Source: Halorarum halophilum
GTDB lineage: Archaea > Halobacteriota > Halobacteria > Halobacteriales > Haloferacaceae
Direction: 5' to 3'
NCBI RefSeq assembly: GCF_013401515.1
Contig: NZ_CP058529.1
Coordinates: forward strand, 2,790,001-2,854,000
DNA length: 64,000 nt
Part shown: one piece after another, positions 1 to 64,000 of the stretch
How the letters are laid out: each line of letters starts with the position of its first letter
Position numbering within the stretch: the first letter of the stretch is position 1
Program-made: the position numbers and the translations under genes
The notes under the pieces: generated by a model
Told to the model about the DNA's origin: nothing
The model's database searches: none
Seen by the model: the letters and a program-made list of their open reading frames with translations, nothing else

Positions 1-92
1 CAAGCGGAGGGATACCGAGCCGGCGACCACTTTCACTCCGCGCAACACGCGTCTGACATACTGTTTTGTGTGATGGTCTCATAGGGCGCCTC

Positions 93-1142
93 ATGACCAG
101 TCTCGCGGAGGTGTACGAGGGCAAGGTCGGCGAGTACGCCAGCCTCCGGCGGCTGTATCTCGGGGTGGGGTTGTTCCTTCTCGGCGCGCTCCTCGTCGTC
201 TGCGGTATCGTCGTGGCGGGGACGGACCCCGCCATCGACGCGCTCGGACTCACCGAAGCCCGGCAGTACGGCGGCGTGCTCGGCGGCCTGGGTGTCCCGG
301 CCGTGTTCCTCGGCATCTTCACCGTGCTGCCCGCGGAACGCCGGACGCGCGCTGCGGCGGTCGTCGGCGCCGGCGTCGCCGTCCTCGGCGTCGCGCTGTT
401 CGCCCACGCGTACCCCTGCCAGTGGTCCGGGTCGAACTGCGGCGCCGGCCTCGTGGACCTCACAATCCCGACCGCGGCCGTCTACTTCCTCGGCAGCATG
501 ACCACGTTCTGGTGCCTGTTCGTCGGGGTCGCGAACTTCAAGTCGCGCAACGACCCCGGCGGCACCGTCCGCCTCCAGGTCACCCGCGAGGGCGAGACGG
601 AGATCATCGAGGTGCCGCGTTCGCAGGTCTCCGAGGTCCAGGGCGCGAAGGGCGCCATGGGCGGGCTCGGCGGCATCGGATTCATGGGCAACACCCCCGA
701 CGGCGACGTCGAGACGCAGACCAACCGGGGAGGCACGCGCCGAGCAGGCCCCGCGACGGGCGCCGACCCGGCCGCGAGCGACGGCGGCGCCTCGACGCAG
801 GACATCCGGTCGCTTCGGGACGACACGAGTCCGTCGGCCTCCACCGAGTCCACGACGAGCACGCGGTCGCCATCGGCGCCGTCGTCACCCTCGAACCCCC
901 GACCGTCGCCGACCGAACCTGCGTCGTCCTCGGCCGGCGGGTCGGCCGCCTCCGCGTCCGGTCGCACCGGTAACGCCGGGGGAGGTGCCGACGGCCGGGC
1001 GAAGAACGCCGGCGACGCCTACTGCGGCTCCTGCGGTCACTTCCAGTACGTCCGCACGGAGAACGGCATGCAGCCGTACTGCGGCCTCCACGACGACCTC
1101 ATGGACGACATGGAGGCCTGCGAGGAGTGGAACCCGCGGTAA
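93..1142 (+). CDS. Conserved haloarchaeal membrane protein with C-terminal Cys cluster
   Basis: The protein has 349 residues. Four hydrophobic segments lie in roughly the first 160 residues, with a Cys pair in the loop before the last one. A Ser/Thr/Pro/Gly-rich, low-complexity linker of about 120 residues follows. The C-terminal tail has four cysteines (CGSC, then YCGLH, then EACEEW) that could bind zinc or a cluster. I chose the ATG at 93 over an in-frame TTG at 66 because the N-terminus MTSLAEVYEGKVGEY reads like the conserved start of such proteins. The function is unknown. A membrane-anchored cytoplasmic sensor or scaffold is one guess from the layout. Confidence 0.8.
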   Translation: MTSLAEVYEGKVGEYASLRRLYLGVGLFLLGALLVVCGIVVAGTDPAIDALGLTEARQYGGVLGGLGVPAVFLGIFTVLPAERRTRAAAVVGAGVAVLGVALFAHAYPCQWSGSNCGAGLVDLTIPTAAVYFLGSMTTFWCLFVGVANFKSRNDPGGTVRLQVTREGETEIIEVPRSQVSEVQGAKGAMGGLGGIGFMGNTPDGDVETQTNRGGTRRAGPATGADPAASDGGASTQDIRSLRDDTSPSASTESTTSTRSPSAPSSPSNPRPSPTEPASSSAGGSAASASGRTGNAGGGADGRAKNAGDAYCGSCGHFQYVRTENGMQPYCGLHDDLMDDMEACEEWNPR

Positions 1143-1154
1143 CCGCGCGGGCGA

Positions 1155-1619
1155 TCACAGGCTCTCGATCCGCTCCCGGACGTCGTCCCAGTGACTCCCC
1201 CTCCAGAAGCACTGCCCGCAGTCGCGACACCGCCAGACGTCGACGTCGGTCAGGTCGTCGGGGACGTAGTCGGGCCGCCGCTCGCCGTCGGCGAACGGCC
1301 GGAGGGGGCCGTTGCAGTTCCCGCAGCGGCGCGGTCGATCCGGGAGGCCGAGGTCGAACCCGGCCCCCCGTAGCTCGCGGAGCTGGTCGGTCACCTCGCG
1401 CGATTCCAGAAGCACCGCCCCGTCGGTGCGCCCAGCGAGGGAGGCGTCGCGGGTGAGCAACCGGCGACCCTCTTCGTTCGCTAGTTCGCGGAGTCGGTCG
1501 TCGTCCTCGACGCCGCGGTCGAGCGCGTACGCCGTATCGTAGCCACACATCCTGAGATACGTCGCCAGCGTGCCGAGCATCGCGTCGAGGAGGAGAGGGT
1601 CGCGGTCGGCGGGAGCCAT
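1155..1619 (-). CDS. Mut7-C family ribonuclease-like protein with zinc ribbon
   Basis: The protein has 154 residues. The N-terminal half (LLLDAMLGTLATYLRMCGYDT, then LLTRDASLAGR) matches the Mut7-C fold, a PIN-like RNase domain with conserved acidic residues. The C-terminal half has two CxxC pairs (CGNCNG and CRDCGQC), a zinc ribbon typical of the family. RNase activity is known only by relation to the family. The ATG overlaps the polX stop codon by one base (TGATG arrangement), so it is probably translated by coupling after polX. That links it to DNA or RNA maintenance. Confidence 0.88.
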   Translation of the reverse strand: MAPADRDPLLLDAMLGTLATYLRMCGYDTAYALDRGVEDDDRLRELANEEGRRLLTRDASLAGRTDGAVLLESREVTDQLRELRGAGFDLGLPDRPRRCGNCNGPLRPFADGERRPDYVPDDLTDVDVWRCRDCGQCFWRGSHWDDVRERIESL

Positions 1620-3361
1620 CAGCCGTCCAGGAACGACCTGAGCCCGTCCGCGTCGCGCGTGTTCACCACGTCGGCCGGCTCGGCCCAGCCGCGACGGGCG
1701 GTGTGGACGCCGTACCGCACGTACTCGAACTCCGAGGGCGAGTGCGCGTCCGTGTCGATGGCGATGGGGGCGCCGGCGTCGACCGCGGCGCGGACGCCGT
1801 CGCCGCTGGCGTCCAGCCGCGCGGGGTTGGCGTTCACCTCGATAGCGGTCCCGGCGTCGGTGGCCGCCTCGGCCAGTCGCTCGAAGTCGACGTCGAGCCC
1901 CGCTCGCTGGTTGATGAGCCGGCCCGTGGGGTGACCGAGGACGTCGACGTGGGGGTGTTCGACCGCCCGGACGAGTCGGTCGGTCGCCTCGCCCTGGTCG
2001 AGCGCGGCGTGCGGGGAGGCGATGACGATATCCAGTTCGGCGAGCAGGTCGTCGCTCGTGGTCACGTCGCCGTCGGCGTCGATGTTCGCCTCGACGCCGT
2101 GGAACACCGCGATGTCTGCCTCCTCGCGGACGCGCTCGACCGCCTCGGCCTGCTCGCGCACGTCGTCGTCCGAGAGCCCGGCGTCGCCGAAGACGCCCGG
2201 CCCCGCCGCGTGGTCGGTCACGCAGTGGTAGTCGTAGCCGCATTCGGCCGCCGCGGCGACCATCTCCTCGATGGTGTAACCCCCGTCGGACCACTCGGTG
2301 TGCGTGTGGAGGTCGCCACGGACGTCCTCCCGTTCGAGCAGGTCGGGCAGTTCGCCGTCGAGGGCGGCCTGGACCTCACCGGTGTCCCTGCGGATCTCCG
2401 GGGCGAACACCGGGAGGCCGAGCGGTTCGTACATCTCCGCCTCGGTCGCGCCGCCGAGCCGTTCGCCGGCGCGCTGGTCCGCGTCCGGGTCCTCGACGTC
2501 GGAAATGTCGAAGATGCCGTACTCGTTCATCTTCAGCCCCTCGTCGATGGCCAGGTTCCGGACCCGGAGGTTGTGGTCCTTCGACCCGGTGAAGTACTGG
2601 AGGGCGGCGCCGAACTCGGCGGGGACGACGACCCGGAGGTCGATCCGGACGCCGTTCGCGCGGACGCTCGCCTTCTGCTCGCCGGCCTCGATGACGTCGT
2701 CGGCCCGGGGCCAGTCGGTGAAGGCGTCGACGACGGTCGGCCCGTCCTCGCTCGCGACAAGCACGTCCACGTCGCCGATGGTGTCCTTCCACCGGCGGAT
2801 GGAGCCGGCGACCTCGGCCCGACCGACCGCGTCGACGTCGCGGACGAACGCGAGCACGTCGTCCGCCAGCGGGCGCGCGTGGCCCAGGCGCTGTCGCTCG
2901 CCGGCCTCTCGTGCGAACGCGACGTTCTCGCGGATGTTCTCCTCGGTCTTCGCGCCGAACCCGCTGATCTCGCGGATCCGCCCCTCCTCCGCGGCCTCCT
3001 CCAGTTCGTCGAGTGTCGTGATCCCGAGTTCCTCGTACAGCGTGGCCACGGTCTTCGGGCCGACCCCCTCGACGCGCGTCAGCGCCGCCATGTCCACGGG
3101 AAGCTCCGTGCGGAGCTCCTCCAGCTCCTCGATCTCGCCGGTCTCGACGTACTCCACGATCTTGCTCGCGATGGCGTCGCCCACCTGGTCGATCTCCGCG
3201 ACGGCGTCCTCGCCTTCGGCGGCCATGTCCTCGACCGCGCGCGGGTGGTCCCGGACGTTCTCGGCGGCCCGCCGGTAGGCGTTCGGCTTGTACTCGACGT
3301 CCCTGGCCTCCAGCAGGTCGGCGAACTCCACCAGCAGATCGGCGACTTCCGCGTTCCTCAT
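1619..3361 (-). CDS. polX: DNA polymerase X with PHP domain
   Basis: The protein has 580 residues, the usual length for prokaryotic PolX. It carries an N-terminal 8-kDa-like helical domain, then helix-hairpin-helix motifs (VEGVGPKTV near 98-106 and GFGAKTEENI near 134-143). The polymerase X palm has GSIRRWKDTIGDVDVLV near 187-202, where D197 and D199 are the metal ligands, and a third Asp at D241 (RIDLRVV). The C-terminal PHP phosphoesterase starts at DLHTHTEWSDG (350-360) and continues with CVTDHA, GVEANI and ASPHA metal motifs. PHP domains of PolX act as 3'-5' exonuclease or AP endonuclease, so a role in base-excision repair is likely. A TATA-like element near 3390 lies about 29 bases upstream of the ATG. 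It is first in an operon with the Mut7-C gene. Confidence 0.97.
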   Translation of the reverse strand: MRNAEVADLLVEFADLLEARDVEYKPNAYRRAAENVRDHPRAVEDMAAEGEDAVAEIDQVGDAIASKIVEYVETGEIEELEELRTELPVDMAALTRVEGVGPKTVATLYEELGITTLDELEEAAEEGRIREISGFGAKTEENIRENVAFAREAGERQRLGHARPLADDVLAFVRDVDAVGRAEVAGSIRRWKDTIGDVDVLVASEDGPTVVDAFTDWPRADDVIEAGEQKASVRANGVRIDLRVVVPAEFGAALQYFTGSKDHNLRVRNLAIDEGLKMNEYGIFDISDVEDPDADQRAGERLGGATEAEMYEPLGLPVFAPEIRRDTGEVQAALDGELPDLLEREDVRGDLHTHTEWSDGGYTIEEMVAAAAECGYDYHCVTDHAAGPGVFGDAGLSDDDVREQAEAVERVREEADIAVFHGVEANIDADGDVTTSDDLLAELDIVIASPHAALDQGEATDRLVRAVEHPHVDVLGHPTGRLINQRAGLDVDFERLAEAATDAGTAIEVNANPARLDASGDGVRAAVDAGAPIAIDTDAHSPSEFEYVRYGVHTARRGWAEPADVVNTRDADGLRSFLDG

Positions 3362-3457
3362 CGCCCGAAACGTGGAGGCGGGGCGACTTAGAACGACGGG
3401 CCGACGCGGGAGACTCGGACGTTACGGTCGCCGACGGCTCGACCTGACCGGCGGACG

Positions 3458-3898
3458 CTACCGACCGCCGCGCCGCCGGCTCGCGTCCTCGTGGCCGAGC
3501 GCCTTCTTCAGGAAGCTCATCCATCGCTTCTGGTCCATCGCCTCCTGGCGCTCCGCCTCGGATTCGATGTCGGCCGGCTCGAGCTGTTCGAGCGCCTCCA
3601 GCGCCCGGTCGATGCCGATGATGCTCGCGGCGAGGTCCTCGCCGGTCGCGAAGTCCACCTCGTTCTCCTCGATGGGCTCGAGCCGGTCGAGCCGTTCGCG
3701 TCGGAGGTTCCGCTTGGCCCGTTCGACCCGGTCGCGCTCGCCCGCGGGAACGGTGTCCCGGCGCTTGATCTCGAAGACGAACTCCCGGAGGTCGATCTCC
3801 TCGCCCTGTACGGTGATCTGCTCGGGGATGGCCGCGCCGATGGTCGCGCTCTCGCGGTTGACGCGCTCGAGGAGTTGCTTCTGTTCGTACGGCTGCAC
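3458..3898 (-). CDS. DUF5788 family protein
   Basis: The protein has 146 residues and is highly charged and soluble (MQPYEQKQLLERVNRESATIG at the start). It has an ITVQGEEIDLREFVFEIKRR block, a helical middle and a basic tail ending RRRGGR. The pattern fits the haloarchaeal DUF5788 family, whose function is unknown. The start is GTG at 3898; no in-frame ATG precedes the conserved N-terminus. It stands alone between polX, on the same strand, and the repeat-rich gap at 3.9-4.6 kb. Confidence 0.82.
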   Translation of the reverse strand: MQPYEQKQLLERVNRESATIGAAIPEQITVQGEEIDLREFVFEIKRRDTVPAGERDRVERAKRNLRRERLDRLEPIEENEVDFATGEDLAASIIGIDRALEALEQLEPADIESEAERQEAMDQKRWMSFLKKALGHEDASRRRGGR

Positions 3899-4030
3899 TT
3901 ATGCGTGTACGTTGGTGTGTGGCGCTCTTTTGTCTGTCGTTGGCGCGTCTCGGTCGTACTCTTCAGTTGAGTCAGCGGCGCTTCACCGGTGACGGATGCC
4001 TCGACAGCCCCCACGGTTCTCGGGTCGGTG

Positions 4031-4195
4031 CGGCCGCTGTGCTCCTCGTGCTCACTCGCTTCGCTCGTTCCCACTGCGGTGCTTGTCGGTCCGCGCCTAC
4101 GGAAGACTCGCTCCGCTCGTCTTCCGAGCCCTCGTTCGCTTTGCTCACGAGGGCTTCCCCTAGAACTGCGGCCCCTTTCAGTCCCTCCCGGCTGT
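4031..4195 (+). repeat. Hairpin-rich dispersed repeat, copy 1
   Basis: The element opens with GCTGTGCTCCTCG and CTCACTCGCTTCGCTCG followed by CTGCGGTGCTTG. It closes with GCGGCCCCTTTCAGTCCC. Between these arms sit two hairpins: GGAAGAC/GTCTTCC (4101-4125) and AGCCCTCGT/ACGAGGGCT (4127-4155). The same arms with different inner hairpins occur at 35051-35205, and in inverted orientation at 4351-4480. The gap 3899-4650 holds no convincing gene; reading frames across it are low-complexity shadows of the repeat. Elements of this look are scattered in haloarchaeal genomes. Their function is unknown to me. Confidence 0.75.
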
Positions 4196-4350
4196 CACCA
4201 CCCCCTCCCCAGCCGATTCGCTCGCCTTCGGCTCGCTAATCCCTCGCGCGCATCCGCCGGACACGGAGGTCCGGCGGCACGCGCCAAGCGGTGGATTCCC
4301 CCGCGAAACGTCTGGAATCGTAGCCACGTCGCTCGTCCAAACTCCGCCAG

Positions 4351-4480
4351 GGTGGGAATGGAAGGGGCCGTGGGTCTCGGCGAACCCCGACCCCGCAAGC
4401 ACCGCAGGCGAGGGAGCGCCAGTGACCGAGCCGAGGAGCGCAGCGCGGGTCGCGGGAGCCGAGACCCACGGGGCTTCCGC
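4351..4480 (-). repeat. Hairpin-rich dispersed repeat, copy 3 (inverted)
   Basis: Read on the minus strand this has the same order as copy 1. On the plus strand it starts GGGTGGGAATGGAAGGGGCC (the complement of the closing arm) and continues with CCGCAAGCACCGCAGGCGAG and CAGTGACCGAGC, then GAGGAGCGCAGCGCG. A long-range inverted repeat, GTGGGTCTCGG (4370-4380) with CCGAGACCCAC (4459-4469), encloses the core. With copy 1 it forms a head-to-head pair spaced about 155 bases apart, upstream of mcmA. Confidence 0.7.
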
Positions 4481-4616
4481 TGTCGTCACTACGATACGAC
4501 TCGACGCCTCTCGGACAGCCCTCTCCGACACATGCCACCCGAACTCGGAACGGACGACTACCTCGACATCGAGTAAACACCCCGAAAACAACCCACATCA
4601 GGCTTCCCACAGCCGA

Positions 4617-4626
4617 ACCCTTAATG
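4617..4626 (+). promoter_or_regulatory. TATA-like element of mcmA
   Basis: The stretch ACCCTTAATG lies about 27-30 bases before the ATG at 4651. This spacing suits a leaderless archaeal transcript, and it favours 4651 over the in-frame ATG at 4624, which overlaps the element. Confidence 0.55.
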
Positions 4627-4650
4627 AGCGCTCCGGCAATTCTTTCGTGC

Positions 4651-6354
4651 ATGTACGACGACGAGGACCTCGCCGACATCCGCGAGGCCCGCGAGGAGTG
4701 GGAGACCGAGAGCCGGGACCCGGCCGTCGACGCCCACGGCGAGCGCAAGGAGCGGTTCGCGACCGTCTCGAACCTGGAGATCGACGACCTGTACACCCCG
4801 GAGGACGTCGCGGACCTCGACTACGAGGAGGACCTCGGCTTCCCCGGCGAGGAGCCGTACACCCGCGGCCCGTACCCGACGATGTACCGCGGCCGTACCT
4901 GGACGATGCGCCAGTTCGCTGGCTTCGGCACCGCCGAGGAGACGAACGAGCGCTTCCACTACCTCATCGAGAACGGCCAGACCGGGCTCTCGACGGCGTT
5001 CGACATGCCCAGCCTGATGGGCAAGGACTCCGACGACCCGCTCTCGGACGGCGAGGTCGGCAAGGAGGGCGTCGCCGTCGACACCCTCCGGGACATGGAG
5101 ATCCTCTTCGACGGCATCGACGTCGGCGAGGTGTCCACCTCGTTCACCATCAACCCCTCCGCGCCCGTGATCTTCGCGATGTACGTCGCGCTCGCGGACC
5201 GGAAGGGCGTCCCGCGCGAGCAGCTCCGGGGCACCTTCCAGAACGACATGCTGAAGGAGTTCATCGCGCAGAAGGAGTGGGTCATCCCGCCGGAGCCCTC
5301 CCTCGATCTGGTCACCGACACCGTCGAGTTCGCCATCGACGAGACGCCGGGGATCTACCCCATCTCGGTGTCGGGCTACCACATCCGCGAGGCCGGATCG
5401 ACCGCCATCCAGGAGCTCGCGTTCACCCTCGCCGACGGCTTCGCCTACGTCGAGGACGCCGCCGAGCGCGGGATGGTCGCGGACGTGGTCGCCCCGCAGC
5501 TCTCCTTCTTCTTCAACTCGCACAACTCCATCTTCGAGGAGGTGGCGAAGTTCCGCGCCGCCCGTCGCGTGTACGCGAACGTGATGGACGAGTGGTACGG
5601 CGCCGAGGCCGACGCCGCGAAGCGCCTGAAGTTCCACACGCAGACCGCCGGCCAGTCGCTCACGGCCCAGCAACCCCTCAACAACATCGTCCGCGTGACG
5701 ATCCAGGCGCTCGCGGGCGTGCTCGGCGGCACCCAGAGCCTCCACACCAACTCCTTCGACGAGGCGCTCGCACTCCCCGGCGAGGAGGCGGTCCGCGTGG
5801 CGCTCCGCACCCAGCAGATCATCGCCGAGGAGTCCGGCGCGGCCGACAGCGTGGACCCGCTCGCCGGCTCGTTCATGGTCGAGAGTCTGACCGACGAGGT
5901 CGAGGAGAAGACGATGGCGTACCTTGAGGAGATCAGGGAGATGGGCGACGGCTCGGTCCGCGACGGCGTGCTGGAGGGCATCGAGCAGGGCTACTTCCAC
6001 CGCGAGATCCAGGAGGCGTCCTACGAGTACCAGGAGCGCGTCGAGGAGGGCGAGGAGGTCGTCGTCGGCGTCAACAAGTACGCGGTCGAGGACGACCCCG
6101 ACACGGACCTGCTCCACGTCGACGAGGAGACCCAGGAGCGCCAGCTCGCCCGGCTCGCCGAGGTCAAGGCCGAGCGCGACGACGAGGCGGTCGAGGCGGC
6201 GCTCGACTCGCTCGACGAGGCCATCGAGAACGGCGAGAACGTCATGCCGGTGCTCGTGGACGCGGTGAAGACGTACGCGACGATGGGCGAGATCATGGAC
6301 GTGTTCGAACGCCACTACGGCGCGTACCGCGAGAAGATCGGGCTGGCGTCGTAG
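4651..6354 (+). CDS. mcmA: Methylmalonyl-CoA mutase, large (catalytic) subunit
   Basis: The protein has 567 residues and covers only the substrate-binding barrel. Conserved blocks include [57 protein letters not shown] and [17 protein letters not shown]. The C-terminal B12-binding domain found in one-chain mutases is missing. Haloarchaea encode that part as a separate small subunit, which is not in this window. With adenosylcobalamin and the partner, the enzyme interconverts methylmalonyl-CoA and succinyl-CoA, in propionate and odd-chain metabolism and in the methylaspartate cycle. The start at [14 protein letters not shown] matches the usual haloarchaeal N-terminus. Confidence 0.95.
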
Positions 6355-6455
6355 CCGGGCCACCCCGTCGACTCCCGGCGGAAGCGCCGGACCACGCGCC
6401 CTCGTTTCACGGCCGGGAAAATCGCAAGCAAGCGGATACAATCGCGCAGTGAGGT

Positions 6456-6467
6456 AGGTTTATCACG
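6456..6467 (+). promoter_or_regulatory. TATA-like element of acs
   Basis: The stretch GGTTTATCACGG is centred about 30 bases before the ATG at 6493. It supports that start over the GTG at 6487 and suggests a leaderless mRNA. Confidence 0.5.
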
Positions 6468-6492
6468 GTCGATTCCGACTTTTCCGGTGAGT

Positions 6493-8490
6493 ATGTCCGA
6501 CGATGACGTGCAACTGGAGGCGCGGCTCGCGGAGCAGGAGGAGTTCGAGCCGCCTGCCGAGTTCGTCGAGCAGGCGAACGTCTCCGACGCCGGAATCTAC
6601 GACGAGTTCGAGGAGAACTGGCCGGAGTGCTGGGAGAGCGCGGCCGAGATGCTCGACTGGGACGAGGAGTACGATCAGGTACTCGACGACTCCAACCCGC
6701 CGTTCTACGAGTGGTTCACCGACGGCACGCTGAACGCCTCGGCGAACTGTCTCGATCGGCACCTCGAGGAGCGCGGGGACGAGGTCGCCATCGAGTGGAT
6801 CGGCGAACCCACCGACGAGGAGAATCGGACGTTCACCTACGAGGAGCTCCACCGCGAGGTGAACGAGTTCGCCGCGTCGCTGCGGGAGATGGGCGTCGGC
6901 GAGGGCGATATCGTGACGATGTACATGCCGATGGTGCCCGAACTGCCCATCGCCATGCTGGCGTGCGCCCGTATCGGCGCGCCCCACTCGGTCGTCTTCG
7001 CCGGCTTCTCCGCGGAGGCGCTCGCCACGCGGATGAACTCGGCCGACTCGGAGTACCTCGTCACCTGCGACGGCTACTACCGCCGCGGCGACCCGCTCGA
7101 CCACCTCGACAAGGCCAACGAGGGGCTCTCGATGGTCGACCACGAGGTGTCCGACGTCGTCGTCGTCGACCGCCTGGGACCGAACGGCGACGGCTTCGGC
7201 CACGACCTCGCGGACAACCAGAGCGACTACGGCGAACTCGTCGAGGAGCAGTCGGGCGAGACCGTCGACCCGGTGGGACGGGACGCCGAGGACATGCTGT
7301 TCCTCATGTACACCTCGGGGACCACGGGCCAGCCGAAGGGCGTGAAGCACACCACCGCCGGCTACCTGGCGTGGGCCGCCTGGACCTCCCACTCCGTGCT
7401 CGACGTGAAGCCGGATGACACGTACTTCTGCGCGGCCGACATCGGCTGGATCACGGGCCACTCGTACATCGTGTACGGGCCGCTCGCGCTCGGCACGACG
7501 TCGGTGATGTACGAGGGAACCCCGGACTACCCCGAGCGCGACCGCCTCTGGGAGATCATCGAGGAGTACGAGGTGAACCAGCTGTACACCGCGCCGACCG
7601 CCATCCGCGCGTTCATGAAGTGGGGCGGGGAGTACCCCGACCGGCACGACCTCTCCAGCCTCCGCCTGCTGGGCACCGTCGGCGAGCCCATCAACCCGCG
7701 CGCGTGGAAGTGGTACTACAAGCACATCGGCGACGAGTCCTGCCCCGTCGTGGACACGTGGTGGCAGACCGAGACGGGCGGCATGATGGTTACCACCCTG
7801 CCGGGCGTCAAGAACATGAAGCCCGGCTCCGCGGGGCCGCCGCTGCCGGGCATCGACGCGCGGATCGTCGACACGAACGGCGAGGAGGTGGAGGCCGGCC
7901 GCGCGGGTTACCTGACCGTCAACAAGCCCTGGCCCGGGATGTTGCGGACGCTGTACAACAACGACGAGCGCTTCATCGAGGAGTACTGGAAGGAGTACTC
8001 CGACGTCGACTCGGACGACCCCGACGACTGGGTGTACTTCCCCGAGGACGGCGCGAAGATCGACGATGACGGGTACATCACCGTCCTCGGCCGCGTCGAC
8101 GACGTCATCAACGTCTCCGGCCACCGGCTGGGAACGATGGAGATCGAGTCGGCCATCGTCGGCGTCGAGGGCGTCGCCGAGGCCGCGGTCGTCGGCGGCG
8201 ACCACGACGTGAAGGGCGAGGCCGTCTACGCCTACGTTATCCTCGAGGACGGCTACGAGGGCGACGACGAGATGCACGACCGCATCGTCGCCGGCGTCGA
8301 GGACGCCATCGGCCCCATCGCGCGGCCCGAGGGCGTCGTCTTCACGCCTGAACTCCCGAAGACCCGCTCCGGGAAGATCATGCGCCGCCTGCTGGAGGAC
8401 ATCGCCAACGAGGACGAACTCGGCGACACGTCGACGCTGCGGAACCCGGACGTCGTGGAGGACATCCGGGTGAAGGTGCAGGAGGAGTAG
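6493..8490 (+). CDS. acs: Acetyl-CoA synthetase (AMP-forming)
   Basis: The protein has 665 residues, full length for Acs. The P-loop-like adenylation motif MYTSGTTGQPKGVKH lies near 271-285. WWQTETGGMM (core motif A5), the hinge GRVDDVINVSGHRLGT and the C-terminal acylation lysine in TRSGKIMRR near 626 are all present. The reaction is acetate + ATP + CoA to acetyl-CoA + AMP + PPi. The WWQTETG tryptophan limits substrates to acetate or propionate. The DUF4212/SSS symporter pair downstream on the same strand favours acetate. Propionate remains possible given the mutase upstream. Confidence 0.95.
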   Translation: MSDDDVQLEARLAEQEEFEPPAEFVEQANVSDAGIYDEFEENWPECWESAAEMLDWDEEYDQVLDDSNPPFYEWFTDGTLNASANCLDRHLEERGDEVAIEWIGEPTDEENRTFTYEELHREVNEFAASLREMGVGEGDIVTMYMPMVPELPIAMLACARIGAPHSVVFAGFSAEALATRMNSADSEYLVTCDGYYRRGDPLDHLDKANEGLSMVDHEVSDVVVVDRLGPNGDGFGHDLADNQSDYGELVEEQSGETVDPVGRDAEDMLFLMYTSGTTGQPKGVKHTTAGYLAWAAWTSHSVLDVKPDDTYFCAADIGWITGHSYIVYGPLALGTTSVMYEGTPDYPERDRLWEIIEEYEVNQLYTAPTAIRAFMKWGGEYPDRHDLSSLRLLGTVGEPINPRAWKWYYKHIGDESCPVVDTWWQTETGGMMVTTLPGVKNMKPGSAGPPLPGIDARIVDTNGEEVEAGRAGYLTVNKPWPGMLRTLYNNDERFIEEYWKEYSDVDSDDPDDWVYFPEDGAKIDDDGYITVLGRVDDVINVSGHRLGTMEIESAIVGVEGVAEAAVVGGDHDVKGEAVYAYVILEDGYEGDDEMHDRIVAGVEDAIGPIARPEGVVFTPELPKTRSGKIMRRLLEDIANEDELGDTSTLRNPDVVEDIRVKVQEE

Positions 8491-8594
8491 GCGACCGACC
8501 GGGCCGGCCCGTCTTCGGCCCATTGTCCGTGCTCGGTGAGCTGCAGCCGTCGACCGAGTCCGTGACCAGCGCGTTTCCGCGAGGACCGGTTCGG

Positions 8595-8660
8595 TTCCCA
8601 ACAGTTTTATTCGGAATTTCAAATATTATAACATATGTACGAGCCAGAGAAATTATTATG
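8595..8660 (+). promoter_or_regulatory. AT-rich promoter region of the symporter operon
   Basis: An AT-rich stretch in an otherwise GC-rich area contains several TATA-like words (AGTTTTATTC, AATATTATAACATATG and AATTATTATG). The last is centred about 30 bases before the ATG at 8683, fitting a leaderless start. The others may serve additional start sites or regulator binding. Confidence 0.5.
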
Positions 8661-8682
8661 AACAATTGCGATTGTCCAGCGG

Positions 8683-9120
8683 ATGGTCGACAGAGACGGG
8701 GGAGACGAATCGACCGAAGCGGACGGGGGAACGGTTTCACAGCACGCCCGGGACCACCGGGAGACGAACTACCTCGAGCGGGAGGTGAACCTCCTGAACC
8801 CGAGCACGCCATTCATGCGGGACCACCTCCGCGTGGTCTGGACGGGTTTCGTCGCCTGGGCGCTCGTCGTCTTCGGCCCGGTGACGCTGACGTTCGTCGC
8901 ACCCGGCCCCATGACCGCCCGGATGCCGGTGCTCGGCTTCCCGCTGCACTACTTCCTGGTCGCGATCGGGGCGCCGGGCGGCGCGCTGGTGTTGTCGTTC
9001 TGGTACGCGCGAAAGCGTGACCGGCTGGACGAGAAGTACGGCATCGACCACCGGCAGGGAACCGGGACGGCGGCCGGCGACGGGAGCGCCGTCGCCGCGG
9101 ACGGGGGAACCGACGAATGA
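8683..9120 (+). CDS. DUF4212 family small membrane subunit of a sodium:solute symporter
   Basis: The protein has 145 residues. A hydrophilic acidic N-terminus is followed by YLEREVNLLNPSTPFMRDH and two transmembrane segments, then FWYARKRDRLDEKYGI and a low-complexity tail. This is the DUF4212 pattern (putative solute symporter small subunit), usually encoded just before an SSS-family transporter. Here its stop codon overlaps the start of the SSS gene (ATGA), so the two are translationally coupled. The role is probably structural or regulatory for the symporter in the membrane. Confidence 0.9.
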   Translation: MVDRDGGDESTEADGGTVSQHARDHRETNYLEREVNLLNPSTPFMRDHLRVVWTGFVAWALVVFGPVTLTFVAPGPMTARMPVLGFPLHYFLVAIGAPGGALVLSFWYARKRDRLDEKYGIDHRQGTGTAAGDGSAVAADGGTDE

Positions 9121-10793
9121 TCGCCGGCGTCTTCCTCCAGAGCGGCCTCCTCCCGGAGGGGCTGAACGTCTCGTTCAAACTCGCGCCGGCTATCCTGGTC
9201 GTCGCCATGCTGACCCTGTTCCTGGGCATCGGATACGCGTTCCGCGTCGCCGACACCGAGGAGATGTGGGTCGCCGGTCGCTCCATCGGGAACGTCGAGA
9301 ACGGGATGGCCATCGGCGCGAACTGGATGTCGGCCGCGTCGTACCTCGGGATGGCGGCGCTCATCGCGCTGTCAGGGTTCTACGGCCTCGCGTTCGTCGT
9401 CGGCTGGTCGGCGGGCTACTTCATCCTCCTCATCTTCCTGGCCGCGCAGATGCGCCGGTTCGGGAAGTACACCGCCCCAGATTTCGTCGGCGATCGCTTC
9501 AACTCCGACGCCGCCCGGGCCATCGCGGCGGTCACGACGTTCCTCATCGGCTTCGTATACGCCATCGGGCAGGCGCGCGGCATGGGCCTGGTCGGGCTCT
9601 ACATCTTCGGCGACATCGGTATCCCCGGGCTGAGCGGCTACCAGTCGATGGTCGTCCTGATGATGACGATCACCGTCGGCTACCTGACGCTCTCGGGGAT
9701 GCTGGGCGCGACGAAGAACATGGCCGTCCAGTTCGTCATCCTCATCGTCGCGTTCCTCGTCGGCCTGTACGCGGTCGGCTACACGCAGGGGTACTCGACG
9801 GTCCTGCCCCAGATCGAGTACGGGGCGATGATCGGCTCGCTCAGTTCGGAGTTCAGCGAGCCGTTCGTCAACGAGAGCTACTACCTCTGGATCGCGACGG
9901 CGTTCTCGCTGGTCGTCGGGACCTGCGGGCTGCCGCACGTGCTCGTGCGGTTCTACACGGTCGAGAGCGAGCGGACCGCCCGCTGGTCGACCGTCTGGGG
10001 CCTGTTCTTCATCTGCCTGCTGTACCTCTCGGCGCCGGCGTTCGCCGCCTTCGGGACCGACCTGTACACGAAGAACATCGGCCCGACGTTCGGTGACCCC
10101 GGGATGACCAGCGCCGCCGGCGACGTCATCGTCGTGCTGGCGACGCAGTTGGCGGGACTGCCCCAGTGGTTCGTCGGCATCGTCGCGGCGGGCGGCATCG
10201 CCGCGGCCATCGCGACGGTGTCCGGCCTGTTCATCGCCGGCTCGTCGGCCATCTCCCACGACATCTACGCGACCATCGTCAACGAGGACGCGAGCCAGCG
10301 CCAGCAGGTGCTGGTCGGCCGTCTGAGCATCGTCGCGCTCGGCGTCGTCACGACGCTGGCCGCGCTGGACCCCGCGGCGCCCATCGCCGCGCTGGTCTCG
10401 TACGCGTTCTCGCTCGCCGGCGCGGTCCTGTTCCCGATGTTCTTCCTCGGACTCTGGTGGGAGAACACGAACCGGCAGGGCGCGCTGGCGGGCATGACGA
10501 CCGGCCTGGTCATCTGGACCGTCCCGATGATCAACGAGGTGCTGCCGACCTACGTCGGCTCCGGCGAGCCCTACTCGGCGACGCTGGCGGCGGTGGTGCC
10601 CGCGATCGGGTCGGCGCTGATCGCCGTTCCCGTCGTGTTCGCCGTCACCATCGGCGTCTCGCTGCTGACGGGCGAACCCGATATGGAGACCAAGCGGCTG
10701 GTCCGGCAGTGTCACAGCCCGGAGCCGATGACGAGGATGCAGTCCGCCGAGGACATCGCGGCGACCGACGGCGGCGAACCGGGGGACGACTGA
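9117..10793 (+). CDS. Sodium:solute symporter (SSS family), probable acetate/monocarboxylate transporter
   Basis: The protein has 558 residues and about 13 hydrophobic segments. Typical SSS blocks are present: EEMWVAGRSIGNVENGMAIG and ANWMSAASYLGMAAL near the N-terminus, YTAPDFVGDRFNS, LSGMLGATKNMAVQF and GCGLPHVLVRFYTV-like CGLPHVLVRFYT. These resemble the ActP-type acetate branch of the family. Coupling to the DUF4212 subunit and position after acs point to import of acetate with sodium. The substrate is inferred from context and is not proven by the sequence. Confidence 0.9.
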   Translation: MIAGVFLQSGLLPEGLNVSFKLAPAILVVAMLTLFLGIGYAFRVADTEEMWVAGRSIGNVENGMAIGANWMSAASYLGMAALIALSGFYGLAFVVGWSAGYFILLIFLAAQMRRFGKYTAPDFVGDRFNSDAARAIAAVTTFLIGFVYAIGQARGMGLVGLYIFGDIGIPGLSGYQSMVVLMMTITVGYLTLSGMLGATKNMAVQFVILIVAFLVGLYAVGYTQGYSTVLPQIEYGAMIGSLSSEFSEPFVNESYYLWIATAFSLVVGTCGLPHVLVRFYTVESERTARWSTVWGLFFICLLYLSAPAFAAFGTDLYTKNIGPTFGDPGMTSAAGDVIVVLATQLAGLPQWFVGIVAAGGIAAAIATVSGLFIAGSSAISHDIYATIVNEDASQRQQVLVGRLSIVALGVVTTLAALDPAAPIAALVSYAFSLAGAVLFPMFFLGLWWENTNRQGALAGMTTGLVIWTVPMINEVLPTYVGSGEPYSATLAAVVPAIGSALIAVPVVFAVTIGVSLLTGEPDMETKRLVRQCHSPEPMTRMQSAEDIAATDGGEPGDD

Positions 10794-10958
10794 CCGTGTC
10801 CGAACCCGCTTCCGTTCCGACCGACGGGAACGTCGTCGCGGAACTGGCGGTCGCCGGGGCGACCTGCGCTCGCCGTCGACGAGCGAGGTCGGGAGAGCCT
10901 CGGGGGTGCACGCCACACCACGGTCGACGATGAGCGTCACCCGTCGCGAGTGCCGGCG

Positions 10959-11174
10959 ATGAGCCGGCTCGAAGCGATCGGCGAACACGTCCGGGAGAAC
11001 CGGTCGGGCATGTTCGTCGACCTCGTGTTCGCCATGACGTGGGTGACGGCAGTCTCCGTCGTCTTCGAGTGGCTCGAGGGGCCGCGCTGGGCCTACTACC
11101 TCGCGATGCTCGCGGGCGTCCTCGCCTACTACGGTTTCTTCTGGTCACTGGAGGCCGCGAGGGGTTCGGGCTGA
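10959..11174 (+). CDS. Small two-helix membrane protein
   Basis: The protein has 71 residues. A short amphipathic start (MSRLEAIGEHVRENRSG) is followed by two hydrophobic helices (VDLVFAMTWVTAVSVVF and WAYYLAMLAGVLAYYGFFW). I do not recognise a named family. It lies 165 bases after the symporter gene on the same strand. The stretch 10794-10958 between them holds no gene I can support. The start at 10959 (ATG) is preferred over GTG at 10950. Confidence 0.6.
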   Translation: MSRLEAIGEHVRENRSGMFVDLVFAMTWVTAVSVVFEWLEGPRWAYYLAMLAGVLAYYGFFWSLEAARGSG

Positions 11175-11327
11175 GTCCCCCTCGCCGACCCGATTCCCGA
11201 GCGAGGGAACCAACCCGAAAATGGGGAAGATCCGTCCGTTGAGTGCGTCATCGACTTTTCTTCACACTTGACCGGTGGTACCACCCCGCAACGATTATCA
11301 CGAATGTACCGGAACTTCCGGGCGAGC

Positions 11328-12938
11328 ATGGAGAAACCGCTGCTGGCTACGGACTTCCTCGACCGCGCCCGCCGGAACTACGGGGACCACGAGGCCGTCC
11401 TCGCCGTCGACGGGACGCGCTACACCTACGAGGAACTGGGAGCGCGCGCCGACGGGTTCGCCGCGGCGCTGCAGGAACGCGGCGTCGAGAAGGGGGACCG
11501 CGTCGCGGTCCTCGACCCGAACACGCACTACCACCTGGAGGCGGCCTACGGGAACTTCCAGGTCGGCGCGGTCCACACGCCGCTGAACTACCGGCTCGTG
11601 GAGTCCGACTTCGAGTACATCTTGAACGACGCCGGGGTGACCGCAATATACGCCGACGCCGAGTACGCCGACCGCATCGAGTCCGTCCGCGACACCATCC
11701 CGACGGAGACGTTCGTCACGAACGACGCCGACGCCGTCGAGGGCGACTGGGAGGAGTTCGACGCGATCATCGAGGAGGCGGGCGAGTACGACCGCCCCGA
11801 GATGCACGAGGACGAGGTGATCACCATCAACTACACCTCGGGCACCACCGGCGACCCGAAGGGCGTCTGTCGGACCCACCGGACCGAGACGCTCCACGCC
11901 TACCTCATCTCGGTCCACCAGGAGCTCCGCGACGACGACACCTACCTCTGGACGCTCCCGATGTTCCACGTGAACGGCTGGGGCCACCTCTACGCCGTCA
12001 CGGGGATGGGCGCCCGGCACGTCTGCACCCGCGGCGTCGACGCCGGCGAGGTGTTCGACCGCCTCCGGAACGAGGACGTGTCGTACTTCTGTGCGGCGCC
12101 GACGGTGCTGAAGATGCTCGGCGACCACCACGACGAGCACGGCGGCCCCGTCGACGGCGGGCAGGACGTCCGCGTCGCTACCGCCGGCGCCGCCCCGCCG
12201 GAGGCGACCATCCGTACCGTCGAGGACGAGTTCGGCTGGTACCTCAAGCACGTGTACGGCGCCACCGAGACCGGCCCGCTCATCACCACCTCGGACGCCC
12301 GGCGGTACTTCGAGGACGGCTCGGACGACCGCTTCGCGGTGAAGAAGACGCAGGGCTTCGGCTACCTCGGCACGGAGATCCGCGTCGTCGACGAGGACGG
12401 CGAGGACGTGCCCGAGGACGGCGAGTCGATCGGGGAGATCGTCGTCCGCGGCAACCAGGTAATGGACGGCTACTGGGAGAAGCCCGAGGCGACCGAGGAG
12501 GCGTTCAACGACCGCGTGGAGGGGTACTACCACCTGGGCGACCTCGCGGCCGTCGACGGGAACGGGATGCTCGTCATCCAGGACCGCAAGAAGGACATCA
12601 TCATCTCCGGCGGGGAGAACATCTCCTCCATCGAACTGGAGGACGCGCTGTTCGACCACGACGCGGTCGGCGACGTCGCGGTCATTCCCGTGCCGAGCGA
12701 GGAGTGGGGCGAGACGCCCAAGGCGTTCGTCGTCCCCGCGAACGGCGACGTCGGCGACCCGGGGACGAGCGAGGCCGACCTGATCGACTTCTGCCGCGAG
12801 CGCCTCGCCTCGTTCAAGGTGCCAAAGCACGTCGAGTTCGTGAAACAGCTCCCGAAGACGGCGACGGGGAAGGTCCAGAAGTACGAACTGCGCCAGCAGG
12901 AGTGGGAGGGCGAGGAGCGGATGGTCGGCGAGGGATGA
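11328..12938 (+). CDS. Acyl-CoA ligase (AMP-binding, medium/long-chain type)
   Basis: The protein has 536 residues. Motifs include INYTSGTTGDPKGVCRTH near 166-183, YGATETGP, YYHLGDLAAVDGNGMLVIQDR, KDIIISGGENISSIELE and the catalytic lysine in PKTATGKVQKYEL. This is the fatty-acyl-CoA synthetase branch (AlkK-like) and not the acetate type, since the aromatic WWQTE block is absent. It activates a carboxylic acid to its CoA thioester for beta-oxidation; chain length cannot be read. The start MEKPLLATDFLDRAR is chosen because it aligns with the usual family N-terminus and lies 30-35 bases after a TATA-like GATTATCAC at 11290. Longer in-frame starts at 11268 and 11304 conflict with that promoter. 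Confidence 0.9.
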   Translation: MEKPLLATDFLDRARRNYGDHEAVLAVDGTRYTYEELGARADGFAAALQERGVEKGDRVAVLDPNTHYHLEAAYGNFQVGAVHTPLNYRLVESDFEYILNDAGVTAIYADAEYADRIESVRDTIPTETFVTNDADAVEGDWEEFDAIIEEAGEYDRPEMHEDEVITINYTSGTTGDPKGVCRTHRTETLHAYLISVHQELRDDDTYLWTLPMFHVNGWGHLYAVTGMGARHVCTRGVDAGEVFDRLRNEDVSYFCAAPTVLKMLGDHHDEHGGPVDGGQDVRVATAGAAPPEATIRTVEDEFGWYLKHVYGATETGPLITTSDARRYFEDGSDDRFAVKKTQGFGYLGTEIRVVDEDGEDVPEDGESIGEIVVRGNQVMDGYWEKPEATEEAFNDRVEGYYHLGDLAAVDGNGMLVIQDRKKDIIISGGENISSIELEDALFDHDAVGDVAVIPVPSEEWGETPKAFVVPANGDVGDPGTSEADLIDFCRERLASFKVPKHVEFVKQLPKTATGKVQKYELRQQEWEGEERMVGEG

Positions 12939-13128
12939 TCCGGCACTTCTGACGCAGGTGTCCGGTTTTTCGACGTCGAACGTCCGAATCGAAGATCGCT
13001 GAACGACCTCGCTCGGCTCATCGTCGCCCGTCCTCGCGCGCGGAGAAAACACTATCTAACGCTATCCTACCGAACTGCTACTTGTAGCTACGACGGCGGG
13101 TTTCGCCTCCCGTACCGACGGCGGTCGG

Positions 13129-13932
13129 CTACCGGAACACGTCGGTCCCGCCGCCGGCGCTCGCGCCGTCGCCGAAGCGGAAGCCGCCCTGGTCGTTCCC
13201 GACCGTCATGCCGAGCACGTCGGGGCGACGGCGCAGCGAGTCGGCGACCTCGCGGTAGGCGGCGGCGGCCCCGGAGTTCGGCGCGTACGCCACCGCCGGC
13301 TGGCCGGCGTCCTGCGACTCGGGGATGACCTCGTCGTGCGGGACGTGGCCGAGCAGCGGCGTCTCGAGGAAGTTCGCGATGCGGTTCGCCGGCGGCGAGC
13401 GGCCGGTGCCCGACTTGGTCAGCACGACCCCGCCCACGGGCGCGTCGGCGCGCTCGGCGACGGTCATCGTCTTGTCCGCGTCGCGCACCGACGCGACCCG
13501 TGGCGTCGAGACGAGCACCGAGGCGTCCGCGAGCCCCATCGGCACGACCGTCTCGCGGCTCACGCCGGCACCCGTGTCGACGATGACGGTGTCGTACCGC
13601 GCCTTCAGCGCGTCGAGCGCGCCGGGGAAGCGGTCGAGGTCCGAGTTCACGAACCCGTCGAGTTCCGTCCCGCTCGGCACGACGTCGAAGCCGCCGGGCG
13701 CGGGGTAGGTGGCGTCGCCGACGCCCGCGCCGCCCGCGAGCACGTCGTGGAACGTCCTGCCGCCCCCGGTGTCGACGTCGAGGAAGTCGACCGCGTTCGC
13801 CATCGCGAGGTCCGCCTCAACGACGACGACCGCCCGGCCGTCCTCGGCCAGCGCGGCAGCGAGGTTGAGGCTCGTCGTCGTCTTCCCAACGCCGCCCTTC
13901 GCGCCGACGACGGCGAGCACTCGTCCGTCCAT
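13129..13932 (-). CDS. MinD/ParA-like P-loop ATPase
   Basis: The protein has 267 residues. The deviant Walker A motif GAKGGVGKTTTSLNLA sits near 10-25. VVVEADLAMAN replaces the usual DADLG block, and VIVDTGAGVSRET is Walker B. The C-terminus is Gly-rich and lacks a clear amphipathic MinD membrane helix. Haloarchaea carry several MinD paralogues; some place archaella and chemoreceptor arrays and others have unknown roles. No partner gene adjoins it, so the job is open. A TATA-like CTTAATTA near 13960 lies 28 bases upstream on the minus strand. Confidence 0.9.
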   Translation of the reverse strand: MDGRVLAVVGAKGGVGKTTTSLNLAAALAEDGRAVVVVEADLAMANAVDFLDVDTGGGRTFHDVLAGGAGVGDATYPAPGGFDVVPSGTELDGFVNSDLDRFPGALDALKARYDTVIVDTGAGVSRETVVPMGLADASVLVSTPRVASVRDADKTMTVAERADAPVGGVVLTKSGTGRSPPANRIANFLETPLLGHVPHDEVIPESQDAGQPAVAYAPNSGAAAAYREVADSLRRRPDVLGMTVGNDQGGFRFGDGASAGGGTDVFR

Positions 13933-13994
13933 GCCACCACGGCGCGAGGTCCGAACTTAATTACGGTGCCCCGAGTATCCGAACTGATACCGTC

Positions 13995-14756
13995 TCAGAG
14001 GTAGGCTGCGTCCCACCGGGTCGGCTTCCGGCGGTTGCCGCACTCGGGACACTCCACGGTCCCCATCGAGTCCACGAGCGGGGAGAAGCTCTCGCAGTTC
14101 CCGCAGAAGTACCCCTCCCGCGTCGTCCGGTCGCTGTCGGAGTAGGACGGGTAGAACGGCGCCTTGGAGGCCCGCTCGGCCTCGTCGTAGGCGACGAACA
14201 GCGACCGGCCGTCGGCGGTGACGCGTTCCTCCGTGGTCACCGTCTCCCCGGCGGCGTCCTCGTCCGGGAACTTGGTGTACAGGCGCTCGCTGAACGTCTC
14301 GCCACCGATCTCCACCTCGCGCTCGGGGCCGGCCGTGAACCCCTCCTCCGCGTAGAACTCCGTCCCCGACTCGTTCGCGACGAGCACGCGACCCTCGATC
14401 CGGGTCGCGCCCCGTTCGAGGAGTTCGGCCTCCACCCGACGGAGCAGGTCGCTCCCGACGCCGTGCCCGCGGTGGTCGGGGTGGACGTGGAGCCAGTCCA
14501 GCTGGCCGATCCGCTCGCGTCGGTCGACGAAGTAGCTCTGAACGAAGCCGACGACCTCGCCGTCCTCCTCGGCGACGACGAACACCGCGTCGTCGTCGTC
14601 CAGCTCCCTCGAGAGTTCCTCGGTCTCGTACCACGACTCGACGGCGTCCTCGATAGCCCCCTCCGAGAGGACGTGACCGTAGGACGCCTCCAGCGACGCG
14701 TTGGCGACCGCACGGACGTCCTCCACGTCGTCGGGGGTTGCATCACGCAGATCCAT
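13995..14756 (-). CDS. GNAT acetyltransferase fused to a DUF5816-like zinc ribbon
   Basis: The protein has 253 residues. Residues 1-170 form a GNAT domain with the acetyl-CoA loop HPDHRGHGVGSDLLRR near 95-110 and the terminal NESGTEFYAEEGF block. Residues 170-253 are a separate region ending with two pairs of cysteines (YFCGNCESF and VECPECGNRR), a zinc ribbon as in haloarchaeal DUF5816. The acceptor substrate is unknown. The fusion may let the ribbon recruit a protein or nucleic-acid target, which is an inference. A TATA-like element near 14787 precedes it on the minus strand. Confidence 0.85.
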   Translation of the reverse strand: MDLRDATPDDVEDVRAVANASLEASYGHVLSEGAIEDAVESWYETEELSRELDDDDAVFVVAEEDGEVVGFVQSYFVDRRERIGQLDWLHVHPDHRGHGVGSDLLRRVEAELLERGATRIEGRVLVANESGTEFYAEEGFTAGPEREVEIGGETFSERLYTKFPDEDAAGETVTTEERVTADGRSLFVAYDEAERASKAPFYPSYSDSDRTTREGYFCGNCESFSPLVDSMGTVECPECGNRRKPTRWDAAYL

Positions 14757-14854
14757 GTGGGGGTCGTTAGCACGGAAGGGGCCTAAAGTATGCGGCAGTT
14801 TCCGACGCTGCCGCGAGCCGTGCCACTTAGTACCAAGAGGCCGATGTCATGGGT

Positions 14855-15529
14855 ATGGCCGAGACGCTCTGCTTCGACATGTACGGGACGCTGTGTGACA
14901 CGAGCAGCGTCCGGGAGACGCTCGCGGCGGAACTCGCCGTGCCGGAGGCGCTGGTCGCGGAACTCGACGCCACCTGGCGGGCGAAACAGCTCCAGTACTC
15001 CTACCAGGCCGCCCTGATGGACGACTACCGGCCGTTCTGGGAAGTGACGCGGGACGCGCTGGCGTTCGCGCTCGACCAGTGGGACGTCGAGGCCGACGAG
15101 CCGATCCGCGAGCGACTCCTCGGCGCCTACGAGCACCTCGACCCGTTCCCCGACGCCGTGGAGACGCTGACCAGGCTCTCGGAGGTGGGCCACACCGTGA
15201 CGGTGCTCTCGAACGGGAACCCGGAGATGCTCGAAACGCTGGCGGAGAACGCCGGCCTGTCGGCCCACCTCGACGACGTCGTCAGCGCCGACGAGGTGTC
15301 CACGTTCAAACCGAACCCGACGGTGTACGAGAACGCGGCCGCGCGCACCGGCAGCGACGTCGGGGAGTGCCGCCTCGTCTCCGGCAACGCCTGGGACGTC
15401 GCGGGCGCCGGGAACGCCGGGCTCATGACCGCCTGGGTGAACCGGGGCAACGACCCGTTCGAACGGATCGGCGTCGAACCCTCGATCAGGGTCGCCTCGC
15501 TCGCGGGCGTCGCGGACGAACTCGCCTGA
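14855..15529 (+). CDS. HAD hydrolase, haloacid dehalogenase type II-like
   Basis: The protein has 224 residues. HAD motif I is CFDMYGTLCDT (nucleophile Asp near residue 8), motif II is VLSNGNPEML, motif III Lys is in STFKPNPTVYE, and motif IV is SGNAWDVAGAGNAG. The order and the motif II wording are those of (S)-2-haloacid dehalogenases, which replace a halogen with hydroxyl. The motif IV block is altered from the common SSNPWD type, so a general phosphatase or another HAD substrate is possible. The ATG at 14855 lies about 27 bases after CACTTAGTACC. Confidence 0.85.
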   Translation: MAETLCFDMYGTLCDTSSVRETLAAELAVPEALVAELDATWRAKQLQYSYQAALMDDYRPFWEVTRDALAFALDQWDVEADEPIRERLLGAYEHLDPFPDAVETLTRLSEVGHTVTVLSNGNPEMLETLAENAGLSAHLDDVVSADEVSTFKPNPTVYENAAARTGSDVGECRLVSGNAWDVAGAGNAGLMTAWVNRGNDPFERIGVEPSIRVASLAGVADELA

Positions 15530-15661
15530 CGGACCCGGCGAACCTGGCAATCGAACCCCAACATATCCGCCTATTTCGGCCGATCACGTCCACGTTCTCC
15601 GCCGTCACCGGAAACGGTTCGTGAGTTTCTTTCCCCAATGGCGTGACTGAAACGGCATCAG

Positions 15662-15698
15662 TGTGATAACCATTATCATAGTGGATATGGGAATCACA
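15662..15698 (+). promoter_or_regulatory. Inverted repeats upstream of the first HAAT importer operon
   Basis: The gap 15530-15771 has no gene. It contains a perfect short palindrome GATAA-CCA-TTATC (15665-15677) nested in wider arms TGTGAT (15662-15667) and ATCACA (15693-15698). AT-rich TATA-like words and the start of the binding-protein gene follow. The location suggests an operator for the operon, but no binding factor is identified. Confidence 0.35.
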
Positions 15699-15771
15699 TA
15701 TTACCAATATTAACATACACTAAGGGAATATACCCGGAACGTTCATTAACAACCTTCTCACGCGTAGTTGC

Positions 15772-17151
15772 ATGGCTCGAGATACCAACTCGCTGAACAG
15801 GCGTGACGTGCTGAAGGCCTCAGGTGCCGCTGGCGTGGCCGGACTCGCCGGACTGGCCGGCTGTACGCAGGACGGCAACGGCGGCGGTAACGGCGGCGGC
15901 AACGGTGGCGGCGACGGGGAGGACTACCCGTCGCTCGGCAACTTCCCCATCGAGGGCGACACCGCGACGTTCGGCTTCAACGTGCCGACGTCCGGCCCGT
16001 ACTCCTCGGAGGGCGAGGACGAACTCCGCGCCTACAAGCTCGCGGTCAAGCACCTCAACAACGGCGGGGGCTGGGTAGACGACTTCGGCGACCTCTCCGG
16101 CGATGGCGTGCTCGGATACGAGATCGACTTCGTCGAGGGCGACACGGCGACGGACGCCGACACCGCGCGCGAGTCCGCCTCCCGCATGGTCCAGCGTGAC
16201 AACGTCATCATGTTCTCGGGCGGCTCCTCGAGCGCGACCGCCATCGCACAGCAGGGCCTTGCACAGAGTCAGAAGGTCCTGTTCATGTGCTGTCTGACCC
16301 ACTCGAACGACACGACCGGGAAGGACTGCGTTCGGTACAGCTTCCGGGAGATGTTCAACGCGTACATGACCGGGCAGGCGCTGGCGCCCGTCGTCACGGG
16401 GGAGTACGGGGACGACCTCTCCTTCTACCAGCTGTACGCCGACTACAGCTGGGGGCAGACCCAGCAGGAGTCGATGAAGCAGTTCTTCGAGGAGGCCGGC
16501 TGGTCGCAGGTCGACAGCGTCGCGACGCCGCTCGGCGAGAGCGACTACCAGTCGTACCTCTCGGAGGCGGCCAACTCCGGCGCGGAGGCGCTGTTCCTCA
16601 ACCACTACGGGCTGGACGGCGCGAACTCCCTCCAGCAGGCCATCGAAGCCGGCCTCGACCAGAACATGGAGATCGTGATGCCGCTGTACAACCGCCCGAT
16701 GGCCCAGGCGGCCGGCGGCGCCATCGAGGGTATCTTCGGCACCATCGCGTGGGACTCCCAGATCGACAACGAGCCGTCGAACTCCTTCACCCAGTTCTTC
16801 GGCGACGAGTACAACGGTCGGGTACCGTCCGGGCCGGCCCAGCTGGCGTACGCCCAGACGCTGCAGTACGCGGCGGCCGCCGAGCGCGCGGGGACGTTCT
16901 ACCCGCCGGAGGTCATCCGCCAGCTCGAGGACTACGAGTACGACAACATCGGGATGGGCCAGGAGACGATGCGCAAGTGCGACCACCAGGCGCAGCGGGA
17001 CATCCCGGTCGTCCGGGGGCTGCCCGAGTCCGAACAGGGTCAGGGCCAGTTCTTCGAACTGGTCAACGTCACCTCCCGCGACGACGTGGGCTACGCGTGC
17101 GACGAAGGCCCGGCAGCCGAGTGCGAACTCGGCGAGTACGGCGACGAATAG
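15772..17151 (+). CDS. HAAT-type ABC importer, substrate-binding lipoprotein
   Basis: The protein has 459 residues. A Tat signal with NRRDVLKASGAAG is followed by a lipobox LAGC near residue 28 and a Gly/Asn linker, so it is a membrane-anchored extracellular lipoprotein. The body is a periplasmic-binding type 1 fold (GDTATFGFNVPTSGPYSSEG start, then MFSGGSSSATA). It matches the branched-chain amino acid, urea and amide (LivJ/UrtA/AmiC) superfamily. The two cysteines in MCCLTHS and others such as GKDC, MRKC, YACDEG and ECELG are unusually many for an extracellular haloarchaeal protein and might form disulfides. The ligand is unknown. The transporter genes follow. Confidence 0.92.
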   Translation: MARDTNSLNRRDVLKASGAAGVAGLAGLAGCTQDGNGGGNGGGNGGGDGEDYPSLGNFPIEGDTATFGFNVPTSGPYSSEGEDELRAYKLAVKHLNNGGGWVDDFGDLSGDGVLGYEIDFVEGDTATDADTARESASRMVQRDNVIMFSGGSSSATAIAQQGLAQSQKVLFMCCLTHSNDTTGKDCVRYSFREMFNAYMTGQALAPVVTGEYGDDLSFYQLYADYSWGQTQQESMKQFFEEAGWSQVDSVATPLGESDYQSYLSEAANSGAEALFLNHYGLDGANSLQQAIEAGLDQNMEIVMPLYNRPMAQAAGGAIEGIFGTIAWDSQIDNEPSNSFTQFFGDEYNGRVPSGPAQLAYAQTLQYAAAAERAGTFYPPEVIRQLEDYEYDNIGMGQETMRKCDHQAQRDIPVVRGLPESEQGQGQFFELVNVTSRDDVGYACDEGPAAECELGEYGDE

Positions 17152-17204
17152 TCCACAGCGACAGACTCGCCACATTAATATTCGATTGTGACACACCCAT
17201 TAGC

Positions 17205-17246
17205 ATGACTGAAATTCACAGACGCCACGGGGGAGCGACGGCGTGA
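17205..17246 (+). CDS. Candidate 13-residue leader peptide coupled to livH
   Basis: An ATG at 17205 lies 27 bases after a TATA-like TTAATATT (17175-17182), as for a leaderless mRNA. It opens a 13-codon frame (MTEIHRRHGGATA). The stop codon overlaps the GTG start of livH (GTGA), in a different frame. A GGGGGAG purine run at 17229-17235 sits just before that GTG. This looks like a short translated leader that couples or tunes livH translation. It may also be chance. Confidence 0.4.
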   Translation: MTEIHRRHGGATA

Positions 17247-18214
17247 GCTTGTTCGCAGACCTCCTCGGAGTGTTCCTCAACGGGCTCCAGGCCGGCGCCA
17301 TCTACATCCTGGTGGCCATGGGGCTCTCGATCATCCTGGGGACACTCAAGTTCGTCAACTTCGCGCACGGTGCGCTGTATCTCATCGGGGCTTACGCCGG
17401 CCTCCTCATCGCGAACGAGGTGCGGCTCAGCAACGGGCTGCTCCAGCAGTACGGCTACGAGACGGTGGGACTCGATCTCGGGTTCCTCGCTGCACTGATA
17501 CTCGTCCCGGTGTTCGTGTTCGTCATCGGGCTCCTGATGGAACGGTACCTCGCACGAGCGTTCTACGACCGTCCCGACATCGACCAGATCCTCGTCACCT
17601 TCGGGCTCGCGATTATCGCCCAGGAGGCGTTCCGTGTCCTGTTCGGCGGGCAGAGCATCAACTTCGCCCGCCCGGGCTGGGCGCGCGGGCCCGTCATGTT
17701 GCCCGCCATCGGAAACTTCCCCAGGTGGCGGCTTGCCGTCATCGCCATCACCGCGGTGCTGGTGCTCCTCGTGTACCTCCTGGTTGAGTACACGGACTTC
17801 GGGCTCATCGTCCGCGCGGGCACCCGCGACCCCGAGATGGTCGAACTGCTCGGCATCAAACTGACCCGCCCGTACATCGTCATGTTCGCCATCGGCGCCG
17901 CGCTGGCCGGCGTCGCGGGCGTCGTCGGCGCGCCGCTCGAGAACGTCAACCCGAGCATCGGGATGGAGACGCTGGTCCCGGCGTTCCTCGTGGTCGTCAT
18001 CGGCGGTGTCGGCTCCATCCGTGGGGCCGTCGTCGGCGGCGTGCTCGTCGGGATGGTGTACGCCATCCTGGTGGGTGCACCGCTGGCGAGCATCCCCGTC
18101 ATCGGCGGCGCCATCTCCTGGTCGGCCTGGTCGCAGGTCGGCATCTACGCACTCGCTGCGCTCATCCTGCTCCTGCGTCCCGAGGGGCTGTTCGGGAGCG
18201 AGGAGGTGTCCTGA
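17243..18214 (+). CDS. livH: HAAT-type ABC importer permease, LivH family
   Basis: The protein has 323 residues and about eight hydrophobic segments. Family blocks are FLNGLQAGAIYILVAMGLSI, LKFVNFAHGALYLIGAYAG, DIDQILVTFGLA, GTRDPEMVELLGI and VVVIGGVGSIRGAVVGG. It forms the membrane channel with LivM. The start is GTG at 17243 with a strong purine-rich ribosome site (GGGGGAG) eight bases before, and it overlaps the stop of the small leader frame. A TATA-like element at 17175 suggests transcription from here as well as read-through from the binding-protein gene. Confidence 0.92.
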   Translation: MSLFADLLGVFLNGLQAGAIYILVAMGLSIILGTLKFVNFAHGALYLIGAYAGLLIANEVRLSNGLLQQYGYETVGLDLGFLAALILVPVFVFVIGLLMERYLARAFYDRPDIDQILVTFGLAIIAQEAFRVLFGGQSINFARPGWARGPVMLPAIGNFPRWRLAVIAITAVLVLLVYLLVEYTDFGLIVRAGTRDPEMVELLGIKLTRPYIVMFAIGAALAGVAGVVGAPLENVNPSIGMETLVPAFLVVVIGGVGSIRGAVVGGVLVGMVYAILVGAPLASIPVIGGAISWSAWSQVGIYALAALILLLRPEGLFGSEEVS

Positions 18215-18215
18215 A

Positions 18216-19313
18216 ATGGCCGACGAAGTCGGAACGTCCACGGAGCAGGGGTTCGGCGACGAGGGACTGTACGAGCGCTGGCTGGCGATCAAGGACAACG
18301 AGCTCACGGTCGCCGTCATCACCATCGTGGCGGTCGCGATCTTCCCGTGGCTGTTCGCCGACGCACCGTTCCTCGGGGACTTCCTGCAGGGGTACCGCGG
18401 CCTGGCGTCGCTCATCCTCATCTGGGGGATCTTCGCCATCGGCTTCGACCTCCTGCTGGGGTACACCGGCCTGCTGTCGTTCGGACACGCGGCCTTCTGG
18501 GGCGGTGGCGCCTACGTGGCCGGCATCTTCAGCGCCGAGGTCTCGGGGCTCCCGCTGCTCGTCGTGCTGGCGGGCACGGTGTTCGCGGTCCTGTTCGCGT
18601 GGGTGCTCGGATTCCTCTCGCTGAGGCGGGGTGGCATCTACTTCTCCATCCTGACGCTCGCGTTCGCCCAGATGCTGTACTACATGGCGGCCGCGCCGCT
18701 GTCCTCGTTCACGAACGGGGAGAACGGGTTCACGAGCGTGAACGTCGAACCGCTGTTCGGCGCCATCGACCTCGGCGCGCACGTGTTCTGGCCGGCCTCG
18801 ATACTGCTCGGCGAGATGCTGTACGTGTTCATCGCGGCGTTCTTCGTGCTGGCCGTGATGGGCGCCTACCGGATCCTCAACTCGCCGTACGGCATCGTCC
18901 TCAACGCCATCCGCGAGAACGAGCAGCGCGCGGAGTTCGTCGGGCTGAACGTCTGGCGCTACAAGCTGATGGCGTTCATCATCTCCGGCGCGTTCGCCGG
19001 GGTCGCCGGCAGCCTGTTCACCATCCACGGCAACTACGTGCCGCTCCAGTCGCTGTACTGGACCGAGAGCGGCGAGATCGTCATCATCACCGTGCTGGGC
19101 GGTGCCGGCTCGCTGTTCGGGCCGATCCTCGGGGCGGGGCTGTACCTCTACGTCGCGAACGTGGTCAGTGGCTTCGGGACCATCGGGACGCTGTGGCACC
19201 TCATCCTCGGGATCATCTTCGTCGGCGTCATCTGGCTGTTCCCCCGGGGTATCTGGGGGATCGTCTCGGACGTCCGCGACCTGATCGGCGACCGCATGGG
19301 GGGTGATCGCTGA
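18216..19313 (+). CDS. livM: HAAT-type ABC importer permease, LivM family
   Basis: The protein has 365 residues. The hydrophilic N-terminus (about 25 residues) precedes roughly nine membrane segments. LivM blocks are GFDLLLGYTGLLSFGHAAFWGGGAY, LRRGGIYFSILTLAFAQMLYY, AIRENEQRAEFVGLNVWRYKL and VLGGAGSLFGPILGAGLYLY. It pairs with LivH in the membrane. It follows livH by one base, and its stop codon overlaps the livG start (TGATG), so the genes are co-translated. The substrate follows that of the whole system and is not readable here. Confidence 0.93.
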   Translation: MADEVGTSTEQGFGDEGLYERWLAIKDNELTVAVITIVAVAIFPWLFADAPFLGDFLQGYRGLASLILIWGIFAIGFDLLLGYTGLLSFGHAAFWGGGAYVAGIFSAEVSGLPLLVVLAGTVFAVLFAWVLGFLSLRRGGIYFSILTLAFAQMLYYMAAAPLSSFTNGENGFTSVNVEPLFGAIDLGAHVFWPASILLGEMLYVFIAAFFVLAVMGAYRILNSPYGIVLNAIRENEQRAEFVGLNVWRYKLMAFIISGAFAGVAGSLFTIHGNYVPLQSLYWTESGEIVIITVLGGAGSLFGPILGAGLYLYVANVVSGFGTIGTLWHLILGIIFVGVIWLFPRGIWGIVSDVRDLIGDRMGGDR

Positions 19314-20071
19314 TGGCGCTCCTCGAACTCGACGGCCTCGTCAAGGAGTTCGGCGGCCTCGTGGCCACGGACGACGTGAACTTCGACGTCGAGCAGGGCG
19401 AACGCGTCTCCATCATCGGCCCGAACGGGGCCGGGAAGTCGACGCTCATCAACCTCATCACCCGTCGGCTCGAGCCGACGCGCGGCGACATCCGGTTCAA
19501 GGGCGAGTCGATCCTCGGGAAGAAGCCCCACGAGGTGGTCCAGCGCGGCATCAGCAAGTCGTTCCAGACCGCCTCCATCTTCCCGGAGCTCAGCGTCCGG
19601 GAGAACGCGGAGATCGCCGCGCTCGCGGCCGAGCACGGCGCGTTCCGGTTCAACTTCCTGCGCCACCGGGACCGCTACCCGGCGGTCCAGGACCGGACGC
19701 GCGAGACGCTCGAGGCGGTGGGTCTCCACGGTCAGCGTGACGTGACCGCGGAGGACCTCCCGTACGGCGACAAGCGCCGCCTCGAGATCGGCATCGCGCT
19801 GGCGAGCGAACCCGACCTCCTCCTGATGGACGAGCCGACCGCCGGGATGTCGCCCGACGAGACGAGCGACACTGTCGAACTCATCGAGAGGGTCAAGGAG
19901 GAACTCGGACTCACGTTCATCCTCGTCGAACACGACATGGAAGTCATCTTCAGCATCTCCGACCGCATCCTCGTGTTGAATCGGGGCGAGATCATCGCCG
20001 ACGGCACGCCCTCGCAGGTCCAGAACAACGCCGCCGTCCAGGAGGCGTACCTCGGGGGGGTGGAGCTGTGA
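19313..20071 (+). CDS. livG: HAAT-type ABC importer ATPase, LivG family
   Basis: The protein has 252 residues. Walker A GPNGAGKSTLINLI is near 37-50, the Q-loop lies in KSFQTASIFPEL, the signature helix is in DLPYGDKRRLEIGIAL (a PYGDKRR form of the LSGGQ region, common in LivG), Walker B is LLLMDEPTAGM, and the H-loop is LVEHDMEVI. It powers transport at the cytoplasmic face with LivF. The GTG of livF overlaps its stop codon. Confidence 0.94.
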   Translation: MALLELDGLVKEFGGLVATDDVNFDVEQGERVSIIGPNGAGKSTLINLITRRLEPTRGDIRFKGESILGKKPHEVVQRGISKSFQTASIFPELSVRENAEIAALAAEHGAFRFNFLRHRDRYPAVQDRTRETLEAVGLHGQRDVTAEDLPYGDKRRLEIGIALASEPDLLLMDEPTAGMSPDETSDTVELIERVKEELGLTFILVEHDMEVIFSISDRILVLNRGEIIADGTPSQVQNNAAVQEAYLGGVEL

Positions 20072-20880
20072 GCTCCCCCGAGTCGAACGACGCGGACGTC
20101 GAGAGCGCGGCCGCCACCGAGGCGGCGACCAACGGCGACGCCCTCCTCAGTCTGGAGGACGTCGACGCCTACTACGGCCAGAGCCACATCCTGCGCGACC
20201 TCTCCATGCACGTGAAGGAGGGCGAGGTGTGCACGCTGCTCGGGCGCAACGGCGCCGGGAAGACGACGACGCTCCGCTGCATCGCGGGCGCCCGCCCGCC
20301 GGACGTCCGCGACGGCCGGATCCGCTTCCGCGACGACGACATCACGGCCGCGCCCACCGAGGACATCTCCTCGATGGGCATCGGCCTGGTGCCCGAGGAG
20401 CGGCGCATCTTCCCGAACCTCTCCGTCGAGGAGAACCTCCACCTCGCGGACGTGGCACGCAACTGGTCGAACAGCGTCAGGCGGAGCGTCACGATGGGCG
20501 AGGGGGGGATGACCACCGAGGAGGTGTACGAGGAGTTCCCCCGACTCGAGGAGCGGGCCGACCAGCGGGCCGGCACGCTCTCGGGCGGCGAACAGCAGAT
20601 GCTCGCCATCGCCCGCGCGCTGAAACAGCATACTGACCTGCTGATGCTGGACGAGCCCTACGAGGGGCTCGCCCCGCAGATCATCAGGTCCGTCGAGAGC
20701 GCGATCCAGCGCATCGCCGACTCCGGCAAGACCATCCTGCTGGTCGAACAGAACGCCGTCGCCGCGATGAACATCGCGGACCGGGCGTACGTGCTCGACC
20801 AGGGCGAGGTCGTCTTCGCGGGCGGCGCCGAGGAGCTCCGCGCCGACGAGGAGACCCGGGAGCAGTACCTCGGCGTATGA
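20068..20880 (+). CDS. livF: HAAT-type ABC importer ATPase, LivF family
   Basis: The protein has 270 residues. An acidic extension of about 25 residues precedes the domain. The domain has the typical LivF start LEDVDAYYGQSHILRDLS, Walker A GRNGAGKTTTLRCI, signature LSGGEQQMLAIARAL, Walker B LLMLDEPYEGLAP and H-loop LVEQNAVAAMNIADRAYVLDQG. The GTG start overlaps the livG stop (GTGA). Its own stop overlaps the ATG of the thioredoxin-like gene, so the operon continues. Confidence 0.94.
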   Translation: MSSPESNDADVESAAATEAATNGDALLSLEDVDAYYGQSHILRDLSMHVKEGEVCTLLGRNGAGKTTTLRCIAGARPPDVRDGRIRFRDDDITAAPTEDISSMGIGLVPEERRIFPNLSVEENLHLADVARNWSNSVRRSVTMGEGGMTTEEVYEEFPRLEERADQRAGTLSGGEQQMLAIARALKQHTDLLMLDEPYEGLAPQIIRSVESAIQRIADSGKTILLVEQNAVAAMNIADRAYVLDQGEVVFAGGAEELRADEETREQYLGV

Positions 20881-21569
20881 GCGCGGACCCGACAGCGGAC
20901 GTCGACCCCGAGTCGCTGCTCGATCGACTCGTCGAGGAGGGCGCCGTCGACGAGACGGCGGAGGGCGAACTCGTCGCGACCGAGGCGTTCGAGTCGACCC
21001 ACGCGGTGTACAGGGACACCTACCTCGAGATCGGCGACGACGAGTTCCGCGGGACGGTCACGGAGCTGTTCGGCATCGACGAGTCCGAGGCGGCCGCCCG
21101 CATCGAGGAGCTCGGCGTGACCCGCGCGGAGATCGCCGCCTACCTCGCGCTCCGATCGTTCCTCGATGACCCCCCCGCTCCCGTCGAACTGGCGACGATG
21201 GCCGCCATGGTCGTCGAGGTGGCGCCGCCGTCACCGGTCCCCGACTCCCAGACGGAGCTCGACGACGGGAGCTACGAGTCGTTCCTCGCCGAGCACCCGG
21301 ACGCCGTGGTGTTCATCTGGAAGCGGGACTGCCTCCCCTGCGAGCGGATGAAGGGCGACCTCGAGGCGCTCCTCTCGACCGTGCCGGCGGACTACGGGAC
21401 CGCCGGCGTCGACGGCGACGCTGTCGAGGCGTTCCGGGCCGCGTACGACGTGACCTCGGCGCCGACGACGCTGGTGTTCCGTGACGGCGAACTCGCCGAC
21501 CGCGCGACGGGTCGCCTGCGGGTCGCGGGCTTCGCCGACCTCGTCGAGGGCGCCGACGGCGCGGACTGA
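20877..21569 (+). CDS. Thioredoxin-fold protein co-translated with the importer
   Basis: The protein has 230 residues. Residues 1-120 form an acidic helical domain I do not recognise. Residues 120-225 are thioredoxin-like: AVVFIWKRDCLPCERMKGDLEALL carries a CxxC motif (C152-L-P-C155), followed by the cis-proline region TSAPTTLVFRDGEL. No signal peptide is seen, so it acts in the cytoplasm. Its ATG overlaps the livF stop (ATGA). A link to a substrate containing a disulfide or needing reduction, or to control of the transporter, is only a guess from this coupling. Confidence 0.85.
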   Translation: MSADPTADVDPESLLDRLVEEGAVDETAEGELVATEAFESTHAVYRDTYLEIGDDEFRGTVTELFGIDESEAAARIEELGVTRAEIAAYLALRSFLDDPPAPVELATMAAMVVEVAPPSPVPDSQTELDDGSYESFLAEHPDAVVFIWKRDCLPCERMKGDLEALLSTVPADYGTAGVDGDAVEAFRAAYDVTSAPTTLVFRDGELADRATGRLRVAGFADLVEGADGAD

Positions 21570-21830
21570 GTCCGGGTTCGATTTTCGGGGTTTGGCCTCA
21601 TTGAAATCCTCGGAGAGCAACTGGTTTCACTGACGAATTTCGGGTGATGGATGACCTTCCGGAAGCCGATCTGCTTCGGTTCGTTGAACGTGCAGCCGCT
21701 ACGGAGGTCCTGCAAACGATGCAGTGGCACGTCGAGACAAGCAGATGCGGCACATCACCTGCTTCCTCCACTCCGGCCACGCCAGGTCCCATGAATACCC
21801 CTTTCCCACTGGAAGACGTGGCGGCCAGCG
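21570..21830. other. Gene-poor gap before the HTH-10 regulator, lower GC
   Basis: Base composition drops here compared with the operon before it. A short frame from 21647 (MDDLPEADLLRFVERAAATE, about 35 residues of protein-like sequence before it runs into the next gene's leader) might be a gene remnant. I cannot assign it to a family. No repeat or RNA is evident. Confidence 0.3.
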
Positions 21831-22481
21831 ATGGCAACAGAGGCGACGTTTACCGTTCCTTCCGACGAATTTCCTCTCGGAACCATATTCAACCAACTAC
21901 CGGGAGCCATGGTCAAATTGGAGCGAATCGTTCCGGGCACCGACGTTGTGATTCCGTACTTCTGGGTTCGTGGAAGTCACTCGGACGACATCGTCGCAGC
22001 GTTCAGTGACCATCCGGGCGTACAGAACATTCACCAGATCGATTCCGTCGAAGATGAGTATCTCATGCGTGCCGAGTGGGTCACGGAATACGAAGGAGTT
22101 CTGAGTACGCTGGGTGAGACACGAGTTCCGTTGATCGAAGCCGTCGGGACGGACGACCAGTGGACGTTCGACATACGCGGTGACGACCGAAGCGACATCG
22201 CCGCGTTCCAGAGCCGCTGCATCGAGCTGGACATTCCGATCACGCTCTCGGCGCTACACGCCCTGACGCCGGTCGAAACCGCGACCGAAGCGGCACTCAC
22301 CGATGCACAACAGGAAGCGTTGGTCCTGGCCTACGAGCGAGGGTATTTCGATTCACCACGGGAGGTGACGATGGAAGACCTCGGCGACGAACTCGGCATC
22401 TCACAGCAGGCGATCGCCTCCCGACTCAGGCGTGGCACCAATCGAATCCTTGGAAGTACCCTCTCCGCGCTGGAAGCTTGA
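21831..22481 (+). CDS. HTH-10 (bacterio-opsin activator type) transcription regulator
   Basis: The protein has 216 residues. The N-terminal 150 residues form the Bat-type sensory region (FTVPSDEFPLGTIF start, GVQNIHQIDSV, then VEAVGTDDQWTFDIRGD-like). The C-terminal HTH-10 domain is clear: LTDAQQEALVLAYERGYFDSPREVTMEDLGDELGISQQAIASRLRRG. Proteins of this kind bind promoters and control metabolic genes in haloarchaea. Its target cannot be read. The neighbouring HAAT operon and the zinc-ribbon gene are candidates by position. It lies in a patch of lower GC than its surroundings, a possible sign of transfer. Confidence 0.92.
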   Translation: MATEATFTVPSDEFPLGTIFNQLPGAMVKLERIVPGTDVVIPYFWVRGSHSDDIVAAFSDHPGVQNIHQIDSVEDEYLMRAEWVTEYEGVLSTLGETRVPLIEAVGTDDQWTFDIRGDDRSDIAAFQSRCIELDIPITLSALHALTPVETATEAALTDAQQEALVLAYERGYFDSPREVTMEDLGDELGISQQAIASRLRRGTNRILGSTLSALEA

Positions 22482-22493
22482 GCCGAGTCTGCC

Positions 22494-22504
22494 AGTATAA
22501 AAAC
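22494..22504 (+). promoter_or_regulatory. TATA-like element of the zinc-ribbon gene
   Basis: The stretch AGTATAAAAAC lies about 65 bases before the ATG at 22565. That would give a leader of some 35-40 bases, longer than most genes here. Confidence 0.45.
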
Positions 22505-22564
22505 CAGTTGTATAGCCAAAACCAAGGCTGAACCTGAACCGACGCATTGGTTTCGGATGAGACC

Positions 22565-22783
22565 ATGGCACGGGGGTTCGAATCACCGAAACGCGAAAAG
22601 CCGGACGCAGCCGAAGCGATTGAGCCAACGTCGGGTGGGGACCCCGATGGGGTTGGGAGGTGCGTGGACTGCGGGGAGATATACCCGGTTCAGAGGACCG
22701 AACATGGAGGACTTCGCCCGATTGGGGTAGACGGCAGGTGCGATTGTGGAAATACGGAGTTTCTCCCATGCACCGATATCTAG
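22565..22783 (+). CDS. Zinc-ribbon microprotein, copy 1
   Basis: The protein has 72 residues. It starts MARGFESPKREKPDAAE, then GDPDGVGRCVDCGEIYPV, and ends GRCDCGNTEFLPCTDI. The CVDC and CDCG pairs with the last Cys would bind one zinc ion. A near twin of the same length (roughly four residues in five identical) lies at 45992-46210 on the other strand. Small single-domain zinc proteins are abundant in haloarchaea and some act in regulation; this one has no known role. A copy of the dispersed repeat lies 55 bases after the stop, as it does near the twin. ATG at 22565 is chosen because the twins align from there. Confidence 0.8.
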   Translation: MARGFESPKREKPDAAEAIEPTSGGDPDGVGRCVDCGEIYPVQRTEHGGLRPIGVDGRCDCGNTEFLPCTDI

Positions 22784-22819
22784 AAACCCCTGTACTCAGC
22801 GACACATTCACCCAGCACA

Positions 22820-22898
22820 TCAGCTCGCCCTCGTGCCCGATACGCGCCCTGTATTCAGCGAGGCTGCTGAAACCTATCTTCAGTTGATGGTTTCAACG
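22820..22898 (-). repeat. Dispersed repeat (core GATACGCGCCCTGTATTCAG on plus strand), outlying copy
   Basis: The core at 22839-22859 is the reverse complement of the CTGAATACAGAGCGCGTAT repeat found throughout 41-47.7 kb. The surrounding 75 bases closely match 47680-47755: CTCGTGCC before the core, and after it an inverted pair GAAAC/GTTTC. It lies just downstream of zinc-ribbon copy 1, in the same relative orientation as the repeat next to copy 2. Confidence 0.7.
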
Positions 22899-22918
22899 GG
22901 GCCCGGGGTTTCGTTCAC

Positions 22919-24115
22919 TCACCCTCTCTCACTCCGCTCGTTCGGGAGCGACGGTGCTGTCCCTTCGGCAGGGTGGTGACCGTCGGACTCCTCGGACGCG
23001 CGAGGGAGTTCGATCACGAACGTGCTCCCGTCCGCCCCCGTCGACGCGAGTTCGATCGATCCGTCGTACCGGTCGAGGATCCTCCCGACGAGGTACAGCC
23101 CCATCCCATGGGTCCCTCCCGTGGCTTCGGTTCGGTCGAACAGGGTGTCGACGTCCTCTTCGGGGATTCCCGGGCCGTTGTCCGCGATCTCGACGACGAC
23201 CGTTTCGGGACCGGGTTCGACGGTCACGGTCACCCGCGGGGTCGTCGCGTCGTTGTGCTCGACCGCGTTCGAGAGGACGTTGGCGAACACGCGGGGGAGC
23301 AGGTCGTCGGCCGCGACGGCCGCGTCGTCGGGGATCGAGGTCTCGACCTCGACGACCCGGTACCTGTCGTGGAGCTTTCGCACCTCGTCCCGCAGGACCC
23401 GAGCGAGGTCCATCCGTTCGAGGTTCTCACCGCCGCTGGTGGTCGAGAGGAGCACGCGGACGTCCCGGATGACCTTCGTCATGTCCGCCGCCTGGCGGTC
23501 GATGGTCCGCGCGTACCGCCACTCCTGCTCGTCTTCGTCGTGTTCCTCCTGGAGCAGCGACGCGTACCCGCCGATGATGGCCGCGGAGTTCAACACTTCG
23601 TGACGGAGGATGCTGTTGAGGTAGTCGAGCAGGTCGCGCTGGCTCTCGAGGTTCTCCGCCCGGAGAGCGGCGCGTTCGGCGGCGAGCGCCTCCTGGATGG
23701 CGCGGGCCTCCACGATGCCGACGAGCAGGCCGACGCCGGCGCCGAGGCTCACGGCCCAGCGGATCCATCCGACAACCAGTGGCAGCGAACCGCCGCCCAT
23801 AACGGCGATCAGCGCGAGGTTGATGAGGAGGAAGACGACCAGGCCGCCGGCACACCACCTCCCGATGCGCGGGTAGCGGTCCGGGGAGAGCGTCGAGCGT
23901 CGCAGCCAGTATCCGCCGTACGTGATTCCGACGATGAACGGGACGGCGCTGACCACCCCGATCAGGAACTCCGGCTGGTAGACTTCGTCCGTCCCGCGGA
24001 CGAGGAGCGAGAGGAACTCCCCCACGAGCAGGAGCGTGAGGAGGGCTCCCAGTGCCAGAACGTAGCGCGGGATGCGCTCCTCGGCCGGTCCCAGGACGTT
24101 CCGGAGTCGATCCAT
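22919..24115 (-). CDS. Membrane-bound sensor histidine kinase
   Basis: The protein has 398 residues. About five transmembrane helices fill the first 150 residues, with no large extracellular domain, so it may sense a membrane or cytoplasmic signal. A coiled linker (QEALAAERAALRAENLESQRD) leads to the H-box LNSILRHEVLNSAAIIGGY. The ATP-binding domain has NVLSNAVEHND (N-box), VEIADNGPGIPEED (G1) and GGTHGMGLYLV (G2). No response regulator adjoins it, as is common for haloarchaeal kinases. The ATG at 24115 lies 26 bases after a TATA-like CTTATAC on the minus strand, which rules against the GTG at 24127. Confidence 0.9.
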   Translation of the reverse strand: MDRLRNVLGPAEERIPRYVLALGALLTLLLVGEFLSLLVRGTDEVYQPEFLIGVVSAVPFIVGITYGGYWLRRSTLSPDRYPRIGRWCAGGLVVFLLINLALIAVMGGGSLPLVVGWIRWAVSLGAGVGLLVGIVEARAIQEALAAERAALRAENLESQRDLLDYLNSILRHEVLNSAAIIGGYASLLQEEHDEDEQEWRYARTIDRQAADMTKVIRDVRVLLSTTSGGENLERMDLARVLRDEVRKLHDRYRVVEVETSIPDDAAVAADDLLPRVFANVLSNAVEHNDATTPRVTVTVEPGPETVVVEIADNGPGIPEEDVDTLFDRTEATGGTHGMGLYLVGRILDRYDGSIELASTGADGSTFVIELPRASEESDGHHPAEGTAPSLPNERSERG

Positions 24116-24136
24116 TCGTCTGCTCACCTCGGGGAG

Positions 24137-24145
24137 GGCGTATAA
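24137..24145 (-). promoter_or_regulatory. TATA-like element of the histidine kinase gene
   Basis: The plus-strand stretch CGTATAAGC reads GCTTATACG on the minus strand. It lies about 26 bases before the ATG at 24115, giving a leaderless start. Confidence 0.5.
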
Positions 24146-24235
24146 GCCTGCCCCGTCCCGGCTATCCGAGCGGGAAGGCGGACGATGCCGGCACGTTCCT
24201 CGCAGGACTCCCCATCCGGACGGACGCCGTTCCGC

Positions 24236-24637
24236 CTAGGCTTGCCTGACCACGCCGGCAACCATGACCGGCCGGTCGGCGTTGAGGATGACCGACTGGG
24301 TGACGCTGCCGAACAGCGCCTTGCCGGCCGGGGAGCGCTTGCGCCCGCCGACGACGAGGAGGTCCGCCCCCGCCTCCGCCGCGACGTCGAGGATGACGTC
24401 CGCGGGATCGCCGCTCGCCTCGCTGATCTCCACGTCGAGTCCCGCCGCATCGAGCACGTCTTCTGCCGCCCGCACGGACGCCACCTGCGTCGCCGAGGCG
24501 CCGCTGGGGTTGTCCTGGAACACGTGGACGAGCGTCACCCGCTTCTCGTCGGGGTCGCCGGGGAGGTTCGCGACCTCCCGGGCGGCCGACTCCGCGCGCT
24601 CCTCGTTCTCGTCGACCGCGAGTACGACGTGGTACAT
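24236..24637 (-). CDS. Universal stress protein (UspA family)
   Basis: The protein has 133 residues, one Usp domain. It starts MYHVVLAVDENEERAES and has HVFQDNPSG. The ATP-binding pattern VVGGRKRSPAGKALFGSVTQSVI near 105-127 is present, suggesting the nucleotide-binding kind. Usp proteins are cytoplasmic stress or regulatory factors. It lies between the kinase and a small membrane protein on the same strand, each with its own promoter-like element (ACTAATCC near 24664, 27 bases upstream on the minus strand). Confidence 0.93.
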   Translation of the reverse strand: MYHVVLAVDENEERAESAAREVANLPGDPDEKRVTLVHVFQDNPSGASATQVASVRAAEDVLDAAGLDVEISEASGDPADVILDVAAEAGADLLVVGGRKRSPAGKALFGSVTQSVILNADRPVMVAGVVRQA

Positions 24638-24722
24638 GGGTGAACACTCTCACGGACGGGGATTAGTCCTTTCGACGGCGACCGTTCCGGGCCGTCCAGC
24701 GATCGACCGCCGTCCGACCCGC

Positions 24723-25019
24723 TCAGCGCCGCTCCGTCGCGTGGGGGTCCTCGATTCGCCGGGAGACGTAGACGACGAGCAGCAGCGGGACGCCGAGGAC
24801 GACGGCGACCGTGATCGCGCCGTAGGCGGCGAATCCGGGCACGGAGACCGGCATCGGGAACAGCCCGAACAGCGCCGGCGAGGAGAGATCGTCGACGAAC
24901 ACGGCGACGAGCGCGCCCCCGGCGCCCCCAACGCCGACGAGCAGGACGTACAGCACCAGCACGAGTCGCGCCCCCTGCGTTGCGGCCCGCGTGCCGGCTC
25001 CGTCGCGCGGTTCGGTCAT
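24723..25019 (-). CDS. Small two-helix membrane protein
   Basis: The protein has 98 residues. A short hydrophilic start (MTEPRDGAGTRAATQGAR) is followed by a hydrophobic helix (LVLVLYVLLVGVGGAGGALVA), a loop, a second helix (YGAITVAVVLGVPLLLVVYV) and a charged tail (SRRIEDPHATERR). I do not recognise a functional family. The chosen ATG gives the conserved-looking acidic start; the longer open frame upstream is a shadow region. Confidence 0.7.
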   Translation of the reverse strand: MTEPRDGAGTRAATQGARLVLVLYVLLVGVGGAGGALVAVFVDDLSSPALFGLFPMPVSVPGFAAYGAITVAVVLGVPLLLVVYVSRRIEDPHATERR

Positions 25020-25170
25020 GGCCGGATTTGGGACGGTCCGCGAATAGGACTTGTGTTCGGTAGTGCGTTGTGGGGCGTCCCGATGGTGTCGCCCGCTGGT
25101 CGTCGGGACGGCCTGCGACCGCTCGTCCGCCGGCCTGCTCCTTATTGGGCTCCCGACCCAACCCGGGGAC

Positions 25171-25767
25171 ATGGTCGAACTCGACGAGGACGTCCTGGAG
25201 GAGCTCCAGCACGGCGGGCGCTCCCTGCTCATCGAGGACGTCGTCTCCATCATCGAGCGGAACCACCTCGACGACCGACCCGGCGTCTCGCGGGAGACGC
25301 TCGAGGCCTACGCGGACGCGCTCGAGGCCGATCCAGACCAGCAGTTCGACATGGAGACGTTCCACGAGGAGCTCGACTCGCGGCTCACCGACAGCGACAC
25401 CTGGGTGGACGACGACCGCCTGTACCGCGTCGGCGACGACCGGATCAGTTCGTACCCCGCGACGTGGCACGACCGCCTCGGCGGGAAGACCGACGTCCGG
25501 ACGTACGTCGTGTTCCTCCAGGATGAGGCTCCGGAGTTCAAAGAGGACGTGGGCCGCGGCGGGGCCGGCCCCGGCATCCCCCAGGACCAGCTACTCGACG
25601 TCGTCTCCGTCGTCGGCCGGATCGAGCGGCAGGAGGCGAGGGCGGTGCTCCAGGACCTCCACGACCGCGGGGAACTCGTCGAGGACGCCGATCAGCACCC
25701 CGACGCCGGCGTCATGCTCGGCGACGAGGACGGGGAGTCCTACCGCGACACCAGCATCGACGGCTGA
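25171..25767 (+). CDS. Conserved haloarchaeal protein of unknown function
   Basis: The protein has 198 residues and is acidic and soluble. It starts MVELDEDVLEELQHGGRSLLIEDVVSIIERNH. A central stretch (TDVRTYVVFLQDEAPEF) and a C-terminal helix-turn-helix-like part (IPQDQLLDVVSVVGRIERQEARAVLQDLHDRGELVED) resemble a winged helix. It could therefore be a regulator, but this is uncertain. CCTTATTGG at 25139-25147 lies 27 bases before the ATG, supporting this start. Confidence 0.75.
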   Translation: MVELDEDVLEELQHGGRSLLIEDVVSIIERNHLDDRPGVSRETLEAYADALEADPDQQFDMETFHEELDSRLTDSDTWVDDDRLYRVGDDRISSYPATWHDRLGGKTDVRTYVVFLQDEAPEFKEDVGRGGAGPGIPQDQLLDVVSVVGRIERQEARAVLQDLHDRGELVEDADQHPDAGVMLGDEDGESYRDTSIDG

Positions 25768-25794
25768 ACCCCTCCCGATTCCTGTTCGCCTGAC

Positions 25795-27192
25795 TCAGTC
25801 GCTCGATTCGGACGATCGGGTCCCGTTGGCCGGCCGGTCGAGCCACGGGTCGAAGCGGACGCCCTCGGAGACGCTGCTTCCGCTCCCGTCAGCGGGTTCT
25901 CCGGTGACCGGATCGGACACGTTCGCGCCGGTGAGGTCTGCCGGGCCGTTGGCCGTGCCCCAGTAGTTATGCGTCGCGTCGAGGGTGCCGTTCGCGCCGT
26001 CGTTCCAGACGCCGTTGGCGGCACCGAGTCGGTCCCATGGTTCGAACGTGTTGTAGTGGAGTTCGACGGCGTCTGCCCCCTTCGAGTCCGGGCCGCAGAG
26101 GCGCTGTTCGTCGTGTTCGACCACCTTGACATCGTAGAAGGCATCGATGTAGTTGTGGTGGATCGAGATGGTGGCGGTCGGGTCGCTGATCGAGACGCCG
26201 TGCCCGAATCCGAGCCGGTTGTGGGCGATCTCGTGGCCGCCCCCCTCGACGAAGACGGCGCCGCCCTCGTAGGAGGACACGTCGCCGGCCCAGAGGTCGT
26301 TGTTCGTGACGGTGTGATTGGTCCCGCTGAGTTCGACTGCGATGGGATAGGCCTCGACGTGGTTCCCCTCGATCGTATTGTTGTCCCCCCGGACCTGTAT
26401 GCCGTCCTCGAGCGCGTCGATCGAGTTGTCGCGGACGACGTTGTCGTGCCCACCGACCTGGATGACGCCTTCGAACGACGACCGAGCGTCGACACTGTTC
26501 CCCGCCACGAGGTTGTCCGACCCGCTCTCGACCTTCACTGCGGGCCCTCCGTCGAACTCGTTTCCGCGTATCGTGGATTCATTCGTCCGATCCAGGCTGA
26601 TTCCGCCCTCGGTGGACACGTCCGTGAACGTGTTGTTCACGACGGAAACTCCCTCGGACCGGCTGAGAACGATCCCGTTCCCGAACGAACTGTCAGTGGA
26701 GAACGTGCTGTTTCGAATCCGGACCGCTCGCGAATCGGCCACGACGACGCCGCTGGTCGTCCCTCCCGATTCGGAACTCGTCACGTTCACGAGCTGTCCC
26801 CCGACCACGCCCTCGTAGCGGACGTTGTCCCCGCCCTCGCCGCCGACCGTCACGTCGCGGAGGCTGACGTTATGGAGCGTCGAGTTCGCCCCGACGCTGA
26901 TGCCGGTTCGCTCCGCGTCGGAGGTGTCCCCGTCCGTCCGAACGGCGTACCCGTCGCCGTCCAGGGTGACGTCGCTCGCGCGGATCTCGATGCACGGCAT
27001 CGGCGCGTCCCCTGCCGTCCCGTTGCGGGCGACGTCCCGCGTCAGGACGTACTCACCGGACTCGTCGATGACTGTACACGAATCGATCTCCGTCGGTTCG
27101 GCGGCGGCCTGTCGTGCGCCCACGACTACCCCAGCCGACGCGACGAGCGCGACGGCCATCACCACCGACAGCACCTGTCTGCTCGTCTGCAT
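25795..27192 (-). CDS. Secreted right-handed beta-helix protein (NosD-like)
   Basis: The protein has 465 residues. A Sec-type signal peptide covers about residues 1-31 (VLSVVMAVALVASAGVVVGARQAAAE). The rest is made of short repeated rungs with conserved Asn/Gly positions (NNTFTDV, NEFDGG, DNLVAGNSVD, DNVVRDNSID, NNTIEGNHVE, NHTVTNNDLW). This is the pectate-lyase or NosD parallel beta-helix pattern. It ends with HNYWGTANGPAD, a motif often seen at the end of such domains, and an Asn/Ser-rich tail with no membrane anchor. The likely location is outside the cell. Carbohydrate binding or lyase activity cannot be assigned. TATA-like GATAATAAC near 27221 precedes it. Confidence 0.85.
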   Translation of the reverse strand: MQTSRQVLSVVMAVALVASAGVVVGARQAAAEPTEIDSCTVIDESGEYVLTRDVARNGTAGDAPMPCIEIRASDVTLDGDGYAVRTDGDTSDAERTGISVGANSTLHNVSLRDVTVGGEGGDNVRYEGVVGGQLVNVTSSESGGTTSGVVVADSRAVRIRNSTFSTDSSFGNGIVLSRSEGVSVVNNTFTDVSTEGGISLDRTNESTIRGNEFDGGPAVKVESGSDNLVAGNSVDARSSFEGVIQVGGHDNVVRDNSIDALEDGIQVRGDNNTIEGNHVEAYPIAVELSGTNHTVTNNDLWAGDVSSYEGGAVFVEGGGHEIAHNRLGFGHGVSISDPTATISIHHNYIDAFYDVKVVEHDEQRLCGPDSKGADAVELHYNTFEPWDRLGAANGVWNDGANGTLDATHNYWGTANGPADLTGANVSDPVTGEPADGSGSSVSEGVRFDPWLDRPANGTRSSESSD

Positions 27193-27303
27193 TCGGACGA
27201 TCGTTAGTCCATCCCCGTGTTATTATCGGGTCCCTAAGGTCTCCGTTCTCCGGCCGACGACCGAGAACGACGGGTCTTTCCCCCCTGCGATCCGTTTTCG
27301 AGT

Positions 27304-27390
27304 ATGAGCGACAAGGACCTCCTCGGCGTCATCCTCGGGGGGATCGCGTTCATGATGTTCGCCACCGGTCTCGTTCTGGTACTGGTGTAG
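27304..27390 (+). CDS. 28-residue single-helix membrane peptide
   Basis: The frame encodes MSDKDLLGVILGGIAFMMFA followed by TGLVLVLV. It has a short charged start and one transmembrane helix, and is too short for normal gene calling. It points toward the cytochrome oxidase gene (convergent). Tiny single-helix subunits occur in terminal oxidases (for example CydX and CcoQ-type peptides), so a role as an oxidase accessory is conceivable but unproven. Confidence 0.5.
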   Translation: MSDKDLLGVILGGIAFMMFATGLVLVLV

Positions 27391-27467
27391 TCCGAACCCT
27401 CCCTCCCCATCGGCGATGCTCGGGGTCGGGAAGGACGAAAAACCGTGAGTCGAATCGGTCGCGGCCG

Positions 27468-29237
27468 TCAGTTCTCGTCGCCGCCGCCGTCGGTGCGGAG
27501 GTCGTCAGGCTCCTCCTCGCGGCCGCCGTCGACGATCGCCGTCCGGCGCTTGCGGTCGAACCAGTCCCACTCGGCGGTGTTGAGGTTCTGCTCCTCGAGC
27601 CTCCACGGGTCGCCGCTCTGGACGCGCGCCCCCTCGAGCCAGGAGACGACCAGGTTGTACGCCCAGATGAGCCCGCCGACGAACAGCAGCGCCGCGCCCA
27701 CCGTGGCGAGCTGGTGGAGCGTGGCGAACTGGGGCAGGTACGTCGCGTACCGGCGCGGCATGCCGCCGTAGCCGAGCAGCACCATCGCGAAGAACGTGAT
27801 GTTGGTGCCGATCATGAACAGCCAGAAGTGCGCCTTCGCGAGGCTGCGCTGGTACCACCGGCCGGTGACGAGCGGGAACCAGTAGTAGATCCCGGCGAAG
27901 CCGGCGAACGCGATGGCGCCCATCACGATGTAGTGGAAGTGGCCGACGACGTAGTACGTGTCGTGGAGCACGAGGTCGACGGGGACCGACGCGAGGAACA
28001 CGCCGGTGACGCCGCCGATGATGAAGTTGGAGACGAAGCCGATGCAGAACAGCATCGGCGCGGTGAGCCGGACCTTCCCGTTCCACATCGTCGTGATCCA
28101 GTTGAACGTCTTCACCGCGCTCGGGATGGCGATTGCGAGCGAGACGGCCATGAAGCTCGCGCGCAGGCGCGGGTCGATGCCCGTCGCGAACATGTGGTGG
28201 GCCCAGACGCCGAACGAGAGCACCCCGATCGCCAGCGTCGAGTAGACGACGAACTTGAAGCCGAACAGCTTCCGCCCGGCGAACCGGGGCAGCACGTAGC
28301 TGACGATACCCATCGGGGGCAGGACGAGGATGTACACCTCCGGGTGGCCGAAGAACCAGAACAGGTGCTGCCAGAGGATGGGGTCGCCGCCGCCGACCGC
28401 GAAGAACGTCGTCCCGAAGTTCCGGTCGAGCAGCAGCATGACGAGCGCGCTCCCGAGCAGCGGGAACGCGAACAGGATGAGCCCCGACTGCGTGAGGATG
28501 GTCCACGAGAAGATGTCGAGGTTCGCCCAAGTCACCCGCTCGCCGCGCTCGGTGAAGATGGTCGCGATGAAGTTGACCGCGCCCATCGTCGCCGAGACGC
28601 CGGTCAGGTGGAGACCGAGCAGCATCAGGTCGACGCCGACGTTCGCCTGGTTCCCGTTGCCGACGCCGGCCGAGAGCGGCGTGTACATCGTCCAGGCGGT
28701 CTGGGCCGGGATGACCTCGGGAAGCGGGAAGAAGCCCGCCCAGATGAGCAGCGCGCCCGGCGGGAGCAGCCAGAACGCGATGGCGTTGATGCGCGGGAAC
28801 GCCATGTCGTCCGCGCCGATGATCAGCGGGATGAGGTAGTTCGCGAACGCCGCGATGATGGGCGTCCCGAACAGGAACAGCATCGTGATGCCGTGGCTCG
28901 TCATCAGCGAGTTGTAGAACGTCGGCGCGCCGAGGAGGGCGATGTCGGGCGTGCTGAGCTCCGCGCGCATGAGCATCGCCATCAGTCCGCCGACGACGAA
29001 CGCGATGACGCCGTACAGGCCGTACAGGAGGCCGATGTCCTTGTGGTCGACGGTCGTGAGCCATCGGATGAGGCCGGCGGGCTTCTCGCGGTGCGCGTAG
29101 CCGGACTCACCGACGCCCCCGCCGGCCCCCAGCGGGGTGTAGGACCGCCAGTCCTCGACCCGGGCGAGGAAGGCGGCCACGCCCACGAGGAACAGGCCCA
29201 TGAGGACCGTCAACAACAGTTGGCCGGTTAGCTGCAT
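27468..29237 (-). CDS. coxA: Cytochrome c oxidase subunit I (heme-copper oxidase)
   Basis: The protein has 589 residues and 12-14 membrane helices. Metal ligands are seen in LMTSHGITMLF (low-spin heme His), WFFGHPEVYILVLPPMG (CuB His with the Tyr crosslink and the A-type GHPEVY motif), WAHHMFATG (two CuB His) and HDTYYVVGHFHYIVMG (heme His pair). The N-terminal helix (MQLTGQLLLTVLMGLFLVGVA) is an extra one before WLTTVDHKDIG. It reduces oxygen to water in the cell membrane while pumping protons. Subunit II is not next to it. Two small membrane genes upstream on the same strand (29297, 29778) belong to the same neighbourhood. Confidence 0.96.
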   Translation of the reverse strand: MQLTGQLLLTVLMGLFLVGVAAFLARVEDWRSYTPLGAGGGVGESGYAHREKPAGLIRWLTTVDHKDIGLLYGLYGVIAFVVGGLMAMLMRAELSTPDIALLGAPTFYNSLMTSHGITMLFLFGTPIIAAFANYLIPLIIGADDMAFPRINAIAFWLLPPGALLIWAGFFPLPEVIPAQTAWTMYTPLSAGVGNGNQANVGVDLMLLGLHLTGVSATMGAVNFIATIFTERGERVTWANLDIFSWTILTQSGLILFAFPLLGSALVMLLLDRNFGTTFFAVGGGDPILWQHLFWFFGHPEVYILVLPPMGIVSYVLPRFAGRKLFGFKFVVYSTLAIGVLSFGVWAHHMFATGIDPRLRASFMAVSLAIAIPSAVKTFNWITTMWNGKVRLTAPMLFCIGFVSNFIIGGVTGVFLASVPVDLVLHDTYYVVGHFHYIVMGAIAFAGFAGIYYWFPLVTGRWYQRSLAKAHFWLFMIGTNITFFAMVLLGYGGMPRRYATYLPQFATLHQLATVGAALLFVGGLIWAYNLVVSWLEGARVQSGDPWRLEEQNLNTAEWDWFDRKRRTAIVDGGREEEPDDLRTDGGGDEN

Positions 29238-29296
29238 ACGAGCGAGTCAGTTTCGGAGGCACAAGAAAGATTCGAGTCGGGTCCGGCGGCCGCGCG

Positions 29297-29728
29297 TCAG
29301 GGGTTGCCGGTTTCGTCGTCCCCGGCGGCTATCTCGGGGGTCGGCTCCTCCTCGCGCTCGTCGCCGCCCTCGACGTCCGCTCCCTCCTCACGCGCCCCGT
29401 CGTCGGTCCGCTCAGCCTCCTCTTCGCCGTGGAGGTCCGCCTCGATTTCCTCCCTCGTCCTCGAGTCCTCCACGGCGGCCTGGCCCTGGAAGTACACCTC
29501 CGAGCGCTTCTCGTCGCCGGCGATCGCCTTCCCGGAGACGTACGTCAGGATGGCGAGGCCGATGAACGGGACCGCGTGCAGACCGATCATGATGAGGTCC
29601 CCGAACAGCCCGAGTTCCCGCCACGGGTTGAAGATGACATACCCGACGCCGAAGAACAGGATGATCCCCAGCGGGATGACGTTGACCGTCAGGTCCAGCA
29701 GGGTGTCCCTGTCGAAGATGGTTGTCAT
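29297..29728 (-). CDS. DUF6684-like membrane protein of the oxidase cluster
   Basis: The protein has 143 residues. Two transmembrane helices (LLDLTVNVIPLGIILFFGVGYVIF and LIMIGLHAVPFIGLAILTYV) are followed by GDEKRSEVYFQGQAAVED and a very acidic, disordered-looking tail of about 50 residues. Such proteins sit beside cox genes in haloarchaea and are thought to be accessory to the oxidase. The gene ends 59 bases before coxA on the same strand. AATGTATTTTG near 29755 on the minus strand is a plausible TATA element 27 bases upstream. Confidence 0.82.
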   Translation of the reverse strand: MTTIFDRDTLLDLTVNVIPLGIILFFGVGYVIFNPWRELGLFGDLIMIGLHAVPFIGLAILTYVSGKAIAGDEKRSEVYFQGQAAVEDSRTREEIEADLHGEEEAERTDDGAREEGADVEGGDEREEEPTPEIAAGDDETGNP

Positions 29729-29777
29729 GGCCGGACGTTGGACGGCCCGGCAAAATACATTGTCGATTCAGTCCGCC

Positions 29778-30155
29778 CTACGCGGGGACGCCGGCCTCGC
29801 GGGCGAACAGTTCGCCGGCGATCCCCGCCAGCAGCATGAACAGCCCGGCGCCGACGGTGGCGTACCCGCGGAGGGACAGCGGGGCGGGTGTCATCGGGTC
29901 GACGTACACGAGGGCGCCGCCGAGAACGACCGCGAGCAGCGCGATGACGCCGAGCGCCCGCCAGGGTGTCTCCACGTAGCCCGACTCCCCGAGCATCCCG
30001 GCGATGCTGCCGCCGAAGAGGATGACCCCGCCGACCGCGAGCGGGATGATGCCGAACAGCAGTCCGAGCTCGGCGATCGGGAGTCCGAGCGCGACGAACA
30101 GCGGCCACGGGCTGGCCATCCGGTACTGGTCGCTCAGCCCGGGGTTCTCGTCCAT
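29778..30155 (-). CDS. Four-helix membrane protein of the oxidase cluster
   Basis: The protein has 125 residues. It starts MDENPGLSDQYRMASPWPLFVALGLP and has four hydrophobic helices. A central GESGYVETPWRALG loop resembles a motif in the CoxA N-terminus (GESGYAHREKPAG). This fits the small oxidase-cluster membrane families (DUF7541 type) of haloarchaea. Function is unknown; assembly or stability of the oxidase is an inference. ATG at 30155 is chosen; the upstream extension is basic and shadow-like. Confidence 0.75.
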   Translation of the reverse strand: MDENPGLSDQYRMASPWPLFVALGLPIAELGLLFGIIPLAVGGVILFGGSIAGMLGESGYVETPWRALGVIALLAVVLGGALVYVDPMTPAPLSLRGYATVGAGLFMLLAGIAGELFAREAGVPA

Positions 30156-30241
30156 ACCCGGCGTAGGGGGTCGCGGGTTCAAAGGCTATCGATGTCGGCC
30201 CGACGGGAACGTGGACGGCCGGGAAGACGGCGTCCCCCGCG

Positions 30242-30445
30242 TCAGGGGAGCGTGACGCCGTGGCGAGTGAGGTAGTTCGAGACCTCCTTGATCTCGACGG
30301 GGCTGCCGATGATGCGGCACTCCGCGTCGCTCTCGTGGAACACCGTGACCGTAAACTCCGCTTCCACGTCGGCACGAACGGGGTCGAGCGCGTCACATGG
30401 GAGGACGATCTGCGTGCTGTCACGGAGACGCGATGGATCCGGCAT
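30242..30445 (-). CDS. Small conserved haloarchaeal protein (VNG_1110C-like)
   Basis: The protein has 67 residues. It starts MPDPSRLRDSTQIVLPCDAL and contains VEAEFTVTVFHESDAECRIIGSPVEIKEVSNYLTRHG. It is a small soluble domain with alternating strands and one helix. It resembles a short conserved haloarchaeal family of unknown role; I am only fairly sure of that name. A TATA-like element GATTATACG lies about 30 bases upstream on the minus strand (30475-30483), supporting this start. Confidence 0.7.
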   Translation of the reverse strand: MPDPSRLRDSTQIVLPCDALDPVRADVEAEFTVTVFHESDAECRIIGSPVEIKEVSNYLTRHGVTLP

Positions 30446-30667
30446 CTCGTCGTGGTTGGAGGTTACGAGCGTGACGTATAATCGTGTCGAAGTAAAATAC
30501 GGGCGGCTCAGCCGCCGAACGAGCCGATACATCGCGTACCGGGAACCTCGGACTGGTATCGGACCGCGGACACGTTCGGCGGTCGGTTCCGCGTTCGACG
30601 CCCTCCTCGGCGGGCCGACCGCCCCGAAGGAAAGCGTTTAGGCGCACGCACGGCCGAGTCGGTGGTG

Positions 30668-31777
30668 ATGGGACTTGAGGAGGAGATCGAGGACCTCCGC
30701 GAGGAGATCGCCGAGACCCCGTACAACAAGGCGACCGAGGAGCACGTCGGCCGCCTGAAGGCGAAACTCGCGGCGAAGAAGGAGAAACTGGAGAACCAGT
30801 CCTCCTCCGGCGGCGGCCAGGGGTACGCCGTCGAGAAGACCGGCGACGCGACGGTCGCGCTCGTCGGCTTCCCCTCCGTCGGCAAGTCCACCCTCATCAA
30901 CGCCATCACGAACGCCGACAGCGAGACGGGCGACTACGAGTTCACGACCCTCGACGTGAACCCGGGGATGCTCCAGTACCGCGGCGCCAACATCCAGATC
31001 CTCGACGTGCCGGGGCTCATCGAGGGTGCCGCGGGCGGCCGCGGTGGCGGGAAGGAAGTGCTCTCAGTCGTCCGCACCGCCGACCTCGTCGTCTTCCTCC
31101 TCTCGGTGTTCGAGATCGACCAGTACGAGCGCCTGCGCGAGGAACTGTACCTGAACAAGATCCGCCTCGACGCGGAGCCGCCGAACATCTCCGTCCGGAA
31201 GACGCACAAGGACGGCATCCGGGTGACGATGGGCGACGCCGTCTCGCTGGACGAGCAGACCGTGAAGAGCGTCCTCCGGGAGCACGGCTTCGTCAACGCC
31301 GCGGTGACCATCCCCCACGACCTCACCATCGACGAACTCATCGACGGCGTGATGGACAACCGCGTGTACCTCCCCTCGATGGTCGCGGTCAATAAGGCCG
31401 ACCTCATCGACGAGGACTACCTCCCGACGGTGAAGGAGAACCTCCGCGCACACGACCTCGACCCGGACGAGGTGACGTTCATCTCCGCCGAGGAGGGCCG
31501 GGGGCTCGACGGCCTGAAGGACCGCATCTGGGAGACGCTCGGGCTCATCCGGATCTACATGGACAAGCCCGGCCGCGGCGTCGACTACGAGGAGCCCCTG
31601 GTGCTCCGCGAGGGCGACACGGTCGGCGACGCCTGCGAGAAGCTCGGCGGCGAGCTCGGGGAGCGCTTCCGGTTCGCCCGAGTCTCCGGCTCGAGCGCGA
31701 AACACGACGACCAGCAGGTCGGCACCGGCCACGAACTCGCGGACGAGGACGTGCTCCGGCTGATCACCCGGAAGTGA
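30668..31777 (+). CDS. drg: DRG-family GTPase (Obg superfamily)
   Basis: The protein has 369 residues. The N-terminal helix-rich part (GLEEEIEDLREEIAETPYNKATEEHVGRLKAKLAAKKEKLE) is the DRG signature region. G1 is GFPSVGKSTLINAI, G2/G3 include TTLDVNPG and DVPGLIEGAAGGRGGGKE, and G4 is AVNKADL. A C-terminal TGS domain (YMDKPGRGVDYEEPLVLREGDTVGDAC) follows. DRG proteins bind ribosomes and act in translation. ATG at 30668 lies 27-30 bases after AAGCGTTTAGG. The next gene starts inside its stop codon. Confidence 0.96.
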   Translation: MGLEEEIEDLREEIAETPYNKATEEHVGRLKAKLAAKKEKLENQSSSGGGQGYAVEKTGDATVALVGFPSVGKSTLINAITNADSETGDYEFTTLDVNPGMLQYRGANIQILDVPGLIEGAAGGRGGGKEVLSVVRTADLVVFLLSVFEIDQYERLREELYLNKIRLDAEPPNISVRKTHKDGIRVTMGDAVSLDEQTVKSVLREHGFVNAAVTIPHDLTIDELIDGVMDNRVYLPSMVAVNKADLIDEDYLPTVKENLRAHDLDPDEVTFISAEEGRGLDGLKDRIWETLGLIRIYMDKPGRGVDYEEPLVLREGDTVGDACEKLGGELGERFRFARVSGSSAKHDDQQVGTGHELADEDVLRLITRK

Positions 31778-32277
31778 CGCGGGCCCCCGCGCGGACGGTC
31801 GGAGCCGTCCCGCGTGCGACTCGGCGGCGCGTCCTCGTCGCGGTCCTCCTCTGCGGCCTAATACCGTGGTCGGTCCAGACGTTCGTCGGCGGGACGGTGC
31901 TCCTGCGGTTCCCCTGGGGCGCGGTGAGCGCCGGGGGCGGACTCGTTCCCTCTGCCGGCGTGAGCGCCGCACTGCGACTCTCCGTCTCGGTGCTCACCGA
32001 CTACCCGCTGTTCGCCGGGCCGCCGTTGCTCCTCCAGTGGGCGCTCGCAGCGCTGTTCTGGGCGCTCGCGCTGGGGTCGGCCGCGACCGGCCTCGTCGAC
32101 GCCGAGGACCCGCGCGTCACGGCGGGCCTCCTCGCGCTGGCGGGGGTCTCGAACCTCGCGGTCGCGCTGGAGTTCGGGGTCCAGCCGGAGCGGTCGGCGT
32201 ACCCGGTCGGGACGCTCGCGCTGTGGATCGTCGCAGGCTGGCGGTACTGGTCGTGGCGAGTGGGCGGTCGGCAGTAG
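31774..32277 (+). CDS. Integral membrane protein (TIGR04206-like)
   Basis: The protein has 167 residues. It starts with a basic segment (MTRAPARTVGAVPRATRRR), followed by about four to five hydrophobic helices, and a short basic end (RYWSWRVGGRQ). GTG at 31774 overlaps the stop of the DRG gene (GTGA), so it is translated with it. The layout fits a small haloarchaeal membrane family (TIGR04206). The function is unknown and any link to the GTPase is only by coupling. Confidence 0.75.
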   Translation: MTRAPARTVGAVPRATRRRVLVAVLLCGLIPWSVQTFVGGTVLLRFPWGAVSAGGGLVPSAGVSAALRLSVSVLTDYPLFAGPPLLLQWALAALFWALALGSAATGLVDAEDPRVTAGLLALAGVSNLAVALEFGVQPERSAYPVGTLALWIVAGWRYWSWRVGGRQ

Positions 32278-32280
32278 TCG

Positions 32281-32610
32281 AATCGCCCCGACCACGTCCT
32301 TTGTTCATTGGTACCAATCCCTACCCGGCTTTTTTGTGTCACCGATCCACCATCAGTTCGAGGTGACGACGACGTGCCAAACCCACTCCAGACTCGCCGG
32401 CTTCTCGTCGGGCGCGTGACCGCCGCGATGGCGGGGTACGCTCCCCGGCAGGCACGCGTCGTCATCCCGACGTGGCGGCCCGCCGCACCTTATCGCGACT
32501 GAAGCGACCGGACGGCGGAGCCTTCCCAGCCGCTCGACTCGACGCTCGATAGCCGCCCGGCCTCGAAGCACAGCACGTCGACTCCCGCTGACGAACACGG
32601 CCCCCCACTC
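32281..32610. other. Gene-free gap with a T-run
   Basis: No frame here looks like a protein. A T-rich run GGCTTTTTTGTG at 32327-32338 follows the membrane-protein operon and could act as an archaeal poly-T terminator for it. The remainder shows nothing I can name. Confidence 0.35.
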
Positions 32611-32784
32611 ATGTACGCAGACTATCCCCCCTCCGACCACCGGACGTATCGACACGCACCCGCGCTCTCGACGACGCTCGCCCTCGCGGCCCTCCCGCTC
32701 GCCGCACTGCTCGCCGCCGCGTACCCCGCGGCGACGGTCGCGCTGCTGTTCGGCCTCCTGGCCGGCCGCGCGACCCGCCGGTGA
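32611..32784 (+). CDS. Small membrane protein, 57 residues
   Basis: The frame starts MYADYPPSDHRTYRHAPAL and continues with a strongly hydrophobic stretch (STTLALAALPLAALLAAAYP and ATVALLFGLLAG) that makes one long or two short helices, then RATRR. An ATG start, a Tyr/Pro/His N-terminus unlike the surrounding non-coding sequence, and a basic C-terminal end favour a real gene. No family is recognised and no clear promoter is seen. Confidence 0.45.
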   Translation: MYADYPPSDHRTYRHAPALSTTLALAALPLAALLAAAYPAATVALLFGLLAGRATRR

Positions 32785-32860
32785 GGTCCGGGCCGATCGA
32801 ACCGGGCCGACCCGTCCCGTCCGAACGCTCTATGCGCTCGGGGACGTACACGCCCCCAGG

Positions 32861-33658
32861 ATGACCGACGACTTCCGGATCGGCATGATCGTCCCGAGTT
32901 CGAACGTGACAATGGAGACGGAGATCCCGGCGATGCTGGACGGGCGGCCGGAGCTCTACGGCGAGTCGTTCACGTTCCACTCCAGCCGGATGCGCATGCA
33001 GAGCGTCACCCAGGAGGAACTGGAGCGGATGGACGACCAGTCCGAGGACTGCGCGACGCTGCTGTCGGACGCGCGCTGTGACGTCATCGCGTACGCCTGC
33101 CTCATCGGCATCATGGCGCAGGGCCCCGGCTACCACGAGGACAGCGAGGCGAAGCTCCACGAGAAGACCGTCGAGAACGACGGCGACGCGCCGGTCGTGA
33201 CCAGCGCCGGGGCGCTCGTCCGGGCGCTCGACCGGCTGGAGGCCGAGCGGGTCGCGCTCATCGCACCGTACGTGGAGGAACTCACGCGGACGGTGATCGA
33301 CTACTTCGAGAGTAGCGGCGTCGACGTGGTCGACTACGAGACGCTCGAGTGCCCGGACAACCTCGAGGTCGCGCGGCTCGACCAGCGAAACCTCGTCGAC
33401 ATCGCCGAGGGGCTCGACACGGCCGACGCCGACGCGGTCGTCCTCTCATCGTGCGTCCAGATGCCGTCGCTCGCGGCGATCCAGTCCGCCGAGGACCGAC
33501 TCGGCCTGCCGGTGTTCTCGGCCGCGACGGCGACGACCTACGAGATCCTCGACGCGCTCGACCTGAGCACGCAGGTCCCCGGCGCGGGCCGCCTGCTCGC
33601 CGGCGGGATGAACGAGGGAGAAGGGGTCGGGAAGTCAGTTCCGACGGCGGACGACTGA
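32861..33658 (+). CDS. Maleate isomerase / Asp-Glu racemase superfamily enzyme
   Basis: The protein has 265 residues. GMIVPSSNVTMETEIPAML at the N-terminus is the maleate cis-trans isomerase signature. Two catalytic cysteines are visible, one in VIAYACLIGIM near residue 86 and one in VVLSSCVQMPS near 196, as needed for the double-Cys mechanism. The reaction could be maleate to fumarate, or an arylmalonate-type decarboxylation. The gene stands alone, so the pathway is not shown. The substrate pocket cannot be judged from the sequence alone. Confidence 0.9.
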   Translation: MTDDFRIGMIVPSSNVTMETEIPAMLDGRPELYGESFTFHSSRMRMQSVTQEELERMDDQSEDCATLLSDARCDVIAYACLIGIMAQGPGYHEDSEAKLHEKTVENDGDAPVVTSAGALVRALDRLEAERVALIAPYVEELTRTVIDYFESSGVDVVDYETLECPDNLEVARLDQRNLVDIAEGLDTADADAVVLSSCVQMPSLAAIQSAEDRLGLPVFSAATATTYEILDALDLSTQVPGAGRLLAGGMNEGEGVGKSVPTADD

Positions 33659-33728
33659 ACCGCCGTCGGCGTTCCGCGTCGATCCGTTCGTCTCTCTATC
33701 GATCGTGGCAGTCCGGTGCTCGCGCTGG

Positions 33729-33938
33729 TTAGTCCGCCTCGGCGTGGGCGGGCGGCGGCCCCCGCGCGCGCCTGTCGACGATCGTTTCGCAGACGGGACA
33801 GACGAGGACGCGCGCCGCGTCGGTCGTCGTCTCGAGCCAGTTCTCGGCGATCGGGCTCTCGTAGCCGCACTCGGGGCAGAACAGGACGGTCTTCCGCCGA
33901 CCGTCGTTCTGGTCGGTTCGCTGGGTAGTAGCTGTCAT
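33729..33938 (-). CDS. Zinc-ribbon microprotein
   Basis: The protein has 69 residues. TVLFCPECGYESPI and VLVCPVCETIVDRRARG form a classic two-knuckle zinc ribbon (CPxC x24 CPxC). It belongs to the group of short haloarchaeal zinc proteins, which are often regulatory but mostly uncharacterised. It is unrelated to the 72-residue pair elsewhere in the window. ATG at 33938 follows CGATCCTAGG-type sequence upstream. The gap to 34203 shows no other gene. Confidence 0.8.
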   Translation of the reverse strand: MTATTQRTDQNDGRRKTVLFCPECGYESPIAENWLETTTDAARVLVCPVCETIVDRRARGPPPAHAEAD

Positions 33939-34202
33939 CGATCCTAGGTACGTGCTCCGTGAAGATAGGACTTGTTTGGGACCGAAAACCGTGACAGAGT
34001 ATCGGTGGCAACCGGTCCCACCGGGAGCATTCCGAGCCCTCGCCCGACGCGATCCACACGCAACTCGGCGCCGGCGACCGACGGGTCGCCCCGACCTCGC
34101 CACCCGGCGATCGTCCTCATCTCGCCGCAAGGTGGCGGTTCCCGCCGCTCCGCCCGACGCGACGTCGGTACCCTTTTCGACCGCGCGACCTTGCCTTCGC
34201 GT

Positions 34203-34952
34203 ATGGCATTCACGCTCGACCACGTGATGATGCGCGTCGAGGACATGGACGAGGCGATGGAGTTCTACACCGGTCACTTCGGCTACGAGGAGAAGGACCG
34301 GTGGGACGCCGACACGTTCACCAACGTCCACCTCGGCCCGGCGGACGCGCACGAGGACAGCGCGACGCTCGAACTGACGTACAACCACGACGACCGGACG
34401 TACGACATGGGCGACGCGTGGGGCCACATCGCCGTCCGCGTCGACGACGTGTACGACGCCTATGAGGAACTGATGGACGCCGGCGTCGACGACTACCGCG
34501 ACCCGGACTCCTGTGGCGGCAGCTACGCGTTCGTGAAGGACCCCGACGGCCACGAGATCGAGATCGTCGAGCGCGACCAGGGCGCCCGCTGGTCGCTCGA
34601 CCACACGATGATCCGCGTCGAGGACGCCACCGAGGCGCTCGGCTACTGGCTCCGAACGTTCGAGTACGAGCACACCGGCCGGTGGGAGGCCGACTCGTTC
34701 GCGAACTACTTCATGAAGCCCGAGGGCGCCGCCGACGAGGCGATGGCGGTCGAACTCACCTACAACTACGACGGCCGCTCCTACGAGATGGGCGACGCGT
34801 GGGGCCACCTCGCGGCCCGCGTCGACGACCTCCAGGAGGACTGGGAGACGGTGCTCGAGCGCGGGTCCGAGGACTACCGCGACCCCGAGTCGTGCGACAA
34901 CCGGTACGCGTTCACGAAGGACCAGGACGGGCACGAGATCGAACTGGTCTGA
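34203..34952 (+). CDS. Tandem VOC (glyoxalase-like) protein
   Basis: The protein has 249 residues with two vicinal-oxygen-chelate domains of about 120 residues each, clearly duplicated: LDHVMMRVEDMDEAMEFYTG pairs with LDHTMIRVEDATEALGYWLR, and YDMGDAWGHIAVRVDD pairs with YEMGDAWGHLAARVDD. The metal-ligand His and Glu positions (LDH, TLELTYNH, GHIAV, GHEIEIVE) are present in each half. This matches lactoylglutathione-lyase-like proteins, usually a methylglyoxal or dioxygenase-type enzyme. Haloarchaea lack glutathione, so the true substrate is unclear. A TACCCTTTT box about 30 bases upstream supports the start. Confidence 0.9.
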   Translation: MAFTLDHVMMRVEDMDEAMEFYTGHFGYEEKDRWDADTFTNVHLGPADAHEDSATLELTYNHDDRTYDMGDAWGHIAVRVDDVYDAYEELMDAGVDDYRDPDSCGGSYAFVKDPDGHEIEIVERDQGARWSLDHTMIRVEDATEALGYWLRTFEYEHTGRWEADSFANYFMKPEGAADEAMAVELTYNYDGRSYEMGDAWGHLAARVDDLQEDWETVLERGSEDYRDPESCDNRYAFTKDQDGHEIELV

Positions 34953-35050
34953 GTCTTCGACCTCGTTTCGGCGTCTGATGGTTCGGTTGTTCGGTTGGAA
35001 ACCGCGGTGACGACCGCGAAAGCCCCCGCGGCGCTCGACTCCGGGGCCTC

Positions 35051-35205
35051 GCTGTGCTCCTCGCCTCGGTCACTTCGTTCCCTCGGCTGCGGTGCTTGCT
35101 TCGTCCGCGTTCGTCGAGTTACGGGAGAGCAAGCTCTCCCGAATTCACGGGCGCAAGCGCCCGTGAATGTCGCGGCCCCTTTCAGTCCCACCCGGTGTCA
35201 TTCCG
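35051..35205 (+). repeat. Hairpin-rich dispersed repeat, copy 2
   Basis: It has the same arms as copy 1: GCTGTGCTCCTCGCCTCGG, CTGCGGTGCTTGCTTCGTCC and GCGGCCCCTTTCAGTCCCAC. The inner part differs and holds two perfect hairpins with AA loops: stem GGGAGAGC (35123-35140) and stem TTCACGGGCGC (35144-35167). The gap 34953-35366 has no gene. Reading frames in it are shadows of the repeat. Confidence 0.75.
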
Positions 35206-35366
35206 GGCCGCATCGCTAGCGGCCATCCGGCGAGCACGTCCTGCGGTTGGGGAGGGCGTGGCTTTCATGACGCTTGGCAGTAGTGGTCCGCTTCCTCAGA
35301 CCTTGACAGGGGTCGTCAGCCGGAAAACCAGCCAATGCACCCTCCTCAACCGCCTGCGCTCCACAG

Positions 35367-36818
35367 TCACCCGAACGAAACCACCGGCCGAGAGACGATC
35401 CACAGCGAGAGCACGGTGTAGCCGACCATCAGCACCAGCAGCGGCGCGTGGCCCCGACGCGAAGCTCTCGAATCGCCGTACCGCCGGACTGCGACCCCGT
35501 GGGCGGCCACAACGGCGACGGCGTGTCCGAGGACGACGAGGGCGACCTGCGAGGCCCAGAACGCCGGCAGCGGGAGCCACCAGAGCGGGTCGAGGGCGAT
35601 GAGGGGGACGCCGACCGCCCGGGCCGCCATCGCGACGAGCAGGCCGAGGTTCCGGACCACGTACGGGTAGTTGTGGGCCACCTCGTAGGCGGCCGCGATG
35701 GGGAGGACCGTCGGCGCGAACGCGAGCGACGCGCCCCGGACGGTTCCGGCCGTCCCGCCGCGACCGAGGCGGTCGGCGAGCGCGGCGACGACGGCGAAGG
35801 CGGCGAGGAAGCCGAGCAGTCCGAGCCCGTACAGCACGACGCTCGCGACCGGGCCGAGCCCGAGCGTCCGCCGCGCGGCGAACAGGAGCGTCTGGAACTC
35901 CGGCGTGTTCGTGAAGCCGTCGAAGCTCACGGTGTACACCGCGGCGACGACGAACGCGACGAGCGACCCGTCCGCGACCGGACGGACGCAGTCAGTCCAC
36001 GGGAAGCGGAGCGAGAGCGTTCGCCCCTCGTCCTCGCGGTCGAGGACGGCCACCCGTCCGAACAGCCGGTAGAGCACGGCGAGCGTGTCGGCGCGGCGGA
36101 ACCACTCCCGACCGAAGCAGACGCCGCCGACCAGCATGACGGCGGCGTAGCCCGCGACGACGCCCGCCGTCCCGCGCGGCGACCGCGGGACGAGCGTCAG
36201 CGTGGCCACGACGCCGATCCCGGCGACGAACCCCGCCGTCGCCGGCCAGTGGGCGAGTCGGTCGGGGTACCCGCCGAGCACGGCGACGGCGTCGCCCTCG
36301 AGCCGGCAGAGGCCCTCGTAGGCGGCCCGCCACGGGGAGAGCGTCGGCCAGACGGAGCCGACGACGACGGCCAGCAGCGCGAGCCCCCTGACCCACACCG
36401 GCCAGACGAACACGGTGACGGCGTTCTCCGCGGCGACGCGGGGGCCGAGGAGGCCGTCGAGCACGGCGAGCGCGACGGCCAGGGCGAACCCGACCCGCGC
36501 GAGGTGTCGGGCCGCTTCGACTGGCCGTTCCGGGAGTCGCACCCGTCGGGTCGAATCGTGGGTCGGCACGTCCCCCGACCGCGAGAGCAGCGCGGCCGTC
36601 GCGAGGATCGTGGCCGCCGCGCCGGCGACGAGCAGCGGGAACGGGAGCGGCGCGTCGAACCGCGAGGCGCCGACGTCGTGGGCGGCCGCCCGGTCCGACA
36701 GCGTCGCCACGGCGAGTACCGCAGCGAAAGCGGCGACCGCAACCCGGACCGTTCGCGAGTCCGGCGGCGTCGCTCCGACCGCCCGCGACGTCGTTTCCGT
36801 CCCCCCGTCGTTCGGCAT
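35367..36818 (-). CDS. Multi-pass integral membrane protein, fenitrothion-hydrolase-like family
   Basis: The protein has 483 residues and about 12 hydrophobic segments. After a first helix comes AAAHDVGASRFDAPLPFPLLVAG, which resembles the AHG...DLPLP opening of actinobacterial membrane proteins annotated as fenitrothion hydrolase. The internal PWRAAYEGLCRLEG, RSPRGTAGVV, FGREWFRRADTLAVLYRLFGRVA and PIAAAYEVAHNYPYV blocks are conserved-looking. That enzyme name is probably a poor guide, and no hydrolase motif is evident. It is divergent from a secreted beta-propeller gene 102 bases away. ATG at 36818 avoids a shadow extension. Confidence 0.7.
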   Translation of the reverse strand: MPNDGGTETTSRAVGATPPDSRTVRVAVAAFAAVLAVATLSDRAAAHDVGASRFDAPLPFPLLVAGAAATILATAALLSRSGDVPTHDSTRRVRLPERPVEAARHLARVGFALAVALAVLDGLLGPRVAAENAVTVFVWPVWVRGLALLAVVVGSVWPTLSPWRAAYEGLCRLEGDAVAVLGGYPDRLAHWPATAGFVAGIGVVATLTLVPRSPRGTAGVVAGYAAVMLVGGVCFGREWFRRADTLAVLYRLFGRVAVLDREDEGRTLSLRFPWTDCVRPVADGSLVAFVVAAVYTVSFDGFTNTPEFQTLLFAARRTLGLGPVASVVLYGLGLLGFLAAFAVVAALADRLGRGGTAGTVRGASLAFAPTVLPIAAAYEVAHNYPYVVRNLGLLVAMAARAVGVPLIALDPLWWLPLPAFWASQVALVVLGHAVAVVAAHGVAVRRYGDSRASRRGHAPLLVLMVGYTVLSLWIVSRPVVSFG

Positions 36819-36920
36819 CGTGGGTGCGTTCGCGTACCGCGCGAAAAGCCCCGGTGGTTCGACTCTCGAACGTCGCCCCGCGGTGGGACGGCTTATGCGT
36901 CTCCCCACGAACGGCCGGGT

Positions 36921-38180
36921 ATGCGCCCGCGGACCGCCGCCGTGCTCGTAGTGCTCCTCGGGGTGCTCCTCGCCGGCGTCGGCGCGGTGTTCCTCCAGGA
37001 CGGCGGGGTCACCCTCTCCGAGCGGTGGGTGAGCGAGACGGGCACCGACATCCGGGGGAACCACCACCCCGTCGCGGCCGGCCGGATCGACGGCGAGGGG
37101 ATGGTGTACGCCCCCGTCAGCGCCCCCGGCGGAACCAGCGACTGCCGCCTCGTCGGGCTCCACGCGTCCAACGGCTCTACCCGGTGGTCACACGCCGTCC
37201 CGCCCGCGAACTGCACGCTCCACGCGGTCGCCGACCCGGCGATCGCCGACCCCGACCGGGACGGGACGACCGAGGTGTTCGCCGCCTCGACGACCGAGGA
37301 ACTGCTCGGGTTCGACGCCCATACCGGCGCGGTCGAGTTCCGCGTGACCCTCTCGGAGTACGGCTACACCAAACCGGTGATCGCGGACCTGACCGGCGAC
37401 GGCCGGTCGGAGATCGCGGTCGTCGACGTCTCCGGCACGCTGTTCGTCTACGCGCCCGACGGCTCCCTCGTCTGGGAGCGCGACCTCGGCGGCATCACGA
37501 ACGGCGCCCCGCAGGCAGGCGACTTCACCGGCGACGGGACGCTCGAACTCGCGGTCGGGACCGGCGCAGGCGAGGCGGTCCTGGTCGACGGCGACGGGAC
37601 GACCGTCTGGAACCGGAGCACCTGGGACGAGGCCGTGGGCTGGACAACGAGCGGCCAGGCCGACGCCGACCCGGCCCCCGAGTTCGTCGTCGCGACGACG
37701 GCCGGCACGGTCGGCGTCCTCGACGGGGTGACCGGCGAGACGCAGTGGCGCCGGGACCTCGGGACGCTGGCGTCCGTCCACGCGTTCGGCGACGGGGACG
37801 GCGACGGCGACCCGGAGGTGTACGCCGGCGCCAGGGACAGCGGCCTCCGGGCGTTCGACGCGCGGACCGGCGACCTCGAGTGGACGACGACGCTCACGAC
37901 CGAGGGGACCCAGATGATGCCCCCGCCGCTGCTCGGCGACCTCGACGGCGACGGCGACCCGGAACTGGTCGCCGCGACCAACGACGGCCTGGTGTCGGTC
38001 GTGGACCCGTCGACCGGCGAGGTGCTCGCCACCTACAGCCGCGAGCAGCCGATCTACACGCACCCGACGCTCGCGGACGCCGACGGTGACGGCGCCGTCG
38101 AGGCGTACGTGATCTACGGCGACGGGCGCGTCGTCGCCCTCGGCGCGGGGACTGCCGACGATCCGAGCGGGGCGCTCTGA
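36921..38180 (+). CDS. Membrane-anchored FG-GAP/PQQ-like beta-propeller protein
   Basis: The protein has 419 residues. An uncleaved or Sec-type N-terminal helix (TAAVLVVLLGVLLAGVGAVFL) is followed by an extracellular beta-propeller with repeated calcium-binding-like D-x-D-x-D-G turns (DPDRDGTTEVF, DLTGDGRSEIAV, DFTGDGTLELAV, DGDGDGDPEVYAG, DLDGDGDPELVAAT, DADGDGAVEAYV). These are FG-GAP/VCBS type, mixed with PQQ-type W/L strands (TGDLEWTTTL). It probably binds calcium and faces outside the cell. GGCTTATGCG at 36890 is a TATA-like element 27 bases upstream. The gene is divergent from the membrane gene at 35367. Confidence 0.85.
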   Translation: MRPRTAAVLVVLLGVLLAGVGAVFLQDGGVTLSERWVSETGTDIRGNHHPVAAGRIDGEGMVYAPVSAPGGTSDCRLVGLHASNGSTRWSHAVPPANCTLHAVADPAIADPDRDGTTEVFAASTTEELLGFDAHTGAVEFRVTLSEYGYTKPVIADLTGDGRSEIAVVDVSGTLFVYAPDGSLVWERDLGGITNGAPQAGDFTGDGTLELAVGTGAGEAVLVDGDGTTVWNRSTWDEAVGWTTSGQADADPAPEFVVATTAGTVGVLDGVTGETQWRRDLGTLASVHAFGDGDGDGDPEVYAGARDSGLRAFDARTGDLEWTTTLTTEGTQMMPPPLLGDLDGDGDPELVAATNDGLVSVVDPSTGEVLATYSREQPIYTHPTLADADGDGAVEAYVIYGDGRVVALGAGTADDPSGAL

Positions 38181-38184
38181 CCGG

Positions 38185-38835
38185 TCAGTCGTTGGCGTGG
38201 GCTCGCTCGAACGGGTGGGGCGGCAACCGGAGGTCGTCGAGGTCCGCGAGGTGTTTGACGTTGTAGACGACCTGCAACTCGTCCGTGGTCGGCATCCCGT
38301 TGCAGGACAGTCGGATGCCGCGGTCGGTCATCTCCGACGGGAGGATGTGGTCGATCGGCTGCGTCAGCTCCCCCTCCGTGACGGCGACCGCGCAGTTGGC
38401 GCACGCCCCGCCCCGGCAGGCGTACGGCCACGCGAACCCGCGGTTCTCGGCCGCCTGGAGGAGGGACTCGTGGGGCTCGACGACGAACCGGCCGTAGTCG
38501 CCCGGGTCGAGGCTCTCGGCCGAGGCCTTCTCGAAGAGGTCCGGGTCGTCGAGGTCCCACCCGAAGTCGTCGAGCACCTCGTAGTTGAGGTACTCGACCC
38601 GGGACTGCTCGCTCCCCCGGTGGCCCTCCGGGTCCTCGGGCTCGATCTCGTCACCGTCCCAGTCATCCCCGCCGCCCGACCTGATCTCCTCGTAGGCCGC
38701 CCTGACGAGCCTGAACTCCTCCGCGGAGCCGCCCTGGTCGGGGTGGGTCTCCAGCACCCGGCGTCGGTACGCCTGGTCGACCTCCCACTCCTCCGCATCC
38801 GCATCGATCCGCAGAACGTCGAACGGGGAGTCCAC
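38185..38835 (-). CDS. J-domain-fused [2Fe-2S] ferredoxin
   Basis: The protein has 216 residues. An N-terminal J-domain-like part starts SPFDVLRIDADAEEWEVDQAYRRR and has the HPD motif in LETHPDQGGS. The C-terminal plant-type ferredoxin domain carries the cluster ligands CRGGACANC plus LSCNG, with PYACRGGACANCAVAV. It transfers electrons in the cytoplasm; haloarchaeal ferredoxins serve oxoacid oxidoreductases. The coding start is GTG at 38835, chosen because AGTTTATCAAC at 38859-38869 (minus strand) lies about 29 bases upstream. It ends five bases before the propeller stop on the other strand. Confidence 0.9.
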   Translation of the reverse strand: MDSPFDVLRIDADAEEWEVDQAYRRRVLETHPDQGGSAEEFRLVRAAYEEIRSGGGDDWDGDEIEPEDPEGHRGSEQSRVEYLNYEVLDDFGWDLDDPDLFEKASAESLDPGDYGRFVVEPHESLLQAAENRGFAWPYACRGGACANCAVAVTEGELTQPIDHILPSEMTDRGIRLSCNGMPTTDELQVVYNVKHLADLDDLRLPPHPFERAHAND

Positions 38836-38858
38836 GACCACCGGTAACCGACTCAGGT

Positions 38859-38869
38859 TGATAAACTTC
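38859..38869 (-). promoter_or_regulatory. TATA-like element of the ferredoxin gene
   Basis: The plus-strand stretch GTTGATAAACT reads AGTTTATCAAC on the minus strand. It lies about 29 bases before the GTG at 38835, fixing that unusual start. Confidence 0.5.
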
Positions 38870-38909
38870 TCCGACCGGGCCCCTGCTCGGCCTCCTACTG
38901 CATCCCCGC

Positions 38910-40010
38910 TCAGAACCGCAGGATCGGCTTGATGGCCTCCCCGCTCTCCGAGTCGGCGACGGCCTGCTCGATGTCCTCGAAGTCGTAGAACGTGACGAAC
39001 TCCTCGAACGGGAGTTTCCCCTGCTGGTGGAGCCGCACGAGGTCGGGGACGAACTCCTTGGGGTGTGAGTCGCCCTCGATGATCCCCCGGATCGACCGGC
39101 CGAACAGGAGGTCGTTGACGTCGAAGCTCGCCTCGGTGCCGAGCGGCGGCGCGCCGATGACGCCGCACGTCCCGGTCTGCCGGAGCACGTCAGCGCACTG
39201 GCGGAGGACCTTCGGGTTGCCGGTCGTCTCCAGCGAGTAGTCGGCCCTGCCGCCGAGGTGCTCACGGATCGTCGCGACCACGTCGTCGACCTTCTCGGGG
39301 TTGACCGTCTTCGTCGCGCCGAGTTCCTCCGCCTTCTGCAGTCGGTTCTCCTGCAGGTCGACGACGACGACGTCGCTACACCCCTTGATCTCCGCGCCGA
39401 GCAGGCCGCTCAGGCCGACCGAGCCCGCGCCGAAGATGGCGATCGAGGCGCCCGGCTGCGGGTCAAGCGAGTTGATGACGCCGCCCGCGCCGGTCTGGAT
39501 GCCGCAGCCGAGGGGGCCGAGCAGTTCGAGCGGGGCGTCCTTCGACACGGGGACGACGTTCCGCTCGGTCGCGATGGCGTGGGTGGCGAACGACGACTGG
39601 CCGAAGAACAGCCCACCGAGCCGTTCCTCACCCTTCGAGAGGGGCGAGGAGCCGTCGGTCGTCCGGCTCGCCGCGAAGTTGTGGGAGAAGAACTCCTCGC
39701 AGTAGGCGACGTCGCCGCTCCGGCAGTTCCGACAGCTGTCGTCGTAGTCGAACGAGCAGACGACGTGGTCGCCCGGTTCGACGTCGGTGACGCCCGGGCC
39801 GACCTCCCAAACGACCCCCGACCCCTCGTGGCCCAGTACCGCCGGAAGCGGGGTCGGGAGGTGCTGGTCGCGCACCGAGAGGTCGGTGTGACAGACGCCC
39901 GCGCCGACCATCTCGACGAGCACCTCGCCGGCCCGGGGTCGCTCCAGTTCCACCGTCTCGAGTTCGAACGGCCCGCCCTCCTCCCGGACGACCGCGGCCT
40001 CGATCTCCAT
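38910..40010 (-). CDS. Zinc-dependent alcohol dehydrogenase
   Basis: The protein has 366 residues. Catalytic zinc ligands are in [13 protein letters not shown] and GHEGSGVV. Structural zinc cysteines follow in [15 protein letters not shown], with one further Cys in [14 protein letters not shown] binding is in [11 protein letters not shown] and [10 protein letters not shown], where Asp after the second strand favours NAD over NADP. It resembles class III or aryl-alcohol dehydrogenases in length and layout. The likely reaction is alcohol to aldehyde oxidation. ATG at 40010 lies 27 bases after the TATA-like ATTATGC on the minus strand, so the extra N-terminal MRYAVTHSD is not expected to be made. 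Confidence 0.93.
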
Positions 40011-40160
40011 GTCCGAGTGTGTGACCGCATACCGCATAATAGCTGGTGCCGGGTCGCCGAACGCCGCGTTCCGACCGCCATCCCCCCCCCGGGCACCCGA
40101 CCCCCGACAGCCCCGACACGCATCGGAAGGTCCTTCGGGGTCGCCCCACCCACCCCGGGT

Positions 40161-40973
40161 ATGGACCGGTCGCTCGTCGTCGCGCTCGTCGTCGGCGTCC
40201 TCCAGGGCGTCTTCGAGTGGCTCCCCATCTCCAGCGAGGGGAACGTCGCCCTCGCACTCTCGCTGCTCGGGCGTTCGCCCGCCGACGCCGTCGCGTTCGC
40301 CCTCTTCCTCCACCTCGGGACCGCGCTCTCGGCGACCGTCTACTACCGCGCGGAACTGCGCGAGGTGCTGGCGCTCCTCCCCGCCTGGCGCCCAGGTTCG
40401 GCGTTCGAGGGCGACCAGGCGACCGTCACGTTCCTCGCGGTCGGGACGCTCGTCTCGGGCGTCGTCGGCATCGCCGCCTACTCGACGCTCCTTACAGTGG
40501 TCTCGGAGCTGGCCGGGGGGCTGTTCGTCGTCCTCGTCGGTGTCCTGCTCGTCCTCACGGGCCTGTTCCAGCGGCGCTCGAGCGCCGTCTCGCTCGGCGG
40601 CCGCGAGGACCCGGATCTCCTCGACGCGCTTCTCGTCGGCGTCGCCCAGGGGGTCGCCATCCTCCCCGGCGTCTCTCGCTCGGGAACGACCGCAGGGGCG
40701 CTCCTGCTCAGGGGTCACGACGGCCCCGACGCGTTCCGGTTCTCGTTCCTCCTCTCCATCCCCGCGGCAGTGGGTGGAGGGCTGCTCGCGTACCTCGACG
40801 CGGGGCTCGGCGACCTCTCGCCCACTGCCGCGATCGTCGCGCTGGGGGCCGCCGCCGCCGTCGGCTTCCTCACCATCGACGCGCTGATGCGGGTCGTCGA
40901 GCGGGTGTCCTTCTGGGCGGTCTGTGTCGGCCTCGGCGCGCTGGCGGTGCTCGGCGGGTTGCTGGTCGTCTGA
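40161..40973 (+). CDS. uppP: Undecaprenyl-diphosphatase-like (UppP/BacA family)
   Basis: The protein has 270 residues and about eight membrane segments. Family active-site blocks are GVLQGVFEWLPISSEGN near 12-28 and VAQGVAILPGVSRSGTTAGALLLRG near 160-184. It removes a phosphate from polyprenyl diphosphate in the membrane. In archaea the substrate would be a dolichol-type or other polyprenyl carrier used in surface glycan assembly. It is the last conserved gene before the lower-GC accessory region. Confidence 0.93.
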   Translation: MDRSLVVALVVGVLQGVFEWLPISSEGNVALALSLLGRSPADAVAFALFLHLGTALSATVYYRAELREVLALLPAWRPGSAFEGDQATVTFLAVGTLVSGVVGIAAYSTLLTVVSELAGGLFVVLVGVLLVLTGLFQRRSSAVSLGGREDPDLLDALLVGVAQGVAILPGVSRSGTTAGALLLRGHDGPDAFRFSFLLSIPAAVGGGLLAYLDAGLGDLSPTAAIVALGAAAAVGFLTIDALMRVVERVSFWAVCVGLGALAVLGGLLVV

Positions 40974-41187
40974 GTCGAACCCGATCGAACTCCCACGAGG
41001 ACGAACGGGAAACTCTACCCTGTTGAGCCCCTCAGAACCTGATACGAACCGTGTGGTAGATACAGAGAAGTATTCAGCATAGCGCCAGTATTTGATTCAG
41101 AGATACCCAACTGAACCAGTCGCTACGTAGACCCGCGAACTGATCGGCGGAATTTCTATCAGGTACAGATGACGTTCGTCGAGCCAC

Positions 41188-41208
41188 GCTGAATACATAG
41201 CGCGTATC
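41188..41208 (+). repeat. Accessory-region repeat, site 1
   Basis: The core is CTGAATACATAGCGCGTAT. It lies 54 bases past the stop of the 66-residue gene that follows on the minus strand. A partial relative (GTATTCAGCATAGCGCC, 41070-41086) lies just before it. The gap 40974-41262 otherwise has only the fragmentary frame read on the minus strand from this site (LDERHLYLIEIPP), which may be a gene remnant. Confidence 0.6.
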
Positions 41209-41262
41209 TTGGACGGTGTCTCCTCCAGCTTCTGGGTTAGCGAATCGGTCAGTACTGGGGAT

Positions 41263-41463
41263 CTACGTGTCGATATGGTGTACTGCCTCCGGGGAAAGGA
41301 GGCGACCAGTTGAGAGTTCGACCCACCCGTTTGCGAGCACACGAAGTTCTCCTTCGTGGAGGACGGTTTCCTGGTCGAAGTCGGCATACACGATCGCGTT
41401 CTGGTACTCCTGTACGATGTTTTCAGCGAACTCCTCCCAAAGTGATTCGGTCGAGATAACCAT
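41263..41463 (-). CDS. Orphan acidic protein, 66 residues
   Basis: The frame starts MVISTESLWEEFAENIVQEY and has AIVYADFDQETVLHEGELRVLANGWVELSTGRLLSPEAVHHID. It is an acidic, compact sequence with alternating strands and helices. ATG at 41463 lies 25 bases after CTTTATTG (41484-41491, minus strand), a good leaderless promoter. No family is recognised. It lies between repeat sites 1 and 2. Confidence 0.6.
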   Translation of the reverse strand: MVISTESLWEEFAENIVQEYQNAIVYADFDQETVLHEGELRVLANGWVELSTGRLLSPEAVHHIDT

Positions 41464-41609
41464 ATTGTCACATTCGACAAGCGCAATAAAGTAGTTCCGG
41501 GTGATCCGACTACTCGTTCCACAGCGTGTGCCCTCCGAAATACGCAGATCCACCGAGCAGGCGGTTCACCAGGCTCAGCGTGAAACAGATGAAGTCGTTG
41601 TGCTGAACT

Positions 41610-41689
41610 CGCCCTCTGTAGTCAGTACGCTGCATCTGACAGTGGCCACGTAGGTCGGCCCCCTCCATACGAGATACAGGGCGCATGTC
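41610..41689 (+). repeat. Accessory-region repeat, site 2 (long form, diverged)
   Basis: It starts CCCTCTGTAGTCAGTACGC and ends GATACAGGGCGCATGTC. The order matches the long copies at 43580, 45794 and 46381. Internal sequence is more diverged. The gap 41464-41769 holds this element and the promoter of the next gene (CCTAATCGC near 41738). Confidence 0.55.
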
Positions 41690-41769
41690 TCGCTGAAATC
41701 CGGCCCCGGATCGATGCCGTCGACTTTTGCAAGCCTAATCGCTATGCGGTTCACGACCCGAGACCTCCC

Positions 41770-41982
41770 ATGGTCAACTGGAGAAAATACTGGGCCGCGA
41801 TCGGCGTCGCCGAACTGCTAATCCTTGGAACGCTGTTTTTCCTCTTTCCCGAACCCATCACATCGGTCCTGGGTATCGCTCTCGTTCTCCTCGCTGCCGG
41901 GGTTTGGATCGCCGGATGGTATCGGGGAGACCGGGAATCACCGGAGCGTTCAGAGACCGAACGGCGGAGCGTTCGCCGATAA
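41770..41982 (+). CDS. Small membrane protein, 70 residues
   Basis: The frame starts MVNWRKYWAAIGVAELLILG and has two hydrophobic helices (LILGTLFFLFP and SVLGIALVLLAAGVWIAGWY), followed by a charged tail rich in Arg and Glu (RGDRESPERSETERRSVRR). A CCTAATC element lies about 30 bases upstream. Function is unknown. It sits between repeat sites 2 and 3. Confidence 0.65.
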   Translation: MVNWRKYWAAIGVAELLILGTLFFLFPEPITSVLGIALVLLAAGVWIAGWYRGDRESPERSETERRSVRR

Positions 41983-42163
41983 CGACGACCACATCACCTG
42001 AACTGGTGCTGGAAAATGAGGTCTCGGCAGTTAATCCCCGTTTCGCATTACGTGGCCAACCCCGTTGGCCCGAACGAATCCTTGCTTCCGAAGGAACGCT
42101 GAATCCACTCTCTGTATCTCGCACGCCGCTTCTGGCTGAACTCTGGTAGTTTGTCGAGGCGCT

Positions 42164-42184
42164 GCTGAATACAGAGCGCGTATC
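42164..42184 (+). repeat. Accessory-region repeat, site 3
   Basis: The core is CTGAATACAGAGCGCGTAT, an exact match to the consensus, followed by CGGTCAC as at site 5. It lies about 180 bases after the 70-residue gene and 128 bases before the 338-residue gene. The sequence 41983-42163 shows no gene I can support. Confidence 0.65.
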
Positions 42185-42216
42185 GGTCACCAAGTTTTCG
42201 TAATTACCTCTTGTAG

Positions 42217-42288
42217 GAATACTCCAAACAGTGGGTGGAGACGATCGACTACGAGGGAGGCGGCACCAAGTACCTCGTTTTCAAGTGA
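42217..42288 (+). pseudogene. Truncated 3' end of an unknown gene
   Basis: A short open stretch reads EYSKQWVETIDYEGGGTKY and then LVFK before its stop codon at 42286-42288. An in-frame stop lies just before it at 42214. The wording is protein-like, with haloarchaeal codon use. It looks like the last 23 codons of a gene whose front is gone, right after repeat site 3. The parent gene is not identified. Confidence 0.4.
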
Positions 42289-42311
42289 CCTGCCCAATCG
42301 GGTGAGCCAGT

Positions 42312-43328
42312 ATGACTGACAAGACCGACATCAGTACGGCCAACACGATGCGTGAGCGCTCAGGCGAGAGTCGGATTAAACTCTGGTTGCTGCTGCGCGC
42401 GAACCGCATTCTCGTCTCCATCGTCCTGACCAGTGCCGTGTTCGTCGCATTCGTCTTCGCCGTCGCTGTCCTCGATCCACCGTTTTCACAGCAAATCGAG
42501 TCCGGCGACATGATCGACACGATGTTCTCGACGATGATCACGGTCATCGTGACTGGGACGACACTCGTCGTCACGATCGGTCAGCTCGTCCTCTCCCAAG
42601 AGAACGGCCCGCTCGGCGATCAACGCGAGCGTATGTCCAGTTCAATGGATTTCCGGGATTATACTGAAGAATTAATCGGATCTCCGAGTCCTGCCGATCC
42701 ATCCGAATTCCTCCGGCAGATCATCGGAATCACGGCACAACGGACGACGGCTCTTCGAGAGTCTATTGACAAGAATGATAACGAGAACCTCCGAGAAGAG
42801 GTCGATGAATTCGCTGAAAGCGTCACTGGGAACGCTGACACGGTGCGTGACCAACTTGAGAATGCGCAGTTCGGCTCGTTCGATGTGTTATTCGCTGCAC
42901 TAAATTTCAATTATAGCTGGAAAATCTTCCAAGTTGAACGTCTCGCGAACGAATACGAAGAGAGCCTCAATGAGGAAGAACGCGGCTTGCTTGACGACCT
43001 CAAAACAGCGCTGTCTCTGTTTGGTCCGGCGCGCGAACACATCAAGACGCTGTACTTCCAATGGGCACTCATTGACTTGTCTCAGATGATTCTCTATGCT
43101 GCAGTCCCGGCATTGGCCGTTGCGGGTATCATGGTCGGAATCGTCGATGCGGGGACGTTCCCAGGAAGCACACTCGGTCTCGACCACATCATCCTCGTCG
43201 TGGGCGGTGCGTTTGCGGTGACGCTCGTTCCATTCATGCTGTTCGTCTCGTACGTCCTTCGCATCGTCACCATAGCAAAACGGACACTTGCCATCGAGCC
43301 GCTGATCCTCCGCAAATCACAACGCTAA
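42312..43328 (+). CDS. Haloarchaeal integral membrane protein of unknown function
   Basis: The protein has 338 residues. Two helices lie near the N-terminus (ILVSIVLTSAVFVAFVFAVAVL and MFSTMITVIVTGTTLVVTIGQLVL), then a soluble stretch of about 170 residues with coiled-coil-like helices (LRESIDKNDNENLREEVDEFAESV), and two helices at the end (MILYAAVPALAVAGIMVGIV and GGAFAVTLVPFMLFVSYVL). Homologous-looking proteins occur widely in haloarchaea as lone genes. A channel-like or signalling role is a guess. It has its own start and lies between repeat sites 3 and 4. Confidence 0.8.
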   Translation: MTDKTDISTANTMRERSGESRIKLWLLLRANRILVSIVLTSAVFVAFVFAVAVLDPPFSQQIESGDMIDTMFSTMITVIVTGTTLVVTIGQLVLSQENGPLGDQRERMSSSMDFRDYTEELIGSPSPADPSEFLRQIIGITAQRTTALRESIDKNDNENLREEVDEFAESVTGNADTVRDQLENAQFGSFDVLFAALNFNYSWKIFQVERLANEYEESLNEEERGLLDDLKTALSLFGPAREHIKTLYFQWALIDLSQMILYAAVPALAVAGIMVGIVDAGTFPGSTLGLDHIILVVGGAFAVTLVPFMLFVSYVLRIVTIAKRTLAIEPLILRKSQR

Positions 43329-43579
43329 GATCCGACGCAGAACTCAAACCTCAGACACGGTTGGATGTGGACGCTTCGTGAGGTACTGAGGTTAGTCACC
43401 CTCTGAACGGGCGTCGATTGCTCGCGTCCCGCCACAATTCCAATACCGTCCTCCGCGAGGAGATCGACACAGGCGCTGTTGAATGCCTTTGGGAAATTCC
43501 CCAACCCCATTGCAGCCTCTAACATCGAAAATATAGCCCGAAACGATTCGTCGCCCCTAATCCACTGGAATGACCGATG

Positions 43580-43659
43580 GACACTCTATAGTCAGCACGC
43601 CCCTTTTGACAGATGTTGAGTAGATCGTCAAGAGCATGCTGCATACAGGGCGCATAGTC
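43580..43659 (+). repeat. Accessory-region repeat, site 4 (long form)
   Basis: It reads CACTCTATAGTCAGCACGCC, then CTTTTGACAG, GTTGAGTAGATCGTCAAGAG and CTGCATACAGGGCGCATAG. It aligns over about 85 bases with 45794-45880 and less well with 46381-46460. The outer parts (GTAGTCAGCACGC and its partner GTGCTGAATACAG) are roughly inverted to each other, so the element can fold. The gap 43329-43785 otherwise holds a minus-strand frame at 43325-43525 with no recognisable product. Confidence 0.65.
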
Positions 43660-43785
43660 AGCAAGTGGCTCTCCCGAGTCAGCCGCGTGACCCATTGCTC
43701 CGTATAGGTGAGGAGCAGATCACCTCACCCGAAAAGTCGTCAGCCTGTAGAAGATACTTATGTGAGTGCCAGTACATCGTGAAAT

Positions 43786-44184
43786 ATGGCCTTGCTCTCG
43801 CGTCGAGAAGCCCTTGCTTCGGGGGTGGCGACCTTGACCCTCCTGACTACGGGGTGTCTGGGAGGACTCGGAAATGGACTCGGAAATTCCGGTAACCCTG
43901 AAGTTCGACTCCACAACGGTGATACAGCCCAACACGAGGCAAAAGTTGTCGCCACCGGTGACTTCGGCAGTCGAACGGAGTCAGCAGTACTCGGTCCCGA
44001 TGAGGACACTCTATTTGAGAATTTCATTCCGAGGCTTGACTACGATCACCAGTTCACGATTATTGTGACTGTCGATGGTGACGAGGTGTCTACGACGGAA
44101 CACACCTTGCAAGAGTGGCGGCAGTATCTAATTGAAATTGAAGACTCGGAAACGGTCTCGGTAGAGGGTGAGGTCACTCGATAA
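43786..44184 (+). CDS. Tat lipoprotein of unknown function, 132 residues
   Basis: The N-terminus has the twin Arg in LSRREALASGVATLTLLTTG, with a lipobox TTGC at about residue 24. It is therefore exported folded and anchored by lipid. The rest (VRLHNGDTAQHEAKVVATGDF, then IIVTVDGDEVSTTEHTLQEW) looks like a beta-sandwich fold. GATACTTATG lies about 29 bases before the ATG, a fitting TATA element. It sits between repeat sites 4 and 5. The function is unknown. Confidence 0.75.
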   Translation: MALLSRREALASGVATLTLLTTGCLGGLGNGLGNSGNPEVRLHNGDTAQHEAKVVATGDFGSRTESAVLGPDEDTLFENFIPRLDYDHQFTIIVTVDGDEVSTTEHTLQEWRQYLIEIEDSETVSVEGEVTR

Positions 44185-44201
44185 GCAGGCCCACGTAGCT
44201 A

Positions 44202-44329
44202 CTGTTTCATCGCAAATGGCCTGAAACGAACGAGGACCGCCTACTGCATACATCCTCTGTATGCAGCAGGTGGTTGGTTCCTGCTGCTCGACAGATCAAT
44301 CGAGCGTTGCTGAATAGAGAGCGCGTATC
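44202..44329 (+). repeat. Accessory-region repeat, site 5 (composite)
   Basis: The first part (CTGTTTCATCGCAAATGGCC, then TGAAACGAACGAGGACCGCC) is about 87% identical to 46333-46393. It runs into a palindrome CTGCATACA-TCC-TCTGTATGCAG (44244-44266). The second part is a repeat core CTGAATAGAGAGCGCGTAT followed by CGGTCAC (44310-44336). The gap 44185-44469 also contains the MFS promoter (GGATATACTCG near 44438). Confidence 0.65.
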
Positions 44330-44469
44330 GGTCACTTACCAGTCGTCTGGTCCCAACTTAGAACGAGAGACCGAGCGAGCGTACCACCTCGCTAGGCTGA
44401 GGTATGCGCCCCGTGGTGAATCCGTAATAACAGGATATACTCGTCGACTTTCCGTTCGCCAGCACACGT

Positions 44470-45708
44470 ATGGCTGGAGGCACGGGTGACGGTGTTCGGG
44501 GAACACTCTCCGGGAGTATCCTGAAGTACTATCTCTACAAGTCGACGAAAGCGGTCGAGTTCTATCGACCGATTATGTACCTCTTCTTTCTGGCGCAGGG
44601 GCTATCGTTCACACAGATCGCGATTCTGGAGGCACTCTACAACCTGACGACGCTGTTTGGGGAGATCCCGACAGGGTATATCGGCGACCGTGTTGGCCGA
44701 CGCAACAGTCTCCTCATCGGAACGTCCCTCATCTCTCTGACGCTCCTCGGTATCGGCCTGTCGAACTCGTTTCTTCCGCTGGCGGGCCTCTACGTCTGCT
44801 GGTCGCTGGGCTACAACTTCCGCTCCGGTAGCGAAGATGCGTGGCTCTACGACACGCTCACCGACGACCTCTCGGAAGACGAGTTCGCCCACGTTCGGGG
44901 ACGCGGAGAGTCGGCGGCGTTAGCCGTCGGAGTCGTTGCGGCGATTCTCGGTGGGTATCTTGGAAGCATCGACCTCTCGTATCCGTGGTTCGTCGCCGCG
45001 GGCGTGACGAGTCTCGGGGTTGTGGTACTGCTCACGCTCGACGAACCGGAGACGTACAAGGACACAGCGACCGATGAACTGAGTCTCCGCCGAACGGTTG
45101 GTATCGTCAGGGAGGTCCTCGCTCGCCGTCGTCTCCGGGCGTTCTTGCTCTACTACTACGTTCTGTACGCCGCGGTCACGTACCTCGTGTTCGTCTTCCT
45201 CCAGCCGATTTTCGAGACGGTGGCTCTCGACCTCGGCGTGGCCCAGTCGCAGGTCGAGGCCCTACTTGGATGGTTCTACGCAGCGTACAGTCTCGTCGGC
45301 GCGATACTCAACTACTACACGGGGACGATCCGGGAGACCATCGGACTGCGAACGTGGTTTCTCGTCCTCCCGTTCGCCGTTGGTGGCGCGTTGATCGGGA
45401 TGTACTTCCTGCCGCTGCTGGCGCTTCCGACGTTCCTCCTGATACGGGGGGTCTCGGATGTCACACGCTCGTTCGCCGGACAGTACATCAACGATCGCGT
45501 GGAGACGCTTGGTCGAGCCACCGTGCTGAGTGCGATGGCGATGGTCAGCGGTCTCGCCGTCGTCCCGTTCCAACTCGGGAGTGGCGTCATCTCCGATGCT
45601 GTCTCTCCGCTGTTCGCACTGGGCGTCGGTGGCGTTGCACTCGTCGTCGGGGCGGCGACCATCCTCCTGTGGGAGTCCCCTATCGGCGAAGAATCAGTTC
45701 GACACTGA
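44470..45708 (+). CDS. Major facilitator superfamily transporter
   Basis: The protein has 412 residues and 12 predicted helices. The motif A region is GEIPTGYIGDRVGRRNSLLIG, between helices 2 and 3. A middle loop follows LDEPETYKDTATDELSLRR and the second half starts ARRRLRAFLLYYYVLYAAV. It probably exports or imports a small compound by proton or sodium exchange; the substrate is unknown and drug-efflux-like homologues are common. A GGATATACTCG element lies about 30 bases upstream. It lies between repeat sites 5 and 6 and is the largest cassette gene. Confidence 0.88.
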   Translation: MAGGTGDGVRGTLSGSILKYYLYKSTKAVEFYRPIMYLFFLAQGLSFTQIAILEALYNLTTLFGEIPTGYIGDRVGRRNSLLIGTSLISLTLLGIGLSNSFLPLAGLYVCWSLGYNFRSGSEDAWLYDTLTDDLSEDEFAHVRGRGESAALAVGVVAAILGGYLGSIDLSYPWFVAAGVTSLGVVVLLTLDEPETYKDTATDELSLRRTVGIVREVLARRRLRAFLLYYYVLYAAVTYLVFVFLQPIFETVALDLGVAQSQVEALLGWFYAAYSLVGAILNYYTGTIRETIGLRTWFLVLPFAVGGALIGMYFLPLLALPTFLLIRGVSDVTRSFAGQYINDRVETLGRATVLSAMAMVSGLAVVPFQLGSGVISDAVSPLFALGVGGVALVVGAATILLWESPIGEESVRH

Positions 45709-45793
45709 CATCTGGCATGGTTAATACACACACAGTAGGCGTCTAACAGACGGTTCACTCGGGACGTTATAGAGAGGGCAGTTCCGTTGCTGA

Positions 45794-45886
45794 AGACATC
45801 CTCTGTAGTCAGCACGCTCCTGTTGACAGGAATTGAGTAGATTGTCGAGAATGTGCTAACTACAGGGCGCGTCTCGGGCACGAGAA
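45794..45886 (+). repeat. Accessory-region repeat, site 6 (long form)
   Basis: It reads ACATCCTCTGTAGTCAGCAC, CTCCTGTTGACAGGAATTGA and GTAGATTGTCGAGAATGTGC, then TAACTACAGGGCGCGTCTCG and GGCACGAG. It aligns with site 4 over about 85 bases. The end GGCGCGTCTCGGGCACGAG matches the reverse complement of the copy at 22820. It lies just downstream of zinc-ribbon copy 2. Confidence 0.7.
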
Positions 45887-45991
45887 CGAGACAACGTGAC
45901 GGTCGACGGAATCGCTAAGAACAGGTAAGACACCTATCGGGGATGCACCTATCCCCCTCACATCTTGTCAAGATTGGCTTGCTGTAGGATT

Positions 45992-46210
45992 CTACATATC
46001 GGTGCATGGGAGAAACTCTGTATTTCCACACTTGCACCTATCGCCTACCCCAATCGGGCGAATTCCTCCATGATCTGTCTTCTGAACCGGGTATATCTCC
46101 CCACAGTCCACGCACATCCCAAGCCCATCGGGATCTCCACCTGTCGTTGGCTCATGTTCTTCGGCTGCGTCCGGCTTGTTGCGTTTCGGTGATTCGAATC
46201 CTCGTTTCAT
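45992..46210 (-). CDS. Zinc-ribbon microprotein, copy 2
   Basis: The protein has 72 residues, the same length as copy 1. It starts MKRGFESPKRNKPDAAEEHE, has GGDPDGLGMCVDCGEIYPV, and ends GDRCKCGNTEFLPCTDM. Zinc-binding positions CVDC and CKC are kept. The ATG at 46210 matches copy 1 exactly in length; a longer frame upstream is not conserved between the twins. A repeat copy lies downstream of both twins in the same orientation relative to the gene (repeat site 6 here). Its function is unknown, possibly regulatory. Confidence 0.75.
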   Translation of the reverse strand: MKRGFESPKRNKPDAAEEHEPTTGGDPDGLGMCVDCGEIYPVQKTDHGGIRPIGVGDRCKCGNTEFLPCTDM

Positions 46211-46332
46211 GGACTCAACCGAACCTACCGGGGCGAACACCGATGTACTCCCTTGATTTTCACTGAGGGTGGTTGTGTGACGAACTGAGTGACAATGGAG
46301 TCCATACCCACAAAGTAGGTTATTCTTAGCGG

Positions 46333-46460
46333 CTGTTTCGTCGCTGATGGCCTGAAACGAACGATGACCGTCTACTGAATACATCCTCCGTAGTCAGCAC
46401 GCCGCTTTTGACAGGAATAAGGCAGGGTCCTCGATCTCTGCTGCATACACAGCGCTAGTC
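46333..46460 (+). repeat. Accessory-region repeat, site 7 (composite)
   Basis: The first 61 bases (CTGTTTCGTCGCTGATGGCC start) match site 5. The next part (ACATCCTCCGTAGTCAGCAC, then GCCGCTTTTGACAGGAATAA, then CTGCATACACAGCGCTAG) is the long repeat form. It joins two modules seen separately elsewhere. The gap 46211-46561 holds this element and nothing else I can name. Confidence 0.65.
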
Positions 46461-46561
46461 GGTCAATAGATTGGGACTCGACAGGAGCAAATTTAGGACA
46501 TTAGTCGATTCCCCCTACTGGCGAGACAAAGTACTTGTAGACCCAATGTGGGAGAAATATT

Positions 46562-46843
46562 ATGAATTACCAAAGAGTGAGACAACTCCTCCTCAACCGT
46601 GAAGTCGTATTCACATCCATTGTATCAACGGGGGGGATGTACATTGCATTCTTCGGAATGGGTAATCCAGATCTTTGGCCGTTCACTGGATTGGGACGAC
46701 GAACGACTTTTTTCTTTGGGTGCGGACCCTACTCTTGTATTCTAACCTCGTGGGGCCTTGGGATTCTCTACACCTCCATTTTTTCTGTCATAGTTGGTGG
46801 TATCGCCCACACAATCCTTACAGAAGCGCCAACTCAGCCGTGA
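46562..46843 (+). CDS. Orphan small membrane protein, 93 residues
   Basis: The frame starts MNYQRVRQLLLNREVVFTSI and has two hydrophobic stretches (VSTGGMYIAFFGMG and LGILYTSIFSVIVGGIAHTIL) with a Gly/Arg/Cys-rich loop between. Base composition is notably more AT-rich than the rest of the window. An AGTACTTG element about 31 bases upstream may be its promoter. No family is recognised. It lies between repeat sites 7 and 8. Confidence 0.5.
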   Translation: MNYQRVRQLLLNREVVFTSIVSTGGMYIAFFGMGNPDLWPFTGLGRRTTFFFGCGPYSCILTSWGLGILYTSIFSVIVGGIAHTILTEAPTQP

Positions 46844-46852
46844 AAATTGCTC

Positions 46853-46873
46853 ACTGAATACAGAGCGCGAATA
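46853..46873 (+). repeat. Accessory-region repeat, site 8
   Basis: The core is CTGAATACAGAGCGCGAAT, differing from the consensus at its last bases. It starts 9 bases after the stop of the 93-residue gene and lies 87 bases before the amphi-Trp gene. A further weak relative (GATACAGAGCATGC) is at 46914. Confidence 0.6.
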
Positions 46874-46959
46874 CAGTACGTTCCTCACACCGATTGATGG
46901 GGTGATCTCTCTAGATACAGAGCATGCACTTATCGGTGCAGGGGGTGTATTGTCACTAT

Positions 46960-47247
46960 ATGCCTGAGGAAGTCCTGTTCAGCTCGGAGAGCGTTCAGAC
47001 CCGCGAAGAAATCGCATCGTATCTTCGCAGTGTCGCTGACAAGCTCGATCAAGGCGGTGCGGTCACGCTAAAATCCGGGTCCGAGTCCGTGACAATGGAG
47101 CCGCCAGCTCGTCCGACGTTCGAGGTCAAAGCCGAACGCGAGGGACCAACGGACGGGCCAGGTGAGCTGAGTATCGAGTTCGAACTCGAATGGGACGAGA
47201 ACGGCAGTGAAGGGGACGGCGGGAGGGGCCAGTTAGAAATCGAGTGA
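46960..47247 (+). CDS. Amphi-Trp domain protein
   Basis: The protein has 95 residues. It starts MPEEVLFSSESVQTREEIAS, then LRSVADKLDQGGAVTLKSGS, and has PARPTFEVKAEREGPTDGPG and ELSIEFELEWDENG. This is the typical wording of haloarchaeal amphi-Trp (TIGR04354-type) proteins, small beta-rich domains of unknown role. GCACTTATCGG lies 29 bases before the ATG, favouring it over the ATG at 46924. It sits between repeat site 8 and the inverted site at 47680. Confidence 0.85.
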   Translation: MPEEVLFSSESVQTREEIASYLRSVADKLDQGGAVTLKSGSESVTMEPPARPTFEVKAEREGPTDGPGELSIEFELEWDENGSEGDGGRGQLEIE

Positions 47248-47378
47248 TCAGTTAGCAATCCTCCTTCGCAGTTGATTCGGTCACAGCCAGTTGAATCTAT
47301 CAGGACGAGCGCGTGGTCTCTGTGAGTGACCTGCCGGATTCCCGTGGAAGATCTGCCGGGAATTAGTTCTCCTCGGAA

Positions 47379-47615
47379 GTGACCCCAGTACAGCGGATTT
47401 ATGTGACGCTACGTGCGGGTGAAGCGGTTACCGGAGCAACTACCGATTCCTCCGGAATCTGCCAAACGTCGCCTGCTGAATATCACGTTGCAGTCAAACA
47501 CCAGTACAGTTGCTCAACGGAACAGGATGAGGCGGACGTGGAGTCGGATGCCTGTTACCTCGTCACCCCCGACGATGCGCAACGTATCAACGGCACCACT
47601 GTGTCGCCCTGTTAG
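47379..47615 (+). CDS. Doubtful small frame, 78 residues
   Basis: A GTG-started frame (TPVQRIYVTLRAGEAVTGAT, then YHVAVKHQYSCSTEQDEADV) has acidic, protein-like wording in its second half (ESDACYLVTPDDAQRI). No clear promoter or family supports it, and the start is uncertain. It may be a remnant. The gap 47248-47821 otherwise holds only the repeat at 47680. Confidence 0.25.
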   Translation: MTPVQRIYVTLRAGEAVTGATTDSSGICQTSPAEYHVAVKHQYSCSTEQDEADVESDACYLVTPDDAQRINGTTVSPC

Positions 47616-47679
47616 AGTCCGTACTCGACTGGACGATAGGTGGCTCACCTGTACTTAGCGATACAATAGAAAGCCACAT

Positions 47680-47755
47680 CGGCCAGCACTCGTGCCTGAT
47701 ACGCGCTATCTCTGCAGGACACCCATTGAAACACATCTTTGATCGAGGTTTCAAC
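47680..47755 (-). repeat. Accessory-region repeat, site 9 (inverted, extended)
   Basis: On the plus strand the core reads GATACGCGCTATCTCTGCAG (47698-47717). It matches the copy at 22820-22898 over about 75 bases, including CTCGTGCC before the core and an inverted pair GAAAC/GTTTC after it. It is the only site of the array pointing the other way and marks the right end of the array. Confidence 0.6.
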
Positions 47756-47821
47756 GAAGCGAAAAACCGATTCGACGGGGCGTCAGCCCCGCGTCCGGAG
47801 TCGACCCGCCGACGGGACGAC

Positions 47822-48243
47822 TTACTCCTGTCCGATCCTGACGTAAGCGATGGCGCCAACGATGGCGACCAGCAGCAGGACGCCGAGCAGGAGCCCGACG
47901 TTGAAGCCGCCGAGTTCCTCCACCGGGTCATTGGTCGGCTCGTCGGTGCCCTCGTCCGCGGGTTCGTCGGTGGACTGGTCGGCCGGTTCGTCGGTCGGCG
48001 TGGCCGCCCCGCTCCCGTCCGCGGAGCCGACCGCGAACACCGAGAAGCCGGGCGTCGTCAGGCGCTGACGGGCTCACCGTTTGCGGTCGCGTCGAAGCCC
48101 GTCAGTTCCTCGGCATTGCCGACCGCTGTTCCTTGATCCGCCAGTACCGTCCCGACTAACGAGACGTTCATCGCAACGACTGATGTAATCATCAGCGTCG
48201 CGAGGATGATCGCGCGTATCGTGCGTGTCGTATTCCGTGTCAT
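47822..48243 (-). pseudogene. Broken surface-protein gene (signal peptide part and PGF-pre-PGF-like end)
   Basis: The upstream part starts MTRNTTRTIRAIILATLMIT, a secretion signal, and stops at 48058 after ATANGEPVSA. The downstream part, in the next frame, reads LTTPGFSVFAVGSADGSG, then a Thr/Asp/Glu/Pro linker (TDEPADQSTDEPADEG) and a C-terminal helix (FNVGLLLGVLLLVAIVGAIA) with YVRIGQE. The TTPGFSVFAVG words are typical of the end of PGF-pre-PGF domains of large haloarchaeal surface proteins. The two parts lie in different frames with little between them, so a large internal deletion plus frameshift is likely. Confidence 0.6.
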
Positions 48244-48419
48244 GATTTCGTTAGATAGCCCGGCAGCACCCAGCGCCCTCCACCGACGTCCGACGCCGGC
48301 GGAGCGCACCCACCCCGAGAACTCACGCGAGCCCCGGTCTGCAACTGCTGGACCGGCTGGTTGCTATCAACGAACTCACAGAACGGAGACGGCATAGTAT
48401 TGGACCGATTATGTACCGC

Positions 48420-48467
48420 TTAATGCCCGGTTTAACACGAGCCTGCACGTCTAAACCGCGGGCTTAA
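48420..48467 (+). promoter_or_regulatory. Inverted repeat upstream of the winged-helix regulator
   Basis: The gap 48244-48556 has no gene. TTAATGCCCGGTTTAA (48420-48435) and TAAACCGCGGGCTTAA (48452-48467) are near-complementary arms separated by 16 bases. This could be an operator or a folded RNA element. The likely promoter of the gene at 48557 (ATAGAATAG, centred near 48529) lies downstream of it. Confidence 0.4.
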
Positions 48468-48556
48468 TCGCCGGATGGTTCCGCCCCCGGCCGTCGCAAA
48501 TTCCATCTCGGCTCTCATGACATTATAGAATAGTTTGATTAGTAAGGTGTACGTAG

Positions 48557-49123
48557 GTGGTATCGACTGTGGCAACCCGACTTCCCCCAGCGACTGCCGC
48601 CCCTTCCTCAAGGCTCGAGGAGACGACGATCCACGACGTGTTGAGCAACGAGCGTCGGCGGTCGCTGCTCTCGTTGCTCGCGGACGAGGGGGAGGACTAC
48701 ACGCTTCGAGAGCTCTCGGAGCGGATCGCGGAACGCGAGTCGGGGACGACGCCTGCCCCCCGGGACGTCCGGCAGAGCGTGTACGTCTCGCTCCAGCAGA
48801 CCCACGTCCCGAAGCTCGTCCGACTCGGCATCATCGAGTACGCCGAGGACGACCACACCGTCCGGCTCAGCGACCGCGCGGGCGACGTGACGGTGTACCT
48901 CGAGGTCGTCTCGGGGTGCGAAATCGCCTGGAGCGAGTACTACCTCGGCCTCGGGATGCTCGGCCTGTTCGTCCTCCTCGCGAACGCGACGGGCGTGCCC
49001 GGGCTGTCGGCGATCCCCCCCGGCGTCCTCGCCGGACTCTTCTTCGTGCTCCTCGCGGCGTCGGCCGCCTATCACACCTGGACGCTCGGGAGTACCGTGT
49101 TCCACCGGATGCTCGCGCGGTAG
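48557..49123 (+). CDS. Winged-helix membrane protein (DUF7344-like)
   Basis: The protein has 188 residues. The N-terminal part has a winged helix: TTIHDVLSNERRRSLLSLLADEG, LRELSERIAERESG and HVPKLVRLGIIEYAEDDHTVRLSD. The C-terminal part has two helices (YYLGLGMLGLFVLLANATGV and GVLAGLFFVLLAASAAYHTW). It is thus a membrane-tethered DNA-binding protein, a common haloarchaeal layout. The GTG start lies 28 bases after an ATAGAATAG element. Its target may be its own promoter, given the inverted repeat upstream. Confidence 0.88.
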   Translation: MVSTVATRLPPATAAPSSRLEETTIHDVLSNERRRSLLSLLADEGEDYTLRELSERIAERESGTTPAPRDVRQSVYVSLQQTHVPKLVRLGIIEYAEDDHTVRLSDRAGDVTVYLEVVSGCEIAWSEYYLGLGMLGLFVLLANATGVPGLSAIPPGVLAGLFFVLLAASAAYHTWTLGSTVFHRMLAR

Positions 49124-49182
49124 GGGTGGATCGGGCACAGCACATTCTGCGCCAAGAGACCGACACCCCCTGAGGCGCCGTC

Positions 49183-50964
49183 TCACGCCTCGGAGACGCC
49201 GGTGACCACGAACCGCGCCCCGCCCTCGTTCCCGGTCCGAACCTCGACCGCCCAGCCGTGGGCGGCGACGAGCTCCCTGACGATCTCGAGCCCGTAGCCG
49301 GTGCCGTCCGCGCTCGACGTGTATCCGGTCCGGAACACCGTCTCGCGGTCGCCAGGGGGCACACCCGGGCCGTCGTCCTCGACGTAGAACCCGGACTCCC
49401 CGTCGAGGCGTCCCACGCGAACCGTGACGTCGGGGCCGGCGTGCTCGACCGCGTTCCTGAAGAGGTTCTCGAGGATTCGCCTGAGTCGCGACTCGTCGGC
49501 CGGGATGGTTCCGAGGGCGCCCGCGACCGTCAACGTGGCCTCCGGGCCGTCGACGGTCCGCCAGGTCTCCCAGACCAGCGGCTCGAACTCGAGCGCGTGC
49601 GGGCTGACGTCGGTGGTTCCGTGCCGCGTGAGCGTGAGGACGTCCTCGATGATGTCGTCCATCCGGGAGAGCGCCCGCCGGGCCGGCGCGAGATGAACGC
49701 TGTCGACCTCGTCGTCGAGGAGTTCGAGACGCCCCTCCGCGACGTTCAGCGGGTTCCGCAGGTCGTGGCTGACGATGCCGGCGAACTCCTCGAGCCGGTC
49801 GTTCTGCCGTTCGAGTTCGCGCTTGCGCTCGCGTCGCTCGGTGATGTCGCGGACGATTCCGACGGTGCCGTCGAACTCCCCGTCCCGGTAGACGAGGGTG
49901 ATCCGCGCCTCGATCGGGACCAGGTCGCCGTCCGCGGTCTCGAGGTCGCCCTCGACCGACCCCCACGGTCTCGCCGCGGACAGGAGGGCCCCGATCTCGG
50001 ACTCGAACCGGTCGTACGTCTCCTCCGTGAGACAGGTGGCCGGGCCGAACTCGAGGAGTTCGGACTCGTCGTAGCCGGTCAGCGTCTCCATCCGGCTGTT
50101 CACCTCGTCGAACGCGCCGGATCTGTCGAGCATGTACATTCCGTCGGCCGCGAGCTCGATGACGTCCTCGTAGCGTTCCAGTTCGCGCTCGCGCCGCTTG
50201 CGCGCGGAGATGTCGCGAAGGACGCCGACAGACCCCGCGAACTCGGCGTCCGGTGCCGGCAACAGACTGACGTGGTCCTCGCAGTACAGCGTCCCGCCGT
50301 CGGCGGTTCCGAGCATCACCTCGACCTGACCCGCCCGCGCACCGCGCTCGAACAGGCGTCGCTGGAAGGCCCGCCCGTCGTCGCCGTCGAGTTCGGTCCG
50401 CTCGACGACCCCGCCATCGCGCCCGACGAGCGTCTCGCGGTCGTAGCCCGTGGCGGCACAGAACGCGTCGTTGACGAAGGTGAACTCGCCCGTCGCGCCG
50501 AGGACGTACACCGGGTCGTGGATGGTCTCGACGAGCGCCTCGTCCCGTTCGAGCGACGCGCCCGGGAGGACCCGTTCGACGCGGTTCCACAGCGCCTCGC
50601 TTCGTTCCTCGCCCCGGCCGTCCCCTTTCCGGAGGTACGCCGCGGGGCCGTTCTCCGCGACCCAGTCGAGCACCGCGTCGGCGGTGTCGCGGGTGTACAC
50701 GACGACCGGAAGACCGGGGTGCCGGCCCCGGACCCTGCACAGGAACGCGGTCCCGCCGAGGTCGTCCGGGTCGCAGACGAGACAATCGACGTCGCCGGCC
50801 GCGAGCCGGTCGACCGCAGCGTTCGCCGACCGCAGGGACTCGATGGCCACGCCAGGACGCGCCGAGAGCGCCGCGGTGGCGGGGTCAGGCGCTCGCTCGC
50901 CCGCATCTACATGGAGGACCGCGTCCGCGTCGTCCGGGCGTGCTCCGTCACGGACGCGACTCAT
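49183..50964 (-). CDS. PAS-domain sensor histidine kinase with receiver-like N-terminus
   Basis: The protein has 593 residues. Residues 1-130 form a degenerate receiver-like domain (CLVCDPDDLGGTAFLCRVRG, then PVVVYTRDTADAVLDWVAENG). Two PAS domains follow (DPVYVLGATGEFTFVNDAFC and DGMYMLDRSGAFDEVNSRME), each ending in a PAC-like VGVLRDISARK or VGIVRDITERR. The H-box is GIVSHDLRNPLNVAEGRLELL, the N-box is NLFRNAVEHAG, and G-boxes are VEDDGPGVPPG and GTGYGLEIV. It is cytoplasmic, with no membrane helices. The ligand or redox cofactor is not readable and no response regulator adjoins it. Confidence 0.92.
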   Translation of the reverse strand: MSRVRDGARPDDADAVLHVDAGERAPDPATAALSARPGVAIESLRSANAAVDRLAAGDVDCLVCDPDDLGGTAFLCRVRGRHPGLPVVVYTRDTADAVLDWVAENGPAAYLRKGDGRGEERSEALWNRVERVLPGASLERDEALVETIHDPVYVLGATGEFTFVNDAFCAATGYDRETLVGRDGGVVERTELDGDDGRAFQRRLFERGARAGQVEVMLGTADGGTLYCEDHVSLLPAPDAEFAGSVGVLRDISARKRRERELERYEDVIELAADGMYMLDRSGAFDEVNSRMETLTGYDESELLEFGPATCLTEETYDRFESEIGALLSAARPWGSVEGDLETADGDLVPIEARITLVYRDGEFDGTVGIVRDITERRERKRELERQNDRLEEFAGIVSHDLRNPLNVAEGRLELLDDEVDSVHLAPARRALSRMDDIIEDVLTLTRHGTTDVSPHALEFEPLVWETWRTVDGPEATLTVAGALGTIPADESRLRRILENLFRNAVEHAGPDVTVRVGRLDGESGFYVEDDGPGVPPGDRETVFRTGYTSSADGTGYGLEIVRELVAAHGWAVEVRTGNEGGARFVVTGVSEA

Positions 50965-50988
50965 TGATAGAACGTATTAGTTAGCTAT

Positions 50989-51006
50989 CCTATATGAATT
51001 AATAGG
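50989..51006. promoter_or_regulatory. AT-rich palindrome in the kinase-dodecin divergent gap
   Basis: CCTATATGAATTAATAGG is nearly palindromic (arms CCTAT and ATAGG). It lies 25-42 bases upstream of the kinase ATG, where its TATA element should be. It may be both promoter and binding site. The rest of the gap to 51235 has no gene; GTATACCAAA at 51211 is the likely dodecin TATA. Confidence 0.35.
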
Positions 51007-51235
51007 TTCGATTGACACGTTCTGAAAATCGGGGAACTGGCGCCTCCGAACCCCGGCCGTCGGTCTGGTGACCCTCGCGTCTCCCGGTTCGCTTCGTCGT
51101 GGGCCCGATATCATCGGAGAGGGGAGCACTTGTAGGCCGACCTTACGGGGCCCGAATCGCCGTGGGGTCACCTACCGAACCACCCTGCCGAGTACGGGGC
51201 GTATACCAAATACGCCGACGACCCTGCACTCTCCC

Positions 51236-51445
51236 ATGACGGCAGTCAAGATCATCAAGGTGCTCGGCACCTCCGAGGAATCGTGGGAGGACGCCGCCGA
51301 ACAGGCCGTGATGGAGGCGAGCAAGTCGGTTGACGACATCAGCGGCATCGAGATCGAGGACTGGACGGCGAACGTCACCGACGACGCCATCACGGAGTAC
51401 AAGGCGACCGTCGAGATCGCGTTCCCCGTCCACGACTCGTCCTGA
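51236..51445 (+). CDS. Dodecin
   Basis: The protein has 69 residues, the usual size. It starts MTAVKIIKVLGTSEESWEDA and has EASKSVDDISGIEIEDWTAN, then YKATVEIAFPVHDS. The conserved Trp in IEDWTAN stacks on flavins in haloarchaeal dodecin, which stores riboflavin or lumichrome as a dodecamer in the cytoplasm. GTATACCAAA lies about 24 bases before the start. The next gene (DUF2267) follows by four bases. Confidence 0.95.
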   Translation: MTAVKIIKVLGTSEESWEDAAEQAVMEASKSVDDISGIEIEDWTANVTDDAITEYKATVEIAFPVHDSS

Positions 51446-51449
51446 TTCC

Positions 51450-51839
51450 ATGGACTTCAGCGAGTTCGTGGGACAGCTCCAGCACCGGCTGGAACTCCCC
51501 GACGAGGGACACGCGGTCCGCGCGGCCCGCGCCACGCTCACCACGCTGGGCGAACGGATCGTCGAGGGCGAGGCGGAGGACCTGGCCAGTCCACTTCCGA
51601 TGGAGATCGACCGGTTCCTGCTCGAGGCCGACTCGGGTCAGCGCTTCCCCTTCGACGAGTTTGTCGACCGCGTCGCCGAGCGGGGGCGCGTCGACCGGTC
51701 CGACGCAGCCTACCACGCGAAGGTCGTCGTCGACCTCGTGAGCGAGGTCGCGCCGGCGGGCGAACTGGAACAGGTCCGGGGCCAGCTCCCCGAGGACTTC
51801 GACCCGCTGTTCGAACTGGTCGACGCGGACGAGGAGTAG
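51450..51839 (+). CDS. DUF2267 family protein
   Basis: The protein has 129 residues. It starts MDFSEFVGQLQHRLELPDEG and has AVRAARATLTTLGERIVEGEAEDLASPLP. A second similar half, with FDEFVDRVAERGRV and AYHAKVVVDLVSEVAPAGEL, makes the usual two-repeat helical DUF2267 domain. It is soluble and acidic. The role is unknown; such genes often sit beside stress-related genes. It is probably in one transcript with dodecin. Confidence 0.9.
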   Translation: MDFSEFVGQLQHRLELPDEGHAVRAARATLTTLGERIVEGEAEDLASPLPMEIDRFLLEADSGQRFPFDEFVDRVAERGRVDRSDAAYHAKVVVDLVSEVAPAGELEQVRGQLPEDFDPLFELVDADEE

Positions 51840-51905
51840 TCGACGGGGACGGGCGACCGTCGGCCGCCGACCCGGACTCCCGGGGGGTGGCCGTCCCACG
51901 TCGTC

Positions 51906-52337
51906 CTACCTGGCGGCAAGTTCGGCGGCCAGCGTCCGGGCGCCCACGTAGCGAATCCGGCGCTCGACGGGGAACCAGAGGCTCCCCAGCGCCGCCCCGA
52001 GCGCGTTCGCGAGCAGGTCGCCCCAGCCAAAGTAGCGGTGGGGCGTTGCTCCCTGGAGGAGTTCGATACCCGCACCGAACGCGAGAGCACCGCCGATGAC
52101 GAGGGCGACGCGTCGAGACGGGTGCTCCCGCAGGTTCGCCGTCGCATAGGCCAGCACGAGCGCGAACCCCGCGTAGGCCGCGAAGTGGAGGCGCTTGTCC
52201 CAGAACGGCGTCGGTGACGGCGGCTCCGGGGGGACGGTGACGAGCGAGAAGTAGCAGATGACGCCGGCGACTCCCAAGACGCCGAGCCAGCGAAGTGACC
52301 GGGGGAGGAGGGGGAACCTGACCCGGTCCATCCTCAC
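51906..52337 (-). CDS. VanZ family membrane protein
   Basis: The protein has 143 residues with about four helices. VanZ-like features are FWDKRLHFAAYAGFALVLAYA, a central block with charges, and GIELLQGATPHRYFGWGDLLANALGAALG. The role of VanZ domains is not settled, though glycopeptide resistance is one known case. GTG at 52337 overlaps the stop of the STT3-like gene (GTGA), so they are coupled; an ATG at 52331 is also possible. The coupling may tie it to glycan transfer or surface assembly. Confidence 0.82.
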   Translation of the reverse strand: MRMDRVRFPLLPRSLRWLGVLGVAGVICYFSLVTVPPEPPSPTPFWDKRLHFAAYAGFALVLAYATANLREHPSRRVALVIGGALAFGAGIELLQGATPHRYFGWGDLLANALGAALGSLWFPVERRIRYVGARTLAAELAAR

Positions 52338-54685
52338 GCCGACCCCGTAGCGGTCACGTTCGCCCCGTTCCGGACCGCGGATTCGGGGACGGTGATCGTG
52401 GTCCCGTCGCTCCCGTTACTCCCCGCGACCTGGTACTCCCCCGGGTGGGCGACGCGGACGCTGTACGCGCCGTCCGCGCCGGCGGTCGTCTCCCGGACGT
52501 AGGTGAACGAAGCGCCCTCGACGTCGACCTCCGTCCCCAGTGTGACGGTCGCGTTCGGCTCCGCCTGCCCCTCGACGACCGCGCCGGGGACGAGCGCGAA
52601 GGTCTTGTACTCGCCGTCGGCCGTCGCGTGGACGAGCCGGTAGTGGGCGAGCGCGGGCGAGTCGGCGGTCCGGTTGCCGTTGTGCCGGTGGAGTCTGGTG
52701 CCGAGGTTCGATTCGTTTCCGCCAACGACGATCGGCGTTGTGACGACGAATCCAGCACGGCCACTCAGTCGGTCGTACCACGCCTGCGCATCTTGCGAGC
52801 TGATGAACTGGACGTAATTACTTTGCGCATAGCCGTACGAGCGCGACTCGCCGTTCACGAAGTAGTTGTACATTCTGTTCTCCGGCCAGAAGCTGAACAC
52901 GTAGTTCTCCGGGTACTCCATCTCGCGGTCGTCGCTGTGCTCGGCCATCCAGGTCGCCGTTTCGTACTGACCGTCGGGGACGGTCAGTTGGCTCGTCTTC
53001 ACCGGCACCTGGAAGATACTCACGCTCGTCACGAACAGAAAGAGGATAACGACCGCCATGAGCGGCTCCCGATCTGGAATCCGCACGTCCGGAACGGGGT
53101 CGTCACTGAAGGGTGCTGGTGAGCGAGCACAGTCGAACTTCTCCGTGAGATGAACGAACCCGGTCGCAGCGAAGACGACGACCGTCGGTGAGAGCTCACC
53201 GACGAATCGGACCTGGATGGCGGCGAGCACGAGGAAGTACCAGGCGTACACCGTCGGAACCAGCCAGCGTTCATCGTCGAGTGCTAGTCGAACGCCCCAC
53301 GCCATGTACGGGAGCGCGAGAACAAGGATCAACCCGATCAGCAGTAACCAGCCGAACGACTGTCCGAACAGGCCCTGCATTTCGGCGATCGCACGATCGG
53401 CGAACAAACGATCGGACAGGCTCGTGGTGAGTCGTGTCCAGTACTCCGGCCGGACCGTGGCGAGCAGGACGGCGCCGACGACGAGCCCTCCTCCTTCGAC
53501 ACCGGCGAGTACCGTGGCGGGCTGGTCGAACCGATGCGCCAGTTCGCCGACGAGGAGGACGCCGACACCGCCGATGAGTACGAGCGCGGGCGCAGTGGCG
53601 ACGAGCGTCGAATGCCATCCGAACACGGAGTGGCCAGCCCACGCGATAGTGGCGCCGATCCCCGTCCCAAGCAGGACCGGCCCGCTTGTCGGGAGCGGCG
53701 AGTCGCCGGCGTGAACCGCCCGGAGGGCGTCGGTCGCGAGATAGAGGCCGAGTGGTACGAGCAGCAGTGGGCTCGCGTCCCATGCGAGCGTCTGCGCGCC
53801 GGTGCCGATACCGATGGCGAGCGTCGCGGCGATCGTCTTCCACGTGAGCGTGGGAATGGGTCGGCGGGTGATCGTCCTGCCGGGGGCGGTTCGGCGTGCT
53901 TCTGCGGCAATGACAGCGATGCCGAGGACCGTCAGCGCCAGCCACGGGTAATCGAATGCGTGGTGGTCGGCGAAACCTAGGCTCGTCCGATATGCGTGCG
54001 CCGGGATGACTGCGAGCATGGCGACGGCGGCGAGCGCTATCCGGCGGTCGTCAGTGACCGTCTTCGTGAGGACGTACACGAGGACCGCTGTGATGACAGC
54101 CGAGACGACGGGGTACCAGGCGAGGACGTGGCCGGCGACCTCCGTGGTGCCGCCGAGCACGACCGTGACGAGCCAGAGTGCGGCGACGAGGAGCGGTTCC
54201 CCCTTCGCGATGCCGCCGGGGATCGTCGAGAGCGTCGTCCCGGGGTCCGCGAGCATCGTCTCCACCCAGTAGCGGTAGAAGTACGGGTCGTTCGCGGAGA
54301 GGACGACGTGCTCGCCGCGGTACACCGTCGGGAACGGGAACATGCGGAACGCGACGACGAGCAGCAACGCGCCGAGGAGGAGGGCGAGTTCGAAACGGTC
54401 GATCTGCGGGAGCGAGACGTCGAGGTCCGACGTGGATCGCTCGTCGGCGGCCGGTGCCGGCGCTTCACCGTCGAGCGCAGTTCGTACGGCCGCCCGGTCG
54501 GCGACGCGGTACTCCTCGCCGTCGCGTTCGACGACGCCGTGCGAGACGAGTTCGCCGAACGCTCCCGAGTCGACGTCGACGTCCTCGAACGCCCAGGGGT
54601 CCTCGGGTTCGAGGACGGTCTCCACGGCCGGTTCGAGGTCCGGCCGCTCGTCGAGGAGGTCGCGGACGGCCCGGGCGGTAACCAT
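52334..54685 (-). CDS. STT3/AglB-like membrane glycosyltransferase with extra domains
   Basis: The protein has 783 residues. Residues 1-75 are a helical, winged-helix-like domain (VTARAVRDLLDERPDLEPAV, then GELVSHGVVERDGEEYRVAD). About 12 membrane helices follow, with the STT3 loop SANDPYFYRYW near 130-140 and a DHH motif in LGFADHHAFDYPW near 237-248. The soluble part after about residue 550 lacks the catalytic-binding WWDYG motif: the matching place reads FSFWPENRMYNYF. The end has a small Ig/carboxypeptidase-regulatory-like domain (VPGAVVEGQAEPNATVTLG, then TAGADGAYSVRVAHPGEYQV). It may be a diverged oligosaccharyltransferase or a different polyprenyl-sugar transferase. It lies next to a pilin gene and is coupled to VanZ. 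Confidence 0.82.
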   Translation of the reverse strand: MVTARAVRDLLDERPDLEPAVETVLEPEDPWAFEDVDVDSGAFGELVSHGVVERDGEEYRVADRAAVRTALDGEAPAPAADERSTSDLDVSLPQIDRFELALLLGALLLVVAFRMFPFPTVYRGEHVVLSANDPYFYRYWVETMLADPGTTLSTIPGGIAKGEPLLVAALWLVTVVLGGTTEVAGHVLAWYPVVSAVITAVLVYVLTKTVTDDRRIALAAVAMLAVIPAHAYRTSLGFADHHAFDYPWLALTVLGIAVIAAEARRTAPGRTITRRPIPTLTWKTIAATLAIGIGTGAQTLAWDASPLLLVPLGLYLATDALRAVHAGDSPLPTSGPVLLGTGIGATIAWAGHSVFGWHSTLVATAPALVLIGGVGVLLVGELAHRFDQPATVLAGVEGGGLVVGAVLLATVRPEYWTRLTTSLSDRLFADRAIAEMQGLFGQSFGWLLLIGLILVLALPYMAWGVRLALDDERWLVPTVYAWYFLVLAAIQVRFVGELSPTVVVFAATGFVHLTEKFDCARSPAPFSDDPVPDVRIPDREPLMAVVILFLFVTSVSIFQVPVKTSQLTVPDGQYETATWMAEHSDDREMEYPENYVFSFWPENRMYNYFVNGESRSYGYAQSNYVQFISSQDAQAWYDRLSGRAGFVVTTPIVVGGNESNLGTRLHRHNGNRTADSPALAHYRLVHATADGEYKTFALVPGAVVEGQAEPNATVTLGTEVDVEGASFTYVRETTAGADGAYSVRVAHPGEYQVAGSNGSDGTTITVPESAVRNGANVTATGSA

Positions 54686-54925
54686 ACGCCGTGTCTGTCA
54701 GAGTCGGCCGATAAAGGCTCCGTCTCCGGATGCGAGGTGTGGTCTCGGTCGGGCACCCTCTCGGACGGACTCCGTCCCGCGTCCGATTCCCGTGAGCGAT
54801 TCACGACTGATAATTTGGGACGTACCTTTATTTCCCAGATTCAGGTCTAGGAATTCACGACTCAACGCCCCGCCACGGGAACGCGGTTTCCAGGCCGGGG
54901 CTCCGGGTCACAGAGAACTATACCC

Positions 54926-55378
54926 ATGCAATTCAAGCAACTGTTCAAAGACGAACGTGCTGTCAGTCCGGTCATCGGGGTTATTCTGATGGTGGCAATC
55001 ACTGTGATCCTCGCGGCCGTCATCGGGACGTTCGTGCTCGGTCTCGGGAACAACCTACAGCAGACCGCACCCAATGCGAACTTCGACTTCGACTACTCGT
55101 CGGCAGGGAACTCTCCAACGAACCCCTACAGGGTGGACGCGACCCATGAAGGTGGCGCGACCATTGACGAGGACAACGCTGACTCGCTTGAACTGGTCGC
55201 AGAGAGTGGACAATCTGTTGAATTCCCTTCAACCGTGAGTTCGGGCACGACTGCATCTCTCAATAACCTGGGGGGAACCGACAATTCCGTTCCAGCTAGT
55301 ACCACGGTCCGTGTAATCTGGACCGCTCACGACGGCGGCAACTCTCAGAGCCTCGCTGAGGGCAAGACTCCGAGCTAA
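54926..55378 (+). CDS. Type IV pilin-like protein
   Basis: The protein has 150 residues. A short basic leader ([20 protein letters not shown]) is followed by the pilin helix [21 protein letters not shown]. The ERAVSPV site is the usual archaeal prepilin (PibD) processing point, followed by the DUF1628-type N-terminus. The remaining 105 residues ([20 protein letters not shown] and onward) are an Asp/Ser/Thr-rich globular tail exposed outside. It has no clear N-x-S/T glycosylation site. A CCTTTATTTCC box near 54830 would give a leader of roughly 70 bases. Confidence 0.9.
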
Positions 55379-55547
55379 TCGCTCAGTCGCTGGCGGAATT
55401 CCTTTTTCAGCACAAAATGGTAGTTGGACTATGGACTCACTATTGACATTTCCGATAAAATGGCTAGTTAATCAGGTGGCCAGTAATGGGCTCCAGAACG
55501 GGGCGTTTCAGTAATCGAGTCACCACTATCCTCCTTGCCCGTTCAGG

Positions 55548-56678
55548 TTACTCCAGATCCCAGTACTCCTGGTGATGCTCCACCGCCTTGTCCAGCCACG
55601 AATCCACAAGCTCCGTCGGCTCCTCTAGCCAGGCGAACGGGTCGTCGGTCCCGTACTGCTCCAGCTCGACGCGGCGGTCGAGGAGTCCCTCGAACACGCC
55701 GAGCGTCGCGAACGACAGGTGGGACTGCTGGTAGCCGCCCTCCTGGACGAGCGCGAGGCGGCCGTCCGCGGTCTCGTCGGCGAGGTGGCGCACGTGCTCG
55801 CCGAGGCGTAGGAAGCCATCGCGGGTGGCGAGGTTGCGCGCGTTCGGGTCCGCGGCGCCGGCGTCCTGCCCGGCGCTCACGAGGACGAGGTCGGGGTCGT
55901 ACTCGCGGACGATGGGGTTCACGACGCGCTCGAAGAGCACGTCGTAGCCGCGGTCGCCCGTGCCGGGCGGGAGCGGGACGTTCACGGTGTAGCCCTCGCC
56001 GGCGCCCGTTCCGACCTCCTCGAGCGATCCCTCCTGTGGGTGGTACTCGGGGTGCCAGGAGCCGTGGTCCGCGTGGGCGCTCACGAAGAGCACGTCGTCG
56101 CGGTCGTAGAACGCCTCCTGCGTGCCGTTGCCGTGGTGGACGTCCCAGTCGACGATGGCGACGCTGTCGGCCCCCTGCGCGAGCGCCTCCTCGGCGGCGA
56201 TGGCGACGTTGTTGAGGAAGCAGAACCCGTCGGCGCAGGTCGGCTGGGCGTGGTGGCCGCTGGGGCGACACAGCGCGTACGGGACTGATCCATCGTCGTC
56301 GAGCGCCGTCCGGGCGGCGGCCATCGCGGCCCCCGCGGCCATTCGGGCGGCGTCGAACGTGGCTTCGTTCGCCCCCGTCGTCGTGTCCTCGATGCGCCCG
56401 CCGCCGTCGGCGCAGAACGACTCCAGCCAGTCGACGTACTCCGAGTCGTGGACCCGTTCGATCTCGTCGCGCGTGGCGCGCTCGGGCGACTCGTACTCGG
56501 TGGCCTCCGGGAGCGCGTGGTCGAGCATCGCTTTGATGTTCTTGACGCGCTCCCGCCGGTCGGGATGTCGCTCGTCGTCGGCGATCATCGGCGATGAGGG
56601 GTACTTGTACGTCCCCGCGGGCGGTTCGTGGTCGAGCATCCGGTCGTGCCAGAAGACGGTGATGGTGTCGTCGATCAT
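55548..56678 (-). CDS. Histone deacetylase-like amidohydrolase
   Basis: The protein has 376 residues. Active-site features are SGHHAQPTCADGFCFLNN near 140-157 (tandem His), VDWDVHHGNGTQ near 177-187 (zinc Asp and His), SAGQDAGAADP (third zinc ligand) and the oxyanion Tyr in QEGGYQ. The loop words resemble acetylpolyamine amidohydrolases and class II-type enzymes more than classic histone deacetylases. It removes acetyl or acyl groups from amines. It lies at the downstream end of the HAAT/amidase cluster, with the same strand order. The ATG at 56678 is preferred; the upstream frame runs through a direct repeat. Confidence 0.88.
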   Translation of the reverse strand: MIDDTITVFWHDRMLDHEPPAGTYKYPSSPMIADDERHPDRRERVKNIKAMLDHALPEATEYESPERATRDEIERVHDSEYVDWLESFCADGGGRIEDTTTGANEATFDAARMAAGAAMAAARTALDDDGSVPYALCRPSGHHAQPTCADGFCFLNNVAIAAEEALAQGADSVAIVDWDVHHGNGTQEAFYDRDDVLFVSAHADHGSWHPEYHPQEGSLEEVGTGAGEGYTVNVPLPPGTGDRGYDVLFERVVNPIVREYDPDLVLVSAGQDAGAADPNARNLATRDGFLRLGEHVRHLADETADGRLALVQEGGYQQSHLSFATLGVFEGLLDRRVELEQYGTDDPFAWLEEPTELVDSWLDKAVEHHQEYWDLE

Positions 56679-56690
56679 GGGTCGTGTCGC

Positions 56691-56754
56691 TCCGCGTCGT
56701 CGTATCCGTGAGTCCAGTTCCGCGTCGTCGTATTCGTCGTATCCGTGAGTCCAG
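56691..56754. repeat. Direct repeat upstream of the deacetylase gene
   Basis: Two copies of CGTATCCGTGAGTCCAGT lie at about 56701-56718 and 56737-56754, each preceded by TCCGCGTCGTCG-like sequence. They sit just upstream of the deacetylase start (minus strand). They may be binding sites or a recent small duplication. Confidence 0.45.
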
Positions 56755-56814
56755 TGGTCCCCCTCTCGTGTCAAGGTTCGCCCCTGGGGAGTTCGCCCCG
56801 GTGGGGGACGCCGT

Positions 56815-58104
56815 TCAGTCGTCGATGCCGCAGTACTCGATGGCGATGCCGGCGATGGCCTTCGACGTCTCCAGCAGCGACGTGAGCGTGGTGTGCTCGT
56901 CGGCGCCGTGCAGGCCCGTCCCGGTCGGGCCGACCGACACGGCGGGGACGTCGTAGTAGAGCTCGAAGAACCGCTCGTCGAGCCCGGCGTTCCCGCCGAC
57001 GAACGACCCCGTCCGCCCGGTGACCTCCTCGGAGACGCGCGAGGCGACCGTCGCGATCTCGGAGTCGGGGTCGACCTCGTGGGGCTCGGCCTGCCAGCCG
57101 AACCAATCTACCTCGGGCGGGTGGTCGGCCAGCCACTCGTCCTCGGCCGCCGCGTCGGCCACGGCCTCCTCGATCTGTGCCCGCACCTCCGCGCGGCTCT
57201 CGCCGGGCGGCCAGCCGATGCGTCCCTCCATGAACGCCTCGCTCGGCAGCGTCGAGGGCCAGTCGCCCGCCTCGATGGTGCCGATGTTGAGGTTCGTCAC
57301 GTTCCCCTCCAGGTCGGGTTCCCCACGGTAGGCGGGCGGGTAGTCGATGCGGGCCTTCCGCTCCTCGTCGAGCCGTTCGAGCGCCTGGTACACGGTCGCC
57401 GCGTTGCCGATGGCGTTGACGCCCTGGTGGCCCCACGCCGCGTGGACGCTCTTGCCCGGGACGCGGATCCGGAAGTACATCACGCCGGCGCTGGCGACGC
57501 CGACGTTCGGGAGTTCGAACGGCTCGGCGATGACCGCCGCGTCGGGGACGTAGCCGCGTTCGAGGACCGATAGCGCCCCGCCGACGCCGCCGTCCTCCTC
57601 CTCGATGGTGCTCTGGAAGATGAGGTCGCCCCCGAGGTCGATCCCCGCCTCGTCCAGCGCCTCCATGGCGATCAGGACCGCGGCGAGGCCGCCCTTCATG
57701 TCGGCGACGCCGCGCCCGTACAGGGTGTCGTCCTCGCGGGTCACCGTCCACGGCTCCCGCTCCCACTCGGCGTCGGTGACGTCGACCACGTCGATGTGGC
57801 CGCCGACGGTGAGCGTCGGCCCGTCGCCGCCCTCGCGGCGCGCGACGACATTCGGGCGGTTCTCGTAGCCGTACTCCGTGTACGACGACGTCTCGAAGTA
57901 GCCCTCGTGGTCGGCCAGTGACTCCGCCGAGGGCTCCCAGACGTCCGGATCGAGCCCGAGCGAGTCGAGCTTGTCGATCACCACCGCCTGTCCCGGCTCC
58001 TCGGTCCCGGTCACCGTCCGGGCCTCGACGAGGTCGGTGACGAGGTCGACGAGTTCGTCCTGCTTCGATTCGATCGCGTTCTCGACGGTCTCAGTTGCGT
58101 CCAT
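56815..58104 (-). CDS. M20 family metallo-amidohydrolase/peptidase
   Basis: The protein has 429 residues. Zinc and catalytic positions are GGHIDVVDV (His103, Asp105), GRGVADMKGG (Asp135), STIEEEDGG (Glu168-169) and the C-terminal GADEHT. It has the dimerisation domain of ArgE/DapE-type enzymes. It splits an amide bond in an N-acyl amino acid or similar. It comes just after the LivM gene of the second importer on the same strand, 126 bases apart, so uptake and hydrolysis are probably linked. Confidence 0.92.
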   Translation of the reverse strand: MDATETVENAIESKQDELVDLVTDLVEARTVTGTEEPGQAVVIDKLDSLGLDPDVWEPSAESLADHEGYFETSSYTEYGYENRPNVVARREGGDGPTLTVGGHIDVVDVTDAEWEREPWTVTREDDTLYGRGVADMKGGLAAVLIAMEALDEAGIDLGGDLIFQSTIEEEDGGVGGALSVLERGYVPDAAVIAEPFELPNVGVASAGVMYFRIRVPGKSVHAAWGHQGVNAIGNAATVYQALERLDEERKARIDYPPAYRGEPDLEGNVTNLNIGTIEAGDWPSTLPSEAFMEGRIGWPPGESRAEVRAQIEEAVADAAAEDEWLADHPPEVDWFGWQAEPHEVDPDSEIATVASRVSEEVTGRTGSFVGGNAGLDERFFELYYDVPAVSVGPTGTGLHGADEHTTLTSLLETSKAIAGIAIEYCGIDD

Positions 58105-58230
58105 TGATTGCTGTAGTGTGTGCGTCTATCGTGGTCGGTACGGTGCGGTCGGAGGGCGACCGAGGTCGGTTCGAGGTGGTCCGGGGTCGACGACCCCGCG
58201 GCGAGCGGGCCGTCGCGTCGACGGAGCGGG

Positions 58231-59253
58231 TCACCGCCCGATCACCTCCCTGATCCGATCGCCGATGGGGACGTCGCCGCCGAAGCGTTCCCGGAGGCCG
58301 AAGTCGCTGTCGGCGATGCCGTTGGGGAAGAACAGCGTCACGATGACGAGCATTCCCCCCCAGACGACGAGCCTGATCTCGCCGTAGTCGCGCAGGACCT
58401 CCGAGAGCCCGAAGACGATGACGGCGCCGAAGATGCCGCCGCTCAGGGTGCGGAGCCCGCCGATGATGCCCATCGCCATGAACTCGATCATCCGCTCGAT
58501 CTCGAGCATCGGCGGCGAGATGATGAGGATGCTGTACGCCTGGAGCGCCCCCGCGACGCCGGCGATCGACGAGCCGATCAGGAACCCCATGAGCTTGTGG
58601 CGCGGGACGTTGTTCCCGAGCATCCGCGCGGCGTCGGGCGACTCGCGGATGGCCCTGGCGACGAGCCCGAACCGGTTCACGAGGAGCACGTACATCACCA
58701 GCAGCAGCACCCCTACGAGGGAGAGCACGAAGTAGTACATCACGACGCTGTCCCCGCCGAACAGGTAGGGGAATCCGGTGTACCCCGTCGGCCCGCCGGT
58801 GACGTCGCGCAGGAGGATGGTCCCCCGGTAGATGATCTCCGCGTACGCGAGCGTGACCATGCCGACGTACGCGCCGGTGAGCCGCAACACCGGGTAGGCG
58901 ATCGGGAGGCTGAACAGCCCCGCGACGATCCCGCCGAGCAGGATCGACGCCACGGGGTGGACGCCCGCCTCGCCGACGAGCAGCACCGCGGCGTATGCGC
59001 CGATGCCGTACAGCGCGGCGTGGGCGAACGTGAACATCCCGAAGTAGCCGGCGATGAAGATCCAGCTGCTGACGGCGAGGATGGCGATGAACAGCTGCAT
59101 CACGATGTCGAGGGTGTACGCCGTCAGCGCGAGCGGCGCGAGCAACGCGAGGGCGGTTCCGACCGCGATGGCGCGGCCGTTCCTGCTCCGCGCGTCCTCG
59201 GCGAGGCGCTGGCGGGCCCGCCCGAGCGCCGTCCGGAACGTCGAGGCGGTCAT
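58231..59253 (-). CDS. livM: HAAT-type ABC importer permease, LivM family (second system)
   Basis: The protein has 340 residues and about ten helices. LivM blocks are SWIFIAGYFGMFTFAHAALY, LTGAYVGMVTLAYAEIIYRG, AIRESPDAARMLGNNVPRHKL, and SILIISPPMLEIERMIEFMA before GGLRTLSGGIFGAV. A basic N-terminal stretch (ARQRLAEDARSRNGR) leads in. Its ATG overlaps the stop of livH (ATGA). It is one of two membrane channel subunits. It differs clearly in sequence from the livM at 18216, so the two systems are not a recent copy of each other. Confidence 0.93.
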   Translation of the reverse strand: MTASTFRTALGRARQRLAEDARSRNGRAIAVGTALALLAPLALTAYTLDIVMQLFIAILAVSSWIFIAGYFGMFTFAHAALYGIGAYAAVLLVGEAGVHPVASILLGGIVAGLFSLPIAYPVLRLTGAYVGMVTLAYAEIIYRGTILLRDVTGGPTGYTGFPYLFGGDSVVMYYFVLSLVGVLLLVMYVLLVNRFGLVARAIRESPDAARMLGNNVPRHKLMGFLIGSSIAGVAGALQAYSILIISPPMLEIERMIEFMAMGIIGGLRTLSGGIFGAVIVFGLSEVLRDYGEIRLVVWGGMLVIVTLFFPNGIADSDFGLRERFGGDVPIGDRIREVIGR

Positions 59254-60125
59254 CCGTCGAGCCACCCCCCGATGCCGTCGGGATTGACGATCAGGACCGC
59301 CACCATGATCGCGAACAGTACTATCATCGCCGTCTCGCTTGCGATCCAGATCATGCTGATACTCCTGACGATCGCCAGTCCCAGCGCGGCCACGAGCGTC
59401 CCCCTGACGCTCCCCAGCCCGCCGACCATCACGACGATGAACGCGAGCAGGAACGGGTACCACCCCACGGAGGGGTAGACGGAGAACATGGGCGCCAGCA
59501 GCACGCCCGCGAGTCCCGCGAGCGCGGCGCTGGCGCCGAACGTGATCGAGTAGATGCGCTTGGGTCGCACGCCCATGAGGAGCGCGGTGTCGCTGTCCTG
59601 TGAGACCGCCCGGATGGCGAGCCCGAGCTTGGTCCGGGTGATGATCAGGAAGAGCGCGGCCAGCGCGACGAGGGAGATCAGGAAGATGACGAGCCGCTGG
59701 ACGCTGATCGTCACCCCCGCGACGTTCCAGATGACGTCGGTGAACGTCGGGAACGACTTCCGCTGGGAGCCGACGCCGACGAGGATGGCGTTCTCCAGGA
59801 AGATCGCGAGCCCGAGCGTCACGACCATCGACGCGATGTCGAACTCCTCGCGGTCGCGCATCGGCTCCAGCAACGAGTGCTCGACGACGTAGCCGAGCAC
59901 GAACACGACGATCACGGCCAGCACCGACGCGAGGAGGATGCTCCCGGTCGCGCCGAGCGTGTAGAAGCCGACGAAGCCGCCGACCATGAACATCGCGCCG
60001 TGCGCGAAGTTGAGGACGCGCGCGACCCCCCAGATGAGCGTGAGGCCGACCGCGATGAGCGCGAGCTGGCCGCCGAAGAACAGCCCGTTGACCACCTGCT
60101 GGACGAGCAGCCCGCCGCTAACCAT
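59250..60125 (-). CDS. livH: HAAT-type ABC importer permease, LivH family (second system)
   Basis: The protein has 291 residues and about eight helices. Blocks are VVNGLFFGGQLALIAVGLTL, VARVLNFAHGAMFMVGGFVG, ASMVVTLGLAIFLENAILV, AIRAVSQDSDTALLMGVRPK and VVMVGGLGSVRGTLVAALG. It is shorter than the first system's LivH. It precedes livM with an ATGA overlap. The 140-base gap on its upstream side (60126-60266) separates it from livF; no promoter word stands out there. Confidence 0.93.
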   Translation of the reverse strand: MVSGGLLVQQVVNGLFFGGQLALIAVGLTLIWGVARVLNFAHGAMFMVGGFVGFYTLGATGSILLASVLAVIVVFVLGYVVEHSLLEPMRDREEFDIASMVVTLGLAIFLENAILVGVGSQRKSFPTFTDVIWNVAGVTISVQRLVIFLISLVALAALFLIITRTKLGLAIRAVSQDSDTALLMGVRPKRIYSITFGASAALAGLAGVLLAPMFSVYPSVGWYPFLLAFIVVMVGGLGSVRGTLVAALGLAIVRSISMIWIASETAMIVLFAIMVAVLIVNPDGIGGWLDG

Positions 60126-60266
60126 CCGGACCCTCCTCCCGGCCGACGACCGGGTGACGCGTCACGACCCCTTCGGCGCGCGTGCGCCGTGTGGTCGAAT
60201 CGGTTCCGGACCCCCCTGCTTCGTGCCGGGACCGGCCTGCGTCGACCCGCGGGCGAACGGTCCGGG

Positions 60267-60986
60267 TCATCCGTGCCGCTCCCCGATGTACATCTCCATG
60301 ATGTCGCTCTCGTCCCGGAGCTGTTCGGTCTCGCCCTCGAACTCGAGCCGGCCCTGGTCGAGGACGTACACGTAGTCCGCGATCTCGAGCATGGCGCGGA
60401 CGTTCTGTTCGACGATGATCATGTCTTCACCTTGGTCCTTCAACAGCTCCACCTGTTCGAACACGTCCGCGACCAGGTCCGGCGCGAGGCCGGCGCTCGG
60501 CTCGTCCAGCAGGAGGATGTCCGGGTCGGGCATCATCGCCCGCCCGAACGCGACCATCATCTGCTGGCCGCCGCTCAACTGGTCCGCCCGCTGGCCCCGC
60601 TTCTCCTCGAGCACAGGGAACATGTCGTACACCTGCTCGTACCGTCGCTCGAGCACCTCGTCGTCGTCGATGAGGTAGCCGCCGATCCGGAGGTTCTCCT
60701 TCACGGTCATCTCCGGGAACACGTTGCCGTCCTGTGGCAACATCACGACCCCCCGTTCGAGCACGTCGCGCGGGTGGCAGTTCGTGACGTCCTCGTCGCG
60801 GATGCTGATCGTCCCGTCCCAGACGTCGATCAGCCCGTAGATCGCCTTGAGGGTGGTCGACTTCCCGGAGCCGTTCGGCCCGATGATGCAGTTCACCCGG
60901 TCGGGTTCGATCCGCATCGACAGGTCGTACAGGACCTGGTTCTCCTCGTAGCCGGTGTCGACCTCGTGCAGTTCGATCAGGCTCAT
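60267..60986 (-). CDS. livF: HAAT-type ABC importer ATPase, LivF family (second system)
   Basis: The protein has 239 residues. It starts MSLIELHEVDTGYEENQVLY, with Walker A GPNGSGKSTTLKAIYG, signature QLSGGQQMMVAFGRAM, Walker B ILLLDEPSAGLAP and H-loop IVEQNVRAMLEIADYVYVLDQG. It is the second nucleotide-binding subunit. Its ATG comes one base after the livG stop, so the two are translated together. Confidence 0.94.
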   Translation of the reverse strand: MSLIELHEVDTGYEENQVLYDLSMRIEPDRVNCIIGPNGSGKSTTLKAIYGLIDVWDGTISIRDEDVTNCHPRDVLERGVVMLPQDGNVFPEMTVKENLRIGGYLIDDDEVLERRYEQVYDMFPVLEEKRGQRADQLSGGQQMMVAFGRAMMPDPDILLLDEPSAGLAPDLVADVFEQVELLKDQGEDMIIVEQNVRAMLEIADYVYVLDQGRLEFEGETEQLRDESDIMEMYIGERHG

Positions 60987-60987
60987 C

Positions 60988-61701
60988 TCAGGTCCCCCCG
61001 AGGTACGCGTCCCGGACGCGCTCGTCGCTCTGAACCTCCTCGAACGTGCCCGTCATGATGTTCCGGCCGGCGTTCATCACGACGACGCGCTCGCACAGTT
61101 CGCGTATCACCGACATGTCGTGTTCGATGACGAGGATGGCGGTTCCGCCCGCGTTGATCCGTTTGATGTCCTCGATGATCTCGTCCATGAGTGCCGGGTT
61201 GACCCCCGCGGCGGGTTCGTCGAGCAGCACGAGCTCCGGGTCGAGCATGAGCACGCGCGCCAGCTCCAGCAGCTTCTTCTGGCCGCCGCTGATCTCGTCC
61301 GCGCGGTTCTCCGCGACGTGATCGAGGTGGAGCTCCTCGAGCAGCGTCCGGATGCGCTCGTCCCGCTCGTCCGGCCCGTACGGGACGTTGGGGACGAGCA
61401 TGTTCTCGTAGACGGACAGCCGCCCGAACGGCTTCGCGATCTGGAAGGTGCGGCCGATGCCGCGCCGCGAGAGCTGGTTCGGGTCCTCGCCCGTCACGTC
61501 CTCGCCGTCGAAGGTGATCCGCCCGCTCGTCGGCTTGAGAAAGCCCGTGACGAGGTTGAGCGTCGTCGTCTTGCCGGCCCCGTTCGGGCCAATGAGCCCG
61601 ACGAGTTCGCCCGGCTCGACGCGCATGTCGAGCTCGTCGACGGCCACGATGCCGCCGAAGGACTTCGTCAGCCCCTCGGTGACGAGCACGTCGTCGGTCA
61701 C
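60988..61701 (-). CDS. livG: HAAT-type ABC importer ATPase, LivG family (second system)
   Basis: The protein has 237 residues. It starts with VLVTEGLTKSFGGIVAVDEL and has Walker A GPNGAGKTTTLNLVTG, GRTFQIAKPFGRLSVYENML (Q-loop), signature ISGGQKKLLELARVL, Walker B LVLLDEPAAGVNP and H-loop IEHDMSVIRELCERVVVM. The GTG start at 61701 overlaps the amidase stop codon (GTGA). Translational coupling to the amidase is strong evidence that amide uptake and cleavage go together. Confidence 0.94.
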   Translation of the reverse strand: MTDDVLVTEGLTKSFGGIVAVDELDMRVEPGELVGLIGPNGAGKTTTLNLVTGFLKPTSGRITFDGEDVTGEDPNQLSRRGIGRTFQIAKPFGRLSVYENMLVPNVPYGPDERDERIRTLLEELHLDHVAENRADEISGGQKKLLELARVLMLDPELVLLDEPAAGVNPALMDEIIEDIKRINAGGTAILVIEHDMSVIRELCERVVVMNAGRNIMTGTFEEVQSDERVRDAYLGGT

Positions 61702-63161
61702 GCCGTCCCCCCGAGCCCCGTCGGCGGGTACGACCCGACCCACGGGAGCTCACGTTCGACGGCCGCGCAGGCGGCGACGACCCCCCGGTCGTCGAGCCGA
61801 TGCCCGACGAGCTGCATCCCGACGGGGAGCCCGTCGTCAAAGCCGACGGGGACTGACCCCGCCGGGTTGCCGCTCAGGTTGAGCGGCCAGGTGAGCGTCC
61901 AGCCGTGCATCGGGTGGACCGGCTCCCCGTCGACGGTCGGGTCGGTCGTTTCCAGTTCGGGCGCCGTCCGGGAGAGCGTCGGCGTCGCGAGGACGTCGAC
62001 GCCGTCGAGCCCGCGCTGGATCTCGTCGTAGACGGCGGTCCGGCGCCGTCTCGCCGCGGCCATCGTGCTGGCGTCGAGTTCGAGCCCCGCACGGATGCGC
62101 GAGACGACCTCTGGCGTGATCTCCCGGTCCGTCTCGAGGAGGTCGACGCCCGCCGTCCGTTTGAGGTTTTCGTACAGCCCCACGTACCGCTCCTGGAGGA
62201 TCCACTCCAGCGCGTCGTGGCGCTCGTCCCACGAGTCCCCGAAGGAGAGGTCGAGTTGTCTGATGGTCGCGCCGGCGGCCGAGAGGGTGTCGAGCGCGGA
62301 CTCGACCGCCTCGCGGACCACGGGGTCAACCCGGAACCCGCCGAACGTGGGCGAGTAGCCGATCGTCAGGCTCGAGACCGACGCGTCCAGCGCGTCGAGG
62401 TACGACCCCTCCGGCGCCGGGAGGCTGTACGGTTCTCCCACGTCCGGGCCGGCCATCGCGTCGAGCATGAGCGCCGCGTCGCCGACCGTCCGCGCGATGG
62501 GTCCCAGGAACGTGTACGGGAGGACGTTCTCGAAGGCGTCCGGCCGGTCCGGGCCGTCGGGGACGCGGCCGAAGTCGGGGAGGAGCCCGAACACGCCGCA
62601 GGCGCTGGACGGGATCCGGATTGAGCCCGCGGCGTCCGACCCGAGTGCGATGGGGACGAGCCCTGCCGCGACCGCCGCTGCGCTCCCGCCCGAGGACCCG
62701 CCCGTGGTCCGGTCGAGGTCCCACGGGTTTGCCGACGCGCCGAACAGGGGGTTGTCGGTGACGGTCTTGCGGCCGAACTCCGGCGTGTTCGTCTTCCCGA
62801 CGACGATCGCCCCCGCCTCGCGGAGTCGGGCGACGGCGGTGTCGTCGACGTCGGGGACGTTGTCGGCGAACGCGGCCGAGCCGTACGTCGTCCGGACGCC
62901 GCGGGTGCGGTTGAGGTCCTTGATGGCGACCGGCACGCCGTGGAGCGGGCCGAGGTCGTCGCCGCGTTCGACGGCGCGCTCCGCCTCCGCCGCGGCCTCG
63001 CGCGCCGACTCGGCGGTGACGGTGACGAGCGCGTTCAGGTCGGGGTTGAACCGCTCGATGCGGTCGAGGTACGTCTCCACAACGTCGACGGGCGAGAGCT
63101 CCCCGGAGCGAACCCCGTCGGCGATGGACCGCGCCGACTCGTACGGGACTTCCGTCGTCAT
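61698..63161 (-). CDS. Amidase-signature enzyme
   Basis: The protein has 487 residues. The catalytic triad Ser-cisSer-Lys is clear: Lys81 in VPVAIKDLNRT, Ser156 in TTGGSSGGSAAA and Ser180 in GSDAAGSIRIPSS, with the usual 75 and 24 residue spacing. This is a general amidase (the GatA/FAAH/urethanase family). The unit has no GatB or GatC nearby, so tRNA amidation is unlikely. It hydrolyses an amide to acid and ammonia or amine. It starts the tightly coupled gene run that continues into livG. Confidence 0.93.
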   Translation of the reverse strand: MTTEVPYESARSIADGVRSGELSPVDVVETYLDRIERFNPDLNALVTVTAESAREAAAEAERAVERGDDLGPLHGVPVAIKDLNRTRGVRTTYGSAAFADNVPDVDDTAVARLREAGAIVVGKTNTPEFGRKTVTDNPLFGASANPWDLDRTTGGSSGGSAAAVAAGLVPIALGSDAAGSIRIPSSACGVFGLLPDFGRVPDGPDRPDAFENVLPYTFLGPIARTVGDAALMLDAMAGPDVGEPYSLPAPEGSYLDALDASVSSLTIGYSPTFGGFRVDPVVREAVESALDTLSAAGATIRQLDLSFGDSWDERHDALEWILQERYVGLYENLKRTAGVDLLETDREITPEVVSRIRAGLELDASTMAAARRRRTAVYDEIQRGLDGVDVLATPTLSRTAPELETTDPTVDGEPVHPMHGWTLTWPLNLSGNPAGSVPVGFDDGLPVGMQLVGHRLDDRGVVAACAAVERELPWVGSYPPTGLGGTA

Positions 63162-63278
63162 CGTCCCCCGGGGCGTCGACGTTCCCCGTCGTCTCGACTC
63201 GTGGGCCGGCGGCGTGCGGCCGGTACGCGGCGACCGACCGACCGCCCCGAGCGCGCTGTACTCCGACGTCGTTCCGTC

Positions 63279-63701
63279 TTACTGGAGGTCATACTTGAAC
63301 GAGTAGCAGTACTTCTCGTATCCCAGCTCCTCGTAGAACCGGTGGGCGTCCTCGCGCCACAGCCCCGACTCGAGTTCGACGGCCTGGCATCCTCTGTCGG
63401 CCGCCCACTCGTGGACGAACTCCAGGAGCCGCCTCCCGTGGCCCTCAGACCGACGGTCGGCCGTCGTCACGAGGTCGTACACGTAGGCGTGCTTGCCGAG
63501 GTAGAAATTCGTCGAGACGGTGACGCCGGCGACCGCGACGGGGTCGTCGTCGTCGTAGCCGGCGAAGAGCCGGTAGCCCTCCGCGGCCATCTCCTCGTAG
63601 AGCGCCTCGAACTCCTCCCGGTCGAGGTGGGAGCGGAGCTCCGTCAGCACCGGGAACACTTCGGCGCGCTCGGCGTCCGTCTCGACTTCCCTGACGTTCA
63701 T
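63279..63701 (-). CDS. GNAT family acetyltransferase
   Basis: The protein has 140 residues. It starts MNVREVETDAERAEVFPVLT and has the acetyl-CoA loop in TTADRRSEGHGRRLLEFVHE near 80-99. The end ELESGLWREDAHRFYEELGY is the usual last helix region. The substrate is probably a small amine or amino acid; context with amide hydrolases suggests N-acetyl chemistry. It lies between the binding-protein gene and the amidase gene on the same strand, with 62- and 117-base gaps. Confidence 0.9.
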   Translation of the reverse strand: MNVREVETDAERAEVFPVLTELRSHLDREEFEALYEEMAAEGYRLFAGYDDDDPVAVAGVTVSTNFYLGKHAYVYDLVTTADRRSEGHGRRLLEFVHEWAADRGCQAVELESGLWREDAHRFYEELGYEKYCYSFKYDLQ

Positions 63702-63764
63702 GTGTCGTTCGTGTGGGTTGCCGCCCGCGACGGGGTGCGGCGTGGCTGTGTGTCGACGCGCACG

Positions 63765-64000
63765 TCAGTACACGCTCCCGTCGATCTCCGACGTCGCGAC
63801 CTCGCTCGGCCAGACGAGGTTGAGTTCGCCGCCGAGGACCTGGTAGCCGAGCGCCGGCTGGTTGTCGGTGCTGCCCCACGCGGCCTCGTGGTTGTCCTTG
63901 AAGTCGATGTAGCCGGTGCCGCCGGGGATCGGATCGTGGGAGATGACGGTCTCCGCCCACTCGTCGACGCTGGCCGACCGGAACGCGTCCATGCCGTCGA
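63765..64000 (-). CDS. HAAT-type ABC substrate-binding protein, C-terminal part (cut by window end)
   Basis: Only the last 78 or so residues are in the window; the frame stays open past 64000. It ends with ISHDPIPGGTGYIDFKDNHE, then NQPALGYQVLGGELNLVWPS and EIDGSVY, which is typical of the C-terminus of LivJ/UrtA/AmiC-like binding proteins. It should be the first gene of the second importer cluster. The signal peptide and ligand pocket lie outside the window. Confidence 0.8.
   Translation of the reverse strand, partial: DGMDAFRSASVDEWAETVISHDPIPGGTGYIDFKDNHEAAWGSTDNQPALGYQVLGGELNLVWPSEVATSEIDGSVY

Follow-up and report, generated by a model that had tools for sequence, protein, structure and literature searches.

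The window analysed here is a stretch of 64,000 nt from Halorarum halophilum (GCF_013401515.1, NZ_CP058529.1:2,790,001-2,854,000, forward strand). It carries two zinc-ribbon microprotein genes, at 22565-22783 (+) and 45992-46210 (-), each encoding 72 aa plus a stop, and the two products are 81% identical. A sequence-only reading had reported these twins together with a repeat downstream of both in the same orientation relative to the gene, and both observations were confirmed, with the repeat lying 60 and 121 bp past the stops. The motif CTGAATACAGAGCGCG was located at 22843-22858 (-) and 45856-45871 (+) beside the twins, and the window held nine copies (≤3 mismatches) against 0.40 expected, a number reached in none of 100 shuffles. 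The repeat proved to be one half of a 27-bp dyad core, and further cores form an array at 41.2-47.7 kb, as listed below.

22565..22783, + strand: zinc-ribbon microprotein gene, twin 1, 72 aa, CVDCG...CDCG (ORF and translation)
22787..22803, - strand: half-site-like motif GTCGCTGAGTACAGGGG, ~57 bp inside the cassette; putative, a possible accessory site
22834..22860, - strand: 27-bp core CGCTGAATACA-GGGCG-CGTATCGGGCA, beside twin 1
22861..22898, - strand: type C flank GTTGAAACC...GGTTTCAG adjoining the twin 1 core, conserved at haloarchaeal solo sites
40974..51960, no strand: 11-kb island carrying the array (comparison with two congeners)
41187..41213, + strand: first core of the array, site 2 type
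41601..41627, - strand: core, site 1 type
42097..42189, + strand: double core (site 1 at 42097-42123, 39-bp spacer, site 2 at 42163-42189)
42312..43328, + strand: cassette gene, hypothetical membrane protein
43571..43663, + strand: double core, whose site 1 is the right-edge break of the 42312-43328 cassette in five taxa
43786..44184, + strand: cassette gene, 132 aa, function unassigned
44242..44334, + strand: double core with type B spacer
44470..45708, + strand: cassette gene, MFS transporter
45788..45814, - strand: core site 1 of the double core adjoining twin 2
45815..45853, + strand: 39-bp spacer, type A, of the twin 2 double core
45854..45880, + strand: core site 2, the repeat copy downstream of twin 2
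45992..46210, - strand: zinc-ribbon microprotein gene, twin 2, 72 aa (ORF and translation)
46373..46465, + strand: double core closing the twin 2 cassette on the 5' side
46562..46843, + strand: cassette gene, 93 aa, function unassigned
46852..46878, + strand: core site after the 93-aa cassette gene
46960..47247, + strand: cassette gene, Amphi-Trp domain protein
47693..47719, - strand: far-end core of the array, diverged, in opposite orientation and with a type C flank

The core is a dyad, TGCTGAATACA-NNNNN-YGTATNNNKCA, with two 11-bp arms around a 5-bp centre, and dyads of this kind are what tyrosine recombinases bind. At 3 mismatches, 38 such cores were found in the 4.3-Mb H. halophilum genome, compared with one for the reversed pattern. 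Cores mostly occur in inverted pairs, forming a double core of 93 bp; the inner gap was exactly 39 bp in 57 of 60 double cores, and the spacer sequence varied among types and genera. Such rigidity suggests that a single complex holds the two cores of a pair. The centre reads TCCTC or CCCTC (top strand) at site 1 and GAGCG, GGGCG or CAGCG at site 2, which makes simple recombination of site 1 with site 2 unlikely. Type C, the commonest form at solo sites of other haloarchaea, is site 2 alone, and GTTGAAA precedes it at exactly 37 bp in 26 of 33 copies. At several loci a half-site-like motif, GCTNAGTACAG or GGTAGATACAGAG, recurs ~57 bp inside cassettes past site 2 and may be an accessory recombinase site; motifs similar to GTCGCTGAGTACAGGGG lie at the same place in the locus G175_1732k and at the 46-kb locus of H. 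halophilum.

In the window array, the cores separate mostly single genes; the products are proteins of 70, 132 and 93 aa, a membrane protein, an MFS transporter, the zinc twin and an Amphi-Trp protein. In the two congeners, no more than 166 and 40 bp lie between the sequences that flank 40974-51960, so the array occupies an 11-kb island that both of them lack. Beyond the window, the motif was detected in 172 of 293 Halobacteriales genomes, with nearly none for the reversed control, and the species-genome collection contained the full 27-mer in 19 stretches, each with a haloarchaeal title. The longest array seen, in genome G175 (L105-L107, G175:C1:55-93 kb), contains 30 site-2 copies over ~37 kb, all in the same orientation, with mostly small genes in both orientations between them. 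It and the window array are thus tandem, directional arrays of one-gene cassettes, and site 1 and site 2, inversely oriented, alternate in the arrays as sites do in dif modules. Two arrays (L110 and L117) start on the 3' side of a larger integrase that has a zinc ribbon at its C terminus. The core motif also occurs on six IMG/VR contigs (L231-L236), and haloviruses or plasmid-like contigs may carry cassettes.

Near-identical cassettes in other genera, and similarity that stops at the cores, make the cores look like recombination sites. A 350-bp cassette is 95% identical between G175 and Haloprofundus halobius (G243); it extends from within a site-2 core into the left arm of site 1, and both flanks differ. 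The cassette of gene 42312-43328 matches G175 at 94% DNA identity and recurs at 92-97% identity in plasmids of about ten genera (Haloterrigena, Halostagnicola, Natrarchaeobaculum, Halopiger, Natronorubrum, Haloarcula, Natrinema and others). In five taxa it extends to CCACTGGAATGACCGA and then breaks, within the site-1 core, into five different sequences, and its left edge in the plasmid copies is not at a core. The window copy, 42230-43656, lacks ~530 bp that include most of the neighbouring DUF4177 gene. Within genus g14, one pair of loci (L199 and L200) is alike over 1.5 kb and another (L182 and L183) over ~230 bp, in each case up to the core, after which they differ; at loci of this genus it is the type C side that stays constant and the opposite side that varies. 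Of 1080 ends of long similarity blocks, 72 lay ≤20 bp from a core, versus 12 for random points, BLAST pairs being counted in both directions. A 600-bp segment of H. halophilum, 90% identical between C1:1468812-1469414 and C3:177899-178499 (L046 and L058), also ends its similarity at cores.

Such breaks lie in repeated DNA, and 27-bp cores are common to many loci, so the flanks might have been swapped by ordinary homologous recombination between repeats, with no dedicated enzyme. We regard this as very unlikely, since the cores of exchanged loci differ in several bases, their arms and spacers have diverged, and the 39-bp spacing is rigid despite different spacer sequences.

A candidate for a dedicated enzyme was found in other genomes. 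A search for tyrosine-recombinase genes close to arrays yielded one family of 234 aa, comprising the catalytic domain only and present in ~20 other genomes, in many of which two cores bound the gene. In most copies at 66-100% identity, one core follows the stop by 36-38 bp and a second precedes the start; distant homologues have no cores. From the stop to the core, the DNA is similar to the end of the 39-bp spacer (CTCCTCAAACG...CAGTAA...GCGTG), which indicates that the recombinase gene occupies the place of the spacer. With genomes counted as independent and relatedness ignored, 20 of 21 genomes with close copies were site-positive, with a median of 4 sites versus 1 (p = 5e-7), and distant homologues made no difference in site number. 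The protein matches PF00589 (6.1e-15, residues 28-219) and carries the catalytic R, K, HxxR and Y of this domain; RAGE, PKT and HxLR are near-invariant, the nucleophile Y is a putative assignment from the sequence, and there is a conserved cysteine insert, C...CGYC. It scored 50.5 bits with the archaeal XerA model NF040815 (cut-off 220) and 20.1 bits with the integron integrase model TIGR02249 (IntI, cut-off 265), to which the tyrosine recombinases of H. halophilum itself score at most 41 bits. Several copies (L137-L157) contain stop codons or are in pieces, a state that recalls an ageing mobile element. Larger integrases lie beside some arrays (G123:C1:548020, G175:C1:763206), but they are only 28% alike and one is frame-shifted, and for this reason they were not preferred as candidates. 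The likeliest enzyme for the cores is the 234-aa tyrosine recombinase, which would act on them.

No copy of this gene is present in the H. halophilum genome or in G175, which has the largest array, and no PF00589 gene lies inside the H. halophilum arrays. H. halophilum must therefore be assumed to have lost its copy or to rely on an enzyme that acts in trans or on the host XerA. The last of these opens a wider alternative, in which the cores are substrates of a host XerA-like recombinase and the 234-aa enzyme is a passenger, or a relative using the same sites. A conserved XerC/XerA-like enzyme was found in each genome examined, that of H. halophilum (C1:991195) being 68-69% identical to the Haloprofundus-group copies; some genomes have sites but not the 234-aa enzyme, the core is close to dif in size, and the modules alternate in orientation like dif modules (PMC13141974). 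We nevertheless judge this alternative rather unlikely, because site number tracks close copies of the 234-aa enzyme, whose gene keeps constant distances to the cores on either side, and the 8 kb examined at the XerA-like gene contained no core.

The double cores could also be miniature mobile elements that insert into palindromes, with the genes as bystanders, in the manner of the small mobile repeats (SMRs) of Haloquadratum. SMRs are ~110 bp long with inverted ends, cause no target duplication, insert into palindromes and move by an unknown mechanism (PMC3119063); here, the recombinase-bearing form and the double core have terminal sequence in common. Random insertion, however, would not yield 30 sites in one orientation, and cross-genus cassettes ending at cores on different spacers would not be expected, so that we hold such elements to be distinctly improbable. 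Exchange at the cores by a tyrosine recombinase remains the preferred reading.

The DNA similarity of the twins begins with the first core base and extends through the gene to ~15 bp upstream of its ATG, with 87% identity over the gene and 73% over the 71 bp adjoining the core, and the 46-kb copy carries an insertion of ~60 bp relative to the 22-kb copy. Past the core the two loci are unrelated, with a type C flank at 22 kb versus a type A double core at 46 kb. At 46 kb the repeat belongs to a 93-bp double core and another double core bounds the gene on its other side, so this twin is a cassette inside the array; the 22-kb twin is flanked by one core, on one of its sides, and is probably a single cassette beside a landing site. 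An empty site for the 22-kb twin was not found in the relatives searched, since its flanking genes are not adjacent in them. Homologues with the same site on the same side and in the same orientation, 30-60 bp from the stop, were found in the Haloprofundus group (two in G175, one in G012), and the G012 locus and one of the G175 loci have a second core on the far side, making a complete cassette. A further homologue, in G215, is a weak sixth case. In all, a site lies near 5 (plus the weak one) of 47 homologues (E up to 1e-6), always in the same geometry, and near 2 of the 8 in the H. halophilum genome, the other 6 having none.

Most homologues thus have no repeat nearby, the very outcome that the sequence-only reading had named as speaking against its proposal that gene and repeat moved as one unit. 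The proposal is supported for a subset of copies, in which similarity starts exactly at the core and the far side differs. By our estimate, from ~30 sites in 4 Mb, a site would lie near a gene by chance at a rate of ~0.2% per gene. Being rare and yet far above this rate, with constant geometry, the 5-6 of 47 cases indicate that the zinc protein is an occasional cargo. Of the two roles that the sequence-only reading had offered, cargo is hence favoured; the other, a part in the mobility or regulation of the repeats, was rejected on distribution, as dozens of unrelated genes lie between the same sites, and a mobility role better suits the tyrosine recombinase gene that the sites bound.

A related possibility would make the repeat an operator or terminator bound by the zinc microprotein. 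In its favour, both twins have the repeat at their 3' end, and the repeat is palindromic in part. However, the genes beside most sites are unrelated, and 6 of the 8 homologues in this genome are without a site. An RNA family was also rejected, as Rfam gave no match in the array. Single-strand folds of three elements on both strands had z-scores of -0.20 to -2.67, most of them not unusually stable, with no common full-length hairpin. An operator or terminator role is thereby hardly credible.

The structure model of the zinc protein was weak (pLDDT 68), and in a search of solved structures this weak model found no significant match. Distant matches in long frames were set aside as zinc-ribbon repeats of proteins that, by their sequence, resemble topoisomerase I, rather than relatives of interest. 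The C(P)XCG zinc-finger micro-proteins of Haloferax volcanii are likewise very small and haloarchaeal, with four cysteines in two short motifs (PMC6562870; PMC11241148). Unlike that class (<70 aa, two C(P)XCG motifs), the twins are 72 aa long and carry CVDCG and CDCG, the second motif being CxCG; other members of their family have ~56-70 aa. Deletion of small zinc-finger proteins in Haloferax alters biofilm and swarming (PMC6562870), and these phenotypes may, by analogy, provide a lead.

Taken together, the repeat is probably a recombination site of a tyrosine recombinase, with paired cores as cassette junctions, solo type C cores as landing sites and the zinc protein as cargo. The architecture and spacing, the directional arrays, the cross-genus cassettes, the breaks at cores and the recombinase bounded by cores are shown by the sequences and point in this direction. 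That the enzyme acts on the cores, in trans where its gene is absent, is inferred, as are the use of solo cores as landing sites and what the zinc protein does. Recombinase dimers would bind the cores, and two cores would synapse and exchange strands at the centre. Two inverted cores exactly 39 bp apart would form a compact junction between neighbouring cassettes. Exchange at the cores would then excise, invert, exchange or insert a cassette, usually of one gene, or a cassette with its 39-bp spacer. Cores of equal type in direct orientation would release or take up cassette plus spacer, from which directional arrays would result, and solo cores with the conserved type C flank would be fixed landing sites or entry points. 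The support for exchange is comparative throughout, and the 22-kb twin with its one core, the left edges of the widely shared cassette in plasmids and the lack of the recombinase gene in H. halophilum and G175 count against it.

Accessory-gene exchange and stockpiling by haloarchaea is an open question. Our literature search returned nothing direct on the motif or on haloarchaeal cassette systems and no published description. Published archaeal integrons come from metagenome bins rather than cultured strains, and the main text of that report has no word beginning with halobacter, haloarchae or halophil (PMC9668308). The candidate system described here comes from haloarchaea that have been cultured and sequenced; its sites and cassettes are defined and an enzyme can be named as candidate, which makes it directly testable. 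Many of the small orphan genes that islands and plasmids of haloarchaea carry, the zinc twins included, could be cassettes of such a system. Halobacteria may even own an integron analogue, distinct from IntI/attC, with double-strand cores rigidly paired 66 bp apart centre to centre, fixed landing sites, directional arrays of up to 30 sites and a small, dedicated tyrosine recombinase borne in the spacer position of the site, a tentative proposal to which we give slightly less than an even chance.

Like bacterial integrons and dif modules, the candidate system would use short paired sites to mark one-gene cassettes swapped between genomes. With integrons and attC clusters, including the archaeal examples (PMC9668308), it has in common long arrays of one-gene cassettes and composite inverted sites around a spacer, all in one orientation. 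Unlike in integrons, the haloarchaeal sites have no GTTRRRY core, the spacer length is fixed rather than variable, and the genes face both ways. In place of the attC boxes GTTRRRY and RYYYAAC the arms are TGCTGAATACA and YGTATNNNKCA, the three elements folded do not form the stable single-strand hairpin of attC on either strand, and neither the TIGR02249 scores nor a search for PF00589 places an IntI in the H. halophilum arrays. A strict integron was accordingly rejected on integrase score, box sequence and folding, and the system is filed as a variant of site-specific cassette systems. It also resembles, by description, the SMRs and PATEs of Haloquadratum, which are ~100 bp long with inverted ends, lie in palindromes, make no target duplication and have no known mobilising enzyme (PMC3119063); the full 27-mer itself occurs in Haloquadratum walsbyi J07HQW2. 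In the dif (pdif) modules of Acinetobacter, short 11-6-11 dyads in alternating orientation bound small modules, which must alternate in type and are shuffled by recombination (PMC13141974). The haloarchaeal core is 11-5-11 by symmetry, 27 bp compared with 28 bp for dif. The system differs from dif modules in site sequence, in its archaeal host and in its long, unidirectional arrays; one module class is nearly always an empty spacer of fixed length, 39 bp, and in other haloarchaeal genomes a tyrosine recombinase stands in the spacer position.

Follow-up and report, generated by a model that had tools for sequence, protein, structure and literature searches.

A widespread haloarchaeal AglB paralogue family without WWDYG, a candidate transferase of lipid-pyrophosphate-linked glycans

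The gene at 52334-54685 on the minus strand of the 64,000-nucleotide stretch of Halorarum halophilum DNA analysed here (the window) encodes a protein of 783 residues that belongs to a large family of AglB paralogues, in which the loss of the WWDYG motif is fixed in at least 100 genes. We propose, as a reading with about an even chance of being right, that the paralogue transfers lipid-pyrophosphate-linked glycans onto surface proteins and has been freed from the N-x-S/T sequon. It could be the enzyme behind the sequon-tolerant Asn-2 glycan of Halobacterium salinarum. The first-pass annotation had placed the gene correctly, and had described it as an STT3-like protein without WWDYG, coupled to VanZ, next to a pilin gene and with an acceptor other than an N-x-S/T sequon. 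The features discussed below are as follows.

52334..54685, minus strand: AglB/STT3 paralogue, 783 aa, GT-C transferase without WWDYG (Pfam, predicted structure, fold matches)
54461..54685, minus strand: N-terminal winged-helix-like domain, residues 1-75 (also carried by the haloarchaeal EMC3/TMCO1-like insertase; AglB lacks it)
54275..54292, minus strand: EL1 motif N132-D133-P-Y-F-Y (residues 132-137), first catalytic acidic motif (N and D in 117/117 rows)
53960..53968, minus strand: EL2 motif D240-H241-H242 (D/E then H in 117/117 rows; H at the third position in 92)
53381..53383, minus strand: E435, TIXE-type Glu of EL5 (E in 115/117 rows)
53207..53209, minus strand: R493 (QVRF), kept in AglB and paralogues (R in 117/117 rows)
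52844..52894, minus strand: S598-F-W-P-E-N-R-M-Y-N-Y-F-V-N-G-E-S614, family motif replacing WWDYG and the following residues (alignments)
52355..52585, minus strand: C-terminal AglB_L1 (PF18079), residues 701-777, the "Ig-like tail" (Pfam; 36/37 family members)
51906..52337, minus strand: VanZ-family membrane protein, its start codon overlapping the paralogue stop by 4 bases (recurrent neighbour)
54926-55378, plus strand: pilin gene (Pfam scan)

Fold, catalytic residues and the acceptor site

A Pfam search of the protein returned two matches over the cut-off, STT3 (PF02516, residues 121-261) and AglB_L1 (PF18079, residues 701-777). Its sole NCBIfam match is TIGR04154, the haloarchaeal AglB family, at 159.8 bits and so below the cut-off of 450; the H. 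salinarum paralogue scores 141.1 bits against the same cut-off. As the first-pass annotation had proposed, we looked for a true AglB elsewhere in the genome and compared a predicted structure with AglB. One other STT3 gene occurs in the host genome (4.28 Mb, 4 contigs), a true AglB at C1:82269; this protein of 1121 aa contains STT3, AglB core and AglB_L1 domains and is the single match in the genome to TIGR04154 at E <= 1e-100. The AlphaFold2 model, built with 37 family members (pLDDT 91, pTM 0.84), has the AglB fold, and the best match among solved structures is A. fulgidus AglB (Foldseek E 8e-24; VIA Z 34.6 over 596 residues at 19 % identity, model residues 101-781). The model, the fold matches and Pfam agree on a GT-C fold with an STT3-type membrane part and a C-terminal globular domain. 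Model residues 618-781 match 3WAI, a structure of the AglB C-terminal domain alone, at 2.2 A over 155 residues, which makes the Ig-like tail a part of AglB itself. The first-pass annotation was right that the tail is there, but the idea that it had been added relative to AglB was rejected, since the tail is AglB_L1 by Pfam in 36 of 37 family members.

With AglB (A. fulgidus 3WAJ/7E9S; haloarchaeal TIGR04154) the paralogue shares the fold over its residues 101-781, the EL1 Asp, the EL2 D-H, the TIXE Glu, the Arg and the AglB_L1 C-terminal domain. Unlike AglB, it has no WWDYG, carries an S-x-W-G-x-N-R-x-Y-N motif and an extra N-terminal domain, falls under the TIGR04154 cut-off and sits on a separate branch of the tree. 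The C-mannosyltransferase DPY19 (7ZLG/7ZLH/7ZLI) has a related GT-C fold and is a weaker match than AglB (Z 22.9-23.6). DPY19 uses a dolichyl-phosphate-mannose donor and a Trp acceptor, and is a precedent for an STT3 relative with a non-sequon acceptor.

A profile-profile alignment with 13 haloarchaeal AglBs (probability 100, E 4e-38) puts F599-W600-P601-E602-N603 opposite W-W-D-Y-G, just as the FWPEN-like reading in the first-pass annotation had it. WWDYG is present in 13/13 of these AglBs, whereas WWD was found neither at another place in the protein nor in any of 117 paralogue rows, a set that holds at least four genes fetched twice (near-zero branches in the tree). At the WWDYG place the family has a motif of its own, S-x-W-G-x-N-R-x-Y-N-Y-F-V. 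The loose pattern W[GSPDWA]x[NSQ]RxxN fits 113 of the 117 rows, with Trp at W600 in 114, Arg at R604 in 116 and Asn at N607 in 117; the column of P601 is mostly Gly (87/117). W600 is a Trp left over from WWDYG, and a different pocket may have taken the place of the old one. At the DK/MI place, where the alignment is gapped, the AglB row reads MVDWEMV and the paralogue GFVVTTPIVV.

The membrane-loop motifs NDPYFY and DHH are kept at residues 132-137 and 240-242. N132 and D133, H241 and R493 are conserved in all 117 rows and E435 in 115, and the column of D240 holds Asp in 104 rows and Glu in 13. E435 and the R493 loop go beyond what the first-pass annotation had described. On one branch of the tree (25/117 rows), EL2 reads (E/D)-H-(R/Q/N/P), not D-H-H. 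According to the sections of PMC8342417 that deal with the acceptor, the Ser/Thr of the sequon sits in a pocket made by WWDYG and DK/MI; for the acidic residues in TIXE and in the first DXD, the proposed role is to twist and activate the Asn amide. If these roles apply, keeping the catalytic positions and losing WWDYG would mean that the chemistry is retained and the reader of the +2 residue lost. Since the loss is family-wide and a new conserved motif stands in its place, the simplest reading is an acceptor other than the standard N-x-S/T sequon, and it is somewhat probable that the paralogue has been freed from this sequon. The first-pass annotation is thus partly supported in its view of the acceptor: the motif loss is real, and the change of acceptor is what we infer from it.

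A score far below the TIGR04154 cut-off (159.8 against 450 bits) might also point to an inactive or degenerate AglB copy. We regard this as very improbable, because the catalytic residues are kept in 115-117 of 117 rows, the new positions are near-invariant, and gain and loss of the gene track another gene, PF02397 (see below).

The family is widespread in Halobacteria. Among 391 sampled Halobacteria genomes searched with the paralogue protein, 326 had a match at E <= 1e-5. The best E values per genome form two groups separated by a gap from 2e-29 to 2e-15; with the stronger group, counted by hand, taken as paralogue-positive, the paralogue is in 215/391 genomes, and true AglB (TIGR04154) is in 384/391. 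The family profile matched 30 genomes in a sample of 294 from the phylum; each was the own genome or a member of the same genus, family or order, and no member of the family was found in this sample outside Halobacteria. A scan of named genomes found 135 relatives, and the best 80 of these include Halobacterium salinarum DSM 3754, Haloarcula, Halorubrum, Natrinema and Halobaculum and no Haloferax. In a tree of the 117 paralogue rows and the 13 AglBs, all AglBs lie on one side of a fully supported branch. Our literature searches, which did not cover the AglB-evolution survey Nikolayev 2020, found no description of the family.

The N-terminal domain

The first-pass annotation had described a winged-helix-like front of about 75 residues, and the predicted model is indeed a winged helix; the PDB matches are weak (best E 0.2) and largely winged-helix proteins, many of the MarR type. 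This domain was looked for in AglB and is absent there. It holds some of the strongest invariants of the family (D-S-G-x-F-G-E). A family-profile search of 21 genomes gave 16 with a match to the first 118 profile positions in a frame of 301-353 aa. Eight of these short-frame loci were read and four were scanned, and all four encode EMC3/TMCO1-like insertases (PF01956, E 4e-39 to 5e-49), which are of the YidC/Oxa1 type. Over 75 residues the fronts of paralogue and insertase share 40 % identity (BLASTP E 4e-13; hhalign probability 98.4, E 5e-15). The haloarchaeal EMC3/TMCO1-like insertase has an N-terminal domain of about 75 residues homologous to that of the paralogue, and the rest of it is a membrane insertase unrelated to the paralogue. 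The shared domain suggests that the front may dock the paralogue near the protein-export site.

The pyrophosphate-glycan initiator and the gene neighbourhood

We compared the neighbourhoods of 65 named paralogue loci of at least 20 kb (of 80) with those of 19 AglB loci (one of 20 was dropped as short) and 20 random loci, using queries drawn from the paralogue loci, which is a possible bias. Of the 65 paralogues, 30 have a PF02397 polyprenyl-phosphate sugar transferase no more than 10 kb away, against 0/19 AglBs and 0/20 random loci. A genome-wide Pfam search, free of the query bias, found PF02397 in 74/80 paralogue-positive versus 14/80 negative genomes (p 2e-23), the paralogue being without PF02397 in 6/80 positives. 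Within the 26 genera that contain both states, PF02397 is present in 37/42 positives and 0/46 negatives, and by the per-genus test 25 genera agree and one is tied; kinship therefore does not explain the co-occurrence. In the 59 positive genomes with both genes placed, the two are at most 10 kb apart in 34 and at most 50 kb apart in 52. Haloferax volcanii, taken as a control, has no PF02397 match. A divergent paralogue hidden in the PF02397-positive negatives was searched for with the profile in 21 negatives (14 PF02397-positive) and was not found; the matches there were the insertase front and frames of about 900-1270 aa taken for AglB. An initiator of pyrophosphate donors is thus found with the paralogue and, unlike this, not at the AglB loci examined, and the donor of the paralogue is very probably a lipid-pyrophosphate-linked glycan. 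Of all the clues, this co-occurrence is the strongest; it and the insertase-type front, neither of which the first-pass annotation could see, weigh most in our reading.

Other recurrent neighbours at the 65 loci are epimerases (37), UDP-glucose dehydrogenase (25), nucleotidyl transferase (24), VanZ (15) and DUF4330 (10). VanZ was near 0/19 AglB and 0/20 random loci, and its recurrence, with the 4-base overlap in the window, bears out the coupling proposed earlier. The pilin fared differently: it is adjacent here, but a pilin lies within 10 kb at only 1/65 named loci, and we rejected it as partner or target. PGF-CTERM surface proteins were not significantly enriched near the gene (9/65 paralogue, 1/19 AglB and 1/20 random loci). 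In the host, the PF02397 gene is 42 kb past the paralogue and so beyond the window; clustered with it are a Wzx-type flippase, a Wzy_C protein, five GT4 matches, an epimerase and a UDP-glucose dehydrogenase. Past this cluster, two nucleotidyl transferases and GlmS directly precede a 729-aa S-layer-like protein that carries halo_sig_pep and PGF-CTERM.

We propose that the PF02397 polyprenyl-phosphate sugar-phosphate transferase would start a glycan on lipid pyrophosphate, that the glycan would be built there and then flipped, and that the paralogue would hand it over from the lipid to a protein outside the cell, most probably an S-layer or other surface glycoprotein. The winged-helix front, common to the YidC/EMC3-type insertase, would probably dock the enzyme at the protein exit site. 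With the pocket for the +2 Ser/Thr gone, N-x-S/T would no longer be required around the acceptor, which is probably still an Asn side chain. A protein is the likely acceptor, and a glycan or lipid is possible instead. We counted the AglB fold with its C-terminal domain, the insertase-type N-terminal domain and the nearby S-layer genes for a protein acceptor, and counted against our reading that the same gene clusters could make exopolysaccharide.

The main rival follows from these clusters. Both the neighbours of the paralogue and the genes that co-occur with it belong to a polysaccharide pathway of the Wzx/Wzy type, and the paralogue might serve an exopolysaccharide or glycolipid pathway as its ligase or polymerase, with a sugar chain or membrane lipid as acceptor, like bacterial WaaL/Wzy, and no protein modified. 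WWDYG, which serves peptide recognition, is gone; 42/80 positive genomes have no recognisable Wzy_C protein, so that the paralogue could fill this role; and 11 of the 14 PF02397-positive genomes without the paralogue have Wzy_C. However, the whole AglB architecture is kept, including the soluble C-terminal domain and the TIXE Glu, a separate Wzy_C is present in 38/80 positive genomes, the host included, the insertase-type front points to secreted proteins, and S-layer genes lie beside the paralogue in several genera. On this evidence we consider a ligase or polymerase rather unlikely. The Wzy_C counts (38/80 positive versus 12/80 negative genomes) do not decide between ligase and polymerase. 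PglL/WaaL-type Wzy_C ligases (PF04932), which transfer lipid-pyrophosphate-linked glycans, are a possible functional analogue of the paralogue; neither the paralogue protein nor the 37 family members scanned had a PF04932 match.

The S-layer and Asn-2 in Halobacterium salinarum

Transfer to a surface protein can be set beside a known glycan. In their passages on H. salinarum, PMC2952790, PMC8674786 and PMC6591318 between them describe the repeat glycan at Asn-2 as GalNAc-linked, bacitracin-sensitive and derived from dolichyl pyrophosphate. The 2010 review (PMC2952790), where it treats this glycan, reports that exchange of Ser-4 in the sequon is tolerated, for which it has no suitable explanation, and gives H. 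salinarum a single oligosaccharyltransferase gene. The corresponding part of the 2019 paper (PMC6591318) leaves open which enzyme, AglB or another, handles the Asn-2 glycan. The paralogue may have been overlooked as a second oligosaccharyltransferase gene because it lacks the motif.

In strain DSM 3754 the S-layer glycoprotein gene (TIGR04216, 1181 bits) is followed in order by an unknown protein, an ABC ATPase, a permease-like frame, the paralogue, a GlmS-like frame, two GlmU-like genes and a PF02397-type transferase; we named the permease and GlmS ourselves from the frames and neighbour matches. The mature S-layer protein of this strain begins with A-N-A-D after the signal peptide, and Asn-2 there consequently lies outside an N-x-S/T sequon. 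It is possible, at somewhat less than an even chance, that S-layer Asn-2 is the target of the paralogue in H. salinarum. The fuller proposal, a sequon-independent, pyrophosphate-donor oligosaccharyltransferase near the export site that in H. salinarum would put the GalNAc-linked repeat polysaccharide on S-layer Asn-2, carries much the same probability. If true, it would explain both the exchangeable sequon Ser and the type-strain A-N-A-D at the S-layer N-terminus. The Asn-2 question becomes directly testable with a widespread relative of AglB that has no Ser/Thr pocket, lies beside the S-layer gene in this very species and is tied, genome for genome, to the initiator. A natural sequon-free transferase, if real, would also be of use in glycan engineering.

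Asn at mature position 2 was found in 8/25 TIGR04216 proteins of positive genomes versus 0/13 of negative genomes, a weak difference (p 0.034) in counts read by eye with an A-x-A rule and leaving out 8/33 positive and 2/15 negative matches, which were incomplete, weak or located at the end of a contig. As a general target, Asn-2 of S-layer proteins is weakly supported by these counts. Two of the eight sites are ordinary sequons, while NAD, NEV, NER and NTN are non-sequon sites.

These sites also bear on whether the paralogue might be an N-x-S/T oligosaccharyltransferase for pyrophosphate donors, in which R604, N607 and their neighbours replace WWDYG as the +2 reader. The near-invariance of W600, R604 and N607 argues for some specific acceptor contact, and the two ordinary sequons would suit such an enzyme. 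Nevertheless, none of the pocket residues D, Y and G is kept, the four natural non-sequon sites do not fit, and neither does the Ser-4 exchange tolerated in H. salinarum, as the review's account of that glycan has it (PMC2952790). We therefore judge a replaced +2 reader improbable, and keep to transfer outside the sequon.

The S-layer gene family TIGR04216 is present in 16/80 positive versus 8/80 negative genomes, which is not decisive. Of the 16 positive genomes with a TIGR04216 match, seven have it no more than 50 kb from the paralogue, and four of these no more than 5 kb. Within the genus of H. salinarum, TIGR04216 is present in 4/4 positive versus 0/6 negative genomes.

Gene neighbourhood of the paralogue

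A VanZ-family gene lies close to the AglB/STT3-like paralogue lacking WWDYG:

window:51906-52337, VanZ-family gene

VanZ-family genes are also found near the paralogue at L103, L105, L111, L121, L125, L126, L136, L138, L139, L144, L161, L173, L174 and L182. The order and orientation of VanZ relative to the paralogue vary between loci, an arrangement that points to a functional link of some kind.

A two-gene pair, encoding a DUF4330 protein and an unnamed protein of 155-240 aa, is likewise a repeated neighbour of the paralogue or of the paralogue's glycan cluster, at L034, L035, L036, L041, L045, L059, L062 and the following locus:

L267:11341-12937, DUF4330 and unnamed-protein gene pair

Domain and motif variation

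The winged-helix-like N-terminal domain of the paralogue also fronts the haloarchaeal EMC3/TMCO1-like insertase, and in the four insertase proteins scanned no Pfam model above cut-off spans this domain:

L301:262-1173, minus strand, insertase with this front
L302:324-1268, minus strand, same
L303:201-1103, plus strand, same
L307:154-1176, plus strand, same

The D-H-H of the EL2 membrane loop is replaced by E-H-R, D-H-Q, D-H-N or D-H-P in 25 of the 117 paralogue rows of the alignment, and these 25 form one branch of the tree (L149, L152, L157, L159, L160, L162, L164, L165, L168-L170, L172, L175, L177, L180 and others).

Wzy_C proteins and AglB across genomes

Among the 14 genomes with PF02397 (the glycan-initiating sugar-phosphate transferase) but without the paralogue, 11 hold Wzy_C proteins, often several per genome (G043, G044, G047, G073, G075, G129, G130, G157, G183, G277 and G325), as if a Wzy_C ligase could substitute for the paralogue there. 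In six genomes of genus g71 (G204, G214, G215, G234, G326 and G328), two TIGR04154 matches (E about 1e-128 to 1e-137) take the place of one long match, a pattern that would fit a split or interrupted AglB in g71.
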